Source: Bacteroides caccae (GTDB lineage Bacteria; Bacteroidota; Bacteroidia; Bacteroidales; Bacteroidaceae). Taken from it: a stretch of 64,000 bases of DNA. This document shows, piece after piece, positions 1 to 64,000 of this stretch. The translations under genes and the position numbers were made by a program. Position 1 is the stretch's first letter. Every line of letters starts with the position of its first letter. The notes beneath the pieces are model-generated. The model was not told where the DNA came from. It saw only the letters and a program-made list of their open reading frames with translations, and did no database searches. The DNA lies in NCBI RefSeq assembly GCF_002222615.2, contig NZ_CP022412.2, forward strand, positions 930,001-994,000, in the 5' to 3' direction.

Positions 1-1008
1 CAAATCATAGATAAGAATACAGTCCGCTGCGGTGAGGAGACTTACGAAGGCGAGAACCTGATACTTTGCACCGGTTCGGAAACCTTTATTCCCCCTATTC
101 CCGGAGTGGAAACGGTGAATTACTGGACGCACCGGGACGCGTTGGATAATAAAGAACTGCCCGCTTCTCTGGCCATTGTCGGTGGCGGAGTGATAGGAAT
201 GGAGTTCGCTTCTTTCTTCAATAGCTTGGGCGTGCAAGTGACGGTAGTCGAAATGCTGGATGAGATTCTCGGCGGAATGGATAAGGAACTTTCTGCTCTG
301 TTGCGTGCGGAATATGCAAAGCGAGGCATTAAATTCCTGCTTAGTACGAAAGTTGTCGGCCTGTCGCAGACGGAAGGAGCTGCTGTTGTCTCTTATGAGA
401 ATGCGGAAGGAAGTGGCAGTGTGGTAGCGGAGAAGCTGTTGATGAGTGTCGGCCGTCGTCCTGTGACAAAAGGTTTCGGGCTCGAAAACCTGAATTTGGA
501 AAAGACAGAACGTGGGGCTGTCAAAGTGGATGAGAAGATGCAGACCTCCGTGCCTGGTGTTTATGTTTGCGGTGACCTGACCGGATTCTCCTTGCTGGCT
601 CATACAGCCGTTCGTGAAGCAGAGGTGGCCGTGCATTCTATTTTGGGAAAAGAAGACACTATGAGCTATCGTGCCATTCCGGGGGTTGTCTATACCAATC
701 CGGAGATTGCCGGGGTAGGTGAAACGGAAGAATCTGCTTCAGCAAAAGGCATTACTTGTCAAGTCATAAAGCTCCCAATGGCTTATTCCGGTCGTTTTGT
801 AGCAGAGAACGAAGGAGTGAACGGGGTTTGCAAGGTGCTGCTGGATGAACAGGAGCGGGTGATTGGAGCGCACGTGTTGGGTAACCCGGCTTCAGAGATA
901 ATAACCCTTGCAGGAACGGCCATTGAACTTGGGTTGACGGCGGCGCAATGGAAGAAGATTGTCTTCCCTCATCCAACGGTGGGTGAGATATTCCGGGAAG
1001 CATTGTAA
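1..1008 (+). CDS. lpdA: Dihydrolipoyl dehydrogenase, 3' part (5' end outside window)
   Basis: This is the C-terminal ~335 residues of an FAD-dependent dihydrolipoamide dehydrogenase, the E3 subunit that reoxidises dihydrolipoamide in 2-oxoacid dehydrogenase or glycine-cleavage complexes. The frame is open from base 1, so the gene starts upstream; the GTG at 106 is internal. A second Rossmann motif (IVGGGVIGMEFASF) binds NAD. The FAD-contacting segment with VCGDL follows, and the C-terminal dimer domain carries the catalytic FPHPTVGEIF motif with the active-site His and Glu. The redox CxxxxC pair would lie in the missing N-terminus. The next gene begins 27 bp downstream on the same strand. Confidence 0.93.
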   Translation, partial: QIIDKNTVRCGEETYEGENLILCTGSETFIPPIPGVETVNYWTHRDALDNKELPASLAIVGGGVIGMEFASFFNSLGVQVTVVEMLDEILGGMDKELSALLRAEYAKRGIKFLLSTKVVGLSQTEGAAVVSYENAEGSGSVVAEKLLMSVGRRPVTKGFGLENLNLEKTERGAVKVDEKMQTSVPGVYVCGDLTGFSLLAHTAVREAEVAVHSILGKEDTMSYRAIPGVVYTNPEIAGVGETEESASAKGITCQVIKLPMAYSGRFVAENEGVNGVCKVLLDEQERVIGAHVLGNPASEIITLAGTAIELGLTAAQWKKIVFPHPTVGEIFREAL

Positions 1009-1035
1009 TCCGGTACATACCATAAAAAGATATAT

Positions 1036-2238
1036 ATGAGAAAATATATAATTGTTCCGGTTTTCTTGGCGGTGGTGCTGGTGATGATGTGTCATTGTAC
1101 ATCCGACCGGAAAGCAACAGTTCCGGCAAACGAATATTTGATTCAGGGAGAGCTGGCAAATCTTTCGGATAGTATAGTGATAGGGCTGTATGTGGATGAA
1201 GGAAACATTTTCAACCTTGTGGCGAGAGATACGCTTCTGAATGGCAAGTTTTCTTTCCGGGATACTGTCTCTGTTACAAAGAAAATGCTGATAATGTCTG
1301 ATAATAAGGGATTCCCGGGCACATGGCTGGAAGTATGGATAGCGCCGGGGGAGTATATAGAAATCAAAGGAGAGGACAAATTACTGAAAACCTGGGAAGT
1401 GGTGAGCGATATCCCCGAACAGGCGGAAGAAAATCGCTTTACGGCTTGTGCAATGGCTCAGCAAAAAGAACTGATGCAGCATTTGGCGGCCGAATATGAC
1501 TGGCAGCGGATGATGTTTATAGACCATGCAGGCGATCAGGAATTTGAAAAGAAAGGCTGGGCAAAGATAGACTCTATCCGGAAGTTGACAACGCCTTTAC
1601 AGCAAGAAATCTGGAAAAAGGAACTTGAATATATGAAAGAGGCGCCTATCTCTAAAGTGTGGATAGATAAGCTGCTGCTATATGCTTCTATGATGAAATA
1701 CGAAACTGTCATGCCTTATAAGGAAGAAGTGAAGAGCTTGTATGCTCGAATGCCGGAAACCGAGAAGCAAACGGATGCCGGACAGGAGATTACGGCCTAT
1801 ATTTATCCTCCTTCTGTGGCAGGAATAGGAGATATGATGGTTGACGGAGAACTATATGACGTGAATGACTCTCTCCGCCATATATCCGAATTTGCGGGAC
1901 GATTCATTTTGCTGGATTTCTGGAGTAGCGGATGTGGTCCTTGTGTGGAGTCGATCCCGGAAATGGAGAAGGTCATAGATACTTATAAGGATAGAATGAC
2001 CGTGATTAGTATCAGTGAAGACCCGAAAGCACGCTGGAAAGAATATGTTAAGACGAAAGGAATGGGCGGCAACCAGTGGAATGAACTTCGCAGAGGCCGT
2101 ACGGGACTTGCTGTGAGTTATCAGGTGAAAGGGATTCCTCATTATGTGCTTATTGCTCCTAGCGGGAAGATACAAGATATGTGGTCCGGTTATGGTTCCG
2201 GTTCACTTCTGGAAACGGTGAAGAAGAATCTGAAATAG
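1036..2238 (+). CDS. TlpA-like thiol-disulfide oxidoreductase lipoprotein with N-terminal DUF4369-like domain
   Basis: The 400-residue product starts with a lipoprotein signal peptide ending in cysteines at about residues 19-21. It should therefore be anchored in the periplasm or outer membrane. Residues ~30-130 resemble the DUF4369 beta domain common in Bacteroides. A helical linker follows, and residues ~260-400 form a thioredoxin/TlpA fold with active-site CGPC at 300-303 (FWSSGCGPC) and a cis-Pro region near GIPHYV. The family reduces or isomerises disulfides in exported proteins; the substrate is unknown. It lies 27 bp after lpdA and may be cotranscribed. A copy of the interspersed repeat follows its stop codon. 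Confidence 0.85.
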   Translation: MRKYIIVPVFLAVVLVMMCHCTSDRKATVPANEYLIQGELANLSDSIVIGLYVDEGNIFNLVARDTLLNGKFSFRDTVSVTKKMLIMSDNKGFPGTWLEVWIAPGEYIEIKGEDKLLKTWEVVSDIPEQAEENRFTACAMAQQKELMQHLAAEYDWQRMMFIDHAGDQEFEKKGWAKIDSIRKLTTPLQQEIWKKELEYMKEAPISKVWIDKLLLYASMMKYETVMPYKEEVKSLYARMPETEKQTDAGQEITAYIYPPSVAGIGDMMVDGELYDVNDSLRHISEFAGRFILLDFWSSGCGPCVESIPEMEKVIDTYKDRMTVISISEDPKARWKEYVKTKGMGGNQWNELRRGRTGLAVSYQVKGIPHYVLIAPSGKIQDMWSGYGSGSLLETVKKNLK

Positions 2239-2275
2239 TAGAAAAGAGACTGACTAAAAAGTCAATAGTATCTTC

Positions 2276-2390
2276 ATTCTCCTCCTTCTGGAAGGAGGAA
2301 TACCCGTAGGGGGAGGTGGTAGGTAGATGCATAAATCATTTATTATCAGCATTGTGCATCCACCTGTCACCCCGGCTTTCAGATACCCTC
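2276..2390 (+). repeat. Interspersed palindromic repeat, copy 1
   Basis: This noncoding block opens with a short hairpin (CTCCTCCTTCTGGAAGGAGG). It continues with an invariant stretch containing TACCCGTAGGGGGAGGTGGT and ends near CCCCGGCTTTCAG. Closely similar blocks lie at 50981-51082 (same strand) and 55211-55346 (opposite strand). It sits between two genes on the same strand. Confidence 0.75.
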
Positions 2391-2434
2391 TTTTGTTTTT
2401 TGTCAGATTTTAGACTTATTCAGTTGGGAAGTGC

Positions 2435-2442
2435 TATATTTG
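2435..2442 (+). promoter_or_regulatory. Candidate -7 box for the carboxypeptidase gene
   Basis: TATATTTG matches the Bacteroides -7 consensus TAnnTTTG and lies 31 bp before the start codon at 2474. No clear -33 TTTG element is seen at the expected distance. Confidence 0.5.
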
Positions 2443-2473
2443 CGGGTGTGATTCGATTCATAACCTGTATTGT

Positions 2474-3880
2474 ATGAAGAAAGTTCTTTTATTAGTTGCG
2501 TTGTCCGTCTGTCTGTTGCCGTTGTGGGGACAGCGGGATTTCTCCCAAATAGACTCACTTATCAAAAAGATGCTTCCCGAAGCGTCCGAAGTCGGCATAT
2601 CCGTTTATGACCTGACGGCGAAAAGGCCGTTGTATAGCTACCGTGCAGACAAGCTCTCCCGGCCTGCCTCTACCATGAAACTGTTGATGGCCATTACCGC
2701 TCTCTCCCGTCCTGATGCGGATGAGCCTTTCCGCACGGAAGTATGGCACGATGGTGTGATAGAGCACGATACACTGCAAGGCAATCTGTATGTAGTAGGG
2801 GGATTTGACCCCGAATTTGACAGTCAGGCAATGGATTCGTTGATAGAGGAAGTGATGACTTTTCCTTTCTCCGTGATTAACGGGCAGGTGTATGGCGACG
2901 TTTCGATGAAAGACTCGCTCTATTGGGGGCATGGCTGGGCTTGGGACGATACTCCTGCAGGTTATCAGCCTTACTTGTCTCCGTTGATGTTTTGTAAAGG
3001 CACGGTACAGATTTCCGTGTTTCCTTCCGCTGTGCAGGGAGATACGGCAAGCATATCCTGTAAACCGGTTTCTTCCTATTATACCCTGACGAACCGGACA
3101 AAGACACGTACTTCCTCTGCTGGAAAGTTCTCCTTCTCAAGAGATTGGTTGAGGAATGGAAATAATCTGGTTGTTTCGGGCAATGTTACCTCCATTAGAA
3201 AGGATGATATAAACATCTATGATTCTTCCGCTTTCTTTATGCACACTTTCCTCGAGCGTCTTCGGGGGAAAGGTATCACGGCTCCCCAATCATACGGATT
3301 CGCCGAATTACCCCGTGACAGTGTGCAAGTGGAACGGATAGCCTGTTGGAATACCTCCGTGCAGGAAGTCTTGAACCAACTAATGAAAGAGAGCGATAAC
3401 CTGAATGCCGAAGCATTCCTCTGCCGCCTTGGCGCGCAGGCGACAGGGAAGAAGCAGGTGGCTGCCGAAGACGGAATCGTCGAGATCATGCAGCTCATCC
3501 GCCAGCTGGGACACAACCCGAAAGAGTATAAGATTGCGGACGGTTGCGGACTCTCCAATTACAACTACCTCTCCCCCGCCCTGTTGGTTGACTTCCTGAA
3601 ATATGCATATTCCCGGACAGAAGTGTTCCGTATGCTATACAAGTCTCTTCCCGTAGGCGGCATAGACGGTACGTTGAAAAACAGGATGAAAAGCGCAGCC
3701 ACATTCCGGAATGTTCATGCCAAAACGGGCTCGTTCACAGCTATCAATACACTTGCAGGCTATCTGAAGATGAAGAACGGACATGAAGTGGCCTTTGCCA
3801 TAATGAACCAGAATGTGCTTTCGGCTGCAAAGGCCAGAGCCTTCCAGGATAAGGTGTGCGAGGTGATTATCGGGCGTTAG
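2474..3880 (+). CDS. dacB: D-alanyl-D-alanine carboxypeptidase/endopeptidase (PBP4 family)
   Basis: This 468-residue periplasmic penicillin-binding protein has an N-terminal signal peptide (residues 1-20). It carries all three serine-peptidase motifs of peptidase family S13: STMK at 66-69 (nucleophile Ser66), SDN at 307-309 and KTG at 415-417. The long insertion between the first two motifs is typical of PBP4. The family trims D-Ala from peptidoglycan stem peptides or cuts cross-links. It has its own promoter-like box upstream and is convergent with the hydrolase gene, whose end is only 21 bp away. Confidence 0.93.
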   Translation: MKKVLLLVALSVCLLPLWGQRDFSQIDSLIKKMLPEASEVGISVYDLTAKRPLYSYRADKLSRPASTMKLLMAITALSRPDADEPFRTEVWHDGVIEHDTLQGNLYVVGGFDPEFDSQAMDSLIEEVMTFPFSVINGQVYGDVSMKDSLYWGHGWAWDDTPAGYQPYLSPLMFCKGTVQISVFPSAVQGDTASISCKPVSSYYTLTNRTKTRTSSAGKFSFSRDWLRNGNNLVVSGNVTSIRKDDINIYDSSAFFMHTFLERLRGKGITAPQSYGFAELPRDSVQVERIACWNTSVQEVLNQLMKESDNLNAEAFLCRLGAQATGKKQVAAEDGIVEIMQLIRQLGHNPKEYKIADGCGLSNYNYLSPALLVDFLKYAYSRTEVFRMLYKSLPVGGIDGTLKNRMKSAATFRNVHAKTGSFTAINTLAGYLKMKNGHEVAFAIMNQNVLSAAKARAFQDKVCEVIIGR

Positions 3881-3901
3881 GCGCTCTCTCTGCCTATCGG
3901 C

Positions 3902-5266
3902 TTATAATGTCACCTCAATGGCGGCAGGATAGATGCGTTGCGGATCAAAGAATGTGGCACAACTGTTCACCATATTCTTCAGGTCCGGCTTTACCTTTCC
4001 CTGAAAAGCCTGTTTCCCATTCACTGTAACAGTGATTTCCTTCTTCAAGTCAACCAGTTCATCACAGAGATAAATAATCACTTTCCCTTTGGCGGCAGGC
4101 GTGTAATTCTTCCTGAACTTCATTTCAATGCCCCACCTCGGATCTTTCTGAACGGTCTCATAAACGACATTATCCACATTCAGTGTGATGTGGTTGTCCG
4201 TAATGTTCATTTCGTAGCGGGTACGGGCATTGATATCGTCATTCGGGCGCTCTTTGACAAAGAGATTGTAGAATCCTTTGCGGTGCAAGCCGTCCATTTC
4301 AAAGTCTTCCCAGTAGACATATTTCGGATAAGGGTTGCGGGTATACTGTTTCAGCCACGGAGTGGTGGGACGATAGTCGATAGAATGCCCTTTGCCGGGG
4401 ATTAGCTCTATGTGATGCTTGTATAGTCCGGGATGCAGACCTTGCAGCCGTTCAAATTCCTCCTTCACGTAGCCGGTGAGGATGTTCCGGTAGAAGCCGC
4501 GGTCGTCGGCACCGGTCCGCAGGGAGAAGGCGATGTGAGCACAGTTTTCGGCAGGGGCGTTCTTCAAAGGTTCTCCGCCTGCCATGGGACCTGCCCCGGC
4601 CAGGTAGTCGGCGTAGAAAGAGGCAAGACGCTGGCTGCCGTATCCACCTTCGGATATTCCGAAGATAAACAGTTTATCCGGATTGACGTGCCCGGATACT
4701 AGTGCCTGACGGAACAGTTTCTCCCAAGCGTATTGCTTGGCTTTCTGCCACCAGCGATAGTAACCTCCTTCGTTGGGGATTTGCGGGATAAAGTAGACGG
4801 AAGGAGCGTCGTCAAAACGCGAACAGATGTTCAGGCCGGTTTTCCATTCCGCCTGTTTGGGACCGGAACCGTGTATGTAGAGATACATCGGATAACCGTC
4901 TGCGGGTTTTTCCGTGCCCTTGCTCCCCCAATAATAGGGCATGATAGCATTGGGTTCCAGTTCTTTGGGGAGGTGCCATTTTCCCTTGCTGGAAGCGGAT
5001 AACGTATCCAGGGCGATTAGCTTTTCTTCGTCCAGCTCATCGTTGGCTGTTTTCCAAGCTTCCCATACCAATTGGCGGTAGGCCGATGCTTTGAGAAGAC
5101 TGAATGACTGGTGCTTTTCATATAAAGGCGTTTCTCCACGGAGATAGTCGTTGAAATAGCATTCGATATTTTTCCGGATTTTATCAGCAGGACCGGCTAC
5201 TGCTTGCAGCCTGCCGCTCCCTAATATAATAAGGAGAAGCAGACTGTGTACAGCTATCTTTTTCAT
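3902..5266 (-). CDS. Secreted alpha/beta-hydrolase of unknown substrate
   Basis: The 454-residue protein has a signal peptide (about residues 1-24) and a central alpha/beta-hydrolase fold. An oxyanion-type HGSG segment is visible, together with a nucleophile elbow GISEGG and a late GHSIDY that could supply the catalytic His. About 150 C-terminal residues look like an added beta domain. An esterase- or peptidase-like role outside the cytoplasm is inferred; the substrate cannot be read from the sequence. It follows the CoA-transferase gene by 43 bp on the same strand, so the two may share a transcript. Confidence 0.75.
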   Translation of the reverse strand: MKKIAVHSLLLLIILGSGRLQAVAGPADKIRKNIECYFNDYLRGETPLYEKHQSFSLLKASAYRQLVWEAWKTANDELDEEKLIALDTLSASSKGKWHLPKELEPNAIMPYYWGSKGTEKPADGYPMYLYIHGSGPKQAEWKTGLNICSRFDDAPSVYFIPQIPNEGGYYRWWQKAKQYAWEKLFRQALVSGHVNPDKLFIFGISEGGYGSQRLASFYADYLAGAGPMAGGEPLKNAPAENCAHIAFSLRTGADDRGFYRNILTGYVKEEFERLQGLHPGLYKHHIELIPGKGHSIDYRPTTPWLKQYTRNPYPKYVYWEDFEMDGLHRKGFYNLFVKERPNDDINARTRYEMNITDNHITLNVDNVVYETVQKDPRWGIEMKFRKNYTPAAKGKVIIYLCDELVDLKKEITVTVNGKQAFQGKVKPDLKNMVNSCATFFDPQRIYPAAIEVTL

Positions 5267-5309
5267 ATTCTTTTTATATTCAGACTTAGGTGAATAGAAA
5301 ATCGGAATA

Positions 5310-6809
5310 TTATCGGGCGTATTCGGCCCAGTTAGTGTTCTTCATATCACCGCTCTTGGCAAGTTCTGCGTGCATGCCCAGTGCAGCCTGAATAGCGTGC
5401 GGAGTCTGTGCCTTGCCGCCGGCCAGTTTGAGGTAATCCCAAAGTAACTGTTTGTAGTCGGGATGTGCACAGTTTTCGATAATGGCCTGTGCACGTTCTT
5501 TCGGGCTCTTGCCACGAAGGTCGGCAACACCTTGTTCGGTGATAACGATATTCACGGAGTGTTCGCTGTGGTCGAGGTGGGAAACCATTGGCACGATAGC
5601 GCTGATCTTACCTTCCTTAGCTACTGACGGGCAGGTAAAGATAGAGATGTAAGCATTGCGTGTAAAGTCGCCCGAACCGCCGATACCGTTCATCATCTTC
5701 GTACCGCCGATATGAGTTGAGTTTACGTTGCCGTACAGGTCGACTTCGATTGCGGTATTGATAGAGATAACACCGAGACGGCGTACTACTTCCGGGTTGT
5801 TTGAGATTTCCGACGGGCGGAGCACCAGTTTGTCGCGGAAGAAATCCATGTCATTGTAGATACCTTCCAGACAGTCGTTGGTGACAGTCAGCGAGCAGGC
5901 GCTGCCGAATTTGATACGTCCTTCACGAATCAAACCGATCACGGAGTTCTGAATAACTTCAGTGTACATTTCAAATGCGGGAATCGTTTTGTCACGTCCC
6001 AGCGCACCGAGTACGGCGTTGGCGATGTTTCCTACGCCCGACTGCAACGGCAGGAAGGTCGACGGGATGATACCGCGTTTCATGTCTGCGGCAAGGAAGT
6101 CGGCAACATTCTGTCCGATTTTGTCGGTCAACGGGTCGGCAGCGGCGAAAGAGCGTGCTTCGTCCGGCCAGTTAGTCTCTACCACGCCTACGATTTTCTT
6201 CGGATCCACTTGGATGTAAGGCAGTCCGATGCGGTCGCTCGGCTTGTAGATAGGTATTTCGCGGCGGTAAGGCGGGTCGAGTGGTTCGTACACATCGTGC
6301 AATCCCATGCAGGATTTGCTGTGCGCGCTGTTCAGCTCAACGATGATCTGGTCTGCCAAACGGCAGATAGTCGGAGAGATACCGCCGGCAGCCGTCAGAT
6401 ATATTTTGCCGTCCGGAGTCAGTTCGCAGGCTTCGATAATGGCTACGTTCACTTTCCCCATGAAGCCGTAACGCACTTCCTGTGCCATTTGTGAGAGGTG
6501 TATGTCGTTGTAGGCAATTTCTCCGTTGTTGACAGCTTTGCGGAAATCGGAATTGGTAGTGTAAGGAGCACGGTAACGAATGGCTTTGGCACGTGCCAGT
6601 ACGCCGTCACAAGATTCACCGGTCGATGCACCTGTAAAGATACCTACCTGAAAAGGGTTTCCCTTGGCATGTTCTGCTTCAGCTATTTTTGCTAGCTCGG
6701 CTGTGACAGCCTTGGCCGTTCCGGCGGGAGTAAATCCGCTCAGGCCGATATTGTAGCCATGTTTGATAAGGCTTGCAGCTTCTGCTGCTGAAATACGATT
6801 GAATGACAT
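5310..6809 (-). CDS. Acetyl-CoA hydrolase / succinate:acetate CoA-transferase family protein
   Basis: The 499-residue cytoplasmic enzyme belongs to the class I CoA-transferase family that includes acetyl-CoA hydrolase and succinyl-CoA:acetate CoA-transferase. Visible hallmarks are the N-terminal GLSGFTPAGTAKAV segment, a GASTGES loop, the C-terminal GGSGDFTRNAY segment that normally lines the CoA pocket, and EQGVADLRG near the end. In Bacteroides such enzymes help produce acetate, succinate or propionate by shuttling CoA; the exact donor and acceptor pair is not decided by sequence. The start is the ATG at 6809. The length is normal for the family. Confidence 0.9.
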   Translation of the reverse strand: MSFNRISAAEAASLIKHGYNIGLSGFTPAGTAKAVTAELAKIAEAEHAKGNPFQVGIFTGASTGESCDGVLARAKAIRYRAPYTTNSDFRKAVNNGEIAYNDIHLSQMAQEVRYGFMGKVNVAIIEACELTPDGKIYLTAAGGISPTICRLADQIIVELNSAHSKSCMGLHDVYEPLDPPYRREIPIYKPSDRIGLPYIQVDPKKIVGVVETNWPDEARSFAAADPLTDKIGQNVADFLAADMKRGIIPSTFLPLQSGVGNIANAVLGALGRDKTIPAFEMYTEVIQNSVIGLIREGRIKFGSACSLTVTNDCLEGIYNDMDFFRDKLVLRPSEISNNPEVVRRLGVISINTAIEVDLYGNVNSTHIGGTKMMNGIGGSGDFTRNAYISIFTCPSVAKEGKISAIVPMVSHLDHSEHSVNIVITEQGVADLRGKSPKERAQAIIENCAHPDYKQLLWDYLKLAGGKAQTPHAIQAALGMHAELAKSGDMKNTNWAEYAR

Positions 6810-6966
6810 AAATAGTACAATTTCGTGTTAAATACAGTTGATATTTAATTGGTTAATAATTCGCTCAATATGTTGACATTCAGGGCGGAACCTGATACTC
6901 GAATCGTAATGCTCAATGTTTAATACCTGACACAGTTGATATCTAATACTTTACACCTGACACTTG

Positions 6967-7428
6967 TCAATACTTCCGTTGAAGGATTTCTCCCCAGATA
7001 ATAGCGCGCCGGGCTTCTTCAGCAGAATGAATGGTGAAGTCTTCTTTGTTGTCATGTGAATCGTGGGAAGTGTTATAGTGGGCACCTTGCCGGCTGTTTC
7101 GTTCATCCTGTGCGGCACTGTTGGCGATAGAGGCGGCAACGGATACTTCTTCTTTTTTCTTTTTCGGTTTCGACTCCTGCTGCCTTACTTTCGGTTTGCG
7201 CGTCCGCTGCTCTGCGGGAATCGGCTGAAACAGTTCTTCCAGCGACCTGGGTCTGCCCCAGGCTTCGGGCATAGGAGTGGCGTCGGGAGCTACTTCGACG
7301 GGAGAGGGTGTCGGCGGGACGGGGCGGTTATTTTTAGCTTTCTTCGATTTGCTATTTTTATTCACCTCTTTGAATATTCCCACGAGAATGACACCTGCTA
7401 TCAAGAGAAATTTCAAAAAATCTTCCAT
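6967..7428 (-). CDS. Small membrane-anchored protein of unknown function
   Basis: The 153-residue product has one hydrophobic segment at residues ~4-19 (FLLIAGVILVGIF). A charged, Lys/Pro-rich middle (KSKKAKNNRPVPPTPSP, later RKPKVRQQ and KPKKKKEE) follows, with an acidic tail. It is probably an inner-membrane protein with a disordered cytoplasmic domain. No family is recognised. A -7-like box (TACCTTTG read on the minus strand, 7457-7464) lies 29 bp upstream of the ATG, which supports this start and independent transcription. Confidence 0.7.
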   Translation of the reverse strand: MEDFLKFLLIAGVILVGIFKEVNKNSKSKKAKNNRPVPPTPSPVEVAPDATPMPEAWGRPRSLEELFQPIPAEQRTRKPKVRQQESKPKKKKEEVSVAASIANSAAQDERNSRQGAHYNTSHDSHDNKEDFTIHSAEEARRAIIWGEILQRKY

Positions 7429-7456
7429 TTTGCTTCACTTCTAAATAGTTGTCCGC

Positions 7457-7464
7457 CAAAGGTA
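7457..7464 (-). promoter_or_regulatory. Candidate -7 box for the small membrane protein gene
   Basis: Read on the minus strand this is TACCTTTG, matching TAnnTTTG, at a suitable distance from the ATG at 7428. Confidence 0.5.
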
Positions 7465-7502
7465 GGCATTTTATCTGGTTTGAGCTAACATTTAGTTATG
7501 AA

Positions 7503-7542
7503 AAAAGGGCAGCTTCACAGCTCCCCTTAATTTTTTTAACCT
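7503..7542. terminator. Terminator-like hairpin between divergent genes, T-tracts on both strands
   Basis: AAGGGCAGCT and AGCTCCCCTT form a stem with one mismatch around a TCAC loop. On the plus strand it is followed by a run of seven T. On the minus strand it is followed by six T. It lies in the 336-bp gap (7429-7764) between divergent genes, where neither flanking gene needs a terminator. The rest of that gap holds the two promoter regions and a 12-codon ATG ORF at 7554-7592. Confidence 0.5.
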
Positions 7543-7728
7543 AAACCTTAACTATGAAAAAATCTAATGTTTCTTTCATTGCACAAATGTGAAAAATAAA
7601 ATTAAATTTGCCAAGAAACTGACCGGAAAATGTTTATTCTCTTAACATTAATTACAAGTTAGCTCGCCAGACTATAAGTTTTTGCGTTATTTTTGTATCA
7701 ATTCACCACTTATTAAAAACCGAAGCCG

Positions 7729-7736
7729 TATCTTTG
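7729..7736 (+). promoter_or_regulatory. Candidate -7 box for miaB
   Basis: TATCTTTG is a perfect TAnnTTTG match 28 bp before the ATG at 7765. Further -7-like boxes occur upstream at 7603-7610 (TAAATTTG, with a TTG at 7579) and 7688-7695 (TATTTTTG). Confidence 0.6.
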
Positions 7737-7764
7737 CAGTCGAATTTTTAAATGAGATTTGAGT

Positions 7765-9132
7765 ATGAACGAATTAACGGGAGCGGACTTTAAATCCGCA
7801 ACTGCTGATGACAACAAGAAGTTGTTTATCGAAACCTACGGCTGCCAGATGAATGTGGCCGACAGTGAGGTGATCGCCTCGGTGATGCAAATGGCGGGGT
7901 ACTCCGTAGCTGAAACGCTGGAGGAGGCTGATGCCGTGTTTATGAACACCTGTTCGATCCGCGACAATGCGGAACAGAAGATTCTGAACCGCCTGGAGTT
8001 TTTCCACTCGCTGAAGAAAAAGAAGAAGCGTCTCATCGTGGGGGTACTGGGCTGCATGGCCGAGCGAGTGAAGGATGATCTGATAACGAATCATCATGTC
8101 GATCTTGTGGTCGGTCCGGACGCTTACTTGACGTTGCCCGATCTGATTGCCGCCGTAGAAGCCGGCGAGAAGGCAATCAACGTTGAACTTTCCACCACCG
8201 AAACCTATCGGGATGTGATTCCTTCACGTATCTGCGGCAATCATATCTCCGGATTCGTGTCTATCATGCGTGGCTGTAACAATTTCTGTACCTACTGTAT
8301 CGTGCCCTACACCCGTGGACGCGAGCGCAGCCGTGACGTGGAAAGTATCCTCAACGAAGTGTCGGACTTGGTGGCAAAAGGCTACAAGGAAGTCACACTT
8401 TTGGGGCAGAACGTCAATTCCTACCGTTTTGAGAAGCCGACAGGTGAAATCGTCACCTTCCCGATGTTGCTCCGCACGGTGGCCGAAGCTGCTCCGGGAG
8501 TACGCATCCGTTTCACTACCTCTCATCCGAAGGATATGAGTGACGAAACGCTGGAAGTGATCGCGCAAGTGCCCAATGTGTGCAAGCATATCCACCTACC
8601 CGTGCAAAGCGGCAGCTCCCGTATCCTGAAACTGATGAACCGCAAATATACCCGAGAATGGTATCTGGACCGTGTGGCCGCTATCAAACGTATCATTCCC
8701 GATTGCGGACTGACAACGGATATATTCTCCGGTTTCCACTCCGAAACGGAGGAAGACCACGCTCTCTCGCTCTCCCTGATGGAAGAGTGCGGATACGATG
8801 CTGCTTTCATGTTCAAATATTCCGAACGTCCGGGAACGTATGCTTCCAAACATCTCGAAGACAATGTGCCCGAAGATGTGAAAGTCCGCCGCCTGAATGA
8901 GATTATCGCTTTGCAGAATCGCCTGTCGGCTGAGTCCAACCAGCGTTGCATCGGAAAAACTTACGAAGTGCTTGTGGAAGGAGTCTCCAAGCGTTCGCGC
9001 GACCAACTGTTCGGTCGCACGGAGCAAAACCGCGTCGTAGTGTTCGATAGGGGTACGCATCGTGTCGGTGATTTCGTCAACGTGCGTGTCACGGAAGCCA
9101 GTTCGGCTACGCTGAAAGGGGAGGAAGTGTAA
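7765..9132 (+). CDS. miaB: tRNA-2-methylthio-N6-dimethylallyladenosine synthase MiaB
   Basis: This 455-residue radical-SAM methylthiotransferase adds the 2-methylthio group to i6A37 of tRNAs that read UNN codons. The N-terminal UPF0004 domain holds cluster cysteines at about 27, 63 and 97 (TYGCQMN, NTCSIRDNAEQ, GVLGCMAE). The radical-SAM CxxxCxxC is at 171-178 (GCNNFCTYC), and a TRAM domain closes the C-terminus (GKTYEVLVEG onward). The ATG at 7765 is preferred over an in-frame TTG two codons earlier. It is transcribed alone; a strong palindromic terminator lies about 100 bp downstream. Confidence 0.96.
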   Translation: MNELTGADFKSATADDNKKLFIETYGCQMNVADSEVIASVMQMAGYSVAETLEEADAVFMNTCSIRDNAEQKILNRLEFFHSLKKKKKRLIVGVLGCMAERVKDDLITNHHVDLVVGPDAYLTLPDLIAAVEAGEKAINVELSTTETYRDVIPSRICGNHISGFVSIMRGCNNFCTYCIVPYTRGRERSRDVESILNEVSDLVAKGYKEVTLLGQNVNSYRFEKPTGEIVTFPMLLRTVAEAAPGVRIRFTTSHPKDMSDETLEVIAQVPNVCKHIHLPVQSGSSRILKLMNRKYTREWYLDRVAAIKRIIPDCGLTTDIFSGFHSETEEDHALSLSLMEECGYDAAFMFKYSERPGTYASKHLEDNVPEDVKVRRLNEIIALQNRLSAESNQRCIGKTYEVLVEGVSKRSRDQLFGRTEQNRVVVFDRGTHRVGDFVNVRVTEASSATLKGEEV

Positions 9133-9231
9133 GTTTTAAATTTGTGTTCCTGCGCGTATGCAATGTTTGTAGGGTAATTATATCGTGGGTAATGTTGCCA
9201 AAAATGGTTGGTGATAAGTTATAATGATTTT

Positions 9232-9274
9232 AAAGTAATGGCGTTGCGGTACCGCAACGCCATTACTTTTTGTC
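9232..9274 (+). terminator. Perfect palindromic terminator downstream of miaB
   Basis: Bases 9232-9269 form an exact 38-bp palindrome centred on GGTACC. It ends in a short T-run (TTTTT), so the RNA can form a 17-19 bp stem with almost no loop. This fits intrinsic termination of the miaB transcript. Confidence 0.7.
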
Positions 9275-9305
9275 ATCTTGTTCCTGAAGTAGAGATACCA
9301 TTTGA

Positions 9306-9632
9306 CATAGTTTTGATAATGACACGGACAAGTTTTATGTAGGTTACATAGTCGAAATATTTGATGATTCTATTCTTTTATATTCGTATAATGAGGATGG
9401 CAAAGAAGATGGGGATCTTTTAATTCGGTTGGTTGATATGAAGAAAAGAATCTTCTTAAACTTCTTAAAGCAAGCGTCCTACCCTGACGTAAATAACTGT
9501 CTTGCTCTGTTATATAGATTTCAGTTTATACAACTTATATCAGAGCAAGGTCAGTTTGTATTATTAAAAGTCCTTAACAAAAGCCCATTACATCACTTTT
9601 TATTTGTTTCTTTGCACCAAATTCGGGTATAG
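9306..9632 (+). pseudogene. Degenerate remnant of a small protein gene
   Basis: Frame 3 is open here with no plausible start. It reads a protein-like segment that includes DKFYVGYIVEIFDD, then SYNEDGKEDGDLLIRLVD, and ends at 9632. Just upstream, a different frame reads EVEIPFD before the open frame begins, which suggests a frameshift near 9300. The D-F-x-x-G-Y and DG motifs look like a small family I have seen in Bacteroides, but I cannot name it. The ATG at 9429 is probably not a true start. The remnant sits between the miaB terminator and the next operon. Confidence 0.4.
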
Positions 9633-9678
9633 TGTTGTCTTGTGGTTTGAGGCAGCACTTAATTTTGCTTAGAAATTA

Positions 9679-10578
9679 ATGGAGAAACTCAGTATAAATG
9701 CTTGTCCGGTGTGTGGCAGTACGCACTTGAAACGCGTCATGACTTGTACGGATTTTTATGCTTCGGGCGAACAGTTTGAACTGTATTCGTGTGAAGATTG
9801 CGGATTTACGTTCACGCAAGGTGTTCCCGTAGAGGCTGAGATAGGTAAGTATTATGAGACTCCTGATTATATCTCCCACACTGATACGCGCAAAGGCGCG
9901 ATGAATTCCGTTTATCACTATGTACGTTCCTATATGCTGGGCCGCAAGGCGCGGCTGGTAGCTAAGGAGGCGCATCGCAAGACGGGGCGTTTGCTCGATA
10001 TAGGTACGGGCACCGGTTATTTTGCCGATACGATGGTGCGTCGTGGCTGGAAAGTGGAGGCGGTGGAGAAGAATCCGCAGGCACGTGAGTTTGCAAAGGA
10101 ACATTTCGGACTGGAGGTGAAACCCGAATCGGCTCTGCAAGAGTTTGCTCCCGGCAGTTTTGATGTCATTACCCTTTGGCACGTTATGGAACATCTTGAA
10201 CACCTCGGCGAGGTGTGGCAACAGCTTCACGAGATGTTGACGGAAAAAGGACTGCTAATTGTGGCAGTGCCCAACTGTTCCTCTTATGATGCGCAACGTT
10301 ACGGCGAGTATTGGGCGGCTTATGATGTCCCGCGACATCTTTGGCATTTCACACCGGGCACTATCCAACAGTTGGCTTCCCGGCATGGCTTTATCATGGC
10401 GGCACGTCACCCGATGCCGTTTGACGCTTTTTACGTATCCATGCTAAGTGAGAAACATCGGGGTAGTTCATGTAGTTTCCTGAAAGGGATGTATGTCGGA
10501 ACATTGGCATGGTTCAGCGCTTTGGGACGGAAGGAGCGGAGCAGTTCCATGATTTACGTTTTTCGGAAAAAGAGGTAG
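9679..10578 (+). CDS. Class I SAM-dependent methyltransferase with N-terminal zinc-ribbon-like motif
   Basis: The 299-residue protein starts with paired cysteines (CPVC at residues 9-12 and CEDC near 39) typical of a small zinc ribbon. A Rossmann methyltransferase domain follows, with the SAM-binding LLDIGTGTGYFADTM motif and a post-I acidic VEAVEKN segment. It resembles SAM methyltransferases seen in glycan or small-molecule modification clusters, but the substrate is unknown. It is the first gene of a tightly packed run that continues with ftsX 3 bp downstream. Confidence 0.8.
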   Translation: MEKLSINACPVCGSTHLKRVMTCTDFYASGEQFELYSCEDCGFTFTQGVPVEAEIGKYYETPDYISHTDTRKGAMNSVYHYVRSYMLGRKARLVAKEAHRKTGRLLDIGTGTGYFADTMVRRGWKVEAVEKNPQAREFAKEHFGLEVKPESALQEFAPGSFDVITLWHVMEHLEHLGEVWQQLHEMLTEKGLLIVAVPNCSSYDAQRYGEYWAAYDVPRHLWHFTPGTIQQLASRHGFIMAARHPMPFDAFYVSMLSEKHRGSSCSFLKGMYVGTLAWFSALGRKERSSSMIYVFRKKR

Positions 10579-10581
10579 AGG

Positions 10582-11463
10582 ATGGGAAATAAAAGCAGAT
10601 ATAAGTCAAGTTCGATTTTCGATATGCAGTTTATTACGTCGAGTATCAGTACCACGCTGGTGTTGTTGCTGTTAGGGCTGGTTGTGTTCTTCGTGCTTAC
10701 GGCGCACAATCTTTCCGTATATGTCCGCGAGAATATCAGTTTCTCCATTCTTATTAGCGACGATATGAAAGAGGCGGATATCCTGAAACTGCAGAAGAAG
10801 CTGAATCAGGAACCTTTCGTGAAACAATCCGAATATATCTCTAAAAAACAGGCATTGAAGGAGCAGACCGAAGCTATGGGAACTGATCCTGAAGAGTTTC
10901 TGGGTTATAATCCTTTCACCGCTTCTATTGAAATAAAGCTCCATTCCGATTATGCTAACTCCGACAGTATTGCGAAGATTGAGAAAATGGTCAAACGGAA
11001 CAGTAATATACAGGATGTGCTCTACCGGAAGGAGCTGATTGATGCTGTGAATGATAACATACGGAATATCAGTCTGGTATTACTGGCTTTGGCGGTAGTG
11101 CTTACTTTTATCTCCTTTGCTTTGATAAACAATACGATAAGGCTTGCTATATACTCCAAGCGCTTCCTCATCCATACAATGAAACTGGTGGGGGCGAGCT
11201 GGAGCTTCATTCGGCGACCGTTTCTCCGAAGGAATGTGTGGAGTGGCGTGCTGGCTGCCGTAGTTGCCGATGCCATATTAATGGGGACGGCCTATTGGGC
11301 AGTGACATACGAGCAGGAATTGCTTCAGGTAATCACTCCCGAAGTCATGCTTATCGTTTGTGCGAGTGTGTTGGTGTTTGGAATGGTGATTACGTGGCTG
11401 TGTGCCTACATTTCCATTAACAAATACTTGAGAATGAGGGCCAATACCTTGTATTATATTTAG
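10582..11463 (+). CDS. ftsX: Cell division protein FtsX, ABC transporter permease-like
   Basis: The 293-residue inner-membrane protein has the FtsX layout. A first transmembrane segment lies at ~28-48, followed by a periplasmic domain with the KLNQEPFVKQSEYISKKQAL region. Three more membrane segments form the C-terminal permease domain. With the ATPase FtsE it couples division to activation of septal peptidoglycan hydrolases; ftsE is not next to it here. It is cotranscribed with its neighbours in the order DUF3098, uppP, truB, queA, folK, an arrangement I know from other Bacteroides genomes. Confidence 0.9.
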   Translation: MGNKSRYKSSSIFDMQFITSSISTTLVLLLLGLVVFFVLTAHNLSVYVRENISFSILISDDMKEADILKLQKKLNQEPFVKQSEYISKKQALKEQTEAMGTDPEEFLGYNPFTASIEIKLHSDYANSDSIAKIEKMVKRNSNIQDVLYRKELIDAVNDNIRNISLVLLALAVVLTFISFALINNTIRLAIYSKRFLIHTMKLVGASWSFIRRPFLRRNVWSGVLAAVVADAILMGTAYWAVTYEQELLQVITPEVMLIVCASVLVFGMVITWLCAYISINKYLRMRANTLYYI

Positions 11464-11538
11464 TAGAGAATAGATAGTAAATAGGTATAGCGAACTGTGA
11501 TTCGCGACTTTAATTTTGAATTTATAATTAAACAAACT

Positions 11539-11775
11539 ATGTCTGACAAGCAGAAATTTGCCTTTGATAAAGTGAACTTTATCTTGCTAGCGGTAGGAAT
11601 GGCGATTGTTATTATCGGGTTTCTATTGATGACAGGACCTTCGTCGTCCGAAACGGTCTTTGAACCTGATATTTTCAGTGCACGTAGAATTAAGGTGGCG
11701 CCTGTCGTTTGCCTGTTCGGTTTCTTGTCGATGATTTATGCGGTATTGCGCAAACCTAAAACTAAAATAGAATAA
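11539..11775 (+). CDS. DUF3098 small membrane protein
   Basis: The 78-residue protein has two hydrophobic helices (LLAVGMAIVIIGFLLMTG, then VVCLFGFLSMIYAVL) and a KFAFDKVNFI start, matching the DUF3098 family found in Bacteroidetes. An upstream in-frame GTG at 11497 would add 14 unconserved residues, so the ATG at 11539 is chosen. Its constant position between ftsX and uppP suggests an envelope role, but no function is established. Confidence 0.82.
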   Translation: MSDKQKFAFDKVNFILLAVGMAIVIIGFLLMTGPSSSETVFEPDIFSARRIKVAPVVCLFGFLSMIYAVLRKPKTKIE

Positions 11776-11784
11776 AGATAAGTT

Positions 11785-12576
11785 ATGAGTTGGTTGGAAG
11801 CATTAATCCTTGGACTGATTCAGGGATTGACAGAATATTTGCCTGTAAGTAGCAGTGGGCATTTGGCTATCGGGTCGGCATTGTTTGGGATACAGGGTGA
11901 AGAGAATTTGGCATTTACAATTGTAGTGCATGTGGCTACGGTATGCAGTACATTGGTGATTCTTTGGAAAGAGATAGATTGGATTTTCCGCGGGTTATTC
12001 AAGTTCCGGATGAACGAGGAGACGCGCTACGTGATTAATATATTGATCTCAATGATACCAATCGGTATTGTGGGAGTATTCTTTAAAGACTATGTAGAAG
12101 AAATATTTGGCTCGGGACTGCTGATTGTGGGCTGTATGTTGTTGTTGACGGCTGCCCTGCTGACTTTCTCGTACTATTACAAGCCGCGTCAAAAAGAAAA
12201 AATCTCGATGAAAGATGCGCTTATTATCGGTATTGCCCAGGCTTGTGCAGTAATGCCGGGATTGTCCCGTTCGGGTTCTACCATCGCTACGGGATTACTG
12301 TTGGGAGACAACAAAGCGAAGTTGGCGCAATTCTCTTTCCTTATGGTTATTCCGCCCATTCTGGGTGAGGCATTGCTTGACGGTATGAAGATGATGAAAG
12401 GGGAGGACGTAGTGGGAGACATTCCTGCATTGTCGTTGATTGTAGGTTTTATGGCTGCTTTCATAGCCGGTTGCCTGGCTTGTAAGTGGATGATAAACAT
12501 AGTGAAGAAAGGAAAGCTGATCTATTTCGCAATCTATTGTGCGATAGCAGGATTGGTAACGATTATATTGAGCTGA
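11785..12576 (+). CDS. uppP: Undecaprenyl-diphosphatase UppP (BacA)
   Basis: This 263-residue integral membrane enzyme dephosphorylates undecaprenyl pyrophosphate, recycling the lipid carrier for peptidoglycan and surface glycans and giving bacitracin tolerance. The conserved N-terminal [19 protein letters not shown] motif (with the catalytic Glu) and the second [17 protein letters not shown] motif are both intact. About eight membrane segments are present. The stop codon overlaps the truB start (TGATG), which suggests translational coupling. Confidence 0.97.
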
Positions 12577-13298
12577 TGAATTTTAAAAAAGGCGAAGTAC
12601 TGTTTTTTAATAAACCTCTTGGCTGGACTTCATTTAAGGTGGTAGGGCACGCCCGCTATCATATCTGTCGCCGGATAGGGGTGAAAAAACTAAAGGTCGG
12701 CCATGCCGGCACGTTGGACCCTCTTGCAACGGGGGTGATGATTGTATGCACAGGCAAGGCTACAAAGCGGATTGAAGAGTTTCAATATCACACGAAGGAG
12801 TACGTTGCGACACTCCGGTTGGGTGCTACTACCCCGTCGTATGATTTGGAGCATGAGATAGATGCCACCTACCCTACCGGACATATCACGAGGGAACTGG
12901 TGGAAGAAGTGTTGACGCACTTTATCGGAACGATAGAACAGGTACCTCCTGCCTTCTCCGCCTGTATGGTGGACGGCAAGCGTGCTTACGAGCTGGCACG
13001 TAAAGGTGAGGAAGTCGAACTAAAGGCGAAACAGCTTGTTATCGACGAGATTGAATTGTTGGAATGCCGTTTGGAAGAACCGGAACCGATGATTCGGATT
13101 CGTGTGGTATGCAGCAAGGGGACTTATATCCGCGCACTGGCACGCGACATTGGCGAGGCGCTCCATAGCGGGGCTCATCTCACAGGGTTGATTCGTACCC
13201 GTGTAGGCGATGTCCGTTTGGAAGACTGTTTGGATCCCGCACTTTTTAAAGAGTGGATCGACGGGCAGGAGATAGAAAATGATGAAGAAAATAATTAA
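12576..13298 (+). CDS. truB: tRNA pseudouridine(55) synthase TruB
   Basis: The 240-residue enzyme converts U55 in the T-loop of tRNAs to pseudouridine. The catalytic motif GHAGTLDPLATGVM places the active Asp at residue 48, and FNKPLGWTSF and YIRALARDIG are further family hallmarks. A longer frame opens at 12486 inside uppP. The ATG at 12576 overlaps the uppP stop and matches the conserved N-terminus, so it is the true start. Confidence 0.96.
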   Translation: MNFKKGEVLFFNKPLGWTSFKVVGHARYHICRRIGVKKLKVGHAGTLDPLATGVMIVCTGKATKRIEEFQYHTKEYVATLRLGATTPSYDLEHEIDATYPTGHITRELVEEVLTHFIGTIEQVPPAFSACMVDGKRAYELARKGEEVELKAKQLVIDEIELLECRLEEPEPMIRIRVVCSKGTYIRALARDIGEALHSGAHLTGLIRTRVGDVRLEDCLDPALFKEWIDGQEIENDEENN

Positions 13299-13315
13299 CG
13301 TAATAAGGAATAGAT

Positions 13316-14374
13316 ATGAAGCTATCACAATTCAAATTTAAGTTACCCGAGGATAAAATCGCTTTGCATCCTACGAAGTATAGAGATGAGTCGCGTTTGA
13401 TGGTATTGCATCGTAATACAGGTAAAATTGAACACAGGATGTTCAAGGATGTATTGGACTACTTTGATGATAAAGATGTGTTTATATTCAACGATACAAA
13501 GGTGTTCCCTGCTCGTTTGTACGGTAATAAAGAAAAGACGGGTGCTCGTATTGAAGTATTCTTATTGCGTGAGTTGAACGAAGAACTCCGTCTGTGGGAT
13601 GTGCTCGTAGACCCGGCGCGTAAAATCCGTATTGGTAATAAATTGTATTTCGGTCCGGATGATTCAATGGTGGCCGAAGTAATTGATAATACCACTTCTC
13701 GTGGTCGTACGCTTCGTTTCCTGTATGACGGACCGCATGATGAATTTAAGAAGGCTTTGTATGCTTTGGGCGAAACTCCGCTCCCCCACTCTATTATCAA
13801 TCGTCCTGTAGAACCGGAAGATGCCGAACGTTTCCAGTCTATCTTCGCGAAGAAAGAAGGCGCGGTGACTGCCCCGACAGCTAGCTTGCACTTCAGTCGT
13901 GAATTGATGAAACGTCTGGAAATTAAGGGAATAGACTTTGCCTATATCACCTTACATGCCGGCCTGGGCAACTTCCGTGACATTGATGTAGAAGACTTGA
14001 CGAAGCACAAAATGGACTCGGAACAGATGCTTGTGGACGAAGCGGCGGTGAAAACTGTCAATCGTGCCAAGGATACCGGTAGAAACGTATGTGCGGTAGG
14101 TACTACGGTGATGCGGGCTATCGAGAGTGCAGTCAGCACCGACGGACATTTGAAAGAATTTGAAGGTTGGACAAATAAGTTCATCTTCCCGCCGTACGAA
14201 TTTACTGTGGCTAACTCGATGATTTCCAATTTTCATATGCCTCTTTCTACACTCCTGATGATTGTAGCCGCTTTCGGCGGATACGAGCAGGTAATGGACG
14301 CTTATCACGTAGCATTGAAAGAAGGTTACCGTTTCGGTACTTATGGCGATGCAATGCTGATTTTGGACAAATAA
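13316..14374 (+). CDS. queA: S-adenosylmethionine:tRNA ribosyltransferase-isomerase QueA
   Basis: The 352-residue enzyme transfers and isomerises the ribosyl part of SAM onto preQ1 in tRNA, giving epoxyqueuosine at position 34. Conserved segments include [32 protein letters not shown] and the C-terminal [12 protein letters not shown]. The last queuosine step, QueG, is encoded at 45430-46353 in this same window. The stop codon overlaps the folK start by one base. Confidence 0.96.
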
Positions 14375-14859
14375 TGGCGGAAGTATATGTAGGACTCGGT
14401 ACTAACCTGGGTGATAAAGAACAGAATCTCCGGGATGCCGTGCAGAAAATAGAAGAGCAGATAGGGAAAGTTGTTTCCCTGTCTGCTTTTTACGTTACTG
14501 CTCCGTGGGGCTTTGCTTCTGAAAACAGTTTCCTGAATGCTGCCGCTTGTGTAGACACGGATTTATCTCCTTTAGAGGTCTTGCGGGAGACGCAACTAAT
14601 TGAACGAGAGTTAGGGCGCATCAAGAAGTCTGTTGACGGAGTATATAGCGACCGTCTGATTGATATTGACCTCTTGCTTTACGATGATCTGGTGCTCTCT
14701 GTTACTTCTCCTTCCGGGGCAGCACTGAATCTCCCCCACCCTCTAATGACGGAGCGCGATTTTGTGATGCGGCCACTGGCAGAAATTGCGCCGGACGTGG
14801 TACACCCGGTATTGGGAAGGACGATAAAAGAGCTCATTTCTTCTTCCTGTCGGCAATAA
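14374..14859 (+). CDS. folK: 2-amino-4-hydroxy-6-hydroxymethyldihydropteridine diphosphokinase FolK
   Basis: The 161-residue folate-pathway enzyme pyrophosphorylates 6-hydroxymethyl-dihydropterin. The signature is clear: GLGTNLGDKEQNL at the start, FLNAAACVDT, ERELGRIKK, and the DRLIDIDLLLYDD metal and substrate motif. It ends the ftsX-uppP-truB-queA operon. Its last 26 bp overlap the 3' end of a convergent small membrane protein gene. Confidence 0.95.
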   Translation: MAEVYVGLGTNLGDKEQNLRDAVQKIEEQIGKVVSLSAFYVTAPWGFASENSFLNAAACVDTDLSPLEVLRETQLIERELGRIKKSVDGVYSDRLIDIDLLLYDDLVLSVTSPSGAALNLPHPLMTERDFVMRPLAEIAPDVVHPVLGRTIKELISSSCRQ

Positions 14860-15022
14860 ATCGTGGCAGATAAGCCAGACAGCCTATCAATATGGCATAA
14901 AGCAGGTGAATGTCTTGAAACTCACGGTGGATGAAATGACAGACAATGGCGTAAATCGCAATCGTAAATCCGATATAGAGCGCCAGTGCGAAAAGCGTTC
15001 TTACTTTCTTATTTAGAATCAT
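14834..15022 (-). CDS. Small two-helix membrane protein
   Basis: The 62-residue protein has two hydrophobic segments (LFALALYIGFTIAIYAIVC and LLYAILIGCLAYLPRFI) and a basic tail (ADRKKK). No family is recognised. It is convergent with folK and overlaps its 3' end. Charge distribution and hydrophobic pattern support a real protein. Confidence 0.6.
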   Translation of the reverse strand: MILNKKVRTLFALALYIGFTIAIYAIVCHFIHREFQDIHLLYAILIGCLAYLPRFIADRKKK

Positions 15023-15082
15023 TTTAAATCTATTATTGTGTTAAATACCGCCCAAAGATACTCATAATCTCCGAAATCTCTT

Positions 15083-15090
15083 TATCTTTG
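15083..15090 (+). promoter_or_regulatory. -7 box of the metK transcript
   Basis: TATCTTTG matches TAnnTTTG and would start RNA at about 15097, immediately before the riboswitch aptamer. Confidence 0.6.
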
Positions 15091-15100
15091 CAACCGAAAT

Positions 15101-15156
15101 GAAAGTGTGGACAGATTTGAGTAGCTTGCAACCACAGAAAAAAATGCTAAAACACG
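15101..15156 (+). promoter_or_regulatory. SAM-II (SAM-alpha) riboswitch
   Basis: The architecture matches the SAM-II aptamer. P1 is formed by TGTGG (15106-15110) and CCACA (15132-15136). The conserved GATTTGA follows P1, then GCTTGCA just before the P1 3' strand. A 3' GCTAAA (15146-15151) pairs through GCTA with TAGC at 15122-15125 to close the pseudoknot. An A-rich linker joins the two halves. SAM-II elements bind S-adenosylmethionine and lower translation of SAM-synthesis genes, which fits metK downstream. Confidence 0.88.
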
Positions 15157-15164
15157 ACTCGTTG

Positions 15165-15233
15165 ATGTCTTTCGGCATATATTTGCACTACTCACCTCTC
15201 CTGCTCTATCATCTTTTAATTCTTATTTTTTAA
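15165..15233 (+). CDS. Possible 22-codon leader ORF between riboswitch and metK
   Basis: An ATG lies 13 bp after the conserved GCTAAA of the riboswitch and opens a 22-residue hydrophobic frame ([13 protein letters not shown]...). It ends 17 bp before the metK ATG. SAM-II normally controls the start codon just downstream of its pseudoknot, so this ORF is well placed to be the direct target. No conservation data are available here. Confidence 0.3.
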
Positions 15234-15250
15234 TTCTTAATTTAAGAAAG

Positions 15251-16543
15251 ATGGGATACTTATTTACATCCGAATCGGTGTCAGAAGGACACCCCGACAA
15301 GGTAGCCGATCAGATATCGGACGCCGTGCTTGACAAACTGTTGGCTTACGACCCCAGTTCGAAAGTAGCTTGCGAAACACTAGTAACTACCGGACAAGTA
15401 GTATTAGCGGGTGAAGTGAAAACAAAAGCGTACGTTGACCTACAACTCATCGCACGCGAGGTGATTAAGAAAATCGGTTATACCAAAGGAGAGTACATGT
15501 TCGAAAGTAACTCTTGCGGTGTACTTTCCGCTATTCACGAGCAGAGTCCCGATATCAACCGTGGTGTAGAACGTCAGGATCCGATGGAACAGGGTGCAGG
15601 CGACCAAGGTATGATGTTCGGTTATGCAACGAACGAAACGGAAAACTACATGCCGCTTTCTCTTGATCTGGCACACCGTATTCTGCAAGTGCTGGCCGAC
15701 ATCCGTCGCGAAGGCAAGGTAATGACTTACCTCCGTCCCGACGCCAAGAGTCAGGTGACTATTGAATATGACGATAACGGAACTCCTGTTCGCATTGATA
15801 CAATTGTTGTCTCTACACAGCATGATGATTTTATTCAGCCGGAGAATGACTCGGAAGTCGCTCAGTTGAAAGCTGATGAAGAAATGCTGTCTATCATTCG
15901 TCGTGATGTGATTGAAATTCTGATGCCTCGCGTGATTGCTTCTATTCATCACGATAAAGTGCTGGCTCTGTTCAATGACAAGATTGTCTATCATGTTAAC
16001 CCGACCGGAAAGTTTGTCATCGGTGGTCCTCACGGAGATACCGGTCTGACCGGACGTAAGATTATCGTTGATACCTACGGCGGTAAAGGTGCTCACGGTG
16101 GTGGCGCTTTCTCCGGAAAAGACCCTAGTAAGGTGGACCGTAGCGCAGCTTATGCAGCTCGTCATATCGCTAAGAATATGGTTGCAGCAGGTGTGGCAGA
16201 CGAAATGCTTGTACAGGTAAGTTATGCTATCGGTGTGGCTCGTCCGATTAATATTTTTGTGGATACTTACGGCCGTTCTCATGTGAACATGACTGATGGC
16301 GAGATTGCACGCGTTATCGACCAGCTGTTCGATCTTCGTCCGAAAGCAATCGAGGAACGTCTGAAACTTCGTAACCCGATTTATCAGGAAACGGCAGCTT
16401 ATGGTCACATGGGACGCGAACCACAAGTGGTAACGAAGAAGTTTTCTTCTCGTTATGAAGGTGACAAAACAGTGGAAGTGGAACTCTTTACATGGGAGAA
16501 ACTCGACTACGTTGATAAGATTAAAGCAGCTTTCGGTCTGTAA
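15251..16543 (+). CDS. metK: S-adenosylmethionine synthetase MetK
   Basis: The 430-residue enzyme makes SAM from methionine and ATP. Family signatures are intact: [20 protein letters not shown] at the N-terminus, [31 protein letters not shown] and [19 protein letters not shown]. The length is slightly above the usual ~390, as is common in Bacteroides. It is transcribed alone from a promoter followed by a SAM-II riboswitch, so its own product should repress it. A strong terminator follows. Confidence 0.98.
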
Positions 16544-16570
16544 GCTAGTCTGAAAGAGGGTTTATACGAT

Positions 16571-16626
16571 AAGAGCCGCAATCTCACTTCCGTTTTATGG
16601 AATTTGGGATTGCGGCTCTTTATTTC
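16571..16626 (+). terminator. Rho-independent terminator of metK
   Basis: AAGAGCCGCAATC (16571-16583) and GATTGCGGCTCTT (16608-16620) form a perfect 13-bp stem followed by a T-rich stretch. Confidence 0.85.
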
Positions 16627-16639
16627 TACTAGAAATCAC

Positions 16640-16647
16640 TACCTTTG
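16640..16647 (+). promoter_or_regulatory. Candidate -7 box for the TPR regulator gene
   Basis: TACCTTTG matches TAnnTTTG and lies 29 bp before the ATG at 16677. Confidence 0.5.
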
Positions 16648-16676
16648 TTCCATTAAGAAGTAAAACAAGCCGTGAG

Positions 16677-18341
16677 ATGAAAAAGAAATACGACTATTTT
16701 ATATACTACTTTCCACTATTCGCCTTTTTGTTTATCGGTATGGGTAGTATTTTACTATCTGTTTCTCTATCCTCTTGTTCTTCTTCTGTGAAGAATCCGT
16801 TACTGCTCTGTGCTGACTCGTTAATGGAGGTAAGTCCTGATAGTGCGTTATCTATTTTGGAGTCAATTTCCTCACCACAGAAGCTGTCACGTGCTGATAG
16901 AGCGCTTTATGCATTGTTGCTTACACAGGCACGGCATAAGAATTATGTACCTTTAGATGATGATTCGCTGATAAAGACGGCTGTCGATTATTATGGTGAC
17001 AGAGATAAGAGTTTACGCGCTGCACAGGCTCATTATTATTGGGGCGCCACTTATCGGGATATGGGACGTACCTCCTTTGCGGTAGAAGAATATTTGAAAG
17101 CGATTCGACTAATGCCTGAACAAAATGAGTTCTTGGCAATGATATATGATAATTTGGCGGAATGCTATGAGGAAGAAGACTTGGATGATGTAGCAATGGA
17201 GGCTTATCGTAAAGCTTATCAGATATTGAAAGGAGGTGTAGGACAAATATATCCATTAAGGGGTATGGCACGTGTTTTTTTGTTGCAAAATGAAAAAGAT
17301 AGTGCATTGTACTATTATCAGCAAGCTCTTGATTGTGCGGTAGCTGTGCAAGATTCTGCTTTGATGGAGGTACTTTATTATGATTTGGCTACAATCTATA
17401 ATGAAGAAAAGAACTATATTCAGGCAAATAAGTATGTGTCAAAAGCAATTGAAACAATGGGACAGAATAAGTCAATTGCTTATTTGTTAAAAGCAAAGAT
17501 TATGCTAAATATGAATAACCTTGATTCTACTAACTATTTTTTTAGCAAAGATATAGATAGACTTGATATTTATGGGAAGGCTATTTGTTACAATGGGATG
17601 TATCAGGTAGCAAAAAGAAAAGGAGAATGGAAAGCGGCAGTGGATAATCTTGATACATATGTGATGCTTTATGATTCTATTCAAGGAATATCAGATAACG
17701 AAGAGCTTGTTCGGCTTATGGATAATTATCAGTTAGAGGAATATAAAAGGAAGTTGTCTGAACATACTAGAACATTGATAATGAGTTTGGTTGTTGTGTT
17801 TATTTCTTTGATGATTATATGCTTGTTTCTTTTTTTGTGGAATGACAGGAAGCGAAAAAAATACTATATAGCTTTACAGCATGAGTTGAATCAAAAGCGA
17901 ATAGATACTATGTTGTTGAAAGAAGAGACATTTTCAGGATCTAATAAAGAAGATATTAATAAGAAGTTGTCAGAACTGAGAGAGGAGCAACTGCAATTAT
18001 GTATATCTGTTTTTCAAACTACAGATTGCTATCGTAAATTAGAGGCTTTGGAGAATGCAACTCCTAAGCAATTACTGTTAATGCATAATTTGCGAACGGA
18101 AATTAATGCAACTATTTGCAAAACATTTGTTGATGTAATGGCGAATTTGAAAGAATGCTGTCCGACTTTAACTAATGATGACCTGTTTTATTGTATTCTT
18201 TCTTTGCTTCATTGCTCCAAAGTGGTTATAATGGAATTGATGAATGCTACTTCAGATGCTCTTAAGACACGTAAAAATCGTATTAAGAACAAAATGGACC
18301 AACAGTTATTTGAATCTGTATTTACTGTTGATAATCAGTAA
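16677..18341 (+). CDS. Membrane TPR protein with C-terminal putative DNA-binding helix-turn-helix region
   Basis: The 554-residue protein has an N-terminal hydrophobic signal with a lipobox-like cysteine at ~34. Tetratricopeptide-type helical repeats span ~80-340, and one transmembrane segment lies at ~366-388. A coiled-coil-like linker and a helical C-terminus (~470-550) follow, the latter with LTNDDLFYCILSLLHCS and ending in KTRKNRIKNKM. This matches the Bacteroides class of DUF6377-like regulators that place periplasmic TPRs and a cytoplasmic HTH on one chain. It has its own promoter, is AT-rich, and stands 95 bp before a separately promoted operon that it may control. That control is inferred from position only. 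Confidence 0.75.
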   Translation: MKKKYDYFIYYFPLFAFLFIGMGSILLSVSLSSCSSSVKNPLLLCADSLMEVSPDSALSILESISSPQKLSRADRALYALLLTQARHKNYVPLDDDSLIKTAVDYYGDRDKSLRAAQAHYYWGATYRDMGRTSFAVEEYLKAIRLMPEQNEFLAMIYDNLAECYEEEDLDDVAMEAYRKAYQILKGGVGQIYPLRGMARVFLLQNEKDSALYYYQQALDCAVAVQDSALMEVLYYDLATIYNEEKNYIQANKYVSKAIETMGQNKSIAYLLKAKIMLNMNNLDSTNYFFSKDIDRLDIYGKAICYNGMYQVAKRKGEWKAAVDNLDTYVMLYDSIQGISDNEELVRLMDNYQLEEYKRKLSEHTRTLIMSLVVVFISLMIICLFLFLWNDRKRKKYYIALQHELNQKRIDTMLLKEETFSGSNKEDINKKLSELREEQLQLCISVFQTTDCYRKLEALENATPKQLLLMHNLRTEINATICKTFVDVMANLKECCPTLTNDDLFYCILSLLHCSKVVIMELMNATSDALKTRKNRIKNKMDQQLFESVFTVDNQ

Positions 18342-18401
18342 AGTATAGAATACTGTTACCACTGTTACCATATAAAAATCGTTTCTTTTATTCTATCTGT
18401 G

Positions 18402-18409
18402 TACTTTTG
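18402..18409 (+). promoter_or_regulatory. Candidate -7 box of the DUF3244-to-TonB-receptor operon
   Basis: TACTTTTG matches TAnnTTTG and lies 27 bp before the ATG at 18437. It indicates that the five downstream genes have a promoter separate from the TPR regulator. Confidence 0.55.
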
Positions 18410-18436
18410 AATCATAATTCTTAAAACACATTTATT

Positions 18437-18829
18437 ATGAAAGCTAGATTTTTGTTATTTTTGTTATTCGCTATTTTACTTCAAGTAAATACATCTTCTT
18501 TTGCACGGGAGATGAAAACTGCACGCCGAATTGAGTTAAGAGTTAAAGCGCAAGCACAACATCGGTCTATTCTAATTTCGCCTGTTGCCTCTGTTGAAGG
18601 TTCCTTGGTATCTATTGATTTTTTATCTGTTATTCCTTCTGTAACAATTACTGTAAAAGATGCAGAAACAGATAAAGTTGTTTATTCATCTACAGAATTG
18701 AATGTAAATGATTGTACAGTTGATCTTGCAGGTGAGAATCCAGGAAAGTATACAATAGATATATACATAGGTGAAAATATCTTTTCTGGAAGTTTTTTTA
18801 TTGAAGAGGAATCTAATTATCAAATTTAG
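18437..18829 (+). CDS. Secreted DUF3244-like protein
   Basis: The 130-residue product has a signal peptide (about residues 1-23, cleavage near SSFA). A compact beta-rich domain with SVTITVKDAETDKVVYSS and a closing NPGKYTIDIYIGENIFSG strand pair follows. This fits the DUF3244 family of small exported Bacteroides proteins, which has no known function. It is the first gene of an operon; the next start is 5 bp beyond its stop. Confidence 0.75.
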   Translation: MKARFLLFLLFAILLQVNTSSFAREMKTARRIELRVKAQAQHRSILISPVASVEGSLVSIDFLSVIPSVTITVKDAETDKVVYSSTELNVNDCTVDLAGENPGKYTIDIYIGENIFSGSFFIEEESNYQI

Positions 18830-18834
18830 CCAAG

Positions 18835-19773
18835 ATGAAAAATAAATTATTTATAGGAGCATTAGCAGTTTTATGCTGTTCTTGTGCTGGTAACTCTGTT
18901 CTGTTGGATACAGAGTCTGATTTAAGAGGCTTAAACAATGAGTATGAATTAGGTAAGTCAAAAGCGATTGTTGGCGCTGAATTGAAGGCCGAGACCTTTG
19001 GTGATGAAGATTCCATTCAAATGTTGAAAGATAATTATATCGCAGAAATTATGGGGCGTTTGGAAGTTGCAAAAGAAAAAGTAATGCGTACGGCCTATAG
19101 TGCGGCATCACCTAGAGTTGGTGTTTTTAAAGTTGGTTCTTGTGGAAATTATAAATACTTAGCAATAGTTATTGATTGTGAGAATGGCAGAAGTAAAACT
19201 CGCGTAGAGGGTAATGTTGGCGATAGTTTTGTTGATGGTAATGATAATATGCATCTCGAATTTTGTTTGGTAGAAGCTGCAAATAGTTTTCCTGGAGGAG
19301 TATTGTTAATTGAAGATGCACCTACCGTTAATGAGTCATTTATAATTGTTCGTCATCACGATACGGAAGATGGTGGTCATCAGAGTCTTTGGTCTGATGA
19401 TCCTTTTTATAGGGATGGTGATATAAGTCGTATATCCGGATTATCAAAACTAGATGCTAACGCGACATTAGCATGGCATATGAATAGGAATATGTCTGCA
19501 TGGGGAGGAAGGCCTCCAATGGGACCGGTAGGAATTAACTATGGGGTTATTGCGCTTCCGGATATGTCTTCAGGTAATTTGTATCTTGATGATGAAGATC
19601 ATAATAATAAAAATTGGGCACAACGTTGGTTGGGAAATCGATATCAAGCTGATTTAGGTAATTCTGGATGTTATTTTGGAGTAGAAATAGGTATTAATAC
19701 AAGATATTATATCTGTCTCAATACTGATAAAGATAAATTTGGAAGATTAGTACAGATGTCGTCTCAACATTAA
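18835..19773 (+). CDS. Lipoprotein of unknown function
   Basis: The 312-residue protein has a lipoprotein signal peptide ending in CCSCAGNS. After a helical stretch (~60-90), the rest looks globular and aromatic- and Gly-rich, with WHMNRNMSAWGGRPPMGPVG and NWAQRWLGNRYQADLGN segments. Two cysteines near VGSCGNYK and VIDCENG could form a disulfide, relevant because the next gene encodes a DsbA-like protein. No family is recognised. Codon use is as AT-rich as its neighbours and unlike metK. Confidence 0.7.
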   Translation: MKNKLFIGALAVLCCSCAGNSVLLDTESDLRGLNNEYELGKSKAIVGAELKAETFGDEDSIQMLKDNYIAEIMGRLEVAKEKVMRTAYSAASPRVGVFKVGSCGNYKYLAIVIDCENGRSKTRVEGNVGDSFVDGNDNMHLEFCLVEAANSFPGGVLLIEDAPTVNESFIIVRHHDTEDGGHQSLWSDDPFYRDGDISRISGLSKLDANATLAWHMNRNMSAWGGRPPMGPVGINYGVIALPDMSSGNLYLDDEDHNNKNWAQRWLGNRYQADLGNSGCYFGVEIGINTRYYICLNTDKDKFGRLVQMSSQH

Positions 19774-19782
19774 TTTGTTTAT

Positions 19783-19823
19783 AATAAATTCTTATTGACG
19801 AAATTCATTGATAAGAATTTATT
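19783..19823 (+). terminator. Intra-operon hairpin
   Basis: AATAAATTCTTAT (19783-19795) and ATAAGAATTTATT (19811-19823) form a perfect 13-bp AU-rich stem in the 66-bp gap. It may act as a weak attenuator or mRNA processing site. Confidence 0.45.
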
Positions 19824-19839
19824 TAATTAATATATAAAT

Positions 19840-20832
19840 ATGAAAGTAGCCTCTCTCCTTTTTTTGATCACTTTTTTTATTTCTTGTAATATTTCTAATG
19901 TAAATAAAGATGAGATTGTTGCAGAAGTAAATGGAGAAAAGATTTATCTTTCAGAATTGTCATCTCAGAGTAAACAAGAAATTTTTGATTTGTTAAATAC
20001 TGCATACGAAATTAAAAATCGTGTATTGACGAATTTAATAAAACAGAAATTGCTGGAAAATACGGCTAAAAATAAAAACATGTCTTTGGAGGAATTTCTA
20101 GATTTTTTGGTTCAGCAGAAATTACTTCTTGATCAGGATAGTATAAAAAAGTACTATGCGATTAATACAGAAAGTTTTTATGCAAAGAATAGTTTAATTC
20201 CGCTAAAAAAGGGGACCATAGAAGAGGAGTTATCGTTTCAACAAAGACTTCGAAATCGGATAGTCCAAGCGTTGGTCGATTCTTTATATCAAAAAGCGGA
20301 TATTAAGAGATATATTTATCCCCCTAAACAACCGGAATGTGTTGTGAGGGATTTATGTGTACATTATAGAGGAAACTTAGATTCGTCTACTTCTTTTATT
20401 GTTGCTTCTGATTATAATTGTGGGCGCTGTGTGCAATTTGAAAAAACATTATCTAAGCTCTATGATCAGTATAGGGAGCAGGTGAAGTTTGGATTTGTAC
20501 ATTTTGCAGATGCTCCTTCTCTAGCTGCTTTGGCGTGTGAAGCTGCAGATAAACAAGGGCAGTTTTGGTCTTTTCATGACGCGATCTTTAACTATGTAGA
20601 AGTGGCTGACTCTGCATTCATATACAATTTTGCAAAGTCTAAAAGGTTAGATATGAGGGAATTTGATAAAAATTTGCATTCTCCTGATAATTATAAGAAA
20701 TTGGATAATATTATTAATCGATTGGTTGAGAGAGGGCTTATGGCTACTCCTACTATTATTATCAATGACCGATTGGTTTATGTCACTAATAGCTATGAAG
20801 AATTATCCAAGCTATTGGAGCGCGAACTTTAA
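19840..20832 (+). CDS. Lipoprotein with SurA-N-like domain fused to a DsbA-type thioredoxin domain
   Basis: The 330-residue protein has a lipoprotein signal (Cys16, FFISCNIS). Residues ~25-150 read like a SurA/PpiC N-terminal chaperone domain (VAEVNGEKIYLSEL, then helices). Residues ~180-330 form a DsbA/Thioredoxin_4 fold with active-site CGRC at 194-197 and a cis-Pro at about 304 (MATPTII). It should act in the periplasm in disulfide formation or exchange, perhaps on the cysteine-bearing lipoprotein encoded just upstream. It belongs to the same AT-rich operon. Confidence 0.78.
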   Translation: MKVASLLFLITFFISCNISNVNKDEIVAEVNGEKIYLSELSSQSKQEIFDLLNTAYEIKNRVLTNLIKQKLLENTAKNKNMSLEEFLDFLVQQKLLLDQDSIKKYYAINTESFYAKNSLIPLKKGTIEEELSFQQRLRNRIVQALVDSLYQKADIKRYIYPPKQPECVVRDLCVHYRGNLDSSTSFIVASDYNCGRCVQFEKTLSKLYDQYREQVKFGFVHFADAPSLAALACEAADKQGQFWSFHDAIFNYVEVADSAFIYNFAKSKRLDMREFDKNLHSPDNYKKLDNIINRLVERGLMATPTIIINDRLVYVTNSYEELSKLLEREL

Positions 20833-20845
20833 TGTAATAACTAGA

Positions 20846-21844
20846 ATGAAACCTAACTTTAACTTTCATTGTATAGTTCTTCTACAATTGCTGTATTTAT
20901 GTGCAGCTTGTGAAGAACTATATAATACAGAAATGGTACCACCTGAAGGTGCGATTGTCTTTGATGGAGTGATAACTAATGAGCCTCCTCCTTATTTTTT
21001 TTCATTAAGTAAACCTTCTGGGGGATTGGGTGAATATGTAAGTCGTGGTTATGAGAGGATTAATGATGCAGAAATTGTTATTATTGATCAGACGGTTGGG
21101 GTGAGAGATACTTTGAAGAATGCAGAACTGACACCTTATAATGATTTTCGATATTATGACCATTATAGGCATAAAGAAGTAACTGTCCCGATAAAGTGGG
21201 ATAAAGGTGAAACACCGGGGGGACTTTATGTTACTACAAAGATATATGGGATAGAAAATCATATATATGAATTGCATATTAAATATAAAGGAAAGGAATA
21301 TACTGCATGTGAACGGATGGTGCCTAAAACTCCTATTGACAAAATAATAATGAAACGTGTTGATATGGGAGAAGGAGAACATAATGAAGTTCCATGTATA
21401 AGCTTTAAAAATCCTATGGAGGAACATAACTATTATTTATTTTATATTGATTCTTTTTCTTCTAAAACGTTTCGTATTGCATCCATTTATAACTTGTATT
21501 ATGGGATGACAAATAGCGGTGGCTGGCCATTTTCTATTTTAGATGATAAATATTTAACAGAAAATGTAGAAGATTATGCAGTAAGTGTTGGGGAGCAGTT
21601 TATACTTCCTAATCGTCCCACATGGAGCTATCCCATTGCTGATTCGATTTGGGTACAAATGCATTCAATTTCTGAAAATTGTTATAATGTATATGATCGG
21701 ATGATTAAACAAATTCGTTCAGATGGCGGAACTTTCTCTAATCGTCCTGCTTCTGTAAAGAGTAATATTAGTAATGGAGCTTATGGAATCTTTCGCGTAA
21801 GTGCTATTTCAGAGATATATCATTATCAAAAACACAGGATTTGA
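20846..21844 (+). CDS. DUF4249 family lipoprotein
   Basis: The 332-residue protein has a signal peptide with lipobox (LYLCAACEEL). A beta-rich body follows, typical of DUF4249, including the early VFDGVITNEPPPYFFSLSK segment and the YELHIKYKGKEYTA segment. DUF4249 proteins are regularly encoded beside TonB-dependent receptors with a carboxypeptidase-regulatory domain, as here, and may be their surface partners; the function is not established. The frame runs on upstream to 20663 inside the previous gene. The ATG at 20846, 14 bp after that gene's stop, gives the signal peptide. Its stop overlaps the next start. Confidence 0.8.
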   Translation: MKPNFNFHCIVLLQLLYLCAACEELYNTEMVPPEGAIVFDGVITNEPPPYFFSLSKPSGGLGEYVSRGYERINDAEIVIIDQTVGVRDTLKNAELTPYNDFRYYDHYRHKEVTVPIKWDKGETPGGLYVTTKIYGIENHIYELHIKYKGKEYTACERMVPKTPIDKIIMKRVDMGEGEHNEVPCISFKNPMEEHNYYLFYIDSFSSKTFRIASIYNLYYGMTNSGGWPFSILDDKYLTENVEDYAVSVGEQFILPNRPTWSYPIADSIWVQMHSISENCYNVYDRMIKQIRSDGGTFSNRPASVKSNISNGAYGIFRVSAISEIYHYQKHRI

Positions 21845-24081
21845 TGGAGAAGTATTTATTATTGCTTTTTTTATCCTGTTGTGGAGCTTTCACAATCTGT
21901 GGTGCCCAAACCGTTACAGTCAGAGGACGTGTTATAGACAGGAAAACTGGTGAGGTACTTTCTGACGCTAATGTTGCGGACTTAGTGTTAGGGACAGGGG
22001 TGGCTACTAATTCATATGGGTTGTACTCCATTCATGTCAAAAGTAAACAATGTATTTTAAGATGTTCAATGTTGGGGTATGCTACTAAGATAGATACATT
22101 GACGTTGGCAGTTAATATGGTTCATGACTTTGCGCTAATGCCTGATAATTATCAATTAAACGATGTGGAGATAGTAGGTGAACGAAAATTTGGCGGGCAG
22201 TTAGCATTAACTCAGAAAGAGATCCAGTCTTTTCCGACTTTGGGGAGTGAACCTGATGTGTTAAAGTCGTTGCAATATTTACCCGGTGTTATTAGTGGTA
22301 ATGAAGGGACTAATAATATTTCTGTTAGAGGGAGTGATCAGTGGGGGAATTTGGTTCTGTTGGACGAAGCAATGGTTTATAATCCGAATCATGCTTTATC
22401 TTTCTTTTCAGTATTTAATAATGATGCCATACAACAAGTTAATCTTTATAAATCTTATTTTCCGTTGATGTATGGAGGAAGAACCTCATCGGTAATTGAC
22501 GTTAGAATGCGTGAGGGAAATAATCAAGAAAAGCATCGGAGTGCTACAATTGGTGTTATCGCTTCGAAACTTCAATTGGAAGGTCCAATAAAGAGAGGTA
22601 AGACATCATACTTGCTATCTACTAGATTTGCTTATCCGGGTGCTATACTTGGGGTGCTGGAGCGATTTCGAGGCACAAAAATGAATTTCTATGATATAAA
22701 TGCTAAAATTAATTCGACACTGAATGATCGGAACCGTTTTTTCTTTTCCATATATAATGGTGGAGATCATACTTATTTTAATCAGTTGGTTCGGGGGTAT
22801 GGTATGAACTGGGGTAATACTACTGCTACTTTCCGTTGGAATCATGTTTTGACAGATAAGACCTCAGGAAATTTGAGTGCTATTTTTAGTAATTATTATT
22901 ATCGTTATAAGTCGATGGCAGACGGTATGAAATATTTGTGGAAGTCAAATATGCAGTCGTATCAGTTGAAATATGATGTGGATTATGCTTTCTCTAATAT
23001 GTTACATATTAAAAGCGGGCTTTCTGGCCATACATTTACAATTATGCCTGGGGGTATTGATAACTGGGGAGATCTGAACAATGTTGTTCCTTATCGAATG
23101 AATCGACGGCGTTTGCTGGATATAGCTGCTTATGGCGAAATTTCTTATGAAATTTCGCCTAGATGGCAGTTTAATGGAGGTATTCGTTTATCTACTATTT
23201 ACAGTCCTAAGGTGAGTACGTATAAACAGAAGTGTTATGTTATGCCTGAGCCAAGAGCAGAATTGTCTTATTTTCCGGGAAAAGGGGATAAATTGCATGT
23301 TGCTTTCACGCAATCTTCACAAAGTTTACATATGTTATCCAATTCTTCTGTGGGCATTCCTTCTGATATTTGGATACCCGTTAATGGACGGGTGAAACCT
23401 GCTGTAATGAAACAAATGGCTATAGGGTATAAAAAAAACTGGGCAAAAGGGGCATATAGCTTTTCTATGGAGGCTTATTATAGAAAGACCAATCATATTG
23501 TTGATTTTGTGGATAATGCTAATATCTTTTTGAATAACCAGATTGAATCACAGTTAGGTTTTGGTTTTTCAAAAGCTTATGGAGCTGAATTTTATTTTTC
23601 TAAAAATGTGGGACAGTTGACAGGGTGGATTAGTTATACTCTCTCGCGTGCACAAAATAAAGTGGCAACTTTTGAAGATAATGAATATCCGCCTGTTTAT
23701 GATCGTCCGCATAGTCTGAAGATATTTCTGAATTGTGAGGCCGGACGACGACGAAGATGTGCTTTCGCAGCTACTTTCTCTTATAATTCAGGAATGAATC
23801 TGACGTTGCCTATTGCTCATTATAAGACGCAGGGTACATCTTTCTATATCTATTCTACGAGAAACGGGTATCGTGCTCCTGCGTTTCATCAACTGGATTT
23901 ATCTATGGCATGTAAGTTAAGAAAGGGGCGTTTAATCTTTTCTGTGATTAATGTATATAATAGGAAAAATGTGTTTACTATGTATACAAGTAGAAGCGAA
24001 TTCTCTTTTAGAGATCTTGAAATACATAAAATGTATTTGTATGGTACATTACCTTCTGTTTCCTATCAATTCAAGTTTTAG
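21844..24081 (+). CDS. TonB-dependent outer membrane receptor with CarboxypepD_reg-like domain
   Basis: The 745-residue protein has a signal peptide (to about residue 22, GAQTV). A carboxypeptidase-regulatory-like beta domain (VRGRVIDRKTGEVLSDANV) follows, then a plug domain (SDQWGNLVLLDEAMVYNPNH, YGGRTSSVIDVRMREG) and a beta-barrel. It is shorter than SusC proteins and lacks a SusD partner; DUF4249 takes that place. It should import an unknown ligand using TonB energy. Translation is likely coupled to the upstream gene through an overlapping ATGA-type junction. It is the last gene of the operon. Confidence 0.88.
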   Translation: MEKYLLLLFLSCCGAFTICGAQTVTVRGRVIDRKTGEVLSDANVADLVLGTGVATNSYGLYSIHVKSKQCILRCSMLGYATKIDTLTLAVNMVHDFALMPDNYQLNDVEIVGERKFGGQLALTQKEIQSFPTLGSEPDVLKSLQYLPGVISGNEGTNNISVRGSDQWGNLVLLDEAMVYNPNHALSFFSVFNNDAIQQVNLYKSYFPLMYGGRTSSVIDVRMREGNNQEKHRSATIGVIASKLQLEGPIKRGKTSYLLSTRFAYPGAILGVLERFRGTKMNFYDINAKINSTLNDRNRFFFSIYNGGDHTYFNQLVRGYGMNWGNTTATFRWNHVLTDKTSGNLSAIFSNYYYRYKSMADGMKYLWKSNMQSYQLKYDVDYAFSNMLHIKSGLSGHTFTIMPGGIDNWGDLNNVVPYRMNRRRLLDIAAYGEISYEISPRWQFNGGIRLSTIYSPKVSTYKQKCYVMPEPRAELSYFPGKGDKLHVAFTQSSQSLHMLSNSSVGIPSDIWIPVNGRVKPAVMKQMAIGYKKNWAKGAYSFSMEAYYRKTNHIVDFVDNANIFLNNQIESQLGFGFSKAYGAEFYFSKNVGQLTGWISYTLSRAQNKVATFEDNEYPPVYDRPHSLKIFLNCEAGRRRRCAFAATFSYNSGMNLTLPIAHYKTQGTSFYIYSTRNGYRAPAFHQLDLSMACKLRKGRLIFSVINVYNRKNVFTMYTSRSEFSFRDLEIHKMYLYGTLPSVSYQFKF

Positions 24082-24435
24082 TTGGCTTGGGCTATTACGT
24101 ATGCGTTCTATGTTTTTTGTACTTTTATATGAGCTTTTAAACGATTAATTATAAAAGCCCCACTATTGAGAATATGTAGTGCATTGTTAAGATGGCGATT
24201 GAATGCTTCCAGAAGGGGAAAGATTTGGTTGCTCATTCGCGGGCTTTATAATTCTTGTAGAATAATAAGATAAAGATCATCCTTATTAATTGTTATGCTG
24301 AATGCTGGTAGGGTTTCAAGCAATCTGATGATTTGAGAAAATCGAATAATAGGATTGATTATATTCAGCAACAATTCGGTGCATCTGCTAGTAGGTGAAA
24401 TACCTGATAATAGATGTATTCTCTGTGAGAAAGGC

Positions 24436-24464
24436 TCTTGGGCTTCCGAGTAAGAAGCCCAAGA
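24436..24464. repeat. Perfect 11-bp stem-loop
   Basis: TCTTGGGCTTC (24436-24446) and GAAGCCCAAGA (24454-24464) flank a 7-nt loop. No T-tract follows, so it may be a processing or regulatory hairpin rather than a terminator. Confidence 0.5.
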
Positions 24465-24503
24465 TTGCTTCCGGAGGTAGTGGACAAATACCAAATTTTT
24501 TCG

Positions 24504-24511
24504 TAATTTTG
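24504..24511 (+). promoter_or_regulatory. Candidate -7 box for the LOG gene operon
   Basis: TAATTTTG matches TAnnTTTG and lies 21 bp before the ATG at 24533. Confidence 0.5.
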
Positions 24512-24532
24512 TGCCCATGATATAATAAAATC

Positions 24533-25132
24533 ATGGAGAAACTGATGAACCAGATAAATTCCGTATGTGTATATAGCGCTTCCAGCACTAAAATAGATCC
24601 TGTTTACTTTACTGCAGCCGAGACTCTCGGGCGACTGCTTGCCGATCATCATATCCGTTTGATTAATGGTGCCGGCAGTATTGGCCTGATGCGTTCTGTG
24701 GCCGATGCGGTGTTGGCGAATGGTGGTGAGGTGACTGGTGTTATTCCTCATTTTATGGTAGAGCAGAACTGGCACCATACAGGCTTGACGGAGCTGGTTG
24801 AAGTGGAATCCATGCACGAACGCAAACAGAAAATGGCAGATTTGAGTGATGCGGTGATAGCTTTGCCGGGTGGCTGCGGAACGTTGGAAGAATTGCTTGA
24901 AATTATCACCTGGAAACAACTGGGACTCTATCTCAATCCGATTGTGATTCTGAATGTAAACGGGTTCTTTGATCCGTTACTCGAAATGCTTGAAAAAGCA
25001 ATCGACGAAAACTTTATGCGCCGCCAGCACGGTGATATATGGAAAGTGGCGCAAACGCCGGAGGAAGCTGTGGAACTGCTTTATTCAACGCCTGTATGGG
25101 ATATCTCCATTCGTAAATTTGCAGCTATATGA
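24533..25132 (+). CDS. LOG family protein (TIGR00730)
   Basis: The 199-residue cytoplasmic protein has the Rossmann-like LOG fold. The nucleotide-binding PGGCGTLEELLEI motif is intact, with a preceding HERKQKMADLSDA segment that matches the family. LOG proteins are phosphoribohydrolases acting on nucleoside monophosphates, and some release cytokinin-type bases. In Bacteroides the physiological substrate is not established. Its stop overlaps the start of the DUF4271 gene by 4 bp (ATGA), so the two are coupled. Confidence 0.88.
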   Translation: MEKLMNQINSVCVYSASSTKIDPVYFTAAETLGRLLADHHIRLINGAGSIGLMRSVADAVLANGGEVTGVIPHFMVEQNWHHTGLTELVEVESMHERKQKMADLSDAVIALPGGCGTLEELLEIITWKQLGLYLNPIVILNVNGFFDPLLEMLEKAIDENFMRRQHGDIWKVAQTPEEAVELLYSTPVWDISIRKFAAI

Positions 25133-25980
25133 CGATTGACACTCTCAGCTTCCAGCGCACTACGGATACTCTGTCGCTTTTCCAACAAGGGCAGCTCGGT
25201 GGTTCATCGCAATCGACAATAAAGGCGGATAGTGATAGCTTGCAATTGGCACAGATCCATTCTGCGCAGGAAGTCATTTCCGGTTTCGAGGGAACTCCTA
25301 TCCCCTATTCTCCCCGTACAGATGATGCCATAGCGCTAACCTTGCTGGCTTGTTTCTTCCTTTCTTCCATAGCTTTGGCACGCGGAAAGAAATTTCTTTC
25401 CCAGCAAGTAAAAGACTTTGTGCTGCATCGTGAACGGACAAGTATTTTTGATAGTTCTACAGCGGCTGACATGCGTTATCTTCTTGTGCTTGTAGTGCAG
25501 ACGTGCGTATTGTCGGGGATTACTTTCTTCAACTATTTTCATGATACATCCCCTGCTTTGATGAACTCCGTATCCCCTCTTCTGCTTTTGGGGATTTATG
25601 TGGGCTCCTGTCTTGCTTACTTCTTACTGAAATGGTTGCTTTATATGTTTATAGGTTGGACATTCTTTGATAAAAACAGGACAAATATATGGCTGGAATC
25701 TTATTCTACGCTCATATATTATGCAGGATTTGCCCTTTTCCCGTTCGTACTCTTTTTAGTTTATTTCGACCTGAGTCTCACCAATTTGCTCATAATTGGA
25801 ACCATAATTCTAATTTTTGCTAAAATATTGATGTTTTATAAGTGGATAAAGCTTTTTTTTCATCAATTTGGCGCACTTTTCCTATTAATTTTGTACTTTT
25901 GCGCTCTTGAAATACTACCTTGTCTGCTACTCTATCAAGGTATGATTCAAATTAACAATATATTGCTAATAAAATTTTAG
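25129..25980 (+). CDS. DUF4271 multi-pass membrane protein
   Basis: The 283-residue protein has a soluble N-terminus of ~60 residues and then about seven hydrophobic helices. It includes the VKDFVLHRERTSIFD segment seen in DUF4271 proteins of Bacteroidetes. The family is repeatedly found just upstream of hemD in this phylum, as here with 4 bp spacing. The function is unknown; an inner-membrane role is inferred. Confidence 0.8.
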   Translation: MTIDTLSFQRTTDTLSLFQQGQLGGSSQSTIKADSDSLQLAQIHSAQEVISGFEGTPIPYSPRTDDAIALTLLACFFLSSIALARGKKFLSQQVKDFVLHRERTSIFDSSTAADMRYLLVLVVQTCVLSGITFFNYFHDTSPALMNSVSPLLLLGIYVGSCLAYFLLKWLLYMFIGWTFFDKNRTNIWLESYSTLIYYAGFALFPFVLFLVYFDLSLTNLLIIGTIILIFAKILMFYKWIKLFFHQFGALFLLILYFCALEILPCLLLYQGMIQINNILLIKF

Positions 25981-25984
25981 GACG

Positions 25985-26731
25985 TTGAAAATTAAAAAAG
26001 TACTAGTGTCGCAGCCTAAGCCTGCGTCAGAGAAATCTCCCTATTACGACATTGCAGAGAAGTATGGCGTAAAAATAGATTTCCGGCCGTTTATCAAGGT
26101 TGAAAGTCTTTCGGCGAAAGAATTTCGGCAACAGAAAATTTCGATTCTCGACCACACTGCCGTTATATTCACTTCTCGTCATGCTATCGACCATTTCTTT
26201 AATTTGTGTACTGAATTGCGTGTTGCAATTCCGGAAACTATGAAGTATTTCTGTGTGACGGAAGCAGTTGCATTGTATATTCAAAAATATGTGCAGTACC
26301 GTAAGCGTAAAATTTTCTTTGGTGCAACGGGAAAGATTGAGGACCTCGTGCCTTCTATCGTAAAGCATAAAACAGAGAAATACCTTGTCCCAATGTCGGA
26401 CGTACATAATGACGACGTAAAAACACTGCTTGACAAGAACGGCATACAGCATACCGAAGCTGTGATGTATCGCACGGTAAGCAATGACTTTACACCCGAC
26501 GAAGAATTCGATTATGACATGTTGGTGTTCTTCAGCCCTGCCGGAGTAACTTCTTTGAAGAAGAACTTCCCTGATTTTGACCAGAAAGAAATCAAGATCG
26601 GTACGTTCGGTTCTACTACCGCACAGGCTGTACGCGATGCAGGACTCCGTCTGGATCTCGAAGCCCCTACGGTGCAAGCTCCGTCTATGACTGCCGCACT
26701 TGACATGTTTATCAAGGAAAACAATAAATAA
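25985..26731 (+). CDS. hemD: Uroporphyrinogen-III synthase (HemD) family protein
   Basis: The 248-residue protein matches the two-lobed HemD fold, with VIFTSRHAIDHFF in lobe 1 and LVFFSPAGVTSLKK plus IGTFGSTTAQAVRDAGL near the end. HemD closes hydroxymethylbilane to uroporphyrinogen III in tetrapyrrole synthesis. The likely start is TTG at 25985: no ATG or GTG exists in frame between the preceding stops and the conserved KIKKVLVSQP segment. It belongs to a tight operon with DUF4271, rnpA, yidD and tatD. Confidence 0.85.
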   Translation: MKIKKVLVSQPKPASEKSPYYDIAEKYGVKIDFRPFIKVESLSAKEFRQQKISILDHTAVIFTSRHAIDHFFNLCTELRVAIPETMKYFCVTEAVALYIQKYVQYRKRKIFFGATGKIEDLVPSIVKHKTEKYLVPMSDVHNDDVKTLLDKNGIQHTEAVMYRTVSNDFTPDEEFDYDMLVFFSPAGVTSLKKNFPDFDQKEIKIGTFGSTTAQAVRDAGLRLDLEAPTVQAPSMTAALDMFIKENNK

Positions 26732-26736
26732 ACAGA

Positions 26737-27126
26737 GTGGGTATATATACTTTGTGCAAAGCCGAAAGGCTGAATAGTAAAATTCTGATCGGAAAGATGT
26801 TTGAAGGCGGTGTTTCGAAGTCGTTTTCCATCTTTCCGATACGCGTTGTATATATGCCTGTCGAACAAGGCGAGGCGCCGGCTTCCATATTGATCAGTGT
26901 ATCGAAACGCCGCTTCAAGAGGGCGGTGAAGCGCAACCGGGTGAAACGGCAGATACGCGAAGCCTACCGGAAGAATAAATATCTGTTGGTAGACGAGTTG
27001 CAACGCCGGGAAAAGCGTTTGGCTATTGCCTTTATCTATCTGTCGGACGAGCTTACTGCTACTGCCGAGCTGGAAGAAAAAATGAAAATAGCGCTTTCGC
27101 GTATCTCCGAAAAACTATCCTTATGA
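26737..27126 (+). CDS. rnpA: Ribonuclease P protein component
   Basis: This 129-residue basic protein is the cofactor of RNase P RNA in 5' maturation of tRNAs. The start region with [20 protein letters not shown] matches the family N-terminus. The RNR motif is present as [18 protein letters not shown]. It uses a GTG start 5 bp after the hemD stop. Its own stop overlaps the yidD ATG (ATGA), the classic rnpA-yidD coupling. Confidence 0.94.
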
Positions 27127-27398
27127 AAGCCCATAGCTCCCGGATGTCTGGCATCCGGATGTCCGTCAAAGGATTTTTGAGGAGGGTGTTCTCATTCCTG
27201 CTCCTGCTTCCTATCTATTTTTATCGGATTTGCATATCCCCACTTACTCCTCCCTCCTGCCGGTTCACGCCGACTTGCTCGGCATACGCGGTCGAAGCGA
27301 TAAAGAAACATGGTCCTATTAAGGGTTTTTATCTGGCTGTGAGGCGTATCTTGCGGTGTCACCCTTGGGGTGGTTCCGGCTATGATCCTGTACCTTAA
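27123..27398 (+). CDS. yidD: Membrane protein insertion efficiency factor YidD
   Basis: The 91-residue protein carries the full YidD signature: [30 protein letters not shown], later [20 protein letters not shown] and a GGSGYDPVP end. It is a small amphipathic protein that assists YidC/Sec membrane insertion. The first ~17 residues before FLRRVF are variable, so a start slightly downstream (ATG at 27144 or 27159) is possible. The 4-bp overlap with rnpA favours 27123. Confidence 0.93.
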
Positions 27399-27406
27399 AC
27401 TCCAAA

Positions 27407-28069
27407 ATGTGGAAAATGGAAAGGAATACAAATAATATTCTGGATATTCATACCCATAAAGCAGAACCGGTTTCTGCCGGGAAGGCGATTATTAACCGTA
27501 AGTTGGCGACAGATGCTTTGTGCGAAGGATATTTCTATTCTGCTGGTATTCACCCTTGGGATTTGACGGAGTTTGATACGGAGCGTCGATTGGAATGCCT
27601 TCGGGAGCAACTTGCAGAAAAACAGTTAGTGGCTGTGGGTGAGGCCGGACTGGATAAGCTGGCTGCTGCTCCGATGCAGCTTCAAGTAGCTGTGTTTAAA
27701 GAACAGGTGGAATTGTCGGAAAAGTATGAATTGCCGTTGATTATTCACTGTGTGAAGGCTATGGACGAACTGCTTGCCTTGAGAAAGGAATGTGCACCGA
27801 AACAGCCGTGGATATGGCATGGATTCCGTGGAAAGCCTGAACAGGCAAAACAATTGTTACAGAAAGGATTCTATCTTTCTTTCGGAATGCATTACTCCAG
27901 TGAGGCGATGAATGTAGTGCCTGATAGCCGCTTGTTTTTGGAAACGGATGACAGTCCGGTAGATATTGAAGATGTGTTGCGTGATGCGGCGAAAGTACGT
28001 GGTGTGGAAGTAGAAACGTTGCAGGCTATTGTCCGTAAAAATATTCAAGACATCTTTTTTAGGGCGTAA
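27407..28069 (+). CDS. tatD: TatD family metal-dependent hydrolase
   Basis: The 220-residue protein has a compact TatD TIM-barrel. Metal ligands are visible in DIHTHK, VGEAGLD, IIHC, WHGF and ETDDSP, so the active site looks complete although the chain is ~40 residues shorter than E. coli TatD. TatD enzymes are 3'-5' exonucleases or DNases in repair. It ends the hemD-rnpA-yidD run, 8 bp after yidD. Confidence 0.88.
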   Translation: MWKMERNTNNILDIHTHKAEPVSAGKAIINRKLATDALCEGYFYSAGIHPWDLTEFDTERRLECLREQLAEKQLVAVGEAGLDKLAAAPMQLQVAVFKEQVELSEKYELPLIIHCVKAMDELLALRKECAPKQPWIWHGFRGKPEQAKQLLQKGFYLSFGMHYSSEAMNVVPDSRLFLETDDSPVDIEDVLRDAAKVRGVEVETLQAIVRKNIQDIFFRA

Positions 28070-28095
28070 GAGTTGTATCTTCCGAGAAAGAGTCG

Positions 28096-28103
28096 TACTT
28101 TTG
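28096..28103 (+). promoter_or_regulatory. Candidate -7 box for tyrS
   Basis: TACTTTTG matches TAnnTTTG and lies 52 bp before the ATG at 28156. Confidence 0.5.
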
Positions 28104-28155
28104 CCCCTCACGGGATTGAAATACAATAAAAAACTAATAATAAAAGAGTAATACG

Positions 28156-29448
28156 ATGAATTTTGTAGAAGAATTGAGATGGCGTGGCATGTTGCAGGAC
28201 ATCATGCCGGGAACGGAAGAGTTGTTAATCAAAGAGCAGGTGACTGCCTATTTGGGTATCGACCCGACTGCCGATTCGCTACACATTGGTCACCTTTGTG
28301 GAGTGATGATTCTTCGTCATTTCCAACGCTGCGGTCACAAGCCGTTAGCTTTGATCGGTGGCGCTACGGGCATGATTGGTGACCCTTCAGGCAAATCGGC
28401 AGAACGTAACCTGCTGGATGAAGAAACACTGCGTCACAATCAGGCATGCATTAAGAATCAACTGGCCAAGTTCCTCGACTTCGAGTCGGATGTACCTAAT
28501 CGTGCTGAGTTGGTGAACAACTATGATTGGATGAAAGACTTTACCTTCCTGGATTTTGTTCGCGAAGTAGGTAAACACATCACTGTGAACTATATGATGG
28601 CTAAAGACTCAGTAAAGCGTCGTCTGAATGGCGAAGCACGTGACGGACTTTCATTTACCGAGTTCACTTATCAGCTGCTTCAAGGCTACGATTTTCTTCA
28701 TTTGTATGAGACAAAAGGCTGTAAGCTCCAAATGGGCGGTTCCGATCAATGGGGAAATATTACTACCGGTGCGGAATTGATTCGCCGTACCAACGGAGGT
28801 GAGGTGTTTGCGCTGACTTGTCCGTTGATTACAAAAGCCGACGGTGGTAAGTTCGGTAAAACCGAATCTGGAAATATCTGGCTGGATCCCCGTTATACTT
28901 CTCCCTACAAATTCTACCAGTTCTGGCTGAACGTAAGTGATTCCGACGCCGAACGCTATATCAAGATCTTCACTTCGATCGAAAAAGAAGAAATCGAGGC
29001 ATTAATTGCAGAACATCAGGCTGCTCCGCATTTGCGTATTCTTCAGAAACGTCTGGCTAAGGAAGTGACTGTAATGGTTCACTCTGAAGATGATTATAAT
29101 GCAGCGGTAGATGCATCGAATATCCTGTTCGGCAATGCTACTTCCGAAGCTTTGCGCAAGTTGGACGAAGATACTTTGCTGGCTGTATTCGAAGGTGTGC
29201 CTCAATTCGAGATTTCTCGTGACGCGTTGACGGGAGGTGTGAAGGCGGTTGATTTATTCGTTGATAATGCGGCTGTATTTGCTTCAAAAGGAGAAATGCG
29301 TAAGCTGGTTCAAGGCGGAGGCGTTTCGCTGAATAAAGAGAAATTAGCGGCATTTGACCAGGTAATTACAGCTGCTGACCTGCTCGACGAGAAATATCTG
29401 CTTGTTCAGCGTGGTAAAAAGAACTATTATTTGCTGATTGCGAAGTAA
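28156..29448 (+). CDS. tyrS: Tyrosyl-tRNA synthetase
   Basis: The 430-residue class I aminoacyl-tRNA synthetase charges tRNA-Tyr. The ATP-binding HIGH motif is seen as SLHIGHLCG, the Tyr-pocket motif as [12 protein letters not shown], and the KMSKS loop as [10 protein letters not shown]-terminal S4-like RNA-binding domain ([17 protein letters not shown]) completes the bacterial TyrRS architecture. It is transcribed alone from its own promoter. Confidence 0.97.
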
Positions 29449-29493
29449 TAATACGCGATTTGCGAGGTGCAAAGTAAAAAAGTGAACGAAATA

Positions 29494-29525
29494 TTTGGAG
29501 GTTTGCTTGCAAACCTCTATCTTTG
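29494..29525 (+). promoter_or_regulatory. Promoter of tRNA-Gln with internal inverted repeat
   Basis: A TTTG -33 element (29494-29497) is spaced 20 bp from a perfect TATCTTTG -7 box (29518-29525), giving a start at about 29533. A 9-bp inverted repeat (GAGGTTTGC, TT, GCAAACCTC; 29498-29517) fills the spacer exactly. Confidence 0.65.
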
Positions 29526-29555
29526 CACCGCTTTTTAACAGAAAGCACATAAGTT

Positions 29556-29626
29556 TGGACTATGGTGTAATGGTAGCACAACAGGTTTTGGTTCTGTTTG
29601 TCCAAGTTCGAATCTTGGTAGTCCAA
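29556..29626 (+). tRNA. tRNA-Gln(UUG)
   Basis: The cloverleaf folds fully. The acceptor stem is TGGACTA with TAGTCCA, and a D-arm with AATGGTAGC follows. The anticodon stem is ACAGG with TCTGT around a TTTTGGT loop giving anticodon TTG. The T-arm is CCAAG-TTCGAAT-CTTGG. CCA is not encoded. Confidence 0.95.
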
Positions 29627-29633
29627 CAGAGAA

Positions 29634-29668
29634 GCCCCGAAAGAGTAATCTTTCGGGGTTTTTCTTTT
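29634..29668 (+). terminator. Terminator of tRNA-Gln
   Basis: CCCCGAAAGA and TCTTTCGGGG form a 10-bp stem with a 4-nt loop, followed by TTTTT and a T-rich tail. Confidence 0.9.
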
Positions 29669-30345
29669 ATGCAGGTCGACTCTGCTGTTATCTGTTTGGT
29701 GTACTGCTATTTCTTGTATAGAATATTAACTATTATCTGCTATTGTCCTGTTTGTCTATGGATAAGGTGACTTTCTGCTGCAATAATATCCTTACAACAT
29801 TATAATAAATGGAGAGAGCGTTTTTAATAACTAATTGGAGAGTTTATTATAAACGGTATCCAAGTTTATTAAAAACGTTTTTCGGCTTCTTTGGCGATAA
29901 GAATCGAAGTATTTAAACAAAATGGGAGAAAATCATGACTGACTTTCTCCCATTAGAAGTTTGTGCATATATGGAAATATATGCTGTGGTGGACTGATTA
30001 TGTCTTTATTTCTGTACGTTTCATGTGCTATTTCTTTTTTTACTGTTTCTCAAAGATACAAAATAAAAAGGCGAAAGTCAATAGCCGGGAGTATTTATTG
30101 CTAAAAGAGGATGTTTTCATGAGAGTAGGAGTGGCTCTGTTTTTCCCGTTAGGTAAAAAACTACCTCAAATCGTATTATAGTTCGTTAAAAAGATGTACA
30201 TTGCGTCAAATCTGGACATTTTTGATGGATAATTGGAACAAAATTGTAATGTTAACCCGTTTTCTTTTACTATTTTTGCATCGTGTACGTAAACGATGTA
30301 CATTTGAGAAAGAGAGCTTATTCAATAACTATAAATAAATAAGGT
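29669..30345. other. Gene-free 677-bp interval before kduI
   Basis: No convincing gene is seen. There is an 11-bp inverted repeat (AATGGGAGAAA at 29921-29931 with TTTCTCCCATT at 29944-29954) that could terminate leftward RNA. The right end holds the kduI promoter and candidate operators. Confidence 0.5.
30194..30303 (+). promoter_or_regulatory. kduI promoter with duplicated palindromic operator candidates
   Basis: The -7 box TATTTTTG is at 30271-30278. The exact 8-bp palindrome ATGTACAT occurs at 30194-30201 and again at 30296-30303, the second just after the expected transcription start. A related GTACGTAAACGAT sits between the box and the second copy. This layout fits a repressor that loops between two sites. 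Confidence 0.45.
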
Positions 30346-31188
30346 ATGAAAACGAACTATGAAATTCGCTATGCTGCGCATCCCGAAGATGCAAAAAACT
30401 ATGATACTACAAGAATCCGCAGAGATTTCTTAATCGAAAAGATATTTGTCCCCAATGAAGTGAATATGGTATATTCCATGTACGACCGTATGGTGGTGGG
30501 CGGTGCGTTTCCGGTAGGGGAGGTACTGACGCTTGAAGCAATCGATCCGCTGAAAGCTCCGTTCTTCCTGACCCGTCGTGAAATGGGTATTTACAACGTA
30601 GGCGGCCCCGGTATCGTGAAGGCAGGCGACGCTGTATTCGAACTTGATTATAAAGAGGCTCTTTATCTGGGTTCGGGCGACCGTGAAGTGACCTTTGAAA
30701 GCAAAGACGCTTCTCATCCCGCTAAATTCTATTTCAATTCACTGACTGCACATCGCAACTATCCCGACCGCAAAGTGACGAAAGCCGATGCGGTAGTGGC
30801 TGAAATGGGCTCTTTGGAAGGCTCCAACCATCGTAATATCAATAAGATGTTGGTGAACCAGGTATTGCCTACCTGCCAGCTCCAAATGGGTATGACCGAG
30901 CTTGCTCCGGGCAGCGTATGGAACACGATGCCGGCCCACGTGCACAGCCGTCGTATGGAGGCTTATTTCTATTTCGAAATTCCCGAAGAACACGCTATCT
31001 GTCATTTCATGGGTGAAGTAGGCGAGACGCGCCACATCTGGATGAAAGGCGATCAGGCGGTGCTCTCTCCCGAATGGTCTATCCATTCGGCTGCGGCTAC
31101 CCACAATTATACTTTCATCTGGGGTATGGGCGGAGAGAACCTTGATTACGGCGATCAGGACTTCTCATTGATTACAGACTTGAAATAA
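30346..31188 (+). CDS. kduI: 5-dehydro-4-deoxy-D-glucuronate isomerase KduI
   Basis: The 280-residue cupin-fold enzyme converts 5-keto-4-deoxyuronate, released from pectin or glycosaminoglycan unsaturated disaccharides, to 2,5-diketo-3-deoxygluconate. Family segments include RRDFLIEKIF, EMGIYNVGGPG and the zinc-binding WNTMPAHVHSRRMEAYFYFE, followed by a late WSIHSAAATHNYTFIWGMGGEN. The next gene, kduD, performs the following step, 43 bp downstream. Confidence 0.97.
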   Translation: MKTNYEIRYAAHPEDAKNYDTTRIRRDFLIEKIFVPNEVNMVYSMYDRMVVGGAFPVGEVLTLEAIDPLKAPFFLTRREMGIYNVGGPGIVKAGDAVFELDYKEALYLGSGDREVTFESKDASHPAKFYFNSLTAHRNYPDRKVTKADAVVAEMGSLEGSNHRNINKMLVNQVLPTCQLQMGMTELAPGSVWNTMPAHVHSRRMEAYFYFEIPEEHAICHFMGEVGETRHIWMKGDQAVLSPEWSIHSAAATHNYTFIWGMGGENLDYGDQDFSLITDLK

Positions 31189-31231
31189 TAAACAACTACA
31201 ATAGTTTCCTTAATTTAACAACAAAAAAATT

Positions 31232-32035
31232 ATGAATCAGTATTTGAATTTTTCTTTGAAAGGTAAAGTAGCTCTCGTTACAGGTGCTTCTTACGGTATC
31301 GGTTTTGCTATCGCATCTGCTTTTGCAGAACAAGGTGCTACTGTTTGTTTTAACGACATCAATCAGGAGTTGGTAGACAAAGGTATGGCTGCATACGCTG
31401 CAAAGGGAATTAAGGCTCATGGTTATGTATGCGACGTAACAGACGAACCGGCTGTTCAGGCTATGGTTGCTACTATCGCAAAAGAAGTAGGTACAATTGA
31501 CATCCTTGTAAATAACGCAGGTATTATCCGCCGTGTTCCTATGCACGAAATGGAAGCTGCTGATTTCCGTAAAGTAATCGACATCGACTTGAATGCTCCG
31601 TTTATCGTTTCCAAGGCTGTTTTGCCTGCTATGATGGAAAAGCGTGCCGGTAAGATTATCAACATCTGTTCTATGATGTCTGAGCTGGGTCGTGAAACTG
31701 TTTCTGCTTATGCTGCCGCTAAGGGTGGTCTGAAGATGCTGACTCGCAATATCTGCTCTGAATATGGCGAATACAACATCCAGTGTAATGGCATCGGCCC
31801 GGGTTACATCGCTACTCCGCAAACTGCTCCTCTTCGTGAGCCGCAGGCAGATGGAAGCCGCCACCCGTTCGATTCATTCATCTGCGCCAAGACTCCGGCC
31901 GGCCGTTGGCTGGATCCGGAAGAATTGACCGGTCCTGCTGTATTCCTTGCATCAGAAGCTTCTAACGCTGTCAACGGACACGTTCTTTACGTAGACGGTG
32001 GTATCCTTGCTTACATCGGAAAACAACCGAAATAA
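31232..32035 (+). CDS. kduD: 2-dehydro-3-deoxy-D-gluconate 5-dehydrogenase KduD
   Basis: This 267-residue short-chain dehydrogenase reduces 2,5-diketo-3-deoxygluconate to KDG. The cofactor motif TGASYGIGFAIA, the NNAG segment and the catalytic Ser-Tyr-Lys (SMMSELGRETVSAYAAAKGG) are intact. Pairing with kduI supports this assignment over the related gluconate 5-dehydrogenase. Confidence 0.93.
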   Translation: MNQYLNFSLKGKVALVTGASYGIGFAIASAFAEQGATVCFNDINQELVDKGMAAYAAKGIKAHGYVCDVTDEPAVQAMVATIAKEVGTIDILVNNAGIIRRVPMHEMEAADFRKVIDIDLNAPFIVSKAVLPAMMEKRAGKIINICSMMSELGRETVSAYAAAKGGLKMLTRNICSEYGEYNIQCNGIGPGYIATPQTAPLREPQADGSRHPFDSFICAKTPAGRWLDPEELTGPAVFLASEASNAVNGHVLYVDGGILAYIGKQPK

Positions 32036-32129
32036 TGTAAGATAAACTATATCCGGTAAGGTGATAGAATGGCAAAAGAGCATACTCTTTTCATCTGTCA
32101 CCTTATTTTTTATTTAATAAGAATCAATC

Positions 32130-33371
32130 ATGAAAAAGATATTTATTCTGTTTGCCGTTGCTTTTATCGGCTTTGCTTCCTGCGTCGAAAGCAAGCAGGT
32201 TATGACGGTGACCGTGACCAATCCGCTGGGTTTAGAGCGTGCGGGAGAGATGATTGAAGTGCCGATGAGCTATGTCGTTGCCAAGTTGAAACTGGCCGAT
32301 ACAGCGCAAATTGTGGTGCTTGACATAGACGGACAGCAAGTTCCGTATCAGGTGACGTATGATGAGAAGGTTGTTTTCCCGGTTACGGTGAAAGCGAATG
32401 GTACAGCCACTTATACTATCCAACCGGGCACTCCGGAACCTTTCAACGTAATTGCCTGCGGCAAATATTATTCCGAACGTCTGGACGACGTTGCATGGGA
32501 GAATGACCTGGGCGGTTACCGTGCTTATGGTCCTGCATTGCAGGCAAGAGGTGAACGTGGCTTTGGTTATGACCTCTTTACGAAGTACAATACCACCCAG
32601 CCAGTTCTTGAAGGTATGTACGCTGAAGAACTCAATAAGGAAAAGCGTGCCAAGATAGCTGAACTGAGAAAAACAGATCCTAAAGCGGCTTCTGAACTGC
32701 AAAGAGCCATTTCCTATCATATCGATCACGGTTATGGAATGGACTGTTATGCCGTAGGTCCTACGCTGGGTTGCGGTACGGCTGCTTTGATGCAGGGCGA
32801 CACGATCATCTATCCATACTGTTATCGCACGCAGGAAATCCTTGATAATGGTCCGTTGCGTTTCACGGTGAAACTGGAATTTAATCCGTTGGTAGTCCGC
32901 GGTGATTCTAATGTGATAGAGACGCGTGTGATTACTCTGGATGCGGGTTCGTACCTCAATAAAGCCGTAATCTCTTATACAAACATGAAAGAGGCAATGC
33001 CTGTAACCACCGGAATCGTTCTCCGTGAGCCGGACGGCGTTGTTGCAGCCGATGCGGCGAATGGCTATATTACTTATGTAGATCCTACCACCGACCGCAA
33101 GGGAGGAAACGGCAAGATATTCATCGGTGCTGCTTTCCCTGCACAGGTGAAGGAGGCTAAAGTGGTGCTTCTTTCTGAAAAGGAAAAGAAGGAGCGTGGC
33201 GGAGCCGACGGTCATGTGTTGGCTATCAGCGAATACGAACCGGGTTCTGAATATACTTATTACTGGGGTTCTGCCTGGAATAAGGGGGCTATCAAAACTG
33301 TGGATGTTTGGAATAAATACATGGCCGAATATGCTCAGAAATTACGTGCTCCGCTGACGGTAGCATATTAG
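32130..33371 (+). CDS. DUF4861 family lipoprotein
   Basis: The 413-residue lipoprotein (GFASCVESK lipobox) is a large beta-rich protein of the DUF4861 family. Segments such as AWENDLGGYRAYGPALQARG and DHGYGMDCYAVGPTLGCG are typical. DUF4861 proteins are commonly encoded with kduI/kduD and polysaccharide lyase or GH105 genes in Bacteroides and are presumed to act on uronate-containing glycans outside the cytoplasm; no activity is proven. It follows kduD by 94 bp and a terminator-like hairpin follows it. Confidence 0.85.
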   Translation: MKKIFILFAVAFIGFASCVESKQVMTVTVTNPLGLERAGEMIEVPMSYVVAKLKLADTAQIVVLDIDGQQVPYQVTYDEKVVFPVTVKANGTATYTIQPGTPEPFNVIACGKYYSERLDDVAWENDLGGYRAYGPALQARGERGFGYDLFTKYNTTQPVLEGMYAEELNKEKRAKIAELRKTDPKAASELQRAISYHIDHGYGMDCYAVGPTLGCGTAALMQGDTIIYPYCYRTQEILDNGPLRFTVKLEFNPLVVRGDSNVIETRVITLDAGSYLNKAVISYTNMKEAMPVTTGIVLREPDGVVAADAANGYITYVDPTTDRKGGNGKIFIGAAFPAQVKEAKVVLLSEKEKKERGGADGHVLAISEYEPGSEYTYYWGSAWNKGAIKTVDVWNKYMAEYAQKLRAPLTVAY

Positions 33372-33400
33372 TAGCAAGTTTAAGAACTGAAAATAGCTGA

Positions 33401-33449
33401 AAAGTGGGGATTCCTGTAACTATATGGGAATTCCCATTGTTTTTTTTAG
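33401..33449 (+). terminator. Terminator-like hairpin after the DUF4861 gene
   Basis: TGGGGATTCC and GGGAATTCCCA form an imperfect stem followed by eight T. It could also limit leftward RNA arriving from the invertible promoter. Confidence 0.6.
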
Positions 33450-33506
33450 TAGAAATAATCTGCCGCGTAAGAAGGAATCCGGAGAGGAACGTTTAGTGTA
33501 TATTTG

Positions 33507-33752
33507 TTATGAAAGGGGATAACCGATTGATTTAGTTCTAGCAGAACTTGGTACATTGCTGATCGTGAACTTTCCGTCTACATTGGTAGTAGTTCCGATA
33601 GCTGTGCCCTTTACTAGTACGGATGCCCCTACAACAGGCTGATTGTCTTCTTCTGAAATGACAACCCCTGTGATTGTTTTAGGTGTTTGGGCAATCGCCA
33701 GACCGATTCCTGCTAATAAGCAGGCCAATAACAACACAAATCTTTTTTTCAT
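33507..33752 (-). CDS. Detached N-terminal part of SusC-like receptor (signal peptide plus N-terminal domain)
   Basis: On the minus strand this 81-residue frame encodes a signal peptide (residues 1-21) and a CarboxypepD_reg-like domain start (TITGVVISEEDNQPVVGASV, then GTTTNVDGKFTI). It runs out of homology at residue 73 (PSSART), exactly at the left inverted repeat. Eight unrelated residues follow before a stop. It is the missing 5' part of the gene at 34433, carried on the invertible segment and now facing away from it. A longer frame begins at 33821, but the ATG at 33752 gives the correct signal peptide and lies behind a good promoter. Confidence 0.88.
   Translation of the reverse strand: MKKRFVLLLACLLAGIGLAIAQTPKTITGVVISEEDNQPVVGASVLVKGTAIGTTTNVDGKFTISNVPSSARTKSIGYPLS
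33534..33549 (-). repeat. Left inverted repeat of the invertible segment
   Basis: On the plus strand it reads AGTTCTAGCAGAACTT, the exact reverse complement of 34417-34432. The site is itself a dyad (AGTTCT-AGC-AGAACT), as expected for a tyrosine-recombinase core site. It also encodes SSART in the SusC frame. Confidence 0.9.
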
Positions 33753-33808
33753 ACGCTCACTAAATATTTGGTTAATATAATAGTTGTCTATTTGCTTGTA
33801 TGCTTTTG

Positions 33809-33838
33809 CAAAAATAAGCACATTTTATTAAAAACAAA
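33809..33838 (-). promoter_or_regulatory. Promoter carried inside the invertible segment, reading leftward
   Basis: On the minus strand a TTTG -33 element (33835-33838) is spaced 18 bp from a TATTTTTG -7 box (33809-33816). The start would be near 33803, 50 bp before the ATG at 33752. In the present orientation it reads out of the segment to the left, away from the SusC body. Confidence 0.7.
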
Positions 33839-33839
33839 A

Positions 33840-34416
33840 CAAAACAATAAAAAATATATCAATTTGTTTGCGAATTAATTTGAAAGAACTATATCGAATT
33901 CAATTCTCATGAATCCATGTATATTATGTGCTTATTAACATTTTGTTATTATTAATAAGGTATATGATTATTCTAAGTACCCATAAAACTGGAATATCTT
34001 CTAAAAGAACAAGCTTAATTATATTGAAAATTTACACTTATTATTTTAGGGGAATTTAAGACCGGACGATTTGTGATGAGAGTAAATCGTGATGAAAAAC
34101 ATCTACATAATTTCTGAAATACCTTTCCTCAAATATAAAAATAACCAGTTAAAGGTGGCGTATTACTTAATGATAATTAAATAGACATATTGCTGTTATT
34201 ATGCAATATGATTACAATTATGAGTAACATATATATTCTCGTAAGCGTTCGATATGGAGAAGTATTTTTAATTCCTTGCATTTTTATTCTATATCCTGTA
34301 CTTATACCAAAATATTTGCAAACAGAAGGAAGCAGAATATCATTTTGACAGTTATGTTTTAAGTGATTTTATTGACAATTATTCCCGAAATTGTAAAATA
34401 CAGATGCTACAATATT
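33840..34416. other. AT-rich noncoding part of the invertible segment
   Basis: About 577 bp with no convincing gene or recombinase fragment. In the ON orientation it would lie upstream of the promoter, so it may hold regulator-binding sites or simply provide length for recombination. Confidence 0.5.
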
Positions 34417-34432
34417 AAGTTCTGCTAGAACT
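34417..34432 (+). repeat. Right inverted repeat of the invertible segment
   Basis: AAGTTCTGCTAGAACT is the exact reverse complement of 33534-33549. It directly precedes the open SusC frame, and its triplets read SSART in that frame. Confidence 0.9.
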
Positions 34433-37400
34433 TTGAAAATCAGCTACATCGGGATGAAAGCGCAAGAAGTATCCATTAAACCGGGGACGATGAAAATCGT
34501 TATGCAGCCGGATGCCGAAGTACTGGACGAAGTCGTGGTTACAGGTATGACAAAAGTAGACAAGCGTCTTTTTACTGGTGCGGCCGATCGTTTGACAGCG
34601 GCAAGTGTAAAGCTGGATGGTCTGCCTGATATTAGCCGTGGACTGGAAGGCCGGTCTGCCGGCGTATCTGTTCAAAACGTATCCGGTACCTTTGGTACAG
34701 CTCCTAAAATCAGGGTTCGTGGTGCCACGTCAATTTATGGTAATTCCAAACCATTGTGGGTAGTAGATGGCGTTATTATGGACGATGTCGTAGAAGTCAG
34801 TGCCGATCAATTATCTTCGGGAGATGCGGTTACTTTGATTAGTTCGGCTATTGCGGGGTTGAATGCAGATGACATTGAGAGTTTTCAAATATTGAAAGAC
34901 GGTTCGGCAACTTCTATTTACGGAGCGCGTGCAATGTCGGGTGTGATTGTTGTTACTACTAAGCAGGGTAAGGCAGGTACAAGTAGGTTGAGTTACACGG
35001 GTGAGTTTACTATGCGGATGAAGCCGTCTTACCGTAACTTTAACCTGATGAATTCTCAAGACCAAATGGGGATTTATAAAGAAATGCGTGATAAAGGTGA
35101 TTTGAACTTTGCCAGCGTGTATCGTGCTTCCAATAGTGGTGTGTATGGGAAAATGTATCAGTTGAATAACTGGTATGACAAAACCAACGGAATGTATGGT
35201 CTTGCTCAAACTCCTGAAGCTCAGAATGCTTATCTGCGCGAAGCCGAATATAGAAATACCGATTGGTTCGACTTGCTTTTCAGTAATGCCATTATGATGA
35301 ATCACTCCGTCAGTTATGCTACCGGTACGGAGAAATCCACTTCTTATGTCTCAGTAAGTGCCATGGTCGATCCCGGCTGGATGTTGCAAAATAAGGTGCA
35401 ACGATACACGGCTAATTTGAATAATAGTTATAAGATAGTCAAAGACTTGTCGCTCAACGTGATTGCCAATGCTTCTTATCGTCAGCAGAAAGCTCCGGGA
35501 ACATTGGGACAGAGTTCTGATGCAGCTTCCGGCACAGTGAGCCGTGGATTTGATATCAATCCTTATAGTTATGCTCTGAACACTTCCAGAACCCTTGATC
35601 CGAACGAGTATTATATGCGTAACTATTCTGATTTTAATATTTTCAACGAACTGAATGCCAACAATATCTCTTTGGACGTTATCGATTTGAAGTTTCAGGC
35701 GGAATTGAAATGGAAACTTTTCCGCAAACTGGAACTGAGCGCTTTAGGCGCCTTGAAGTATTCCGCCACATCACAAGAACACAAAATACGCGAAAACTCA
35801 AACCAGGCATTGGCATACCGGGCTATGGGAGATGGCACGATTATCAACCGTAACTCATGGCTGTATAAAGATCCGGATGATCCTTATGCACTTCCGGTGT
35901 CTATCTTGCCTAAGGGAGGTTTTTATAATACAGCGCAATATAAGATGCTGAGTTATGACTTCCGTGCTGCTGCTTCATATAATGATGTGTTTAATGATAC
36001 GCATATTGTCAACGTTTATGCAGGTATGGAATCGAATGCTCAAAATCGTACGGCAAATAGCTTTGACGGCTGGGGGATGCAGTATGAAAACGGTGAAATT
36101 CCTTTCTTTGATTACCTTGCTTTCAAGAAACTGCGCGAGGGTAATACAAACTATTATGACCTTACTAATACCAAGAAACGTAACGTAGCTTTCTTCGGAA
36201 CTGCCACTTACTCATATAAGGGACGGTATATCATTACAGGCACAGGTCGTTATGAAGGCTCCAACCGTTTGGGAAAGTCACGCTCTGCCCGCTGGTTGCC
36301 TACTTGGAATATTGCCGGTGCATGGAATATGCATGAAGAGGAGTTTTTCAAGAAACTAGAACCTGCTTTATCTCATTTTACATTGAAAGCCTCGTATAGT
36401 TTGACGGCTGATGTAGGTCCGAGTAATGTGTCAAACTCCAAGATTATTATTAACAGCTATACTCCTTGGCGTCCGTCGGCAGGTGTTTCTGAATCGGGAT
36501 TACAGATTGTAGATCTTGAAAACAGTGATTTGACCTACGAAAAGAAGCATGAGATGAATATCGGTTTGGATATGGGATTTCTTGACAACCGTATCAATCT
36601 TGAAGCTGCGTGGTACAAACGTGATAATTATGATTTGATCGGTGCAATTACAACTCAAGGTGTCGGTGGTTCGGTAGAACGTATGGCAAACGTAGCTTCT
36701 ATGAAGTCCCATGGCTTTGAATTTACTCTCTCTACCCGCAATATCGAAAGCCGTAACTTCCAATGGTCTACCGATTTCATATTCGGATATAATAAGACGG
36801 AAGTAACCGATTTCAAGTCACGTTCGCGTGTATTCGACTTGATCTCCGGCGTTGGGTTTGCCCGTGAAGGTTATCCGGTACGCGGTTTGTTTTCTATTCC
36901 GTTCGAAGGATTGGATTCGGATGGCTTTCCGATATTCAGTTTTAACGGAAAAACCGTAACGAAAGCAAACTATGGCAGTCTGAACCTGCAACAATCGACA
37001 GATGTGGATTTCCTTAAATATGAAGGTCCTACCGATCCGACTATAACAGGAAGTATTGGTAATATCTTTACCTATAAGAATTTCCGCTTAAATGTATTTG
37101 TCACTTACTCCGGTGGTAACAAAGTCCGCTTGGACCCGATGTTCCGTTCGTCGTATAGTGACTTGGATGCCACTCCGAAAGATTTCAAGAACCGTTGGGT
37201 GTTGCCGGGTGATGAAAAGGTGACGGACATCCCTGTAATGGCCAGTTCTTTTGAACGCAATCAATATGCGAACCTGAGTATTGCCTACAATTCGTATAAC
37301 TATTCTACTGCACGCATTGCCAGTGGTGCTTTCGTCCGCTTGAAAGAGGTTTCTCTTTCTTATGATTTTCCGAAAGAATGGCTGAAGTCTACCCCTATCA

Positions 37401-37552
37401 GTAGTGTCGGATTGAAAATACAGGGTACGAACCTTGCCCTGCTTTATGCAGACTCGAAATTGAATGGGCAGGACCCCGAATTCTTCCGTTCCGGTGGTGT
37501 GTCGGCACCTGTGCCCAAGCAGTTTACTTTGACATTGAAAGTTGGATTTTAA
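34433..37552 (+). CDS. SusC/RagA-like TonB-dependent receptor, body lacking its N-terminus (OFF state)
   Basis: The 1039-codon frame starts right after the right inverted repeat with no signal peptide. It reads the end of the N-terminal domain (LKISYIGMKAQEV), a TonB-box-like DEVVVTGM, the plug domain (SIYGNSKPLWVVDGVIMDD, SATSIYGARAMSGVIVVTTK) and a full beta-barrel to a terminal phenylalanine (KVGF). The first triplet is TTG and is not a real start. In this orientation the receptor should not be made. Inversion supplies 73 codons and a promoter, giving about 1112 residues, normal for SusC proteins. susD follows 14 bp downstream. Confidence 0.92.
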   Translation: MKISYIGMKAQEVSIKPGTMKIVMQPDAEVLDEVVVTGMTKVDKRLFTGAADRLTAASVKLDGLPDISRGLEGRSAGVSVQNVSGTFGTAPKIRVRGATSIYGNSKPLWVVDGVIMDDVVEVSADQLSSGDAVTLISSAIAGLNADDIESFQILKDGSATSIYGARAMSGVIVVTTKQGKAGTSRLSYTGEFTMRMKPSYRNFNLMNSQDQMGIYKEMRDKGDLNFASVYRASNSGVYGKMYQLNNWYDKTNGMYGLAQTPEAQNAYLREAEYRNTDWFDLLFSNAIMMNHSVSYATGTEKSTSYVSVSAMVDPGWMLQNKVQRYTANLNNSYKIVKDLSLNVIANASYRQQKAPGTLGQSSDAASGTVSRGFDINPYSYALNTSRTLDPNEYYMRNYSDFNIFNELNANNISLDVIDLKFQAELKWKLFRKLELSALGALKYSATSQEHKIRENSNQALAYRAMGDGTIINRNSWLYKDPDDPYALPVSILPKGGFYNTAQYKMLSYDFRAAASYNDVFNDTHIVNVYAGMESNAQNRTANSFDGWGMQYENGEIPFFDYLAFKKLREGNTNYYDLTNTKKRNVAFFGTATYSYKGRYIITGTGRYEGSNRLGKSRSARWLPTWNIAGAWNMHEEEFFKKLEPALSHFTLKASYSLTADVGPSNVSNSKIIINSYTPWRPSAGVSESGLQIVDLENSDLTYEKKHEMNIGLDMGFLDNRINLEAAWYKRDNYDLIGAITTQGVGGSVERMANVASMKSHGFEFTLSTRNIESRNFQWSTDFIFGYNKTEVTDFKSRSRVFDLISGVGFAREGYPVRGLFSIPFEGLDSDGFPIFSFNGKTVTKANYGSLNLQQSTDVDFLKYEGPTDPTITGSIGNIFTYKNFRLNVFVTYSGGNKVRLDPMFRSSYSDLDATPKDFKNRWVLPGDEKVTDIPVMASSFERNQYANLSIAYNSYNYSTARIASGAFVRLKEVSLSYDFPKEWLKSTPISSVGLKIQGTNLALLYADSKLNGQDPEFFRSGGVSAPVPKQFTLTLKVGF

Positions 37553-37566
37553 ATAGTTGAAAGCGT

Positions 37567-39069
37567 ATGAAAACAAGAAATAAAATAATATTATTGCTGG
37601 CACTCGCATTGACGTGCATGATTACTTCATGTGAAAGTTATCTGGATACCATGCCCGATCAGCGTACGGAATTGAACTCTGTGAGAAAAGTGAAAGATTT
37701 GCTGATGTCTGCCTATTCTACAGCTTCATCCATACAAATGGAAGAATTTATGTCGGACAACCGTATGGACAATGGAGAAAAATATGGTTTTCCTTCCAAT
37801 ATACTGATGCAGGGTTACTATTGGGAAGAAATGACCGATATCAATCAAGATACGCCAAGATATTTATGGAATGGATGTTATAGTGCGATTGCTGCTGCTA
37901 ACCAGGCATTGCAGGCGATTGAAGAACTGGGAGATCCGGAGGAGGCGCAGCCTTATAAGGGGGAAGCGCTGATGTGTCGTGCCTATGGGCATTTTGCTTT
38001 AGCCAAAATATTCTGTATGGCTTATGGGGATGATGCAGATACTAATCTGGGAATACCCTATATCACTGCTCCCGAAACAAATGTCGGTGTACAATATGAG
38101 CGTGGTACATTGGCAGAGACGTATGCCATGATTGATAAAGATATTGAAGAAGGATTACCGCTGATTAGTTCCGAGGCCTATGATATTCCCTTATATCACT
38201 TCAATCAGAATGCAGCCTATGCTTTTGCCGCACAATTCAATTTGTTTTATAATAAGTTCGACAAGGCGATTCGTTATGCTACGGAGGCTATTGGTGAGGA
38301 CCCGTCATCTGTGTTGAGAAATATGGGAGGATATGCTCAATTTCCCAGTTCTATGGAATATACGCTGGCATACATTAGTAGCGACGAACCGGCTAATCTG
38401 ATGTTACAGCAAACGATGTCATGGTGGGGGAGTAACTATAAATCGGCTTATCGCTACGGTCATAGCCGTGAGATTTGTGAGAAACAGACTATCTGGTCGA
38501 AGGGTCCTTATGGTAGTTTGAAAGTATATGAAACAGTCTTGGGATATGGTGACCAGTCTATTTTTGTTCCTAAAATGGACCAGTTTAAAGAGATTGCCAA
38601 TGCCATTACAGGTAGTTATTATGGACGTCAGGTTGCGTTTGCTTTTACCACTGATAAGACATTGTTGAATCGTGCTGAGGCTTATGTGCTCTCTAAGCAA
38701 TATGATAAGGCAGTGAACGATTTACAGTATTGGTATCGTATTAAAGCGGCTACTAAAGTACCCGACAAAGATGAACTGAATCTTTTTTATGAGACAGTAG
38801 ATCCTACGACTAACGGTAAACCACTTGATCCCAAGTTTGCTCTGGAAGCAGGATTACAGACAAATTTGCTGAAAGCAGTCATTCATGCCCGTCGTATTGA
38901 GACGGTGCACGAAGGGGAAAGGTGGCAGGATATTAAGCGTTTCGGTATTGAGATTTCCCATAATATAGAGAACGAATCTCCTATTGTGCTGAAAGCTCAC
39001 GACCTCCGTAAAGCTGTTCAAATTCCGGCGTCTGTCGTAGAGGCTGGTATGCAGCCTAATCCAAGATAG
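37567..39069 (+). CDS. SusD/RagB-like surface nutrient-binding lipoprotein
   Basis: The 500-residue lipoprotein (ITSCESYLD lipobox) has the SusD-like helical N-terminus (YLDTMPDQRTELNS) and the typical NQALQAIEEL and GEALMCRAYGHFALAKIF segments. The late RRIETVHEGERWQDIKRFG segment is also seen. It caps the SusC barrel and binds the ligand at the cell surface. Because no promoter is seen between the two genes, its expression should follow the inversion state of the upstream segment. Confidence 0.94.
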   Translation: MKTRNKIILLLALALTCMITSCESYLDTMPDQRTELNSVRKVKDLLMSAYSTASSIQMEEFMSDNRMDNGEKYGFPSNILMQGYYWEEMTDINQDTPRYLWNGCYSAIAAANQALQAIEELGDPEEAQPYKGEALMCRAYGHFALAKIFCMAYGDDADTNLGIPYITAPETNVGVQYERGTLAETYAMIDKDIEEGLPLISSEAYDIPLYHFNQNAAYAFAAQFNLFYNKFDKAIRYATEAIGEDPSSVLRNMGGYAQFPSSMEYTLAYISSDEPANLMLQQTMSWWGSNYKSAYRYGHSREICEKQTIWSKGPYGSLKVYETVLGYGDQSIFVPKMDQFKEIANAITGSYYGRQVAFAFTTDKTLLNRAEAYVLSKQYDKAVNDLQYWYRIKAATKVPDKDELNLFYETVDPTTNGKPLDPKFALEAGLQTNLLKAVIHARRIETVHEGERWQDIKRFGIEISHNIENESPIVLKAHDLRKAVQIPASVVEAGMQPNPR

Positions 39070-39097
39070 TTTAATGTTAGATAATAAAGAATTGATT

Positions 39098-39967
39098 ATG
39101 AAAAATTGGTATATATATTTGCTTTGTATTCTGGTGAGCAGCAACTTCTTCGCCTGCCAGGACGATGACTTGGAAGACCAGAGTATTTTTGATGCATCAG
39201 AGAAAGAAAAGAGTGAGTTTGACCGCTGGTTACTCGAAAACTACGTCAATCCCTATAACATCGACTTTAAATACAGAATGGAACATATTGAATCCGATTA
39301 TACGCACAATCTTGTACCTACGGACTTTTGGTTGAGTGTGAAATTGGCGAAGATAGTGAAACATTGCTGGCTGGAGGCCTATGATGAAGTGGGAGGTCTT
39401 GATTTTACACGTGCTTGTGCTCCGAAAGTTATTCATCTTATAGGTTCTGCTTCGTGGGATAAGGGGACGTATACACTGGGAACTGCCGAAGGCGGACTGA
39501 AAGTGACTTTGTATATGGGTAACTGGCTGGATTTGACGAATGTTGACCGCATGAATGAATATTACTTCAAGGTGATGCATCATGAGTTTGCCCACATTCT
39601 GCATCAGAAAAAAAATTATCCGGTAGATTATGATAAGATTAGTGCAGGTAATTATACACCTACCGGTTGGCAGAACCGTAAATTGGCAGAGGTCGCTCCT
39701 TTGGGATTTGTCACACCGTATGCCGGTAGTAAACCGAGTGAGGATATTGCTGAAGTGACAGCCTGTTTCCTGACTTATCCGGAAGCACAGTGGGAAAATG
39801 TTATGACTCTGGCTGGAGAAAAAGGTAAACCGATCATTGACCAAAAGCTGGCAATGGTGAAGAAGTATATGAAAGATTCCTGGCAAGTGGACCTTGATCT
39901 GCTTCGCAAAGTGATTGCACGTCGTACTAATGAGATTAGTGAACTGGATTTGGATCATATTTATTAA
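39098..39967 (+). CDS. Putative zinc metallohydrolase lipoprotein linked to SusCD import
   Basis: The 289-residue lipoprotein (NFFACQDDD lipobox) carries a zincin motif, HHEFAHILHQ, with the two His and the Glu intact. A downstream SEDIAEVTACFL region could supply the third ligand. It matches the class of substrate-import-associated zinc metallohydrolase lipoproteins encoded with TonB receptors in Bacteroidetes. A role cutting peptides or glycopeptides at the surface before import is inferred. The ATG at 39098 is chosen over an in-frame ATG at 39074 because it begins the signal peptide. Confidence 0.87.
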   Translation: MKNWYIYLLCILVSSNFFACQDDDLEDQSIFDASEKEKSEFDRWLLENYVNPYNIDFKYRMEHIESDYTHNLVPTDFWLSVKLAKIVKHCWLEAYDEVGGLDFTRACAPKVIHLIGSASWDKGTYTLGTAEGGLKVTLYMGNWLDLTNVDRMNEYYFKVMHHEFAHILHQKKNYPVDYDKISAGNYTPTGWQNRKLAEVAPLGFVTPYAGSKPSEDIAEVTACFLTYPEAQWENVMTLAGEKGKPIIDQKLAMVKKYMKDSWQVDLDLLRKVIARRTNEISELDLDHIY

Positions 39968-39983
39968 AACAAACGCTGAGAAT

Positions 39984-41258
39984 ATGAAAAAACTGATTTA
40001 TACTTTACTGGCATTTGCCACTGTCTGCTTTTCGTGTGTGCAGGATGTAGATGATGTATACGATAAACCTGTTGCCCAGCGGGTAGAAGAAGCCGTTCAA
40101 GAATATCATGATTTGCTGGTAAGTTCCGAGCACGGGTGGTTAATGGAGTATTATCCGCATTCTTCGCAGATATATGGTGGTTTCAACTACATTATGAAGT
40201 TTAAAGGAGGGGATAAAGTGACTATTTCTACTGATGCTTTTGGGAAACCGGAGGAAACGGAAGAGAGCCTTTTTTCTATTAAGAAGGATATCGGACCGAC
40301 CCTTAACTTTGACACTTATAATAGCTTGTTCCATTATTTCTCTGATTCGGATATATCCGGAGGAGCAGGAACGGGCAAAGGGTATGAGGGTGATTATGAA
40401 TTTCTTTTGCGCTCGCATACTGAGAATGAGATTGTCCTTCGAGGGAAGAAAACGAAGAATATAATTCGTATGACCCGTCTGGCGGAAGATGCTACACCTT
40501 ATCTGGCTGCTGCTATCCGAGTGGATGAAGAAATGAACCGTTTGGAAGGGGTATTGGGGTTCAGTGGCATGATGAATGGGAAAGAACTGGCTCTGCTTTA
40601 TACGGATTCCCATACATTTAATGTGGTATATGACGGACAGGAAACGTCTACTTCTTTCATGCCGACGGCAACAGGAATACAGTTTTATCTTCCGGTGGAA
40701 GTTGGTGGCAAAGAGCTGCACCGCTTTACTTGGTCGGCTGCAAATGAAACACTGGTAGCTGAAAATGCTCCGGATGTTGTGTTGAAAGTGGATTATGATC
40801 CGGAATATATCATTTACGCACAATATTTGGGCAAGTATACGATGAATTACCGACGTGGTGAGAATACTCCTGTATTGTCTCTGGAAATCGAGTTAGTGAA
40901 GAAAGAGGATATGAAAAGTTATACAATTAAAGGTATGTTGCCGATTGATCTGACAATGATTTATAATAAGGCAGAACGGCGTATGGAGCTCCTGAATCAG
41001 AAGTTGACGGACGGTAGTGAAGCTTATTTGAGCATTTGGATGGTGAATCCCGGAAGCCTGACGTATGGAGGAACTGATTTTGTGAATGGTATGTACGGCA
41101 AACTGAAAGAAGGTTCTGACAACGAATATGAGTTTGTAGACGACGGAAGGAAAGCTGATTTTGTAACTCGCGGTATGATTCTGTGGAGCAAGGCGGGTGA
41201 ATATAAGGCTTATGCCGAATCTCGTTTTGCATTTATCACTCTTGTTAAACATGAATAA
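39984..41258 (+). CDS. DUF4302 family lipoprotein
   Basis: The 424-residue lipoprotein (CFSCVQDVDDVYD lipobox) matches DUF4302, with early HDLLVSSEHGWLMEYYPHS and GGFNYIMKFKGGDKVTI segments. Such proteins follow SusC-SusD-metallohydrolase genes in many Bacteroides operons; the function is unknown. An upstream frame extension to 39915 lies inside the preceding gene and is not used. Confidence 0.85.
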   Translation: MKKLIYTLLAFATVCFSCVQDVDDVYDKPVAQRVEEAVQEYHDLLVSSEHGWLMEYYPHSSQIYGGFNYIMKFKGGDKVTISTDAFGKPEETEESLFSIKKDIGPTLNFDTYNSLFHYFSDSDISGGAGTGKGYEGDYEFLLRSHTENEIVLRGKKTKNIIRMTRLAEDATPYLAAAIRVDEEMNRLEGVLGFSGMMNGKELALLYTDSHTFNVVYDGQETSTSFMPTATGIQFYLPVEVGGKELHRFTWSAANETLVAENAPDVVLKVDYDPEYIIYAQYLGKYTMNYRRGENTPVLSLEIELVKKEDMKSYTIKGMLPIDLTMIYNKAERRMELLNQKLTDGSEAYLSIWMVNPGSLTYGGTDFVNGMYGKLKEGSDNEYEFVDDGRKADFVTRGMILWSKAGEYKAYAESRFAFITLVKHE

Positions 41259-41266
41259 AAAAAGGA

Positions 41267-42313
41267 ATGACTATGAGAAAAATATATTCTATATTACTTT
41301 GTGTGCTATGCTTGTCGGCTGTTGGTTGTAGTGATGATAAGGATACGGCGGATGTAGCATTAAAGGCGATAAGGTCGGATGTTAAGTTTTCTGCGGATGG
41401 TGGCACAGGAACTATTGAACTGTCAGGCGGTAAACAGGTAAGTGCCACCTCGGATGTCGCTTGGTGTAAGGTAGCCAGTGTGTCCGATCAGGAAGTCAGT
41501 TTGGTTGTTGAGGCTAATCTTTCTATATCCAGTCGTACCACAATGGTGGTCATACAATCCGGGGAAGATATATTGCAAGTTCCCGTGACCCAGTTGGGCG
41601 ATACTTTTATTTGTGATGTAGAAGGTACAAAGGATTTTCTTATGCAAGGGGGTGAAGCTGTTTTCACTTTGCATACCCGGCGCGAATATAGTATTCAATC
41701 TACTGCCGAATGGCTGACTTATGAATTGAAAGGCGATCAGCTTCATGTGGTGGTTTCTCCTATGTTGGACGGTACGGATTATCGGGAAGGGACGTTGACC
41801 GTTCAGAGTGGGAAAAATGAATGGTCGGCGACTTGCGTTCAGCGAGGATTGTCCGGTACATATACTATGATGCATACCCGTAATGACGGAAAACGTTATA
41901 CGGGTAGTTGTACCTTTACGGCAACAGATGAGAAGGGAGTGTATGATTTGATAGCAAAAGATGTTCCGCTCAATAATGGTGTACCTTTTAAAGCTGTATT
42001 GACTGACGGACGGCTGGTTATCAACTTTGATAATCAGTATTTGGGATTTATCTCTCCTAATTACATTTATCTCTGTGCGTATGATAAAGCGGCTAATGTA
42101 TTAACTTGGGGAGGAAATATCATGTATGTTGCTGATTTGCAGTTTACAAAAGCAGGATTACCATTCTTTGAGTTTAAAGATGATGGAACATGGAAAGATC
42201 ATAAAGTAGACGGATTTATGTACGGCATTTTTGATAAGAAATGGGAAAACGGAGGCCAGTTTGCCGGAAAAAGTTACGGGTATGCGGTTGATATTGTAAT
42301 GGAACACCAATGA
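41267..42313 (+). CDS. Surface lipoprotein with BACON-like N-terminal domains
   Basis: The 348-residue lipoprotein (AVGCSDDKD lipobox) has two BACON/Ig-like segments at ~35-205. These are visible as WCKVASVSDQEVSLVVEAN and later the AEWLTYELKGDQLHVVVSP block. A beta-rich C-terminal domain follows. BACON domains are thought to bind carbohydrate or mucin. ATGs at 41267 and 41273 are both possible starts. It is the last gene of the phase-variable operon. Confidence 0.8.
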   Translation: MTMRKIYSILLCVLCLSAVGCSDDKDTADVALKAIRSDVKFSADGGTGTIELSGGKQVSATSDVAWCKVASVSDQEVSLVVEANLSISSRTTMVVIQSGEDILQVPVTQLGDTFICDVEGTKDFLMQGGEAVFTLHTRREYSIQSTAEWLTYELKGDQLHVVVSPMLDGTDYREGTLTVQSGKNEWSATCVQRGLSGTYTMMHTRNDGKRYTGSCTFTATDEKGVYDLIAKDVPLNNGVPFKAVLTDGRLVINFDNQYLGFISPNYIYLCAYDKAANVLTWGGNIMYVADLQFTKAGLPFFEFKDDGTWKDHKVDGFMYGIFDKKWENGGQFAGKSYGYAVDIVMEHQ

Positions 42314-42476
42314 AACAAGTTATATGCTGGAATGTAGAATGACTTAATACTAAAGATACAGCGACATGAAAGATACTAGAATAAATAACATGTTTTGAAT
42401 ATATGTAAGCAAGCGAGCTTAGAGTAAGTCGGATCATAAATTCTTTGAAAGATGATTTAGCTTACATTAATTATGT

Positions 42477-42516
42477 AGAATAGCTGTCTTGTGATAAAGC
42501 AGCTATTCTTTTTTGT
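42477..42516 (+). terminator. Terminator of the SusCD operon
   Basis: AGAATAGCTG (42477-42486) and CAGCTATTCT (42500-42509) form a perfect 10-bp stem followed by six T. No gene is seen in the rest of the 42314-42586 gap. Confidence 0.85.
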
Positions 42517-42586
42517 ATATAGGCGTACGTAGTGAATATTCAATTGATGCTTCTTTTTCTTATAGATTATCTATATGTTTCTAAAC

Positions 42587-43312
42587 TTATTTGATAATCG
42601 TTTCCACACGTCCGTTCTTGAAGAAAACATAAAAGGAGCTGGAGTACATCCACTGCACTTCTCCGTTTGATTCCAGAACCGTTTGCGGTTTGCCGAAAGC
42701 CAGGCGGCATTCATCCTCGGTCATACCTTTCACCGGTTTACCGATACTGATCTCGTTCCAATGGGTGATCGGTGAAAGTTGATGTGTGGCGATGAAGTCG
42801 AACATCCGGTTGAGCATTTGCGATTCCACCTGTACGAAATCATCCATTATCTCCTTGTGCGACGCTTTCTTCTCCGGTTGCAGTTTCTCCATGGCGGTGA
42901 CTTTCTTCATTACAAGTACCGACGATTCTATCAGGACATCAGAGAGATAGTAGACCAGCTTGCCTTCCGCTACCCGGAAAATGGCTTTGCAATAATAGGT
43001 GTTGTTCTGCTTTGAATCTGCTTGCGAGGCGAGTACCAGGTCGCAACTGAAACTTTTGGCCGGTACGTTGGCTTCCGTTATTCCTTCACGTAGCTTCGGA
43101 CAGACGTTCTCCACCGTCCACAATAGTGCGTTGGCGTAGATATGCTCATCGCTTGCCGGGCTGAAAGAAGTAAACCCGCTGACTACGTATTTGCTACCGT
43201 CGGCACTGACAGGATAAGTTTTCTTCTGTTCCGTAAACGTCTGCGCCATGGCGGGCAGTATTATCCCTATCAGTAGATAGATAATTGCAAGGAATCGTTG
43301 TTTGGTCATCAT
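42587..43312 (-). CDS. Exported protein of unknown function
   Basis: The 241-residue protein has a signal peptide (ending near PAMAQTFTEQ). A conserved-looking beta/alpha body follows, with TFTEQKKTYPVSADGSKYVV and a final WMYSSSFYVFFKNGRVETI segment that resembles small SmpA/OmlA-like motifs. No family is firmly recognised. Three consecutive minus-strand genes here (42587-44614) all encode small exported proteins. Confidence 0.7.
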   Translation of the reverse strand: MMTKQRFLAIIYLLIGIILPAMAQTFTEQKKTYPVSADGSKYVVSGFTSFSPASDEHIYANALLWTVENVCPKLREGITEANVPAKSFSCDLVLASQADSKQNNTYYCKAIFRVAEGKLVYYLSDVLIESSVLVMKKVTAMEKLQPEKKASHKEIMDDFVQVESQMLNRMFDFIATHQLSPITHWNEISIGKPVKGMTEDECRLAFGKPQTVLESNGEVQWMYSSSFYVFFKNGRVETIIK

Positions 43313-43416
43313 ACTCCGTTGTTTTTAAGAAAAACAGCATTCACCCCTTCTCCCTGTTGAGAGAGAAAGACGTGAACGCTGGATATATGTGTAATTGAGG
43401 TTTGATTGTACTTCAC

Positions 43417-44076
43417 TTAGAAAGCTACACCCAGACGAATCAGGACATTGCTGGTGTTACACTCCCATGTTTTGATAAAGCCGCGCTGATAAGTGAAATC
43501 TAGGTTGAAACGGTCGTACCATATACCGACACCGATATTCATGCCTGCATCCACCCGCTTCCAGTCTTCCCAGTCGCCCATGTTGACGCTTGTTTCTTCA
43601 CTGTCTCCCTGATAGGATTCTTTTTCTTTAATCTTACCTACATAGTCGCAACTTACGTAAGCGCCGAGATGTGCGTCGACTGCCAGAGCATCCGTAATGT
43701 TGTATTTATATCCGAAAGTAAACGGAGAAACCTGTACGTTGTGGGCCATTAAGCTTAGGCTGTATTCGTAGTCGCTTTCGTTTTCTTCGACCTTCCAGCC
43801 GCGGGAACCGAGTCCGAACTCCATTCCCCAGTACGTACCTATACTCCCTAATGGCTTCTGGAAACCGTAAACAAAGTTGTAACCGAGTTTGCTGCCGGTG
43901 TCTTCCGCTCCGTCTCCGGTCATTTTCATGACATTCAATCCGCCACGCAGGAACCATTGTGTTTCAGAAGGCTGTTTCTGAGCGGATTTGATGCTGACAC
44001 TTCTGGATGATACAATCTGTGCTTGCACGCCTGCACACAGTAAGAATGCGGCTGCCAATGATAATAGTTTTTTCAT
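43417..44076 (-). CDS. Outer membrane beta-barrel protein
   Basis: The 219-residue protein has a signal peptide (to about residue 19). An eight-strand-like pattern of alternating hydrophobic residues follows, ending in a beta-signal (NVLIRLGVAF). It looks like a small porin-fold protein of the OmpA/OmpX type. Ligand and function are unknown. Confidence 0.8.
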   Translation of the reverse strand: MKKLLSLAAAFLLCAGVQAQIVSSRSVSIKSAQKQPSETQWFLRGGLNVMKMTGDGAEDTGSKLGYNFVYGFQKPLGSIGTYWGMEFGLGSRGWKVEENESDYEYSLSLMAHNVQVSPFTFGYKYNITDALAVDAHLGAYVSCDYVGKIKEKESYQGDSEETSVNMGDWEDWKRVDAGMNIGVGIWYDRFNLDFTYQRGFIKTWECNTSNVLIRLGVAF

Positions 44077-44131
44077 GTTGAAATTCTATTTGATTATTAA
44101 TACTTGTTGTCTGTTTATTTGATAACGGTTG

Positions 44132-44614
44132 TTATTTGATGACGGCGGCTATCTTGTCTTTGTCGGCTGTTGTGAGAGTTTTTTCCATGCGGATCCATTC
44201 GTAGTCCGAGGCTTCTGCCGTCTTCCAGTTGATAAAGGTGGCCGGATAGCCGATGACGGTCACTTTATACCCGTTCCCGTCGTCATTGGTTTTGACGTTG
44301 AATGTGGCTGCCACTATCACGTCTGCATTATGTTTTTGCGAAGACATATAGATTGCATAGCTGCGGATGTTGACCAGGTCGCCATTCATCTCCTGTTCGG
44401 CTTGTTCTCTGGTGAGCGTCCATTCGTCTTTGATGCGTCCTTTCGATTTGTCTATCTGCAACTCCACGGTTAGCGGCTTTACATAAGCGTTTGAGGTGAC
44501 ATCCAGTAGACGTGCCTGTGTTTCCTGCATTCTTACATTTGTTTTCTGTGCGTACGCTCCGATTGCACCGATAAAGGTGAGGAAAATAACTAAAATCAGT
44601 TTTTTCGTTTTCAT
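44132..44614 (-). CDS. Small exported protein of unknown function
   Basis: The 160-residue protein has a signal peptide (to about residue 22, GAYAQ). A compact domain follows, with TRLLDVTSNAYV-like and GNGYKVTVIGYPATF segments. No family is recognised. It lies 55 bp upstream of the beta-barrel gene on the same strand and may be cotranscribed with it. Confidence 0.7.
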   Translation of the reverse strand: MKTKKLILVIFLTFIGAIGAYAQKTNVRMQETQARLLDVTSNAYVKPLTVELQIDKSKGRIKDEWTLTREQAEQEMNGDLVNIRSYAIYMSSQKHNADVIVAATFNVKTNDDGNGYKVTVIGYPATFINWKTAEASDYEWIRMEKTLTTADKDKIAAVIK

Positions 44615-44713
44615 ATCCCTTTGTGATTATATGTTAATATGCTTGCAAAGGTATGCGAAAGGACTATACCAGCAGGAGAAAACATAGTTCCAAGGAGGAT
44701 ACGGAATTGTATC

Positions 44714-44944
44714 CTATTTGGATACACCGGAGGAGCTGCCCGTACTGATGCTGTCGGATAAATCGTGGAAGAAGTCGTGGTTGAGGATGCAGGAGATGCG
44801 CCAGAGCAGGTGGATGTCGATATTCTCTTTCCGGAAGATCTTGTAGACGTTGGGACGTGTGCAGCATAGCTGACTGGCGAACCAGGTAACAGTACGTCCT
44901 TGTTCGTGAAGCGTGCGTTCGATAAGTTGTCCCGCATGAATCAT
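44714..44944 (-). CDS. Small helix-turn-helix DNA-binding protein
   Basis: From the ATG at 44944 the 76-residue product begins MIHAGQLIERTLHEQGRTV. It contains a helix-turn-helix (VTWFASQLCCTRPNVYKIF) close to that of small Bacteroides Xre-like regulators. The frame is open to an ATG at 45061, which would add 39 unconserved residues. The shorter start fits the family better. The target is unknown; divergent or neighbouring secreted-protein genes are candidates. Confidence 0.7.
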   Translation of the reverse strand: MIHAGQLIERTLHEQGRTVTWFASQLCCTRPNVYKIFRKENIDIHLLWRISCILNHDFFHDLSDSISTGSSSGVSK

Positions 44945-45429
44945 GTCATTCTGCAAGTGTGCGTCCCCCGGATTCCCGTTGGAGGAACGGATTATTGTAA
45001 TACCGGCGAGAATATATAAAAGAGGCGTGGGAATCTCACCTTCGTCCGTTCCGTGTTTCAAGGCCTTCGCAATGCCATATCATCAAGAACGAACAACGCA
45101 GAAAGCCCACGCCGATATGTACAACACCCATAACCTCCCTTTGTTTCGGCAAAGAGAGGCACGGATGTATATAAATACACATCAGGAGGACGTCTTTGTT
45201 GCTATTCATCTTTCTGGTGATATGAAAAAAACTGCGAAGTTTTGAAACACGAAAGACAAACGCTTGTAAACGTCTTCTCTATATAAACAGCTCTCCCCAC
45301 TAACCACCCGAAGGCTTTCTGCGGAAGAGTCCGCTGCAAATTTATGAAAAATAATGAGGCGGGAGAACAATATGGTTGCTAAATTTTGCTTATTCAGACC
45401 GTGCGGCGTGTTTTCAGAACTTCGGTCAC
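44945..45429. other. Gene-free interval between the HTH gene and queG
   Basis: No convincing gene, RNA or repeat is seen in these 485 bp beyond a possible N-terminal extension of the HTH gene. Confidence 0.4.
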
Positions 45430-46353
45430 TTACTTTTTCGCGGACCGGATGTTTCGCATGAGTCCCTGATACTTGGCCCTTTTCACTGCGCTGCCCTTGA
45501 ACAGTGTCCTGTATTGTTCTTCCGAGAGGCGGTGCCAGTCTTCCTTCCGCATGGTCAGCAGGGAGGCGGAAGGGGAGAATTCTATTGTCCGTGAAGGAGT
45601 CGCGAAGCGGTTCCATGGACAGGCACGTTGACATTCGTCGCAGCCGTAGATCATTTTGTCCATTTTTTGCCCCGTATCGGGCGGAAGTTCTCCACGGTAT
45701 TCAATGGTCAGATAAGAGAGACATTTGGCGGAATTGAGCCTGAAAGGCGCTTCTAACGCTTTTGTAGGACAAGCGTTGAGGCAACGGGTACATGAACCGC
45801 AACGGTTTTCCTGCGGACTGTCATAGCGGTCGGCAGGAAAGTCAATAATTAATTCTCCCAAAAAGAAGCAAGAACCCGCTTGCGGAATGATAAGCTGGGT
45901 GTTTTTCCCTATCCAGCCGAGTCCGGCACGCCATGCCCAATAGCGTTCGAGTACGGGGGCGGTGTCGCAGAAGGCGCGTCCGCCGGCAGAATAGTTGTTT
46001 TGGATAAACTCAAGCAACGTCTTGAGCTTTGCCTTCATGACATCGTGATAATCTTTGCCGTAGGCATACCACGCTATCTGGTATTCATTCTCCGGCAGCT
46101 TCGTTTCGGGATAATAGTTCAGGGCAACACTGATAACGGTGCGTGCCCCTTCTACTAAGAGCCGCGGGTCGAGGCGCTTGTCCTCATAATTCTGCATATA
46201 AGCCATTTCCCCCTGGCAACCGTCTGCAAGCCATTGGCGGAAAGTATCAGCAACCTTTTCACTGACAGCTTCGGCAGGCGCTGCTCCACAGGCTGAAAAG
46301 CCGAGGCGCAGGGCTTCGGCTTTGATTATTTCAGTGGGGAGGAGTGCTTCCAT
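45430..46353 (-). CDS. queG: Epoxyqueuosine reductase QueG
   Basis: The 307-residue cobalamin- and [4Fe-4S]-dependent enzyme reduces epoxyqueuosine to queuosine in tRNA. Two ferredoxin-type clusters are complete: CGSCTRCLNACP (Cys185, 188, 191, 195) and CDECQRACPWN (Cys238, 241, 245) with a further Cys at 211. The active-site Asp lies in CDTAPVLER at ~130. It is shorter than E. coli QueG because the C-terminal HEAT-like region is absent, as is usual in Bacteroides. Partner enzyme QueA is encoded at 13316. Confidence 0.95.
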   Translation of the reverse strand: MEALLPTEIIKAEALRLGFSACGAAPAEAVSEKVADTFRQWLADGCQGEMAYMQNYEDKRLDPRLLVEGARTVISVALNYYPETKLPENEYQIAWYAYGKDYHDVMKAKLKTLLEFIQNNYSAGGRAFCDTAPVLERYWAWRAGLGWIGKNTQLIIPQAGSCFFLGELIIDFPADRYDSPQENRCGSCTRCLNACPTKALEAPFRLNSAKCLSYLTIEYRGELPPDTGQKMDKMIYGCDECQRACPWNRFATPSRTIEFSPSASLLTMRKEDWHRLSEEQYRTLFKGSAVKRAKYQGLMRNIRSAKK

Positions 46354-46416
46354 TTTTATAGCTGATATAACGTATGTTTTAGCTGATATGACGTATTCTG
46401 TATAGCTCGCGTAACG

Positions 46417-47031
46417 TTATAACACTTTAAACTCATATCCTTCCGCTTTCAGAAACTCGATAGAGCGGGGGAGGGCATATTGCAGATTCCCGTTGTTCCA
46501 TGATTTCAGGGAGTCGTGGAAGGTGATGATAGAGCCGTTGCGTGCGTAACGTTTCACGTTGTTGAGTACCTGTTCCGGGCGCATCCGCTTACTGTAATCG
46601 CGGGTCACGAGGTCCCACATGATGATCCGGTAATGATAGCGGAGGGTATAGTATTGTCGGAAACCCATGTGGCCGTGTGGCGGGCGGAACAGGTCGGAAT
46701 GTATGATTTCATCTACTTTTTGGGCATTTGCCAGATAGTCGGGGTTGGAGTATTCGAATCCACGGATGTGGTTGAAAGTGTGGTTGCCGATGCGGTGACC
46801 GTGTTCTACCACCATCCGGTATTCGTCCGGGTGTTTCTTTATATTGTCGCCTACCATGAAGAAGGTAGCTTTAATATTGTGTTTTTCCAGCAGTTCCAGT
46901 ACCCAGGGAGTAACTTCGGGGATAGGTCCGTCATCAAAAGTCAGGTAGACGGCCCGTTCGTTCGGGTCCATTCGGAAAATGGCTTGCGGATACAACGCCC
47001 GGAAAAACCACGGTGGTTGTTCTATAAACAT
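46417..47031 (-). CDS. Polysaccharide deacetylase (NodB homology domain)
   Basis: The 204-residue protein is almost only a NodB/CE4 domain. The metal motif TFDDGPIPEVTP, the second motif HRIGNHTFNH and an RPPHGH segment are present. No signal peptide is obvious. CE4 enzymes remove N- or O-acetyl groups from glycans; the substrate here is unknown. It lies downstream of the DUF2723 gene. Confidence 0.88.
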   Translation of the reverse strand: MFIEQPPWFFRALYPQAIFRMDPNERAVYLTFDDGPIPEVTPWVLELLEKHNIKATFFMVGDNIKKHPDEYRMVVEHGHRIGNHTFNHIRGFEYSNPDYLANAQKVDEIIHSDLFRPPHGHMGFRQYYTLRYHYRIIMWDLVTRDYSKRMRPEQVLNNVKRYARNGSIITFHDSLKSWNNGNLQYALPRSIEFLKAEGYEFKVL

Positions 47032-47054
47032 GAGAGTTTGTACTTTTTTGAAAT

Positions 47055-47130
47055 AATAAGTAACAAGTAATAAGCAATGGGCTGCGTTGTAAACCGCATG
47101 GATGATATCGCTTAATACTTGTTACTTATT
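47055..47130 (-). terminator. Long imperfect inverted repeat after the DUF2723 gene
   Basis: Bases 47055-47075 and 47110-47130 are inverted copies of a 21-bp sequence with one mismatch, separated by 34 bp. It follows the stop of the leftward DUF2723 gene. No strong T-tract follows, so a terminator or processing role is tentative. Confidence 0.45.
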
Positions 47131-47137
47131 GCTTAAT

Positions 47138-50100
47138 TTATTTCCCTTTCATTCTCGTCACATACTCGTTGTATAGTTGGTCGAGCTGTTCGGAGTAGTG
47201 TTTTGCAAGTTCTTCTGATTTGTATTTCTCCATTAGGCGTACTTCCGCGTCAAGCAATCCTGCATTGTACATGAAGTTTTCGCTGGCAATGGAGAGTTGG
47301 TAGTCGGTCAGACTCAGGTACCAGACCATGTATTCGAGCGACTTGTTGGCAAGTTCGTCGATAATCTTGTTCGCTTTCTCTGTCTGTCCCAACTGATAGT
47401 AGGCTTCTGCCATTTGGAAAGCCCCGTTGGCCCAGTCGTACGGTACGTTGGACGACGGAATCATCTTTTCGGCATAGTCGAGGGCGGCAAGCGCCTTGTC
47501 TTTTTTGCCTTCCTTGATGAGTTGTCCCACCAGTTGCGTGAAGATGCGGCGGTGTGTGTAGCACATACGCATCACGTTCTCGTCGATGTAGATTCCCGGC
47601 TTGTCGATACCGCCGAACTTGAACTTGTTCATCAGGTTGTCGTACATCTTTTCACTGTCGATTTTGCTGTTCAGCTTGTCCGTCTCGAACGGAGTGAAGC
47701 GGTAGGCAAGACCTTCCTGAACGAAGTGGTTATCCATGCCGAGGTGGTTTTCGCTGCCTACGGTTATTGCCATATAGATCGGGCGTTCCCAGTTGGCGTT
47801 GGCCAGCATTTCGAGCATCATCAGTTCGCTCTTGTAAAGCGCGCGTTTCGGGTTGCCGTTGGCGTCTTTCAGCGAGATAGTCATATATTCGGGGATAGAG
47901 TCACCCAAGGCTTCCGGTATCTTCATGCCGGAACGGCGCACGGCTTCCGCATCCACTTTCATCACGATACTGTCCGTCGGGATCAGAGGAAGTTCGATTC
48001 CCTGTCCGCTTTTCTTGAGCAGCTCCTTCAGTTGGTCGTTCTTGCCGAGCATCCAGCGGTTGATAATCTCCTTCAGTTCATACGGGTTCTCTCCGAAGAT
48101 AGAGTGGACGAGAGACAATACGGTGGTGTCTCCCTGTGCTGCCAGTTCTTCGGCCTGCTTGAAGTAGTTGTCGATGAGCTTCTTCATTTCCGGGCGGATA
48201 GAGATATACTCGTTCTGTCCTTCCACGTATTGGACGCGGTCCCATGTGATAGGGAGAGAGGGCGAATCGTATGCCGGACGCTTCATCTGGTCGATGTACC
48301 AGTCGGTCTGCAAGTAACTCAGGTTACAAGTGCGGGCATCGGTACGGAAGCCTTCCGTTTCCTGGTTGTACCACAGAGGGAAGGTATCGTTATCACCGTT
48401 GGTGTAGATAATCGGGTTTCCTGATTCCTGCAGGGTCATCAAATAGTTCTGGCCGAAGTCGCGGGCTACGAAGCGGCCGCTACGGTCGTGGTCGTCCCAC
48501 GTCTGTCCTGCCATTTGAATGGGGACAAACAGGCAGAGAACGGAAGCCAGAGCAGCGGCAGGAAGTTCCTGCATCTTGCAGTACTCCCGCAATAGTCGGA
48601 TAACACCTGCCACACCCATACCTACCCAGATGGCAAAGGCATAGAATGAACCGGCGTATGCATAATCTCGTTCACGAGGCTGTGCAGGCGTCTGGTTGAG
48701 GTAGAGCACAATGGCGATACCCGTCATGAAGAACAGGAAGAATACTACCCAGAACTGCTGGATACCACGCTGACTGTGGTAGGCTTGCCAGAAAAGCCCG
48801 ATCAGTCCGAGCAGCAACGGCAGGCAGTAGAATACATTGTGTCCTTTGTTATTCTTGAGGTCCTGCGGCAGGAATTCCTGATTGCCTACGAGCAGGTTAT
48901 CGATGAACGGAATACCGGTAATCCAGTTGCCGTGTTCTATTTCTCCGCTACCCTGAATGTCGTTCTGGCGTCCGGCGAAGTTCCACATGAAGTAACGCCA
49001 GTACATGAAGTTCAACTGGTAGGAGAAGAAGAACTTGATGTTCTCCCATTGGGTAGGCATATTCACCATGACCATTTCTCCGCATTGGTCGTAAGGTACG
49101 TCATGTCCCTTGATGTCAACCCATTGCTTGTAGAGCGGGGCGTGCGAGGAACTGTACATACGCGGGAAAAGCATATTCTGTGCGTATTCATACTCGATAC
49201 GTCCGGGGAGTTCGATATAAGAGTCTTTTTCGTCCGGCGAAGTCTTTTCCTTGCGGACATACTTGCTGCCTGTTTCCGACTGGCGGGGAATGCAATAACC
49301 GTCTTTTACGTCGAGTGCCACTTTGGAGGAGAAAGCAGGGCCGTAGAACAACGGGCGTGTGCCATATTGCTCACGACCGAGGTATTCGCCCAGCGTGAAG
49401 ATATCTTCCGGTGAGTTCTGGTCCATGGGCGTGTTGGCAGTAGAGCGGATAACGATCAGTGCATAAGACGAATAGCCGATAACGATCATCATCGTGCACA
49501 GCAATGTCGTGTTCAGCGTGCGCGCCGAAATACGCCATTTCTCTTTCATCTTTTCCTGCATCTGCGGGGCAAGATAGATAGCCAATACGCCGATTACGAG
49601 GATACCGATGAGGATACTGCTGGCTCCATGTCCGTAGAACGGGATACCGAGCAGGGCAATCGTCAGGATAAAGGAGACAGCCATGCGCGCCTTGCTCTTT
49701 TGCGTGTAACTTTCGTAAACACCCCAGATCAGCGCTGCTGCAAGCAGGATGATATAGACCACTACTCCGGTGTTGAACGGCATTCCCAATCCGTTGACAA
49801 ACAACAGTTCGAACCAGCCGCCTACTTTCACGATACCCGGCACAATGCCGTAGAGCACGGCTGCCACGAGCACCATGGAACCGAAAAGGGCAAGCAATGA
49901 ACCTTTTGCGGTGGCATTCGGAGTTTTCTTATAATAGTAAACCAGCACGATAGCGGGCAAACAAAGCAAGTTGAGCAAGTGTACGCCGATACTCAAACCG
50001 GTCAGGTAGGCGATGAGGATAATCCAACGGTCGCTGTGAGGCTGGTCGGCTACGTCTTCCCACTTCAGTATCAGCCAGAAAACAACGGCGGTGAACAGGG

Positions 50101-50551
50101 AGGAGAAAGCGTATACTTCGCCTTCTACGGCCGAGAACCAGAATGTGTCACTGAATGTATAAACCAGTGCACCGACCAATCCGCTACCCATAATGGTGAC
50201 AAGCTGGCCTTTGGTAATATTGTTTTCATCGGTGATAATCAGTTTGCGAACCAGGTGGGTGATGCTCCAGAAAAGGAACAGGATACAGGCACCGCTCATC
50301 AGGGCACTCATATAATTCACCATTTTTGCCACGGTGGTCACATCGGAGGCAAACTGGGTGAACAGGTTCGCCATTAGCATGAAGAAAGGTGCGCCGGGCG
50401 GGTGACCGACTTCCAGTTTGTAGCCGGTAGTTATAAACTCGGGGCAATCCCAGAAACTTGCAGTCGGTTCTATTGTCAGGCAATAAACCGTTGCCGCAAT
50501 GATGAATGTAAGCCAACCCATGAGGTTGTTTACGGTTCTGTACTGTTTCAT
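47138..50551 (-). CDS. DUF2723 large membrane protein (glycosyltransferase-like)
   Basis: The 1137-residue protein has the DUF2723 N-terminus (PTASFWDCPEFITTGYKLEVGHPPG). About a dozen membrane helices lie in the first ~650 residues, and a large soluble C-terminal part ends in TPR-like helices (KALAALDYAEKMIP). DUF2723 proteins resemble PMT/ArnT-type GT-C glycosyltransferases with the acidic motif in the first periplasmic loop (WDCPEF). They may glycosylate exported proteins or lipids; this is inference. The ATG at 50551 is preferred over a GTG two codons upstream. A clean TATCTTTG -7 box (50596-50603) precedes it. Confidence 0.88.
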   Translation of the reverse strand: MKQYRTVNNLMGWLTFIIAATVYCLTIEPTASFWDCPEFITTGYKLEVGHPPGAPFFMLMANLFTQFASDVTTVAKMVNYMSALMSGACILFLFWSITHLVRKLIITDENNITKGQLVTIMGSGLVGALVYTFSDTFWFSAVEGEVYAFSSLFTAVVFWLILKWEDVADQPHSDRWIILIAYLTGLSIGVHLLNLLCLPAIVLVYYYKKTPNATAKGSLLALFGSMVLVAAVLYGIVPGIVKVGGWFELLFVNGLGMPFNTGVVVYIILLAAALIWGVYESYTQKSKARMAVSFILTIALLGIPFYGHGASSILIGILVIGVLAIYLAPQMQEKMKEKWRISARTLNTTLLCTMMIVIGYSSYALIVIRSTANTPMDQNSPEDIFTLGEYLGREQYGTRPLFYGPAFSSKVALDVKDGYCIPRQSETGSKYVRKEKTSPDEKDSYIELPGRIEYEYAQNMLFPRMYSSSHAPLYKQWVDIKGHDVPYDQCGEMVMVNMPTQWENIKFFFSYQLNFMYWRYFMWNFAGRQNDIQGSGEIEHGNWITGIPFIDNLLVGNQEFLPQDLKNNKGHNVFYCLPLLLGLIGLFWQAYHSQRGIQQFWVVFFLFFMTGIAIVLYLNQTPAQPRERDYAYAGSFYAFAIWVGMGVAGVIRLLREYCKMQELPAAALASVLCLFVPIQMAGQTWDDHDRSGRFVARDFGQNYLMTLQESGNPIIYTNGDNDTFPLWYNQETEGFRTDARTCNLSYLQTDWYIDQMKRPAYDSPSLPITWDRVQYVEGQNEYISIRPEMKKLIDNYFKQAEELAAQGDTTVLSLVHSIFGENPYELKEIINRWMLGKNDQLKELLKKSGQGIELPLIPTDSIVMKVDAEAVRRSGMKIPEALGDSIPEYMTISLKDANGNPKRALYKSELMMLEMLANANWERPIYMAITVGSENHLGMDNHFVQEGLAYRFTPFETDKLNSKIDSEKMYDNLMNKFKFGGIDKPGIYIDENVMRMCYTHRRIFTQLVGQLIKEGKKDKALAALDYAEKMIPSSNVPYDWANGAFQMAEAYYQLGQTEKANKIIDELANKSLEYMVWYLSLTDYQLSIASENFMYNAGLLDAEVRLMEKYKSEELAKHYSEQLDQLYNEYVTRMKGK

Positions 50552-50595
50552 TAGCACTATCGTAGTTTATTCGTTAAAAACAGGTTATGCGGTCG

Positions 50596-50603
50596 CAAAG
50601 ATA
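50596..50603 (-). promoter_or_regulatory. -7 box of the DUF2723 gene
   Basis: Read on the minus strand this is TATCTTTG, 45 bp before the ATG at 50551. Confidence 0.6.
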
Positions 50604-50825
50604 GTGATTTGTAAGGATAATGAGGTAGAAAGTAAGAAATATTAAGTAACGGGAAGATGATTTACGCTATCTTATGTCCCTGCGGCGGTTGGGAAAAGCC
50701 CTGATAGGGGTGAGGAAGAACCGTAATGAAAACTCTGCTGTGAAGCCGCATTATATAAGTAGAAGAGCCGGCAAACATGAGAAAACAAGTAAGGAAAGTT
50801 ACATTACACTACCGCTATCATTGGA

Positions 50826-50909
50826 TTGCCACAGCCGTGGAGACTTCCTGCCATGGCTGTGGAAAGATCTCTCCACGCCCGTGACGAATACCTACCACGG
50901 CCGTGGCAA
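50826..50909. repeat. Palindromic cluster of CCACGGC/GCCGTGG units
   Basis: TTGCCACAGCCGTGG (50826-50840) and CCACGGCCGTGGCAA (50895-50909) pair over 15 bp with one mismatch. Inside are two further related blocks, GCCATGGCTGTGG and CCACGCCCGTGA, so the 84 bp can fold into a multi-stem structure. No coding frame of interest crosses it. The remaining 50552-50825 and 50910-50980 bases hold only the DUF2723 promoter. Confidence 0.6.
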
Positions 50910-50980
50910 GCTAACAATACCGCCGCTCTAATCCATTGATACCGTCCTTATAAAGGAACTTTAAAGCTGATACTATCTAT

Positions 50981-51082
50981 ATTCTCCTCCTTCTGGAAAG
51001 AGGATACCCGTAGGGGGAGGTGGTAGGTGCATGCGTAAATTAATAGATTATCAGCATTATGTATCTACCTGTCCACCCCTCC
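50981..51082 (+). repeat. Interspersed palindromic repeat, copy 2
   Basis: It shares with copy 1 the hairpin start ATTCTCCTCCTTCTGGAA, the TACCCGTAGGGGGAGGTGGT core and the TTATCAGCATT segment. It ends at CCACCCCTCC, 12 bp from the stop of the ABC ATPase gene. Confidence 0.75.
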
Positions 51083-51093
51083 ACAGCGAACGG

Positions 51094-51843
51094 CTAGTGG
51101 TGATGATGATGTTCACCCAGAATACGGTGCGGCAGCGTCCCGTGTCCGAGCAGTTCGATAGGACAGTTAAAGTTCTTTTCCAACCATTCGGTGGTGACCC
51201 CCGTATCGGGATGATAATCCAGAGTTTCGTTGACACAGGCGATAGATTTCACCTGTTGCAGCACCGTGCCGATGTCGTGACTGACAAGGATAATGGCACA
51301 TTCTTTATTAATTTCCGCCAGCAACTCGTAGAGGCGTGCTTCGAAACGCTTGTCGATATACGTGCTGGGTTCGTCCAGAATAAGCACGGAAGGGTCGGAG
51401 ATTATGGCGCGTCCCAGAAGCGCGCGTTGTAACTGTCCGCCGCTTAATTGCCCGATAGCACGGTGTTCGAGTCCTTCGAGCCCCATGCGGGCAATAATTT
51501 GCTTGCCCTTCTCCTTTTGTTCGGGGGTGAAACGGGAGGTCAGTGACTTCTGTATGCTGAGTCCGGAAAGGATTACTTCCTCCACTGATATGGGAAATTT
51601 CCGATCGATCGTGCTGTATTGAGGCAGGTAGCCCAAAGAAGGCTTACAGTTGAAACTAATTTCCCCTCCGGTGGGCTTTAGCAGACCGAGGATGCACTTT
51701 ACAAGCGTTGTCTTCCCGCCTCCGTTCGGACCGATAATTCCGAGGAAGTCCCGTTCGTAGACGGCAAGGTTGATGTCATGGAGAACATTGCGGCCGTCGT
51801 ATCCGGCGGATAGGTTTTTTATTTCGATAATTGGCTTCGTCAT
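51094..51843 (-). CDS. znuC: Zinc ABC transporter ATP-binding protein
   Basis: The 249-residue ATPase has Walker A GPNGGGKTT, ABC signature LSGGQLQRALLGRA and Walker B VLILDEP, with an SHDIGTV switch region. It matches the metal-type (ZnuC/AdcC) subfamily. It ends in a short His run (EHHHHH) that may bind zinc. A GTG at 51861 overlapping the preceding stop could be an alternative start. It directly follows the substrate-binding gene. No permease gene (znuB) lies beside either gene. Confidence 0.88.
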   Translation of the reverse strand: MTKPIIEIKNLSAGYDGRNVLHDINLAVYERDFLGIIGPNGGGKTTLVKCILGLLKPTGGEISFNCKPSLGYLPQYSTIDRKFPISVEEVILSGLSIQKSLTSRFTPEQKEKGKQIIARMGLEGLEHRAIGQLSGGQLQRALLGRAIISDPSVLILDEPSTYIDKRFEARLYELLAEINKECAIILVSHDIGTVLQQVKSIACVNETLDYHPDTGVTTEWLEKNFNCPIELLGHGTLPHRILGEHHHHH

Positions 51844-51857
51844 TGGCTTTTCTGATA

Positions 51858-52784
51858 TCACTGTCTGACTGTTTGTTCCTTTGTCTCGGCCGGGGCGAGA
51901 GCTTTGGCTACATTCAGCATTTCTGTTTCCCAGTCGTAGCTGAGAGGGTTGATAGGAACTACTTTGGTACCGGTCTGCTGCGCGATAGTTTCCGCATTGC
52001 GCTTGTCAAACTCCGGTTGGACGAAGATTACACGCACGTCTTCCGCTTTGCAGAGGTCTATCAGCTCTTTCAGGTGGGCGGGAGAGGGTTCTTTGCCTCC
52101 TTCTTCGATAGAAATCTGGTGCAGTCCGTAGTCACGGGCAAAGTAGGAGAGGGCCGGGTGGTAAATCATAAAGGATTTGGCGGCGTTCGGTGCGGAGAGT
52201 TGTTGACGAATCAGACTGTCCGTTTGCTGGATGCGTTGGTAGAGGGAGTCGTACCGGTTCCTGTAATAAAGCTCATTGGCTTTATCAAGGGTGCAGAGCG
52301 CTTTATACGTATTTCCGGCAAGGATGAGGGCGTTGGCGGTCGAGTTCCATATATGTGGCTCTACGGCATGACTGTGACCTGGATGATTGTGACCTTCATG
52401 GTCATGATATCCGTTGCCATGTTCGTTGTCGTTCAGAATCAGGTCTATTCCTTTGGAGGTGTCGAACACTTGGATATGAGGGGCATTGTTCATCAGACGG
52501 TCCATCCAGGCCTGTTCGAAGCCGATGTAACCGATGCGGAAGTAGGCTTTGCTGTCGCCAAGGGATACGAGTTGCTGCGGAACCGGGTCGTATGTTTCCG
52601 GGCTGGAACCTTTGGGGACCATGCTGACTACCGTGAACTTGTCGCCTGCAATGGCTTCCGTGAAATAGCGTTGCGGTTCGAGTGTGACGGTAATGACCGG
52701 CTTTTCCTCAGTACCGCTTTGGGACGTTCGTCCGGTGCACGCTGCCAGTAGGAGGCAGGAGCCGATGATAAGCAGGGTCTTCAT
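51858..52784 (-). CDS. znuA: Zinc ABC transporter substrate-binding lipoprotein
   Basis: The ~308-residue lipoprotein (LLAACTGR lipobox) belongs to cluster A-I metal-binding proteins. A His/Asp-rich loop (NDNEHGNGYHDHEGHNHPGH) precedes VEPHIW, typical for zinc selectivity. Further likely ligands lie in MIYHPAL and in a late DVRVIFVQPEFD region. An in-frame ATG at 52805 adds seven residues before the signal peptide. It is translationally close to the ATPase gene. Confidence 0.9.
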   Translation of the reverse strand: MKTLLIIGSCLLLAACTGRTSQSGTEEKPVITVTLEPQRYFTEAIAGDKFTVVSMVPKGSSPETYDPVPQQLVSLGDSKAYFRIGYIGFEQAWMDRLMNNAPHIQVFDTSKGIDLILNDNEHGNGYHDHEGHNHPGHSHAVEPHIWNSTANALILAGNTYKALCTLDKANELYYRNRYDSLYQRIQQTDSLIRQQLSAPNAAKSFMIYHPALSYFARDYGLHQISIEEGGKEPSPAHLKELIDLCKAEDVRVIFVQPEFDKRNAETIAQQTGTKVVPINPLSYDWETEMLNVAKALAPAETKEQTVRQ

Positions 52785-52874
52785 ATCTATTAGTTGCTTT
52801 TTCATGACTTGTTGTATTTTCGGGTTGTTCTTACTTATCTTGTTTTACTTATTCTTGTTTTCGTTTTTAAGTTC

Positions 52875-53573
52875 TTATTCTTGTTTCCGGGCCCGCAGTA
52901 TTTCCCGTTTTCCTCCTGGAGGGCCGGGAAGACGTTCCACGATGAATCCTGCGGCCTGCAACATTCGCCTGACGACTCCTTTGGCACAATAAGTCGTCAG
53001 GATTCCGCCGTTATTTAATAAAACATAAAGGCGGTTGAATAGTTCTTGCGACCACATCTCCGGCTGCTTTTCCGGTGCGAAGGCGTCGAAGTAAATCACG
53101 TCTGCTTTCCACCCTTCTGTCTCTGTTTCCAGCTTATTAAAGTCTTTTTGTACTTTTCGTAGGGTGAAGTGAGGGGTAATCGGTACGTCTTCTTCCCACG
53201 GGGAGGTATGAAGCTGTTTGAATAACTCGTGGGCCGGACACTGGTTGTCGCCTGTCATTAGTTGTTCGTTGGCGGAAATATACCCCAGTTGCTCTACGAG
53301 TTGCCATTCCAGGGGATAGAGTTCCAGACCTGTATAGTATACATTCCTCCCGCTTTTTTCTGCTTCTTCGAGGGTGAGCCAGGCGTTCAGACCTGTTCCG
53401 AAACCTATTTCCAGAATGTGAGGGGTGGTGGCGGTGGAGGCTTTCAGTCCCATATTGATGAAAATGTGCTGGGACTCCGTGCGTGCCCCTTTCGTTGAAT
53501 GATAATGCTCATTCAATTCCGGAACAAACAGGGTAGTGCTCCCGTCATCGGTCTTCTCGATTATTCTTTTCAT
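52875..53573 (-). CDS. mnmD: tRNA (5-methylaminomethyl-2-thiouridine)(34)-methyltransferase MnmD
   Basis: The 232-residue enzyme matches the stand-alone methyltransferase half of MnmC. The SAM motif HILEIGFGTGLNAWLTL is followed by the specific DVIYFDAFAPEKQPEMWS and the final PGPPGGKREILRA. It finishes the mnm5s2U modification at tRNA position 34. The oxidoreductase half is absent, as in other Bacteroides. Confidence 0.92.
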   Translation of the reverse strand: MKRIIEKTDDGSTTLFVPELNEHYHSTKGARTESQHIFINMGLKASTATTPHILEIGFGTGLNAWLTLEEAEKSGRNVYYTGLELYPLEWQLVEQLGYISANEQLMTGDNQCPAHELFKQLHTSPWEEDVPITPHFTLRKVQKDFNKLETETEGWKADVIYFDAFAPEKQPEMWSQELFNRLYVLLNNGGILTTYCAKGVVRRMLQAAGFIVERLPGPPGGKREILRARKQE

Positions 53574-53622
53574 CGTATAACTTGCTATCTGATACTTATT
53601 GCTTGATTACTTAATGAAACAT

Positions 53623-54102
53623 TTATCCTGCTACCACATTCCATGCACTTTCCAGCACATACAGGAGAAGGATGTAACGTATCAACTTGCCGGCAAACAT
53701 GGAAGCTACCGTAAGCCATATATTGCTTCGCATAAATCCCAGTGCAATGGAGATAACTTCACCGATAGCCGGAAGGAAGGCGAAAAATGCCATAAGTGCT
53801 CCTTTCCCTTGCAGGAAGTTCACCATTTTGTCTACCTTTTCTTTCTTTACCTTGAAATATTTCTCTATCCAGCTTATTTTGCCCAGACGTCCCATATAGT
53901 AACAGGTCATTCCGCCTACCGTGTTGCCGAGTGCGGCGGATATCAGGCAGGCGGTAGGGGGCAGGCCGAGTTTGACGAGTGCCACCAGTACCAGTTCGGA
54001 ACTGAAAGGCACGATGCTGCCGGCCAGTAAAGCCGAGATGAATAATCCCGGTAATCCCCATTCGATGAGGAGTTGTATTGTTGAGTCTATAAAAGCGTCC
54101 AT
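53623..54102 (-). CDS. YqaA/DedA-like VTT-domain membrane protein
   Basis: The 159-residue integral membrane protein has about four hydrophobic segments. The SNARE-associated/DedA-like signature is visible as GNTVGGMTCYYMGRLG and, later, FLPAIGEVISIALGFMR. Family members are linked to lipid or undecaprenyl-phosphate transport across the membrane; the precise role here is unknown. Its start overlaps the end of the next upstream gene by 16 bp. Confidence 0.82.
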   Translation of the reverse strand: MDAFIDSTIQLLIEWGLPGLFISALLAGSIVPFSSELVLVALVKLGLPPTACLISAALGNTVGGMTCYYMGRLGKISWIEKYFKVKKEKVDKMVNFLQGKGALMAFFAFLPAIGEVISIALGFMRSNIWLTVASMFAGKLIRYILLLYVLESAWNVVAG

Positions 54103-55097
54103 ATATTAAAACTGAATAGGAGGATGAGACTGACCAGCGAGATTATGAAGAACACGTTCGATGTCTTGCTGTTGGTCAGTACGAAAAAATGTCCGATCAG
54201 GATGCTGCTGCTTATCATGAGCAACGGCAACAGATTGGCACAATAGGTTGGCTGCAAAGCTATGAGCAGGAAGAGGAAGATATTCAGGTCGATAAGAAAT
54301 TGCAGATAGGCACGAGTGCGTATCTTGTCTTCAAATCCTGCGATGATGCAATGGGCGGCGCTGACAATGAACAGTACAAGTAAATAGCCGAGAACCGCCA
54401 ATTCCCAAGGTTGGAGAATTTGCAGGTCGAAGGGCTTGCCGAAAGTTACCAGTTCGGTAAACGGACGGTAGAATAACTCCATTTGATTGTAGAAGAAGGC
54501 GTGCCCGAACAGGAACCAGTAAGGCAGTACCCAGCCTAAGAGCGCACCGCAGAAACTACGGGGCTTGAGTGCCTGAAAACGGTGAGCTTCGAATATCCAG
54601 AGTACCGAAAGGAAGGTGAGTTGGGGGAAAAGCAGGCTTCCCGCTCCGATGAAAAGGAAGGAATAAAATAAATAGCCTGCTGCCTGCGGCTGCTGATAAC
54701 TTTTGAACAGGAAATAAATGGAGAACAGGAAAGCAAGGGCTGCAATGTCTCCTGCATATAGCAAGTGCATTTCCGGGCAGATAGTGACCAACAGAAAGTA
54801 TATGGCTGTCTGCATGGATGCCCGCATACGGATAATGCCGAAACGGTTGTTCAACTCTATCAGGCTATAACCGATAACGGCATAAATCAGATAGCTGACA
54901 AGTCGTTCGGCCCATGCGGGAAGTAACAAGTCGCGGGCGGATTGCCAGAGGGAGAGAGTGCTGTCTTCCACTGTTGAGGCTGTGAGGTCGGGCAGTAAAA
55001 AGGATGTCAGTACCCAACAGAGGGTACAGATAAAGACAACGATAGGCAGCGTCCACCGCCCTGCTGTTACTTGACCTTGCAGCTTTTTATTTCTCAT
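54087..55097 (-). CDS. Multi-pass membrane protein of unknown function
   Basis: The 336-residue protein has a basic start (RNKKLQGQ) and about ten hydrophobic helices. It resembles the DUF6427-type membrane proteins of Bacteroidetes, which have no assigned function. It overlaps the YqaA-like gene, suggesting coupled translation. Confidence 0.75.
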   Translation of the reverse strand: MRNKKLQGQVTAGRWTLPIVVFICTLCWVLTSFLLPDLTASTVEDSTLSLWQSARDLLLPAWAERLVSYLIYAVIGYSLIELNNRFGIIRMRASMQTAIYFLLVTICPEMHLLYAGDIAALAFLFSIYFLFKSYQQPQAAGYLFYSFLFIGAGSLLFPQLTFLSVLWIFEAHRFQALKPRSFCGALLGWVLPYWFLFGHAFFYNQMELFYRPFTELVTFGKPFDLQILQPWELAVLGYLLVLFIVSAAHCIIAGFEDKIRTRAYLQFLIDLNIFLFLLIALQPTYCANLLPLLMISSSILIGHFFVLTNSKTSNVFFIISLVSLILLFSFNIWTLL

Positions 55098-55210
55098 TTA
55101 ATCTCGTTCAATTATTTTTTTGTTGCTTCTGTTTCTTCTGTGGTTTCTATAGTTTCTTTCCCTTCTCTCCCTTTATTTCCTTTCTTTCCGAATGGTTTTC
55201 TCCGAATGGC

Positions 55211-55346
55211 TTCCCCTCCTTCCGGCGGGAAGGAGGGGTGGCTGAAAGCCGGGGTGGTAGGTGCGCCTATCTGTTTTAATAATAGACTTATGTATTCACC
55301 TACCACCTCCCCCTACGGGTACTCCTCCTTCCCGAAGGAGGAGAAT
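55211..55346 (-). repeat. Interspersed palindromic repeat, copy 3
   Basis: Read on the minus strand it begins with the CTCCTCCTTCGGGAAGGAGG hairpin and TACCCGTAGGGGGAGGTGGT core. It continues through CCCCGGCTTTCAGCCACC and ends with a second hairpin of CCCCTCCTTCC type. It is the most complete of the three copies. A 64-codon open frame crosses it (55112-55306, minus) but is probably incidental. The rest of the 55098-55488 gap is pyrimidine-rich and gene-free. Confidence 0.75.
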
Positions 55347-55488
55347 GGAGATAGATTTGCCTCTAGCGTGGCTTTACCAAGGTGATTCTTATCTAGCGTT
55401 GACATCGTCTCTTCTCTAGAATAAACATCGCCTCTCATTTGAAACAATGCCGTCGAATGGAAGCCTTGCTTCGGCGCTACGCCGGCAG

Positions 55489-56763
55489 TTATAGGTCGAA
55501 GCCGATGTCGCGGCGGAAGTACTTCTTGTCGAAGTTAATCATGTCCGCTACTTTGTAGCTCTGTGCCAACGCTTCTTCTTTAGTAGCTCCATAGGAGCAG
55601 ACAGCGATAACGCGTCCTCCGTTTGTAACTACTTGGCCGTCTTTCATAGCTGTTCCGGCATGGAAAATGATACTTTCCGTAGCGGCAGCCTGTTCCAGTC
55701 CGCTGATCGGGAATCCTTTCTCATAAGCTTCCGGGTAACCGCCGCTGACGAGAATCACACAACCTGCCGAACGCGGGTCCATAACGAGTGTCTTTTCGTT
55801 CAGGTTGCCTGCGGCAGTGCCTTCCAGCAGTTCCACGATATCGCTCTGAATGCGGAGCATGACGCTTTCTGTTTCCGGGTCGCCCATACGGACGTTGTAT
55901 TCGATCACCATTGGCTCACCTTTCACATTGATTAATCCGAGGAAGATGAAACCTTTGTAGACGATATTCTCTTCTTTCAGGCCGTTGATTGTCGGCTCGA
56001 TGATGCGGGTGCGTACTTTCTCCATGAACACTTCGTCGGCAAACGGAACAGGGGTTACGCTACCCATGCCCCCTGTATTCAGACCTTTGTCGCCTTCACC
56101 GATACGTTTGTAGTCTTTTGCTACGGGGAGGACTTTATAGTTTTCACCGTCGGTCAGGACAAATACGGAACACTCGATACCGCTCAGGAACTCTTCAATG
56201 ACAACTGTTGCCGATGCAGAGCCGAACATACCGCCGAGCATTTCTTTCAGTTCCTTTTTGGCTTCGTCCAGCGTGGGGAGAATCAGTACGCCTTTTCCGG
56301 CACAGAGGCCGTCGGCTTTCAGTACATAAGGAGCTTCCAATGTTTCGAGGAAGGCCAAACCTTCTTCAATAGTTGCGGAAGTGATACTTTTGTAACGGGC
56401 TGTCGGGATGTTGTGACGCATCATGAAGCCTTTTGCAAATTCCTTGCTTCCTTCCAGTTCGGCTCCCTGTGCGGAGGGACCGATAACAGCGATGTGTTTA
56501 AGTTCGGGGCGGTTCTGGAAGTAGTCGTAGATTCCTTTTACCAACGGATCTTCGGGACCTACTACGACCATGGCGATGTCTTCCTTCAGGGCGAAAGCGC
56601 TGATAGCTTCAAAATCAGTAGCCTTGATGTTGACATTTTCGCCTACGGCAGTTGTTCCGGCATTTCCCGGAGCAATATACAGCTTCTCAACTTTCGGACT
56701 TTGGGCAATTTTCCATGCCAGTGCATGTTCGCGGCCGCCCGAGCCTAGTAATAAAATCTTCAT
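55489..56763 (-). CDS. purD: Phosphoribosylamine--glycine ligase PurD
   Basis: The 424-residue ATP-grasp enzyme catalyses the second step of purine synthesis, forming glycinamide ribonucleotide. The N-terminal [16 protein letters not shown], the ATP-grasp [16 protein letters not shown] loop, [14 protein letters not shown] and the metal-binding [12 protein letters not shown] motif are all intact. Confidence 0.97.
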
Positions 56764-56825
56764 CTTTATACTGTTATAAGTTATACTGTTATACGTTTGA
56801 TTAGGTATGGATAAGCAGCCGCTTT

Positions 56826-59021
56826 TTACAGGTTCTGCTCAAAGTACCGGGTGATTTTTTCGTGCAGATGTACACGGTCGCGACCTGATACGTTGTGCTT
56901 GTGGCACGGGTAGATGAACAGGTCGGGGTAGGTGCGGGCGTCTACACAAGCTTTCATGAACGACAAGGTGTGTTGAGGCACGCAAGTGTCGTCATGGTCG
57001 TCATGGATAATCAGCAGATGACCTTTCAACTGACCCGCGAGGTTTTTCAGGTTGCATTCCTTGTAACCTTCAGGATTGGTTTCCGGTGTGTCCATATAGC
57101 GTTCGCCGTACATCACTTCATAATATCCCCAGTCGATGACAGGGCCACCGGCTACGCCTACTTTGAATATTTCCGGGTAACGGAGCAACAAGGCAGTGGT
57201 CATGTGCCCTCCAAAGCTCCAGCCGTGCACGCCGATGCGTCCGCCGTCTACGTAAGGGAGGGATTTCAGGAATTCGACACCTTTTACCTGGTCTTTGCCT
57301 TCTTCAATGCCGAGGCGACGGAAGGTGGCGTTCTCAAACTCCAGTCCGCGGTTACTGCTGCCACGATTGTCGATCGTAAACATGATATAGCCTTTGTTGG
57401 CCATATACGTGTCCCAGCCACGTGCGCCATTCTGCCAGCCTCCGGTGACACATTGGGCATGAGGACCTCCGTAGACGTAAATAATGGTTGGATATTTCTT
57501 GTTCGGGTCAAAGTTTGCCGGCTTCATCAGGCGGTAGTGAAGGTAGGTTGTGCCGTCGGCCGCTTTGATTGTCCCGGTTTCAATACTTGGCATTTGATAA
57601 CCTTCATACGGGTCTTTGGCAGTCAGCAGGTTTACGGTTTCTTTGAAGTTCTTTGTATCTACCAGATTGATGATGCGGGGCTGGTCTTTAGTGGAATAAC
57701 GGTCGATAAGGAACGTTCCGGAAGCGTTGAGCACTCCGTTGTGTTCACTCTCTTTGCTGCTATCGAACGGGCAGCTCATCTTTCCGTTGTTCACGTTTAC
57801 TGCGAAATGACCGCTTCTCAAGCCCTCTATGGCGGTGAAGATAACTTCTTTCCGCTTAGCGTTGAAGCCTAATATGTTTTTTACCAGCCAGTTGCCTTTA
57901 GTCAACTGTTTTACCTTCACTGATTCGCGATATTGGGCGCCGCCGGTTCCTTCCTGAAGGTCACCGTAAATGCTTGCTTTGGTATCAAACAAATAGAGGT
58001 GATTGTATCCATCGCGCTGGCTCTGATAAATGAATTTGCTGGTATCCCACGGCAAGAATATAATCGGGTTTTGCGGCTCTACGTATTTCGGGTGAGTTTC
58101 TTCGTAGAGCACCTTTGTCAGCTTGCCTGTTTCTACGTTGTATTGGCAAAGTTTGGCATGGTTCTGGTCGCGGTTTACTTCAATCAGGTAGAGGCTCTTC
58201 TCGTCCGGTGCCCAACTGATGTTCGTAAAGTAGCGGTCGGTAGGGTCGCCTGCATCCAGGTAAATGCTTTTGCCCGTTGCGGGGTTGTAGATACCTACCT
58301 TCACTTGGTGGCTGGTCATTCCTGCCATTGGATAGCGGACATTGTTCACTTCGCCCACACGTGCGGTAATGTCTACAAGCGGGTATTGAGTCACCATACT
58401 TTCATCCATACGGTAGAAGGCGAGCAGATTACCTTTCGGGCTCCAGAATGTACCTTTGTTGATACCGAACTCATTGCGGTGTACGGACTGGCCGCAGACG
58501 ATGCCTTCGGGCTCGTTCGTCACCGCCTGTTCGTTTACGTATAGATTGTTGCCGATTGTATAGGCTACATTTCCATTAGCGGTGCAGTAGTCTTCGTTTT
58601 CCGCTTTGGCTTTAGGCTTGCGACTGCTGACAATTCGGTTGTTCTTGAAATCATATACGATGTATTTTCCGGCTATGTTCAGTAACATTTGCGGCTTTTC
58701 CGCCCATGGGAAACGTACGGAATACAAGTGGGATAACTTTCCTGACTTGTCTTCTGCAAGCGCTTTGTTGATTTGCTCACGGGTGATGAGCATTGTTTCT
58801 TTGCCTATTTGCGGCTGGATAGAATAGATGGTGTCGATGCCGGGTTTAATACACTCGTCGCCCCACCATTGCAGCCCGTACAGGTTTTCTGCATAACGAT
58901 AACTTTCACCGCCCGGAATCAGGTCTTCCAGTGTCGGTTTCTTGGTTTCTTGTGCCATAACATTGATTACAATTGGGATTGCCAACAACAAAAGGAAGGC
59001 TCTTTTTCCAACTTTACTCAT
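56826..59021 (-). CDS. Dipeptidyl-peptidase IV-type S9 serine peptidase
   Basis: The 731-residue exported protein (signal peptide to about residue 23) has an eight-blade beta-propeller N-terminal domain of the DPPIV type. A C-terminal alpha/beta-hydrolase peptidase domain follows. The catalytic triad is visible as Ser in GWSFGGHMT, Asp in [10 protein letters not shown] and His in CHKHNVSG. It should release Xaa-Pro dipeptides in the periplasm. It is transcribed leftward between the RNA methyltransferase gene and purD. Confidence 0.93.
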
Positions 59022-59190
59022 TGCTCTTTTCTTTATTATTTGTTTTTAAATCCTTTTATTTTTACTCTGTCCAAAGAAGTGCTCTTTATCCGAATAGCAG
59101 CACCCAACTTGGCAAAAGCATTGAATAATCCATTAAATTGCTTTTCGTTGCTAATTTCTTGTGAATGTGCAATTAACTATTAACGCTTGT

Positions 59191-60660
59191 TTACTCCTCT
59201 TCCTTCTTCGGAATCCTCGGTTCCCGATTTCCTTTGAACTCTCTCGGAGCTTTCGGGTCTCTTCGGCTACGGAATTCTCCCTGCGGTTTTCTCTCTCTGT
59301 TTCCTTCCCGCTTGAATTCTCCTTCTTCCCGGCGCGGCTTGTATTCTCCTTCTCTGCGAGGTCTGGAGTCACCTTCCCGACGCGGCCTGAACTCACTTTC
59401 TCTACGGGGTTTGAATTCTCCTTCCCGACGAGGTTTATATTCTTTTCTTTCCCTGAACTTAGACTCTTGTTCTCCTTCCGTCTCTTTCTTTTCTTCTCCT
59501 GCTTCTTCCTGACTCTTGAACTCCTTGTATTTTCCGTCAAAGATTTCATATTTGCGGAATTCACATTCCAGTGGCCCGTTGAACAAAGGAACCTTTTGGC
59601 TGGCTTTCAAACCAATCTGGTCGAAACACTCTTCCCGGTAGGAGAGAACCCATGCCTCGTTTCCTACAAACGCGTGTTTCAGGCGCTCGCCAATCATTTG
59701 GTATAGTCCGAGTAAATCATTGGTGGAAATACGCTCTCCATAAGGAGGGTTGGTGATGATGACAGACTTCTCTTTCGGCTGTTCGAATTGCTGGAACGGT
59801 TGCAGTTTCAGTACGACATCTTTCGATACCCCCGCTGCCTTTATGTTATGAGTTGCTATTTCGTTCGCTTTCGGATTGTTGTCGTATCCGTAAATTTTAT
59901 GTGTAAATTCACGCTCCTGACTGTCGTCATTGTAAAGCTCGTCGAACATATCCGCATCGAAATCCACCCATTTCTCAAATGCAAATCCCTTACGGAATAC
60001 GCCCGGAGCGATGTTTCTTGCTATCAATGCAGCTTCCACTGGAATAGTACCCGAACCGCACATCGGATCAATCAAGTCACATTCTCCCCGCCAGCCGGTC
60101 ATCAGAATCATACCGGCAGCCAATACCTCGTTCAACGGAGCTTCTACGGCTTCCTGGCGGTAACCGCGCCGGTGAAGTGATTCACCGGACGAGTCCAAAG
60201 ACAAGGTGCAGGTCGTTTGTGCGATATGGATATTCAACAATACGTCCGGATTGCTGATGCGTACAGACGGGCGTTTGCCTGTCTTTTCACGGAAATAATC
60301 CACGATTGCATCTTTCACCTTGTACGAAACAAACTTCGAATGGCGGAATTCTTCGCTGAATACTACTGCATCTATTGCAAATGTCTTGTTTACGTCGAGA
60401 TATTCCTCCCAAGGAATTGCCTGTATTTCATTGTAAACTTCGTCGGCATCCTTTGCCGTAAAGTTCTTGATCGGTTTAAGAATACGGATAGCAGTACGGA
60501 GGCAGAAATTAGCCTTATACATCATACGCTTATCTCCTGTGAATGACACCATTCGGCGGCCTATTTGAATGTCGTTGGCTCCTAGTGCTGTCAGCTCTTC
60601 TGCAAGTATCTCCTCCAGTCCCTGGAAGGTCTTGGCAATCATCTCGAATTGTTCGTTCAT
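59191..60660 (-). CDS. THUMP-domain class I RNA methyltransferase with Arg-rich repeat tail
   Basis: The 489-residue protein has an N-terminal THUMP RNA-binding domain (~45-160). A Rossmann methyltransferase of the RlmL/YcbY N-half type follows, with SAM motif DPMCGSGTIPVEAAL and catalytic NPPYGERIS. It probably forms m2G in 23S rRNA. The last ~100 residues are a low-complexity basic tail of repeated EGEFKPRRE-type units, likely disordered and RNA-binding. The serine acetyltransferase gene is 16 bp upstream on the same strand. Confidence 0.9.
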   Translation of the reverse strand: MNEQFEMIAKTFQGLEEILAEELTALGANDIQIGRRMVSFTGDKRMMYKANFCLRTAIRILKPIKNFTAKDADEVYNEIQAIPWEEYLDVNKTFAIDAVVFSEEFRHSKFVSYKVKDAIVDYFREKTGKRPSVRISNPDVLLNIHIAQTTCTLSLDSSGESLHRRGYRQEAVEAPLNEVLAAGMILMTGWRGECDLIDPMCGSGTIPVEAALIARNIAPGVFRKGFAFEKWVDFDADMFDELYNDDSQEREFTHKIYGYDNNPKANEIATHNIKAAGVSKDVVLKLQPFQQFEQPKEKSVIITNPPYGERISTNDLLGLYQMIGERLKHAFVGNEAWVLSYREECFDQIGLKASQKVPLFNGPLECEFRKYEIFDGKYKEFKSQEEAGEEKKETEGEQESKFRERKEYKPRREGEFKPRRESEFRPRREGDSRPRREGEYKPRREEGEFKREGNRERKPQGEFRSRRDPKAPREFKGNREPRIPKKEEE

Positions 60661-60676
60661 ATATAGTTATTTGGTT

Positions 60677-61582
60677 TTATTTTTTTGCTTTGGTTTGTAC
60701 GATTCTTGCTCCTGCGGGGACGTTCTCCGTCACCCAGATATTACCGCCTACGGTTGCATCGCGTCCGATAGTGATTCTTCCCAGGATAGTGGCGTTGGAA
60801 TAAACGATTACATTGTCTTCCAGTATCGGGTGGCGCGGGATGCCTTTGATTGGCTTTCCATCCGCATCCAGCGGGAAACTCTTGGCTCCCAGAGTGACGC
60901 CCTGATAGAGTTTGACGTTGTTTCCGATGATACTCGTTGCGCCGATTACCACACCTGTGCCGTGGTCGATCGTGAAGTGACTGCCAATCTTGGCGGCCGG
61001 ATGAATATCAATACCTGTTTCGCTGTGCGCCATTTCCGTAATGATACGCGGAATCAGGGGGACACCCAGTTCCAGTAGCTCATGCGCGATGCGGTAGTTA
61101 CTGATGGCTTTGATAGCGGGATAGCAGAAAATAACTTCGCCATAACTTTCGGCGGCAGGGTCGCCGTTATAGGCGGCTTCTACGTCGGTTGCCAGCACTC
61201 TGCGCATGACAGGCAATTTGCTGATAAACTTGGCGGCAAGGCGGGCTGCTTCTTCTCTCTTGGAATCGGAGCAGGCATTACATCTTCCTTCTATACTGGT
61301 TCCAAAACACAATCCGGCAAGGATTTGCTCGGTAAGCAAATCAAATAACTTCTCAATATTTACACCGATGTGGTAATTGATTGTCCGGCTGTTGATAGTG
61401 GAATTTCCGTAATATCCGGGAAATAAGATAGAGCGTGAAAGCTCGATAATTTCATACAAGACTTTAGCAGAGGGCAGTGGTTCGCCATCTTTGTGTTGAT
61501 GAAACAGTCCTTTGTAAGATTCGCTTTCCGATAGCTCATCGACTGCCTGTGTCAAAATGTGGGTGAAGTTCAGTGGACTCAT
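60677..61582 (-). CDS. cysE: Serine O-acetyltransferase
   Basis: The 301-residue enzyme acetylates L-serine to O-acetylserine for cysteine synthesis. A helical N-terminal domain is followed by a left-handed beta-helix of hexapeptide repeats (IHPAAKIGSHFTIDHGTGVV, then LYQGVTLGAKSF). The catalytic His is in DHGTG. A clean TACCTTTG box (61612-61619, minus) lies 30 bp upstream, back to back with the kinase promoter. Confidence 0.93.
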   Translation of the reverse strand: MSPLNFTHILTQAVDELSESESYKGLFHQHKDGEPLPSAKVLYEIIELSRSILFPGYYGNSTINSRTINYHIGVNIEKLFDLLTEQILAGLCFGTSIEGRCNACSDSKREEAARLAAKFISKLPVMRRVLATDVEAAYNGDPAAESYGEVIFCYPAIKAISNYRIAHELLELGVPLIPRIITEMAHSETGIDIHPAAKIGSHFTIDHGTGVVIGATSIIGNNVKLYQGVTLGAKSFPLDADGKPIKGIPRHPILEDNVIVYSNATILGRITIGRDATVGGNIWVTENVPAGARIVQTKAKK

Positions 61583-61611
61583 TAGGTCAGTTGCTCATAT
61601 TTATATGGGGA

Positions 61612-61670
61612 CAAAGGTATTAAAAAAATAATAAAATTGGTTGGGATTCAGGATAAATAATGTATTTTTG
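61612..61670. promoter_or_regulatory. Divergent promoters of cysE and the TPR histidine kinase
   Basis: A leftward -7 box, TACCTTTG on the minus strand, is at 61612-61619. A rightward -7 box, TATTTTTG, is at 61663-61670. The rightward box lies after the first in-frame GTG/ATG-like codons, so it helps to set the kinase start downstream. Confidence 0.55.
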
Positions 61671-61721
61671 TCACATTCAAAACATGACATGAATAAGGGG
61701 TTGATGAATGGGAGGACTACT

Positions 61722-63737
61722 ATGAAGCTGTTTGGCTTGTTCGGGCTTTTGATATTGTTGTATTGCGGGTGTGCTGACAGGCATCGCCATAAGCCTTTTT
61801 GTGAGCAGGAACTTGTCGATTCTCTCGAAGTCCGCGTTCAGGATTCTCTTTTCTCCAATGTACTTTATTCCCGTTCGCAGGTACGTGACGCGCTGGTGCA
61901 AGTGCAAGACTCACAAGTGTATTATCGTCTGCTCGCCCTTTATGGTAAAACCTTCTTTGTTTCTTCTGATTTTGACTCCATACTTTATTACAATCGACAG
62001 GTTAAGCAATTCTCCCGCAATGTTTCCGAGTGTCCTCGCTGGAACGATGTCCTGGCCGATGTTTATAATGTTGAAGGAAACGTTTGGATGCAGTTGAACC
62101 GTCCCGATTCTGCCATACTTGATTATCAAAAGGCGTATGCATATCGTCTGAAAGGAAAGCGCCTGCACCTTCTTCCCGACATTTGTATCAATATGGCTGA
62201 CGCCTGCCTGCATCGCAGTGACTTGGCGCACACTGCCTCTTATTACCGCCGCGCCTTGTTTCTCTGCGATTCTCTGAGATTGTCCGAACATACGAAATTC
62301 CCTGTCTATTACGGTTTGGGACAAACTTATATGGACTTGCGCGACTTCGATTTGTCCAACCATTATTATGAGCTGGCAGGAAAATTCTTTGACGAAATGA
62401 ATGTGGGAGAACGTTGGACCTATCTCAACAATCGCGGAAATCATTATTATTACAGGAAGAATTATCAGGAAGCATTGAACTATATGCGCAGAGCCAATGC
62501 CTTAGTCTCCGCCCACCCCCAAATGGTGTTTGAACAGAACTTTATCAAAGTAAACCTGGGAGAATTATACTTGTTGACCAATAACTTGGATTCAGCACAG
62601 ATATGCTTGGACGAGAGTTATCGTTTCTTTTCGGAAATTCAGCATAACTCGGCTGTATACTATATCGAAACTCAAATGATTGAACTGGCGTTACAGAAAG
62701 GAAATATGGCGCTAGCTCATAAAATGATAGAACGTACCGCTCCTGTGGGACATCTTGATGCCAATATGCTGACAATACGCAACCAATATCTCCAGCATTA
62801 CTTCGAGCGTGCCGGCGACTACCGCCGTGCTTATGAATATTTGAAGCGTGACTGTCGTCTGGATGATTCTATCCGTAGCGAACGGGTACAGACACGTGTC
62901 GCAGAACTGGATATGCGCTATCGTCAGGACACTATTGTATTGCGGAAAGAAATGCAGATTCAACGGCAGGCAGGTGAAGTGAAAGCTTTGAAGTTGAGCG
63001 TTTATATATGGGTACTTGTTTGTGTGCTGCTAGTTGCAGGAACAGGCGGTATCATCTGGTATATGCGGAAGAAAAGAGAATTTCTTCGTGAACGCTTTTT
63101 CCGGCAAATCAACCGTGTCCGCATGGAGAACCTGCGGAGCCGGATTTCCCCCCATTTCACTTTCAATGTATTGGGACGTGAGATTAATCAGTTCACGGGG
63201 TCGGAAGATGTGAAGAATAACCTGTTGGAGCTGGTTAAATATCTCCGACGCAGTCTTGAACTGACGGAAAAACTAAGTGTTTCCTTACAAGACGAGCTGG
63301 ATTTTGTACGTTCGTATATTAATCTCGAAAGAGGACGCGTCGGCGAAGATTTTACGGCAACGGTTACAGTGGAGGAAGGACTGGATGCAAGTCGTGTGAT
63401 GATTCCTTCGATGATTATACAAATACCGGTTGAGAATGCAATCAAGCATGGACTGGTTGGGAAAGATGGTGAAAAGGAGTTGACGATACATGTCTCTCAT
63501 GAAAAGAATGGTATCTGTATTACGATTTGTGATAACGGCCGCGGGTATCTTCCGCACGTAACTTCGGCAACACGGGGAACGGGTACCGGACTGAAGGTGT
63601 TGTATCAGACCATTCAACTGCTGAATACGAAAAACAAGAGTGACAAAATACGTTTTGAAATAACCAATAGAAACAGTGGACAGACCGGTACATTAGTTTC
63701 GGTATATATCCCGTTTCGTTTTTCTTATGATTTATGA
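61722..63737 (+). CDS. TPR-containing LytS-type sensor histidine kinase
   Basis: The 671-residue protein starts with a lipoprotein-like hydrophobic segment (LLILLYCGCADRH). Periplasmic TPR repeats (~70-410) follow, and one membrane helix at ~437-455 (VYIWVLVCVLLVAGTGGIIWY). The His_kinase domain has phospho-acceptor His in RISPHFTFNVL, and the HATPase domain is seen as PVENAIKHGL and ICDNGRGYLPH. The frame is open from 61641, but the -7 box at 61663 and a GGGAGG 9 bp before the ATG at 61722 favour this start. The response regulator gene overlaps its stop. Confidence 0.85.
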   Translation: MKLFGLFGLLILLYCGCADRHRHKPFCEQELVDSLEVRVQDSLFSNVLYSRSQVRDALVQVQDSQVYYRLLALYGKTFFVSSDFDSILYYNRQVKQFSRNVSECPRWNDVLADVYNVEGNVWMQLNRPDSAILDYQKAYAYRLKGKRLHLLPDICINMADACLHRSDLAHTASYYRRALFLCDSLRLSEHTKFPVYYGLGQTYMDLRDFDLSNHYYELAGKFFDEMNVGERWTYLNNRGNHYYYRKNYQEALNYMRRANALVSAHPQMVFEQNFIKVNLGELYLLTNNLDSAQICLDESYRFFSEIQHNSAVYYIETQMIELALQKGNMALAHKMIERTAPVGHLDANMLTIRNQYLQHYFERAGDYRRAYEYLKRDCRLDDSIRSERVQTRVAELDMRYRQDTIVLRKEMQIQRQAGEVKALKLSVYIWVLVCVLLVAGTGGIIWYMRKKREFLRERFFRQINRVRMENLRSRISPHFTFNVLGREINQFTGSEDVKNNLLELVKYLRRSLELTEKLSVSLQDELDFVRSYINLERGRVGEDFTATVTVEEGLDASRVMIPSMIIQIPVENAIKHGLVGKDGEKELTIHVSHEKNGICITICDNGRGYLPHVTSATRGTGTGLKVLYQTIQLLNTKNKSDKIRFEITNRNSGQTGTLVSVYIPFRFSYDL

Positions 63738-64000
63738 TGGATACAGAAGAAAAGTACAAAGTGGTCATCATTGATGACGAACGTTCTGCAAGTGACGCTT
63801 TGCGCCGTGAACTGGAGCCTTATCGTGAATTTGAGATAAAGGGAATTGCAAGCAGTGGTGCAAAAGGGAAAAAGATGATTATGGAGTTGCATCCGGATTT
63901 ACTCTTTCTTGATGTGGAGCTTCCGGATATATTGGGGCTTAATTTGCTAAGTGAGATAAAGGATGATGTATTGTGGGATATGAAGGTTGTGTTCTATACG
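63737..64000 (+). CDS. Response regulator, 5' part (runs off window; LytTR type expected)
   Basis: The first 88 codons encode a receiver domain: acidic pair in VVIIDDERSASDAL, phospho-acceptor Asp in LLFLDVELPDILGLNLL and the Thr-type switch position near VVFYT. The ATG overlaps the kinase stop (TGATG), showing a two-component pair. LytS-like kinases pair with LytTR-domain regulators, so that output is expected beyond the window but is not seen. Confidence 0.88.
   Translation, partial: MDTEEKYKVVIIDDERSASDALRRELEPYREFEIKGIASSGAKGKKMIMELHPDLLFLDVELPDILGLNLLSEIKDDVLWDMKVVFYT

Follow-up and report, generated by a model that had tools for sequence, protein, structure and literature searches.

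The 64-kb window analysed here (the whole stretch of Bacteroides caccae DNA, 64,000 nucleotides of contig NZ_CP022412.2) holds a SusC-type receptor gene in two pieces on opposite strands, followed by the gene for a SusD partner and three further genes assigned to the same operon by position. The pieces meet the ends of an 899-bp segment bounded by inverted repeats, the features of the locus being as follows.

32130..33371, plus strand: left neighbour, a DUF4861 protein and not a second SusC partner (domain profiles)
33507..33533, minus strand: OFF-state tail KSIGYPLS and the stop closing the truncated frame (translation)
33534..33752, minus strand: SusC start module with the ATG, signal peptide (by eye) and first 73 residues (in silico flip and domain profile)
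33809..33816, minus strand: Bacteroides-type -7 element TATTTTTG, 57-64 nt before the ATG
33534..34432, no strand: invertible segment, 899 bp, in the OFF orientation (repeat pair and in silico flip; opposite state in protein P0001)
33534..33549, plus strand: left inverted repeat AGTTCTAGCAGAACTT, core AGTTC-N5-GAACT (repeat search)
34417..34432, plus strand: right inverted repeat AAGTTCTGCTAGAACT, reading SSART in the SusC frame (repeat search and in silico flip)
34433..37552, plus strand: SusC remainder of 1039 aa with the rest of CarbopepD_reg_2, plug and barrel, lacking a start module in this orientation
37567..39069, plus strand: SusD partner (SusD-like_3, SusD_RagB; domain profiles)
39074..39967, plus strand: putative zinc metallopeptidase (Peptidase_Mx1), same operon by position
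39915..41258, plus strand: DUF4302/DUF4987 protein, same operon by position
41267..42313, plus strand: BACON-domain protein, same operon by position

The listed TTG start of the DUF4302/DUF4987 gene overlaps the preceding gene and the true start probably lies later. In the OFF state the promoter is aimed at the DUF4861 gene, at its 3′ end. On the plus strand, the stretch separating that gene from the module reads a palindrome at 33424-33437 followed by a T-rich run, which may form a putative end of the DUF4861 transcript.

The invertible segment and the SusC reading frame

The arms at 33534-33549 and 34417-34432 are complementary at 16 of 16 positions with 867 nt between them, in keeping with the 16-bp perfect inverted repeat described previously at the split gene. 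Among perfect inverted repeats of at least 16 bp with non-overlapping arms and a spacing of up to 2 kb, the 64-kb window contains this pair and one small hairpin near 9.2 kb and nothing else, with 40 dinucleotide shuffles of the window yielding one comparable pair in total (0.025 per shuffle). The recombination site is AGTTC-N5-GAACT, and the pattern GTTCTRSYAGAAC occurs in the 4.57-Mb genome solely at the two ends of the segment. A search of Rfam with 33300-34600 gave as its sole match a snoRNA family below the gathering score, which was taken as chance.

Inverting 33534-34432 in silico fuses ATG...VPSSART in frame to LKISYIG and gives 1112 residues followed by a stop. The preliminary description had placed the repeats in the SusC frame and expected an uninterrupted receptor of about 1112 residues on inversion, and the computed fusion bears this out with no frameshift at the junction. 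It had likewise read the gene as split in the OFF orientation, which agrees with a module on the minus strand, a remainder on the plus strand and an open frame restored by the flip. Its proposal that promoter, secretion signal and N-terminal domain move together stands for the promoter motif, the start codon and the signal peptide, the last recognised by eye and not with a prediction tool. The domain travels only in part, the junction cutting inside CarbopepD_reg_2 and leaving profile positions 1-50 of 88 on the segment. The minus-strand open reading frame at 33507-33752 assigned to the signal peptide is present, but the module proper is 33534-33752. This ends in SSART, the OFF orientation then adding the eight codons KSIGYPLS and a stop. 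The remainder of the segment is a variable spacer.

For Bacteroides promoters the -7 consensus is given as TAnnTTTG in PMC4747536. In the window a TTTG lies 18 nt further upstream of the element TATTTTTG. When 16 start modules were aligned and read by eye the -7 element occupied the same column in 14, being absent at that column in the modules of G175 and G134. In each of the 14 OFF modules examined a stop follows within eight codons past the site, in five of them at once; of 60 other offsets taken as starts in the flank of the window itself, 30% do the same. These early stops are suggestive only, since many of the loci share ancestry and the next codon often takes its first base from the site.

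The opposite orientation

The joined form was searched against 5.8 billion predicted proteins with 7999 candidates scored. One result, P0001, a protein of 1136 residues on a 14,192-base contig, is the joined form, differing from the flipped window at one residue in 1112. Its extra leader requires a 1-base insertion relative to the window DNA and P0001 is therefore taken to come from another strain of the same lineage. Judged from this one public protein, known here as a protein alone, the flipped state exists in the same lineage, and the opposite orientation on which the preliminary description had made its case depend is thereby supplied by a relative. A second protein, P0007, in which a front resembling an alpha-L-fucosidase gives way to this SusC from residue 230, was not used as evidence and probably comes from a chimeric contig.

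The switch in related genomes

The first 339 residues of the plus-strand SusC part were searched in 158 genomes of the genus, giving matches at E 1e-100 in 55 and 85 listed places. Of these places 49 were examined (40 fetched and nine from the window and an earlier locus set), those omitted being mostly longer-frame receptors of about 1200 aa, weaker matches and contig ends. Other loci of the earlier set, 80 loci from a scan of genome_contigs and the record MT836335.1 were also examined. Short loci (L001-L038), duplicates (L059, L060 and L063, the only duplicates removed) and a contig end (L162) were dropped before the count. A junction was scored as a switch where the arms matched AGTTC-N5-GAACT at 9-10 of 10 positions with a facing copy matching at 14-15 of 15 within 2.5 kb.

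On this basis 17 of 130 SusC junctions carry the core and a facing copy, 15 of them OFF and two joined, spread over 12 genomes of the genus (this one included) and one 'Bacteriophage sp.' record. OFF junctions were found twice each in G012 and G068 and once each in the window, G001, G021, G064, G126, G132, G134, G175, G179 and MT836335.1, with a further one in a two-partner locus of G001, at the SusC to which the module is not joined. The joined junctions are the other SusC of that locus and the one in G009. G062 is joined as well, its facing copy matching at only 13 of 15 positions and falling outside the 17; counting it, 12 genomes of the genus besides this one have a switch built in this way, the OFF orientation being found in 10 of them. 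In the two-partner locus (G001:C48:7171-9776, L041) one module lies between two facing SusC genes and is joined to one only, an arrangement that makes it an either/or version of the switch. In the ON loci of G009 and G062 a single base of one arm is changed (AGGACT), for which reason both switches might be locked ON. The left site of G012:C12 also has one altered base, the contig G155:C51 begins 16 bases before the junction and hence at the site, and perfect arms stand without a good facing copy at two junctions, L178 (a contig end) and L169 (joined).

No relative of the switch was found in a scan of viral_contigs. The phages collection gave one record, MT836335.1 (L184, 7199-11011), with a SusC switch that is OFF; this unannotated human-stool 'Bacteriophage sp.' record is probably bacterial DNA or a prophage border. 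Separately, in two loci from Prevotella MAGs (L067 and L078) a pair of SusC genes face each other, both equipped with a start module, and identical inverted stretches of 56-65 bp lie at the same junction; these are possibly exchange systems of another type.

The modules appear to have been exchanged between SusC genes. Five start modules (window, G068a, G012C34, G012C12 and G064) are 88-94% identical, but over their first 900 nt the SusC sequences that follow them sort into three groups, with no more than 70-73% identity between groups. Compared with the window, G012C12 and G064 are 84-85% identical over 4 kb of upstream flank and module and 68-69% identical in SusC. An exchange breaking exactly at the sites was not supported, the identity profiles placing the change within the variable spacer and away from the site, and for this reason homologous recombination explains the exchange as well as site-specific recombination does.

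Other site pairs in the genome

The genome contains 18 AGTTC-N5-GAACT sites, compared with six for a reversed-pattern control. Four facing pairs, 332-884 bp apart, each lie beside a SusC-type operon, the window holding one and two of the others being as follows.

513790/514131 (G000:C1:513790-514145; L185): facing pair before a SusC-type operon (site search)
4475455/4475787 (G000:C1:4475455-4475801; L180): facing pair before a SusC-type operon with a TIG/NHL protein first (site search)

Inverting either of these yields no new long frame, so that both look like promoter switches and are probably invertible promoters. The remaining pair, 1936314/1936696 (G000:C1:1936314-1936710, L179), has a 23-bp repeat and splits a FecR-like anti-sigma gene that precedes another SusC, with an in silico flip giving 313 residues. 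This genome and G064 have the gene split (OFF); in G009 it is whole, and the whole form matches FecR and FecR_C. The start-module design is therefore not limited to SusC.

The candidate recombinase

The genome has 33 matches to tyrosine recombinases (PF00589), 32 of them over the cut-off, and one to a serine recombinase (PF00239, 213820-214275). None of these falls inside the 64-kb window, and the 25 kb around each of the other three site pairs are free of them as well, leaving no local enzyme as an obvious alternative to one acting from a distance. A candidate is encoded in a separate SusC shufflon of the same genome (G000:C1:92856-95389; L046 8857-11390) with a 44-bp repeat, in which a module is joined to one SusC, a second SusC without a module lies opposite, and the recombinase gene stands between them.

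G000:C1:93546-94736: P0121 gene, Tsr0667-family recombinase candidate, inside the shufflon

P0121 shares 76% identity with P0291, a protein named by NCBI as Tsr0667 family; in NCBIfam no model passed the cut-off for P0121 and none carried the Tsr0667 name, so that the name comes from P0291 alone. At E 1e-60 P0121 has one match in its own genome, with 11 of 39 first-look candidates scored. A homologue is present in 95 of the 158 genomes of the genus and in 12 of the 13 that bear a switch (one-sided Fisher p 0.010, uncorrected for kinship). In B. fragilis Tsr0667 is reported in PMC4747536 to act in trans, inverting three SusC/SusD clusters and nine other regions. Together the co-occurrence, the family identity and this account make it likely that P0121 acts in trans on the sites of the window. 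The number of AGTTCWNNNAGAACT sites per genome points the same way (mean 2.27 with the invertase and 1.21 without, p 0.028; control patterns 1.30 and 1.10), giving weak support because per Mb the difference is small (p 0.40, and p 0.05 when the genomes taken are those of 90% completeness or more).

That a recombinase outside the Tsr0667 family performs the inversion is rather unlikely. It would draw on the many other recombinase matches in the genome, on the near-equal site density with and without the gene, and on G126, which has the switch and in whose 81% complete genome no P0121 homologue was detected. Moreover, the sites of the candidate's own shufflon match the AGTTC-N5-GAACT arms at only 8 of 10 positions. 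Against this, P0121 homologues accompany nearly all of the switches, Tsr0667 has a reported reach in trans, and the surroundings of all four site pairs are free of recombinase matches. P0121 is the best candidate for the enzyme.

Relation to known inversion systems

The preliminary description had noted that SusC inversions are known in B. fragilis, and this is so: the Tsr0667 shufflon inverts DNA at SusC/SusD pairs (Nakayama-Imaohji 2009, via PMC4747536 and PMC11852207). Both systems invert at a SusC/SusD pair, and a Tsr0667-family gene is present in this genome. They differ in that the window has one module and one SusC, giving ON or OFF instead of a choice of partner, and no recombinase in the segment. 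The site also differs from that of the genome's own shufflon, having two full arms, AGTTC-N5-GAACT, where the latter reads AGTTCTGCAAAGACT. A shufflon would have several SusC partners per expression site; here the recombination site is within the susC coding sequence and a Tsr0667-family invertase, P0121, is in the genome, but there is a single partner, the left neighbour being the DUF4861 gene. With only one partner the locus is not a shufflon in the strict sense, though it is probably run by a shufflon's kind of enzyme.

It could instead be what is left of a multi-partner SusC shufflon after loss of the other partner, a history we regard as distinctly unlikely. The two-partner form in G001 uses the same kind of site and this genome retains a SusC shufflon with a Tsr0667-family gene. 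Left of the segment, however, no SusC piece accompanies the DUF4861 gene, and among the switch loci found only that in G001 has partners on both sides (tblastn, for which a very short remnant would be below detection).

The locus is an inverton and works like one, the segment being bounded by inverted repeats and both orientations having been observed (OFF in the window, joined as protein P0001). Bacteroides invertible promoters include those of capsule loci with Mpi and those of Tsr19/BF2766, as set out in PMC4747536, where invertases acting on distant sites are also known. The window resembles these in having a promoter between inverted repeats. A simple invertible promoter carries no coding sequence, whereas this segment adds the start codon, the signal peptide and 73 codons, and its right site lies in coding sequence. 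In intragenic invertons, reportedly described by Chanin in 2024 (a study to which PMC12632263 and PMC12548429 refer), the inversion is said to fall inside a coding sequence. That holds here as well, with the difference that the start of the gene moves with the promoter, so that the whole operon would be expected to be lost, beyond a recoded or truncated protein. A survey of 39 sequenced gut Bacteroidales genomes gives 311 invertible regions, intragenic regions and neighbours of SusC/SusD included (PMC10939037), and loci of this kind are therefore already known.

A probable two-state switch within susC

The sequences show the sites, the reading frame, the promoter motif and the conservation, and public data show both orientations. 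Taken as a whole they are best explained, with high confidence, by a two-state phase switch inside the susC gene, the invertase most likely being P0121. Two inverted AGTTC-N5-GAACT sites would flank the promoter, start codon, signal peptide and first 73 residues, and a site-specific recombinase would invert the segment. For the enzyme, the expression states and the benefit we infer the following. In the ON state the module would be fused in frame to the 1039 residues, with SusC and the SusD/Mx1/DUF4302/BACON operon expected to be made. In the OFF state, as in this genome, the module would point away, giving a short secreted stub that stops eight codons past the site and leaving the operon without a promoter and SusC without an export signal. 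The enzyme would most likely be the Tsr0667-family P0121, acting in trans from the separate SusC shufflon near 0.09 Mb. The benefit may be bet-hedging at the level of surface receptors, in the face of phage, immune recognition or shifts in nutrients.

It is highly unlikely that the recorded orientation is a choice of the assembly without biological meaning. A short-read assembly can place an 899-bp segment either way if both forms are present; the repeat pair and the in-frame fusion are nevertheless independent of the orientation drawn, and OFF recurs in the 10 other genomes noted above. That the segment inverted once and is now frozen, the gene being an OFF-state pseudogene, is barely credible: most of the switch-type junctions (15 of 17) are OFF and the orientation in this strain is known from the assembly alone, but both sites are perfect, nothing interrupts the 1112-residue frame, promoter motif and start have been kept, the near-identical joined form P0001 exists and 12 further genomes of the genus have the site pair as well.

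Beyond the two-state switch itself, the site pairs could form a regulon in which one Tsr0667-type invertase works in trans on AGTTC-N5-GAACT sites, connecting and disconnecting promoter and N-terminal modules of different families (SusC receptors and the FecR anti-sigma factor controlling another SusC), with modules also exchanged between SusC genes in evolution. This we hold tentatively, at slightly under an even chance.

Significance

Import by gut Bacteroides is governed by SusC/SusD pairs, and both phages and antibodies have access to these pairs. The loss of promoter, start codon and export signal together would make for a tight OFF state. Because a gene caller sees two unrelated pieces, annotations and surveys for invertible promoters can readily overlook a receptor of this sort. 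The FecR case points to control of an anti-sigma factor by the same device, which would extend its reach beyond the receptor itself to regulation.
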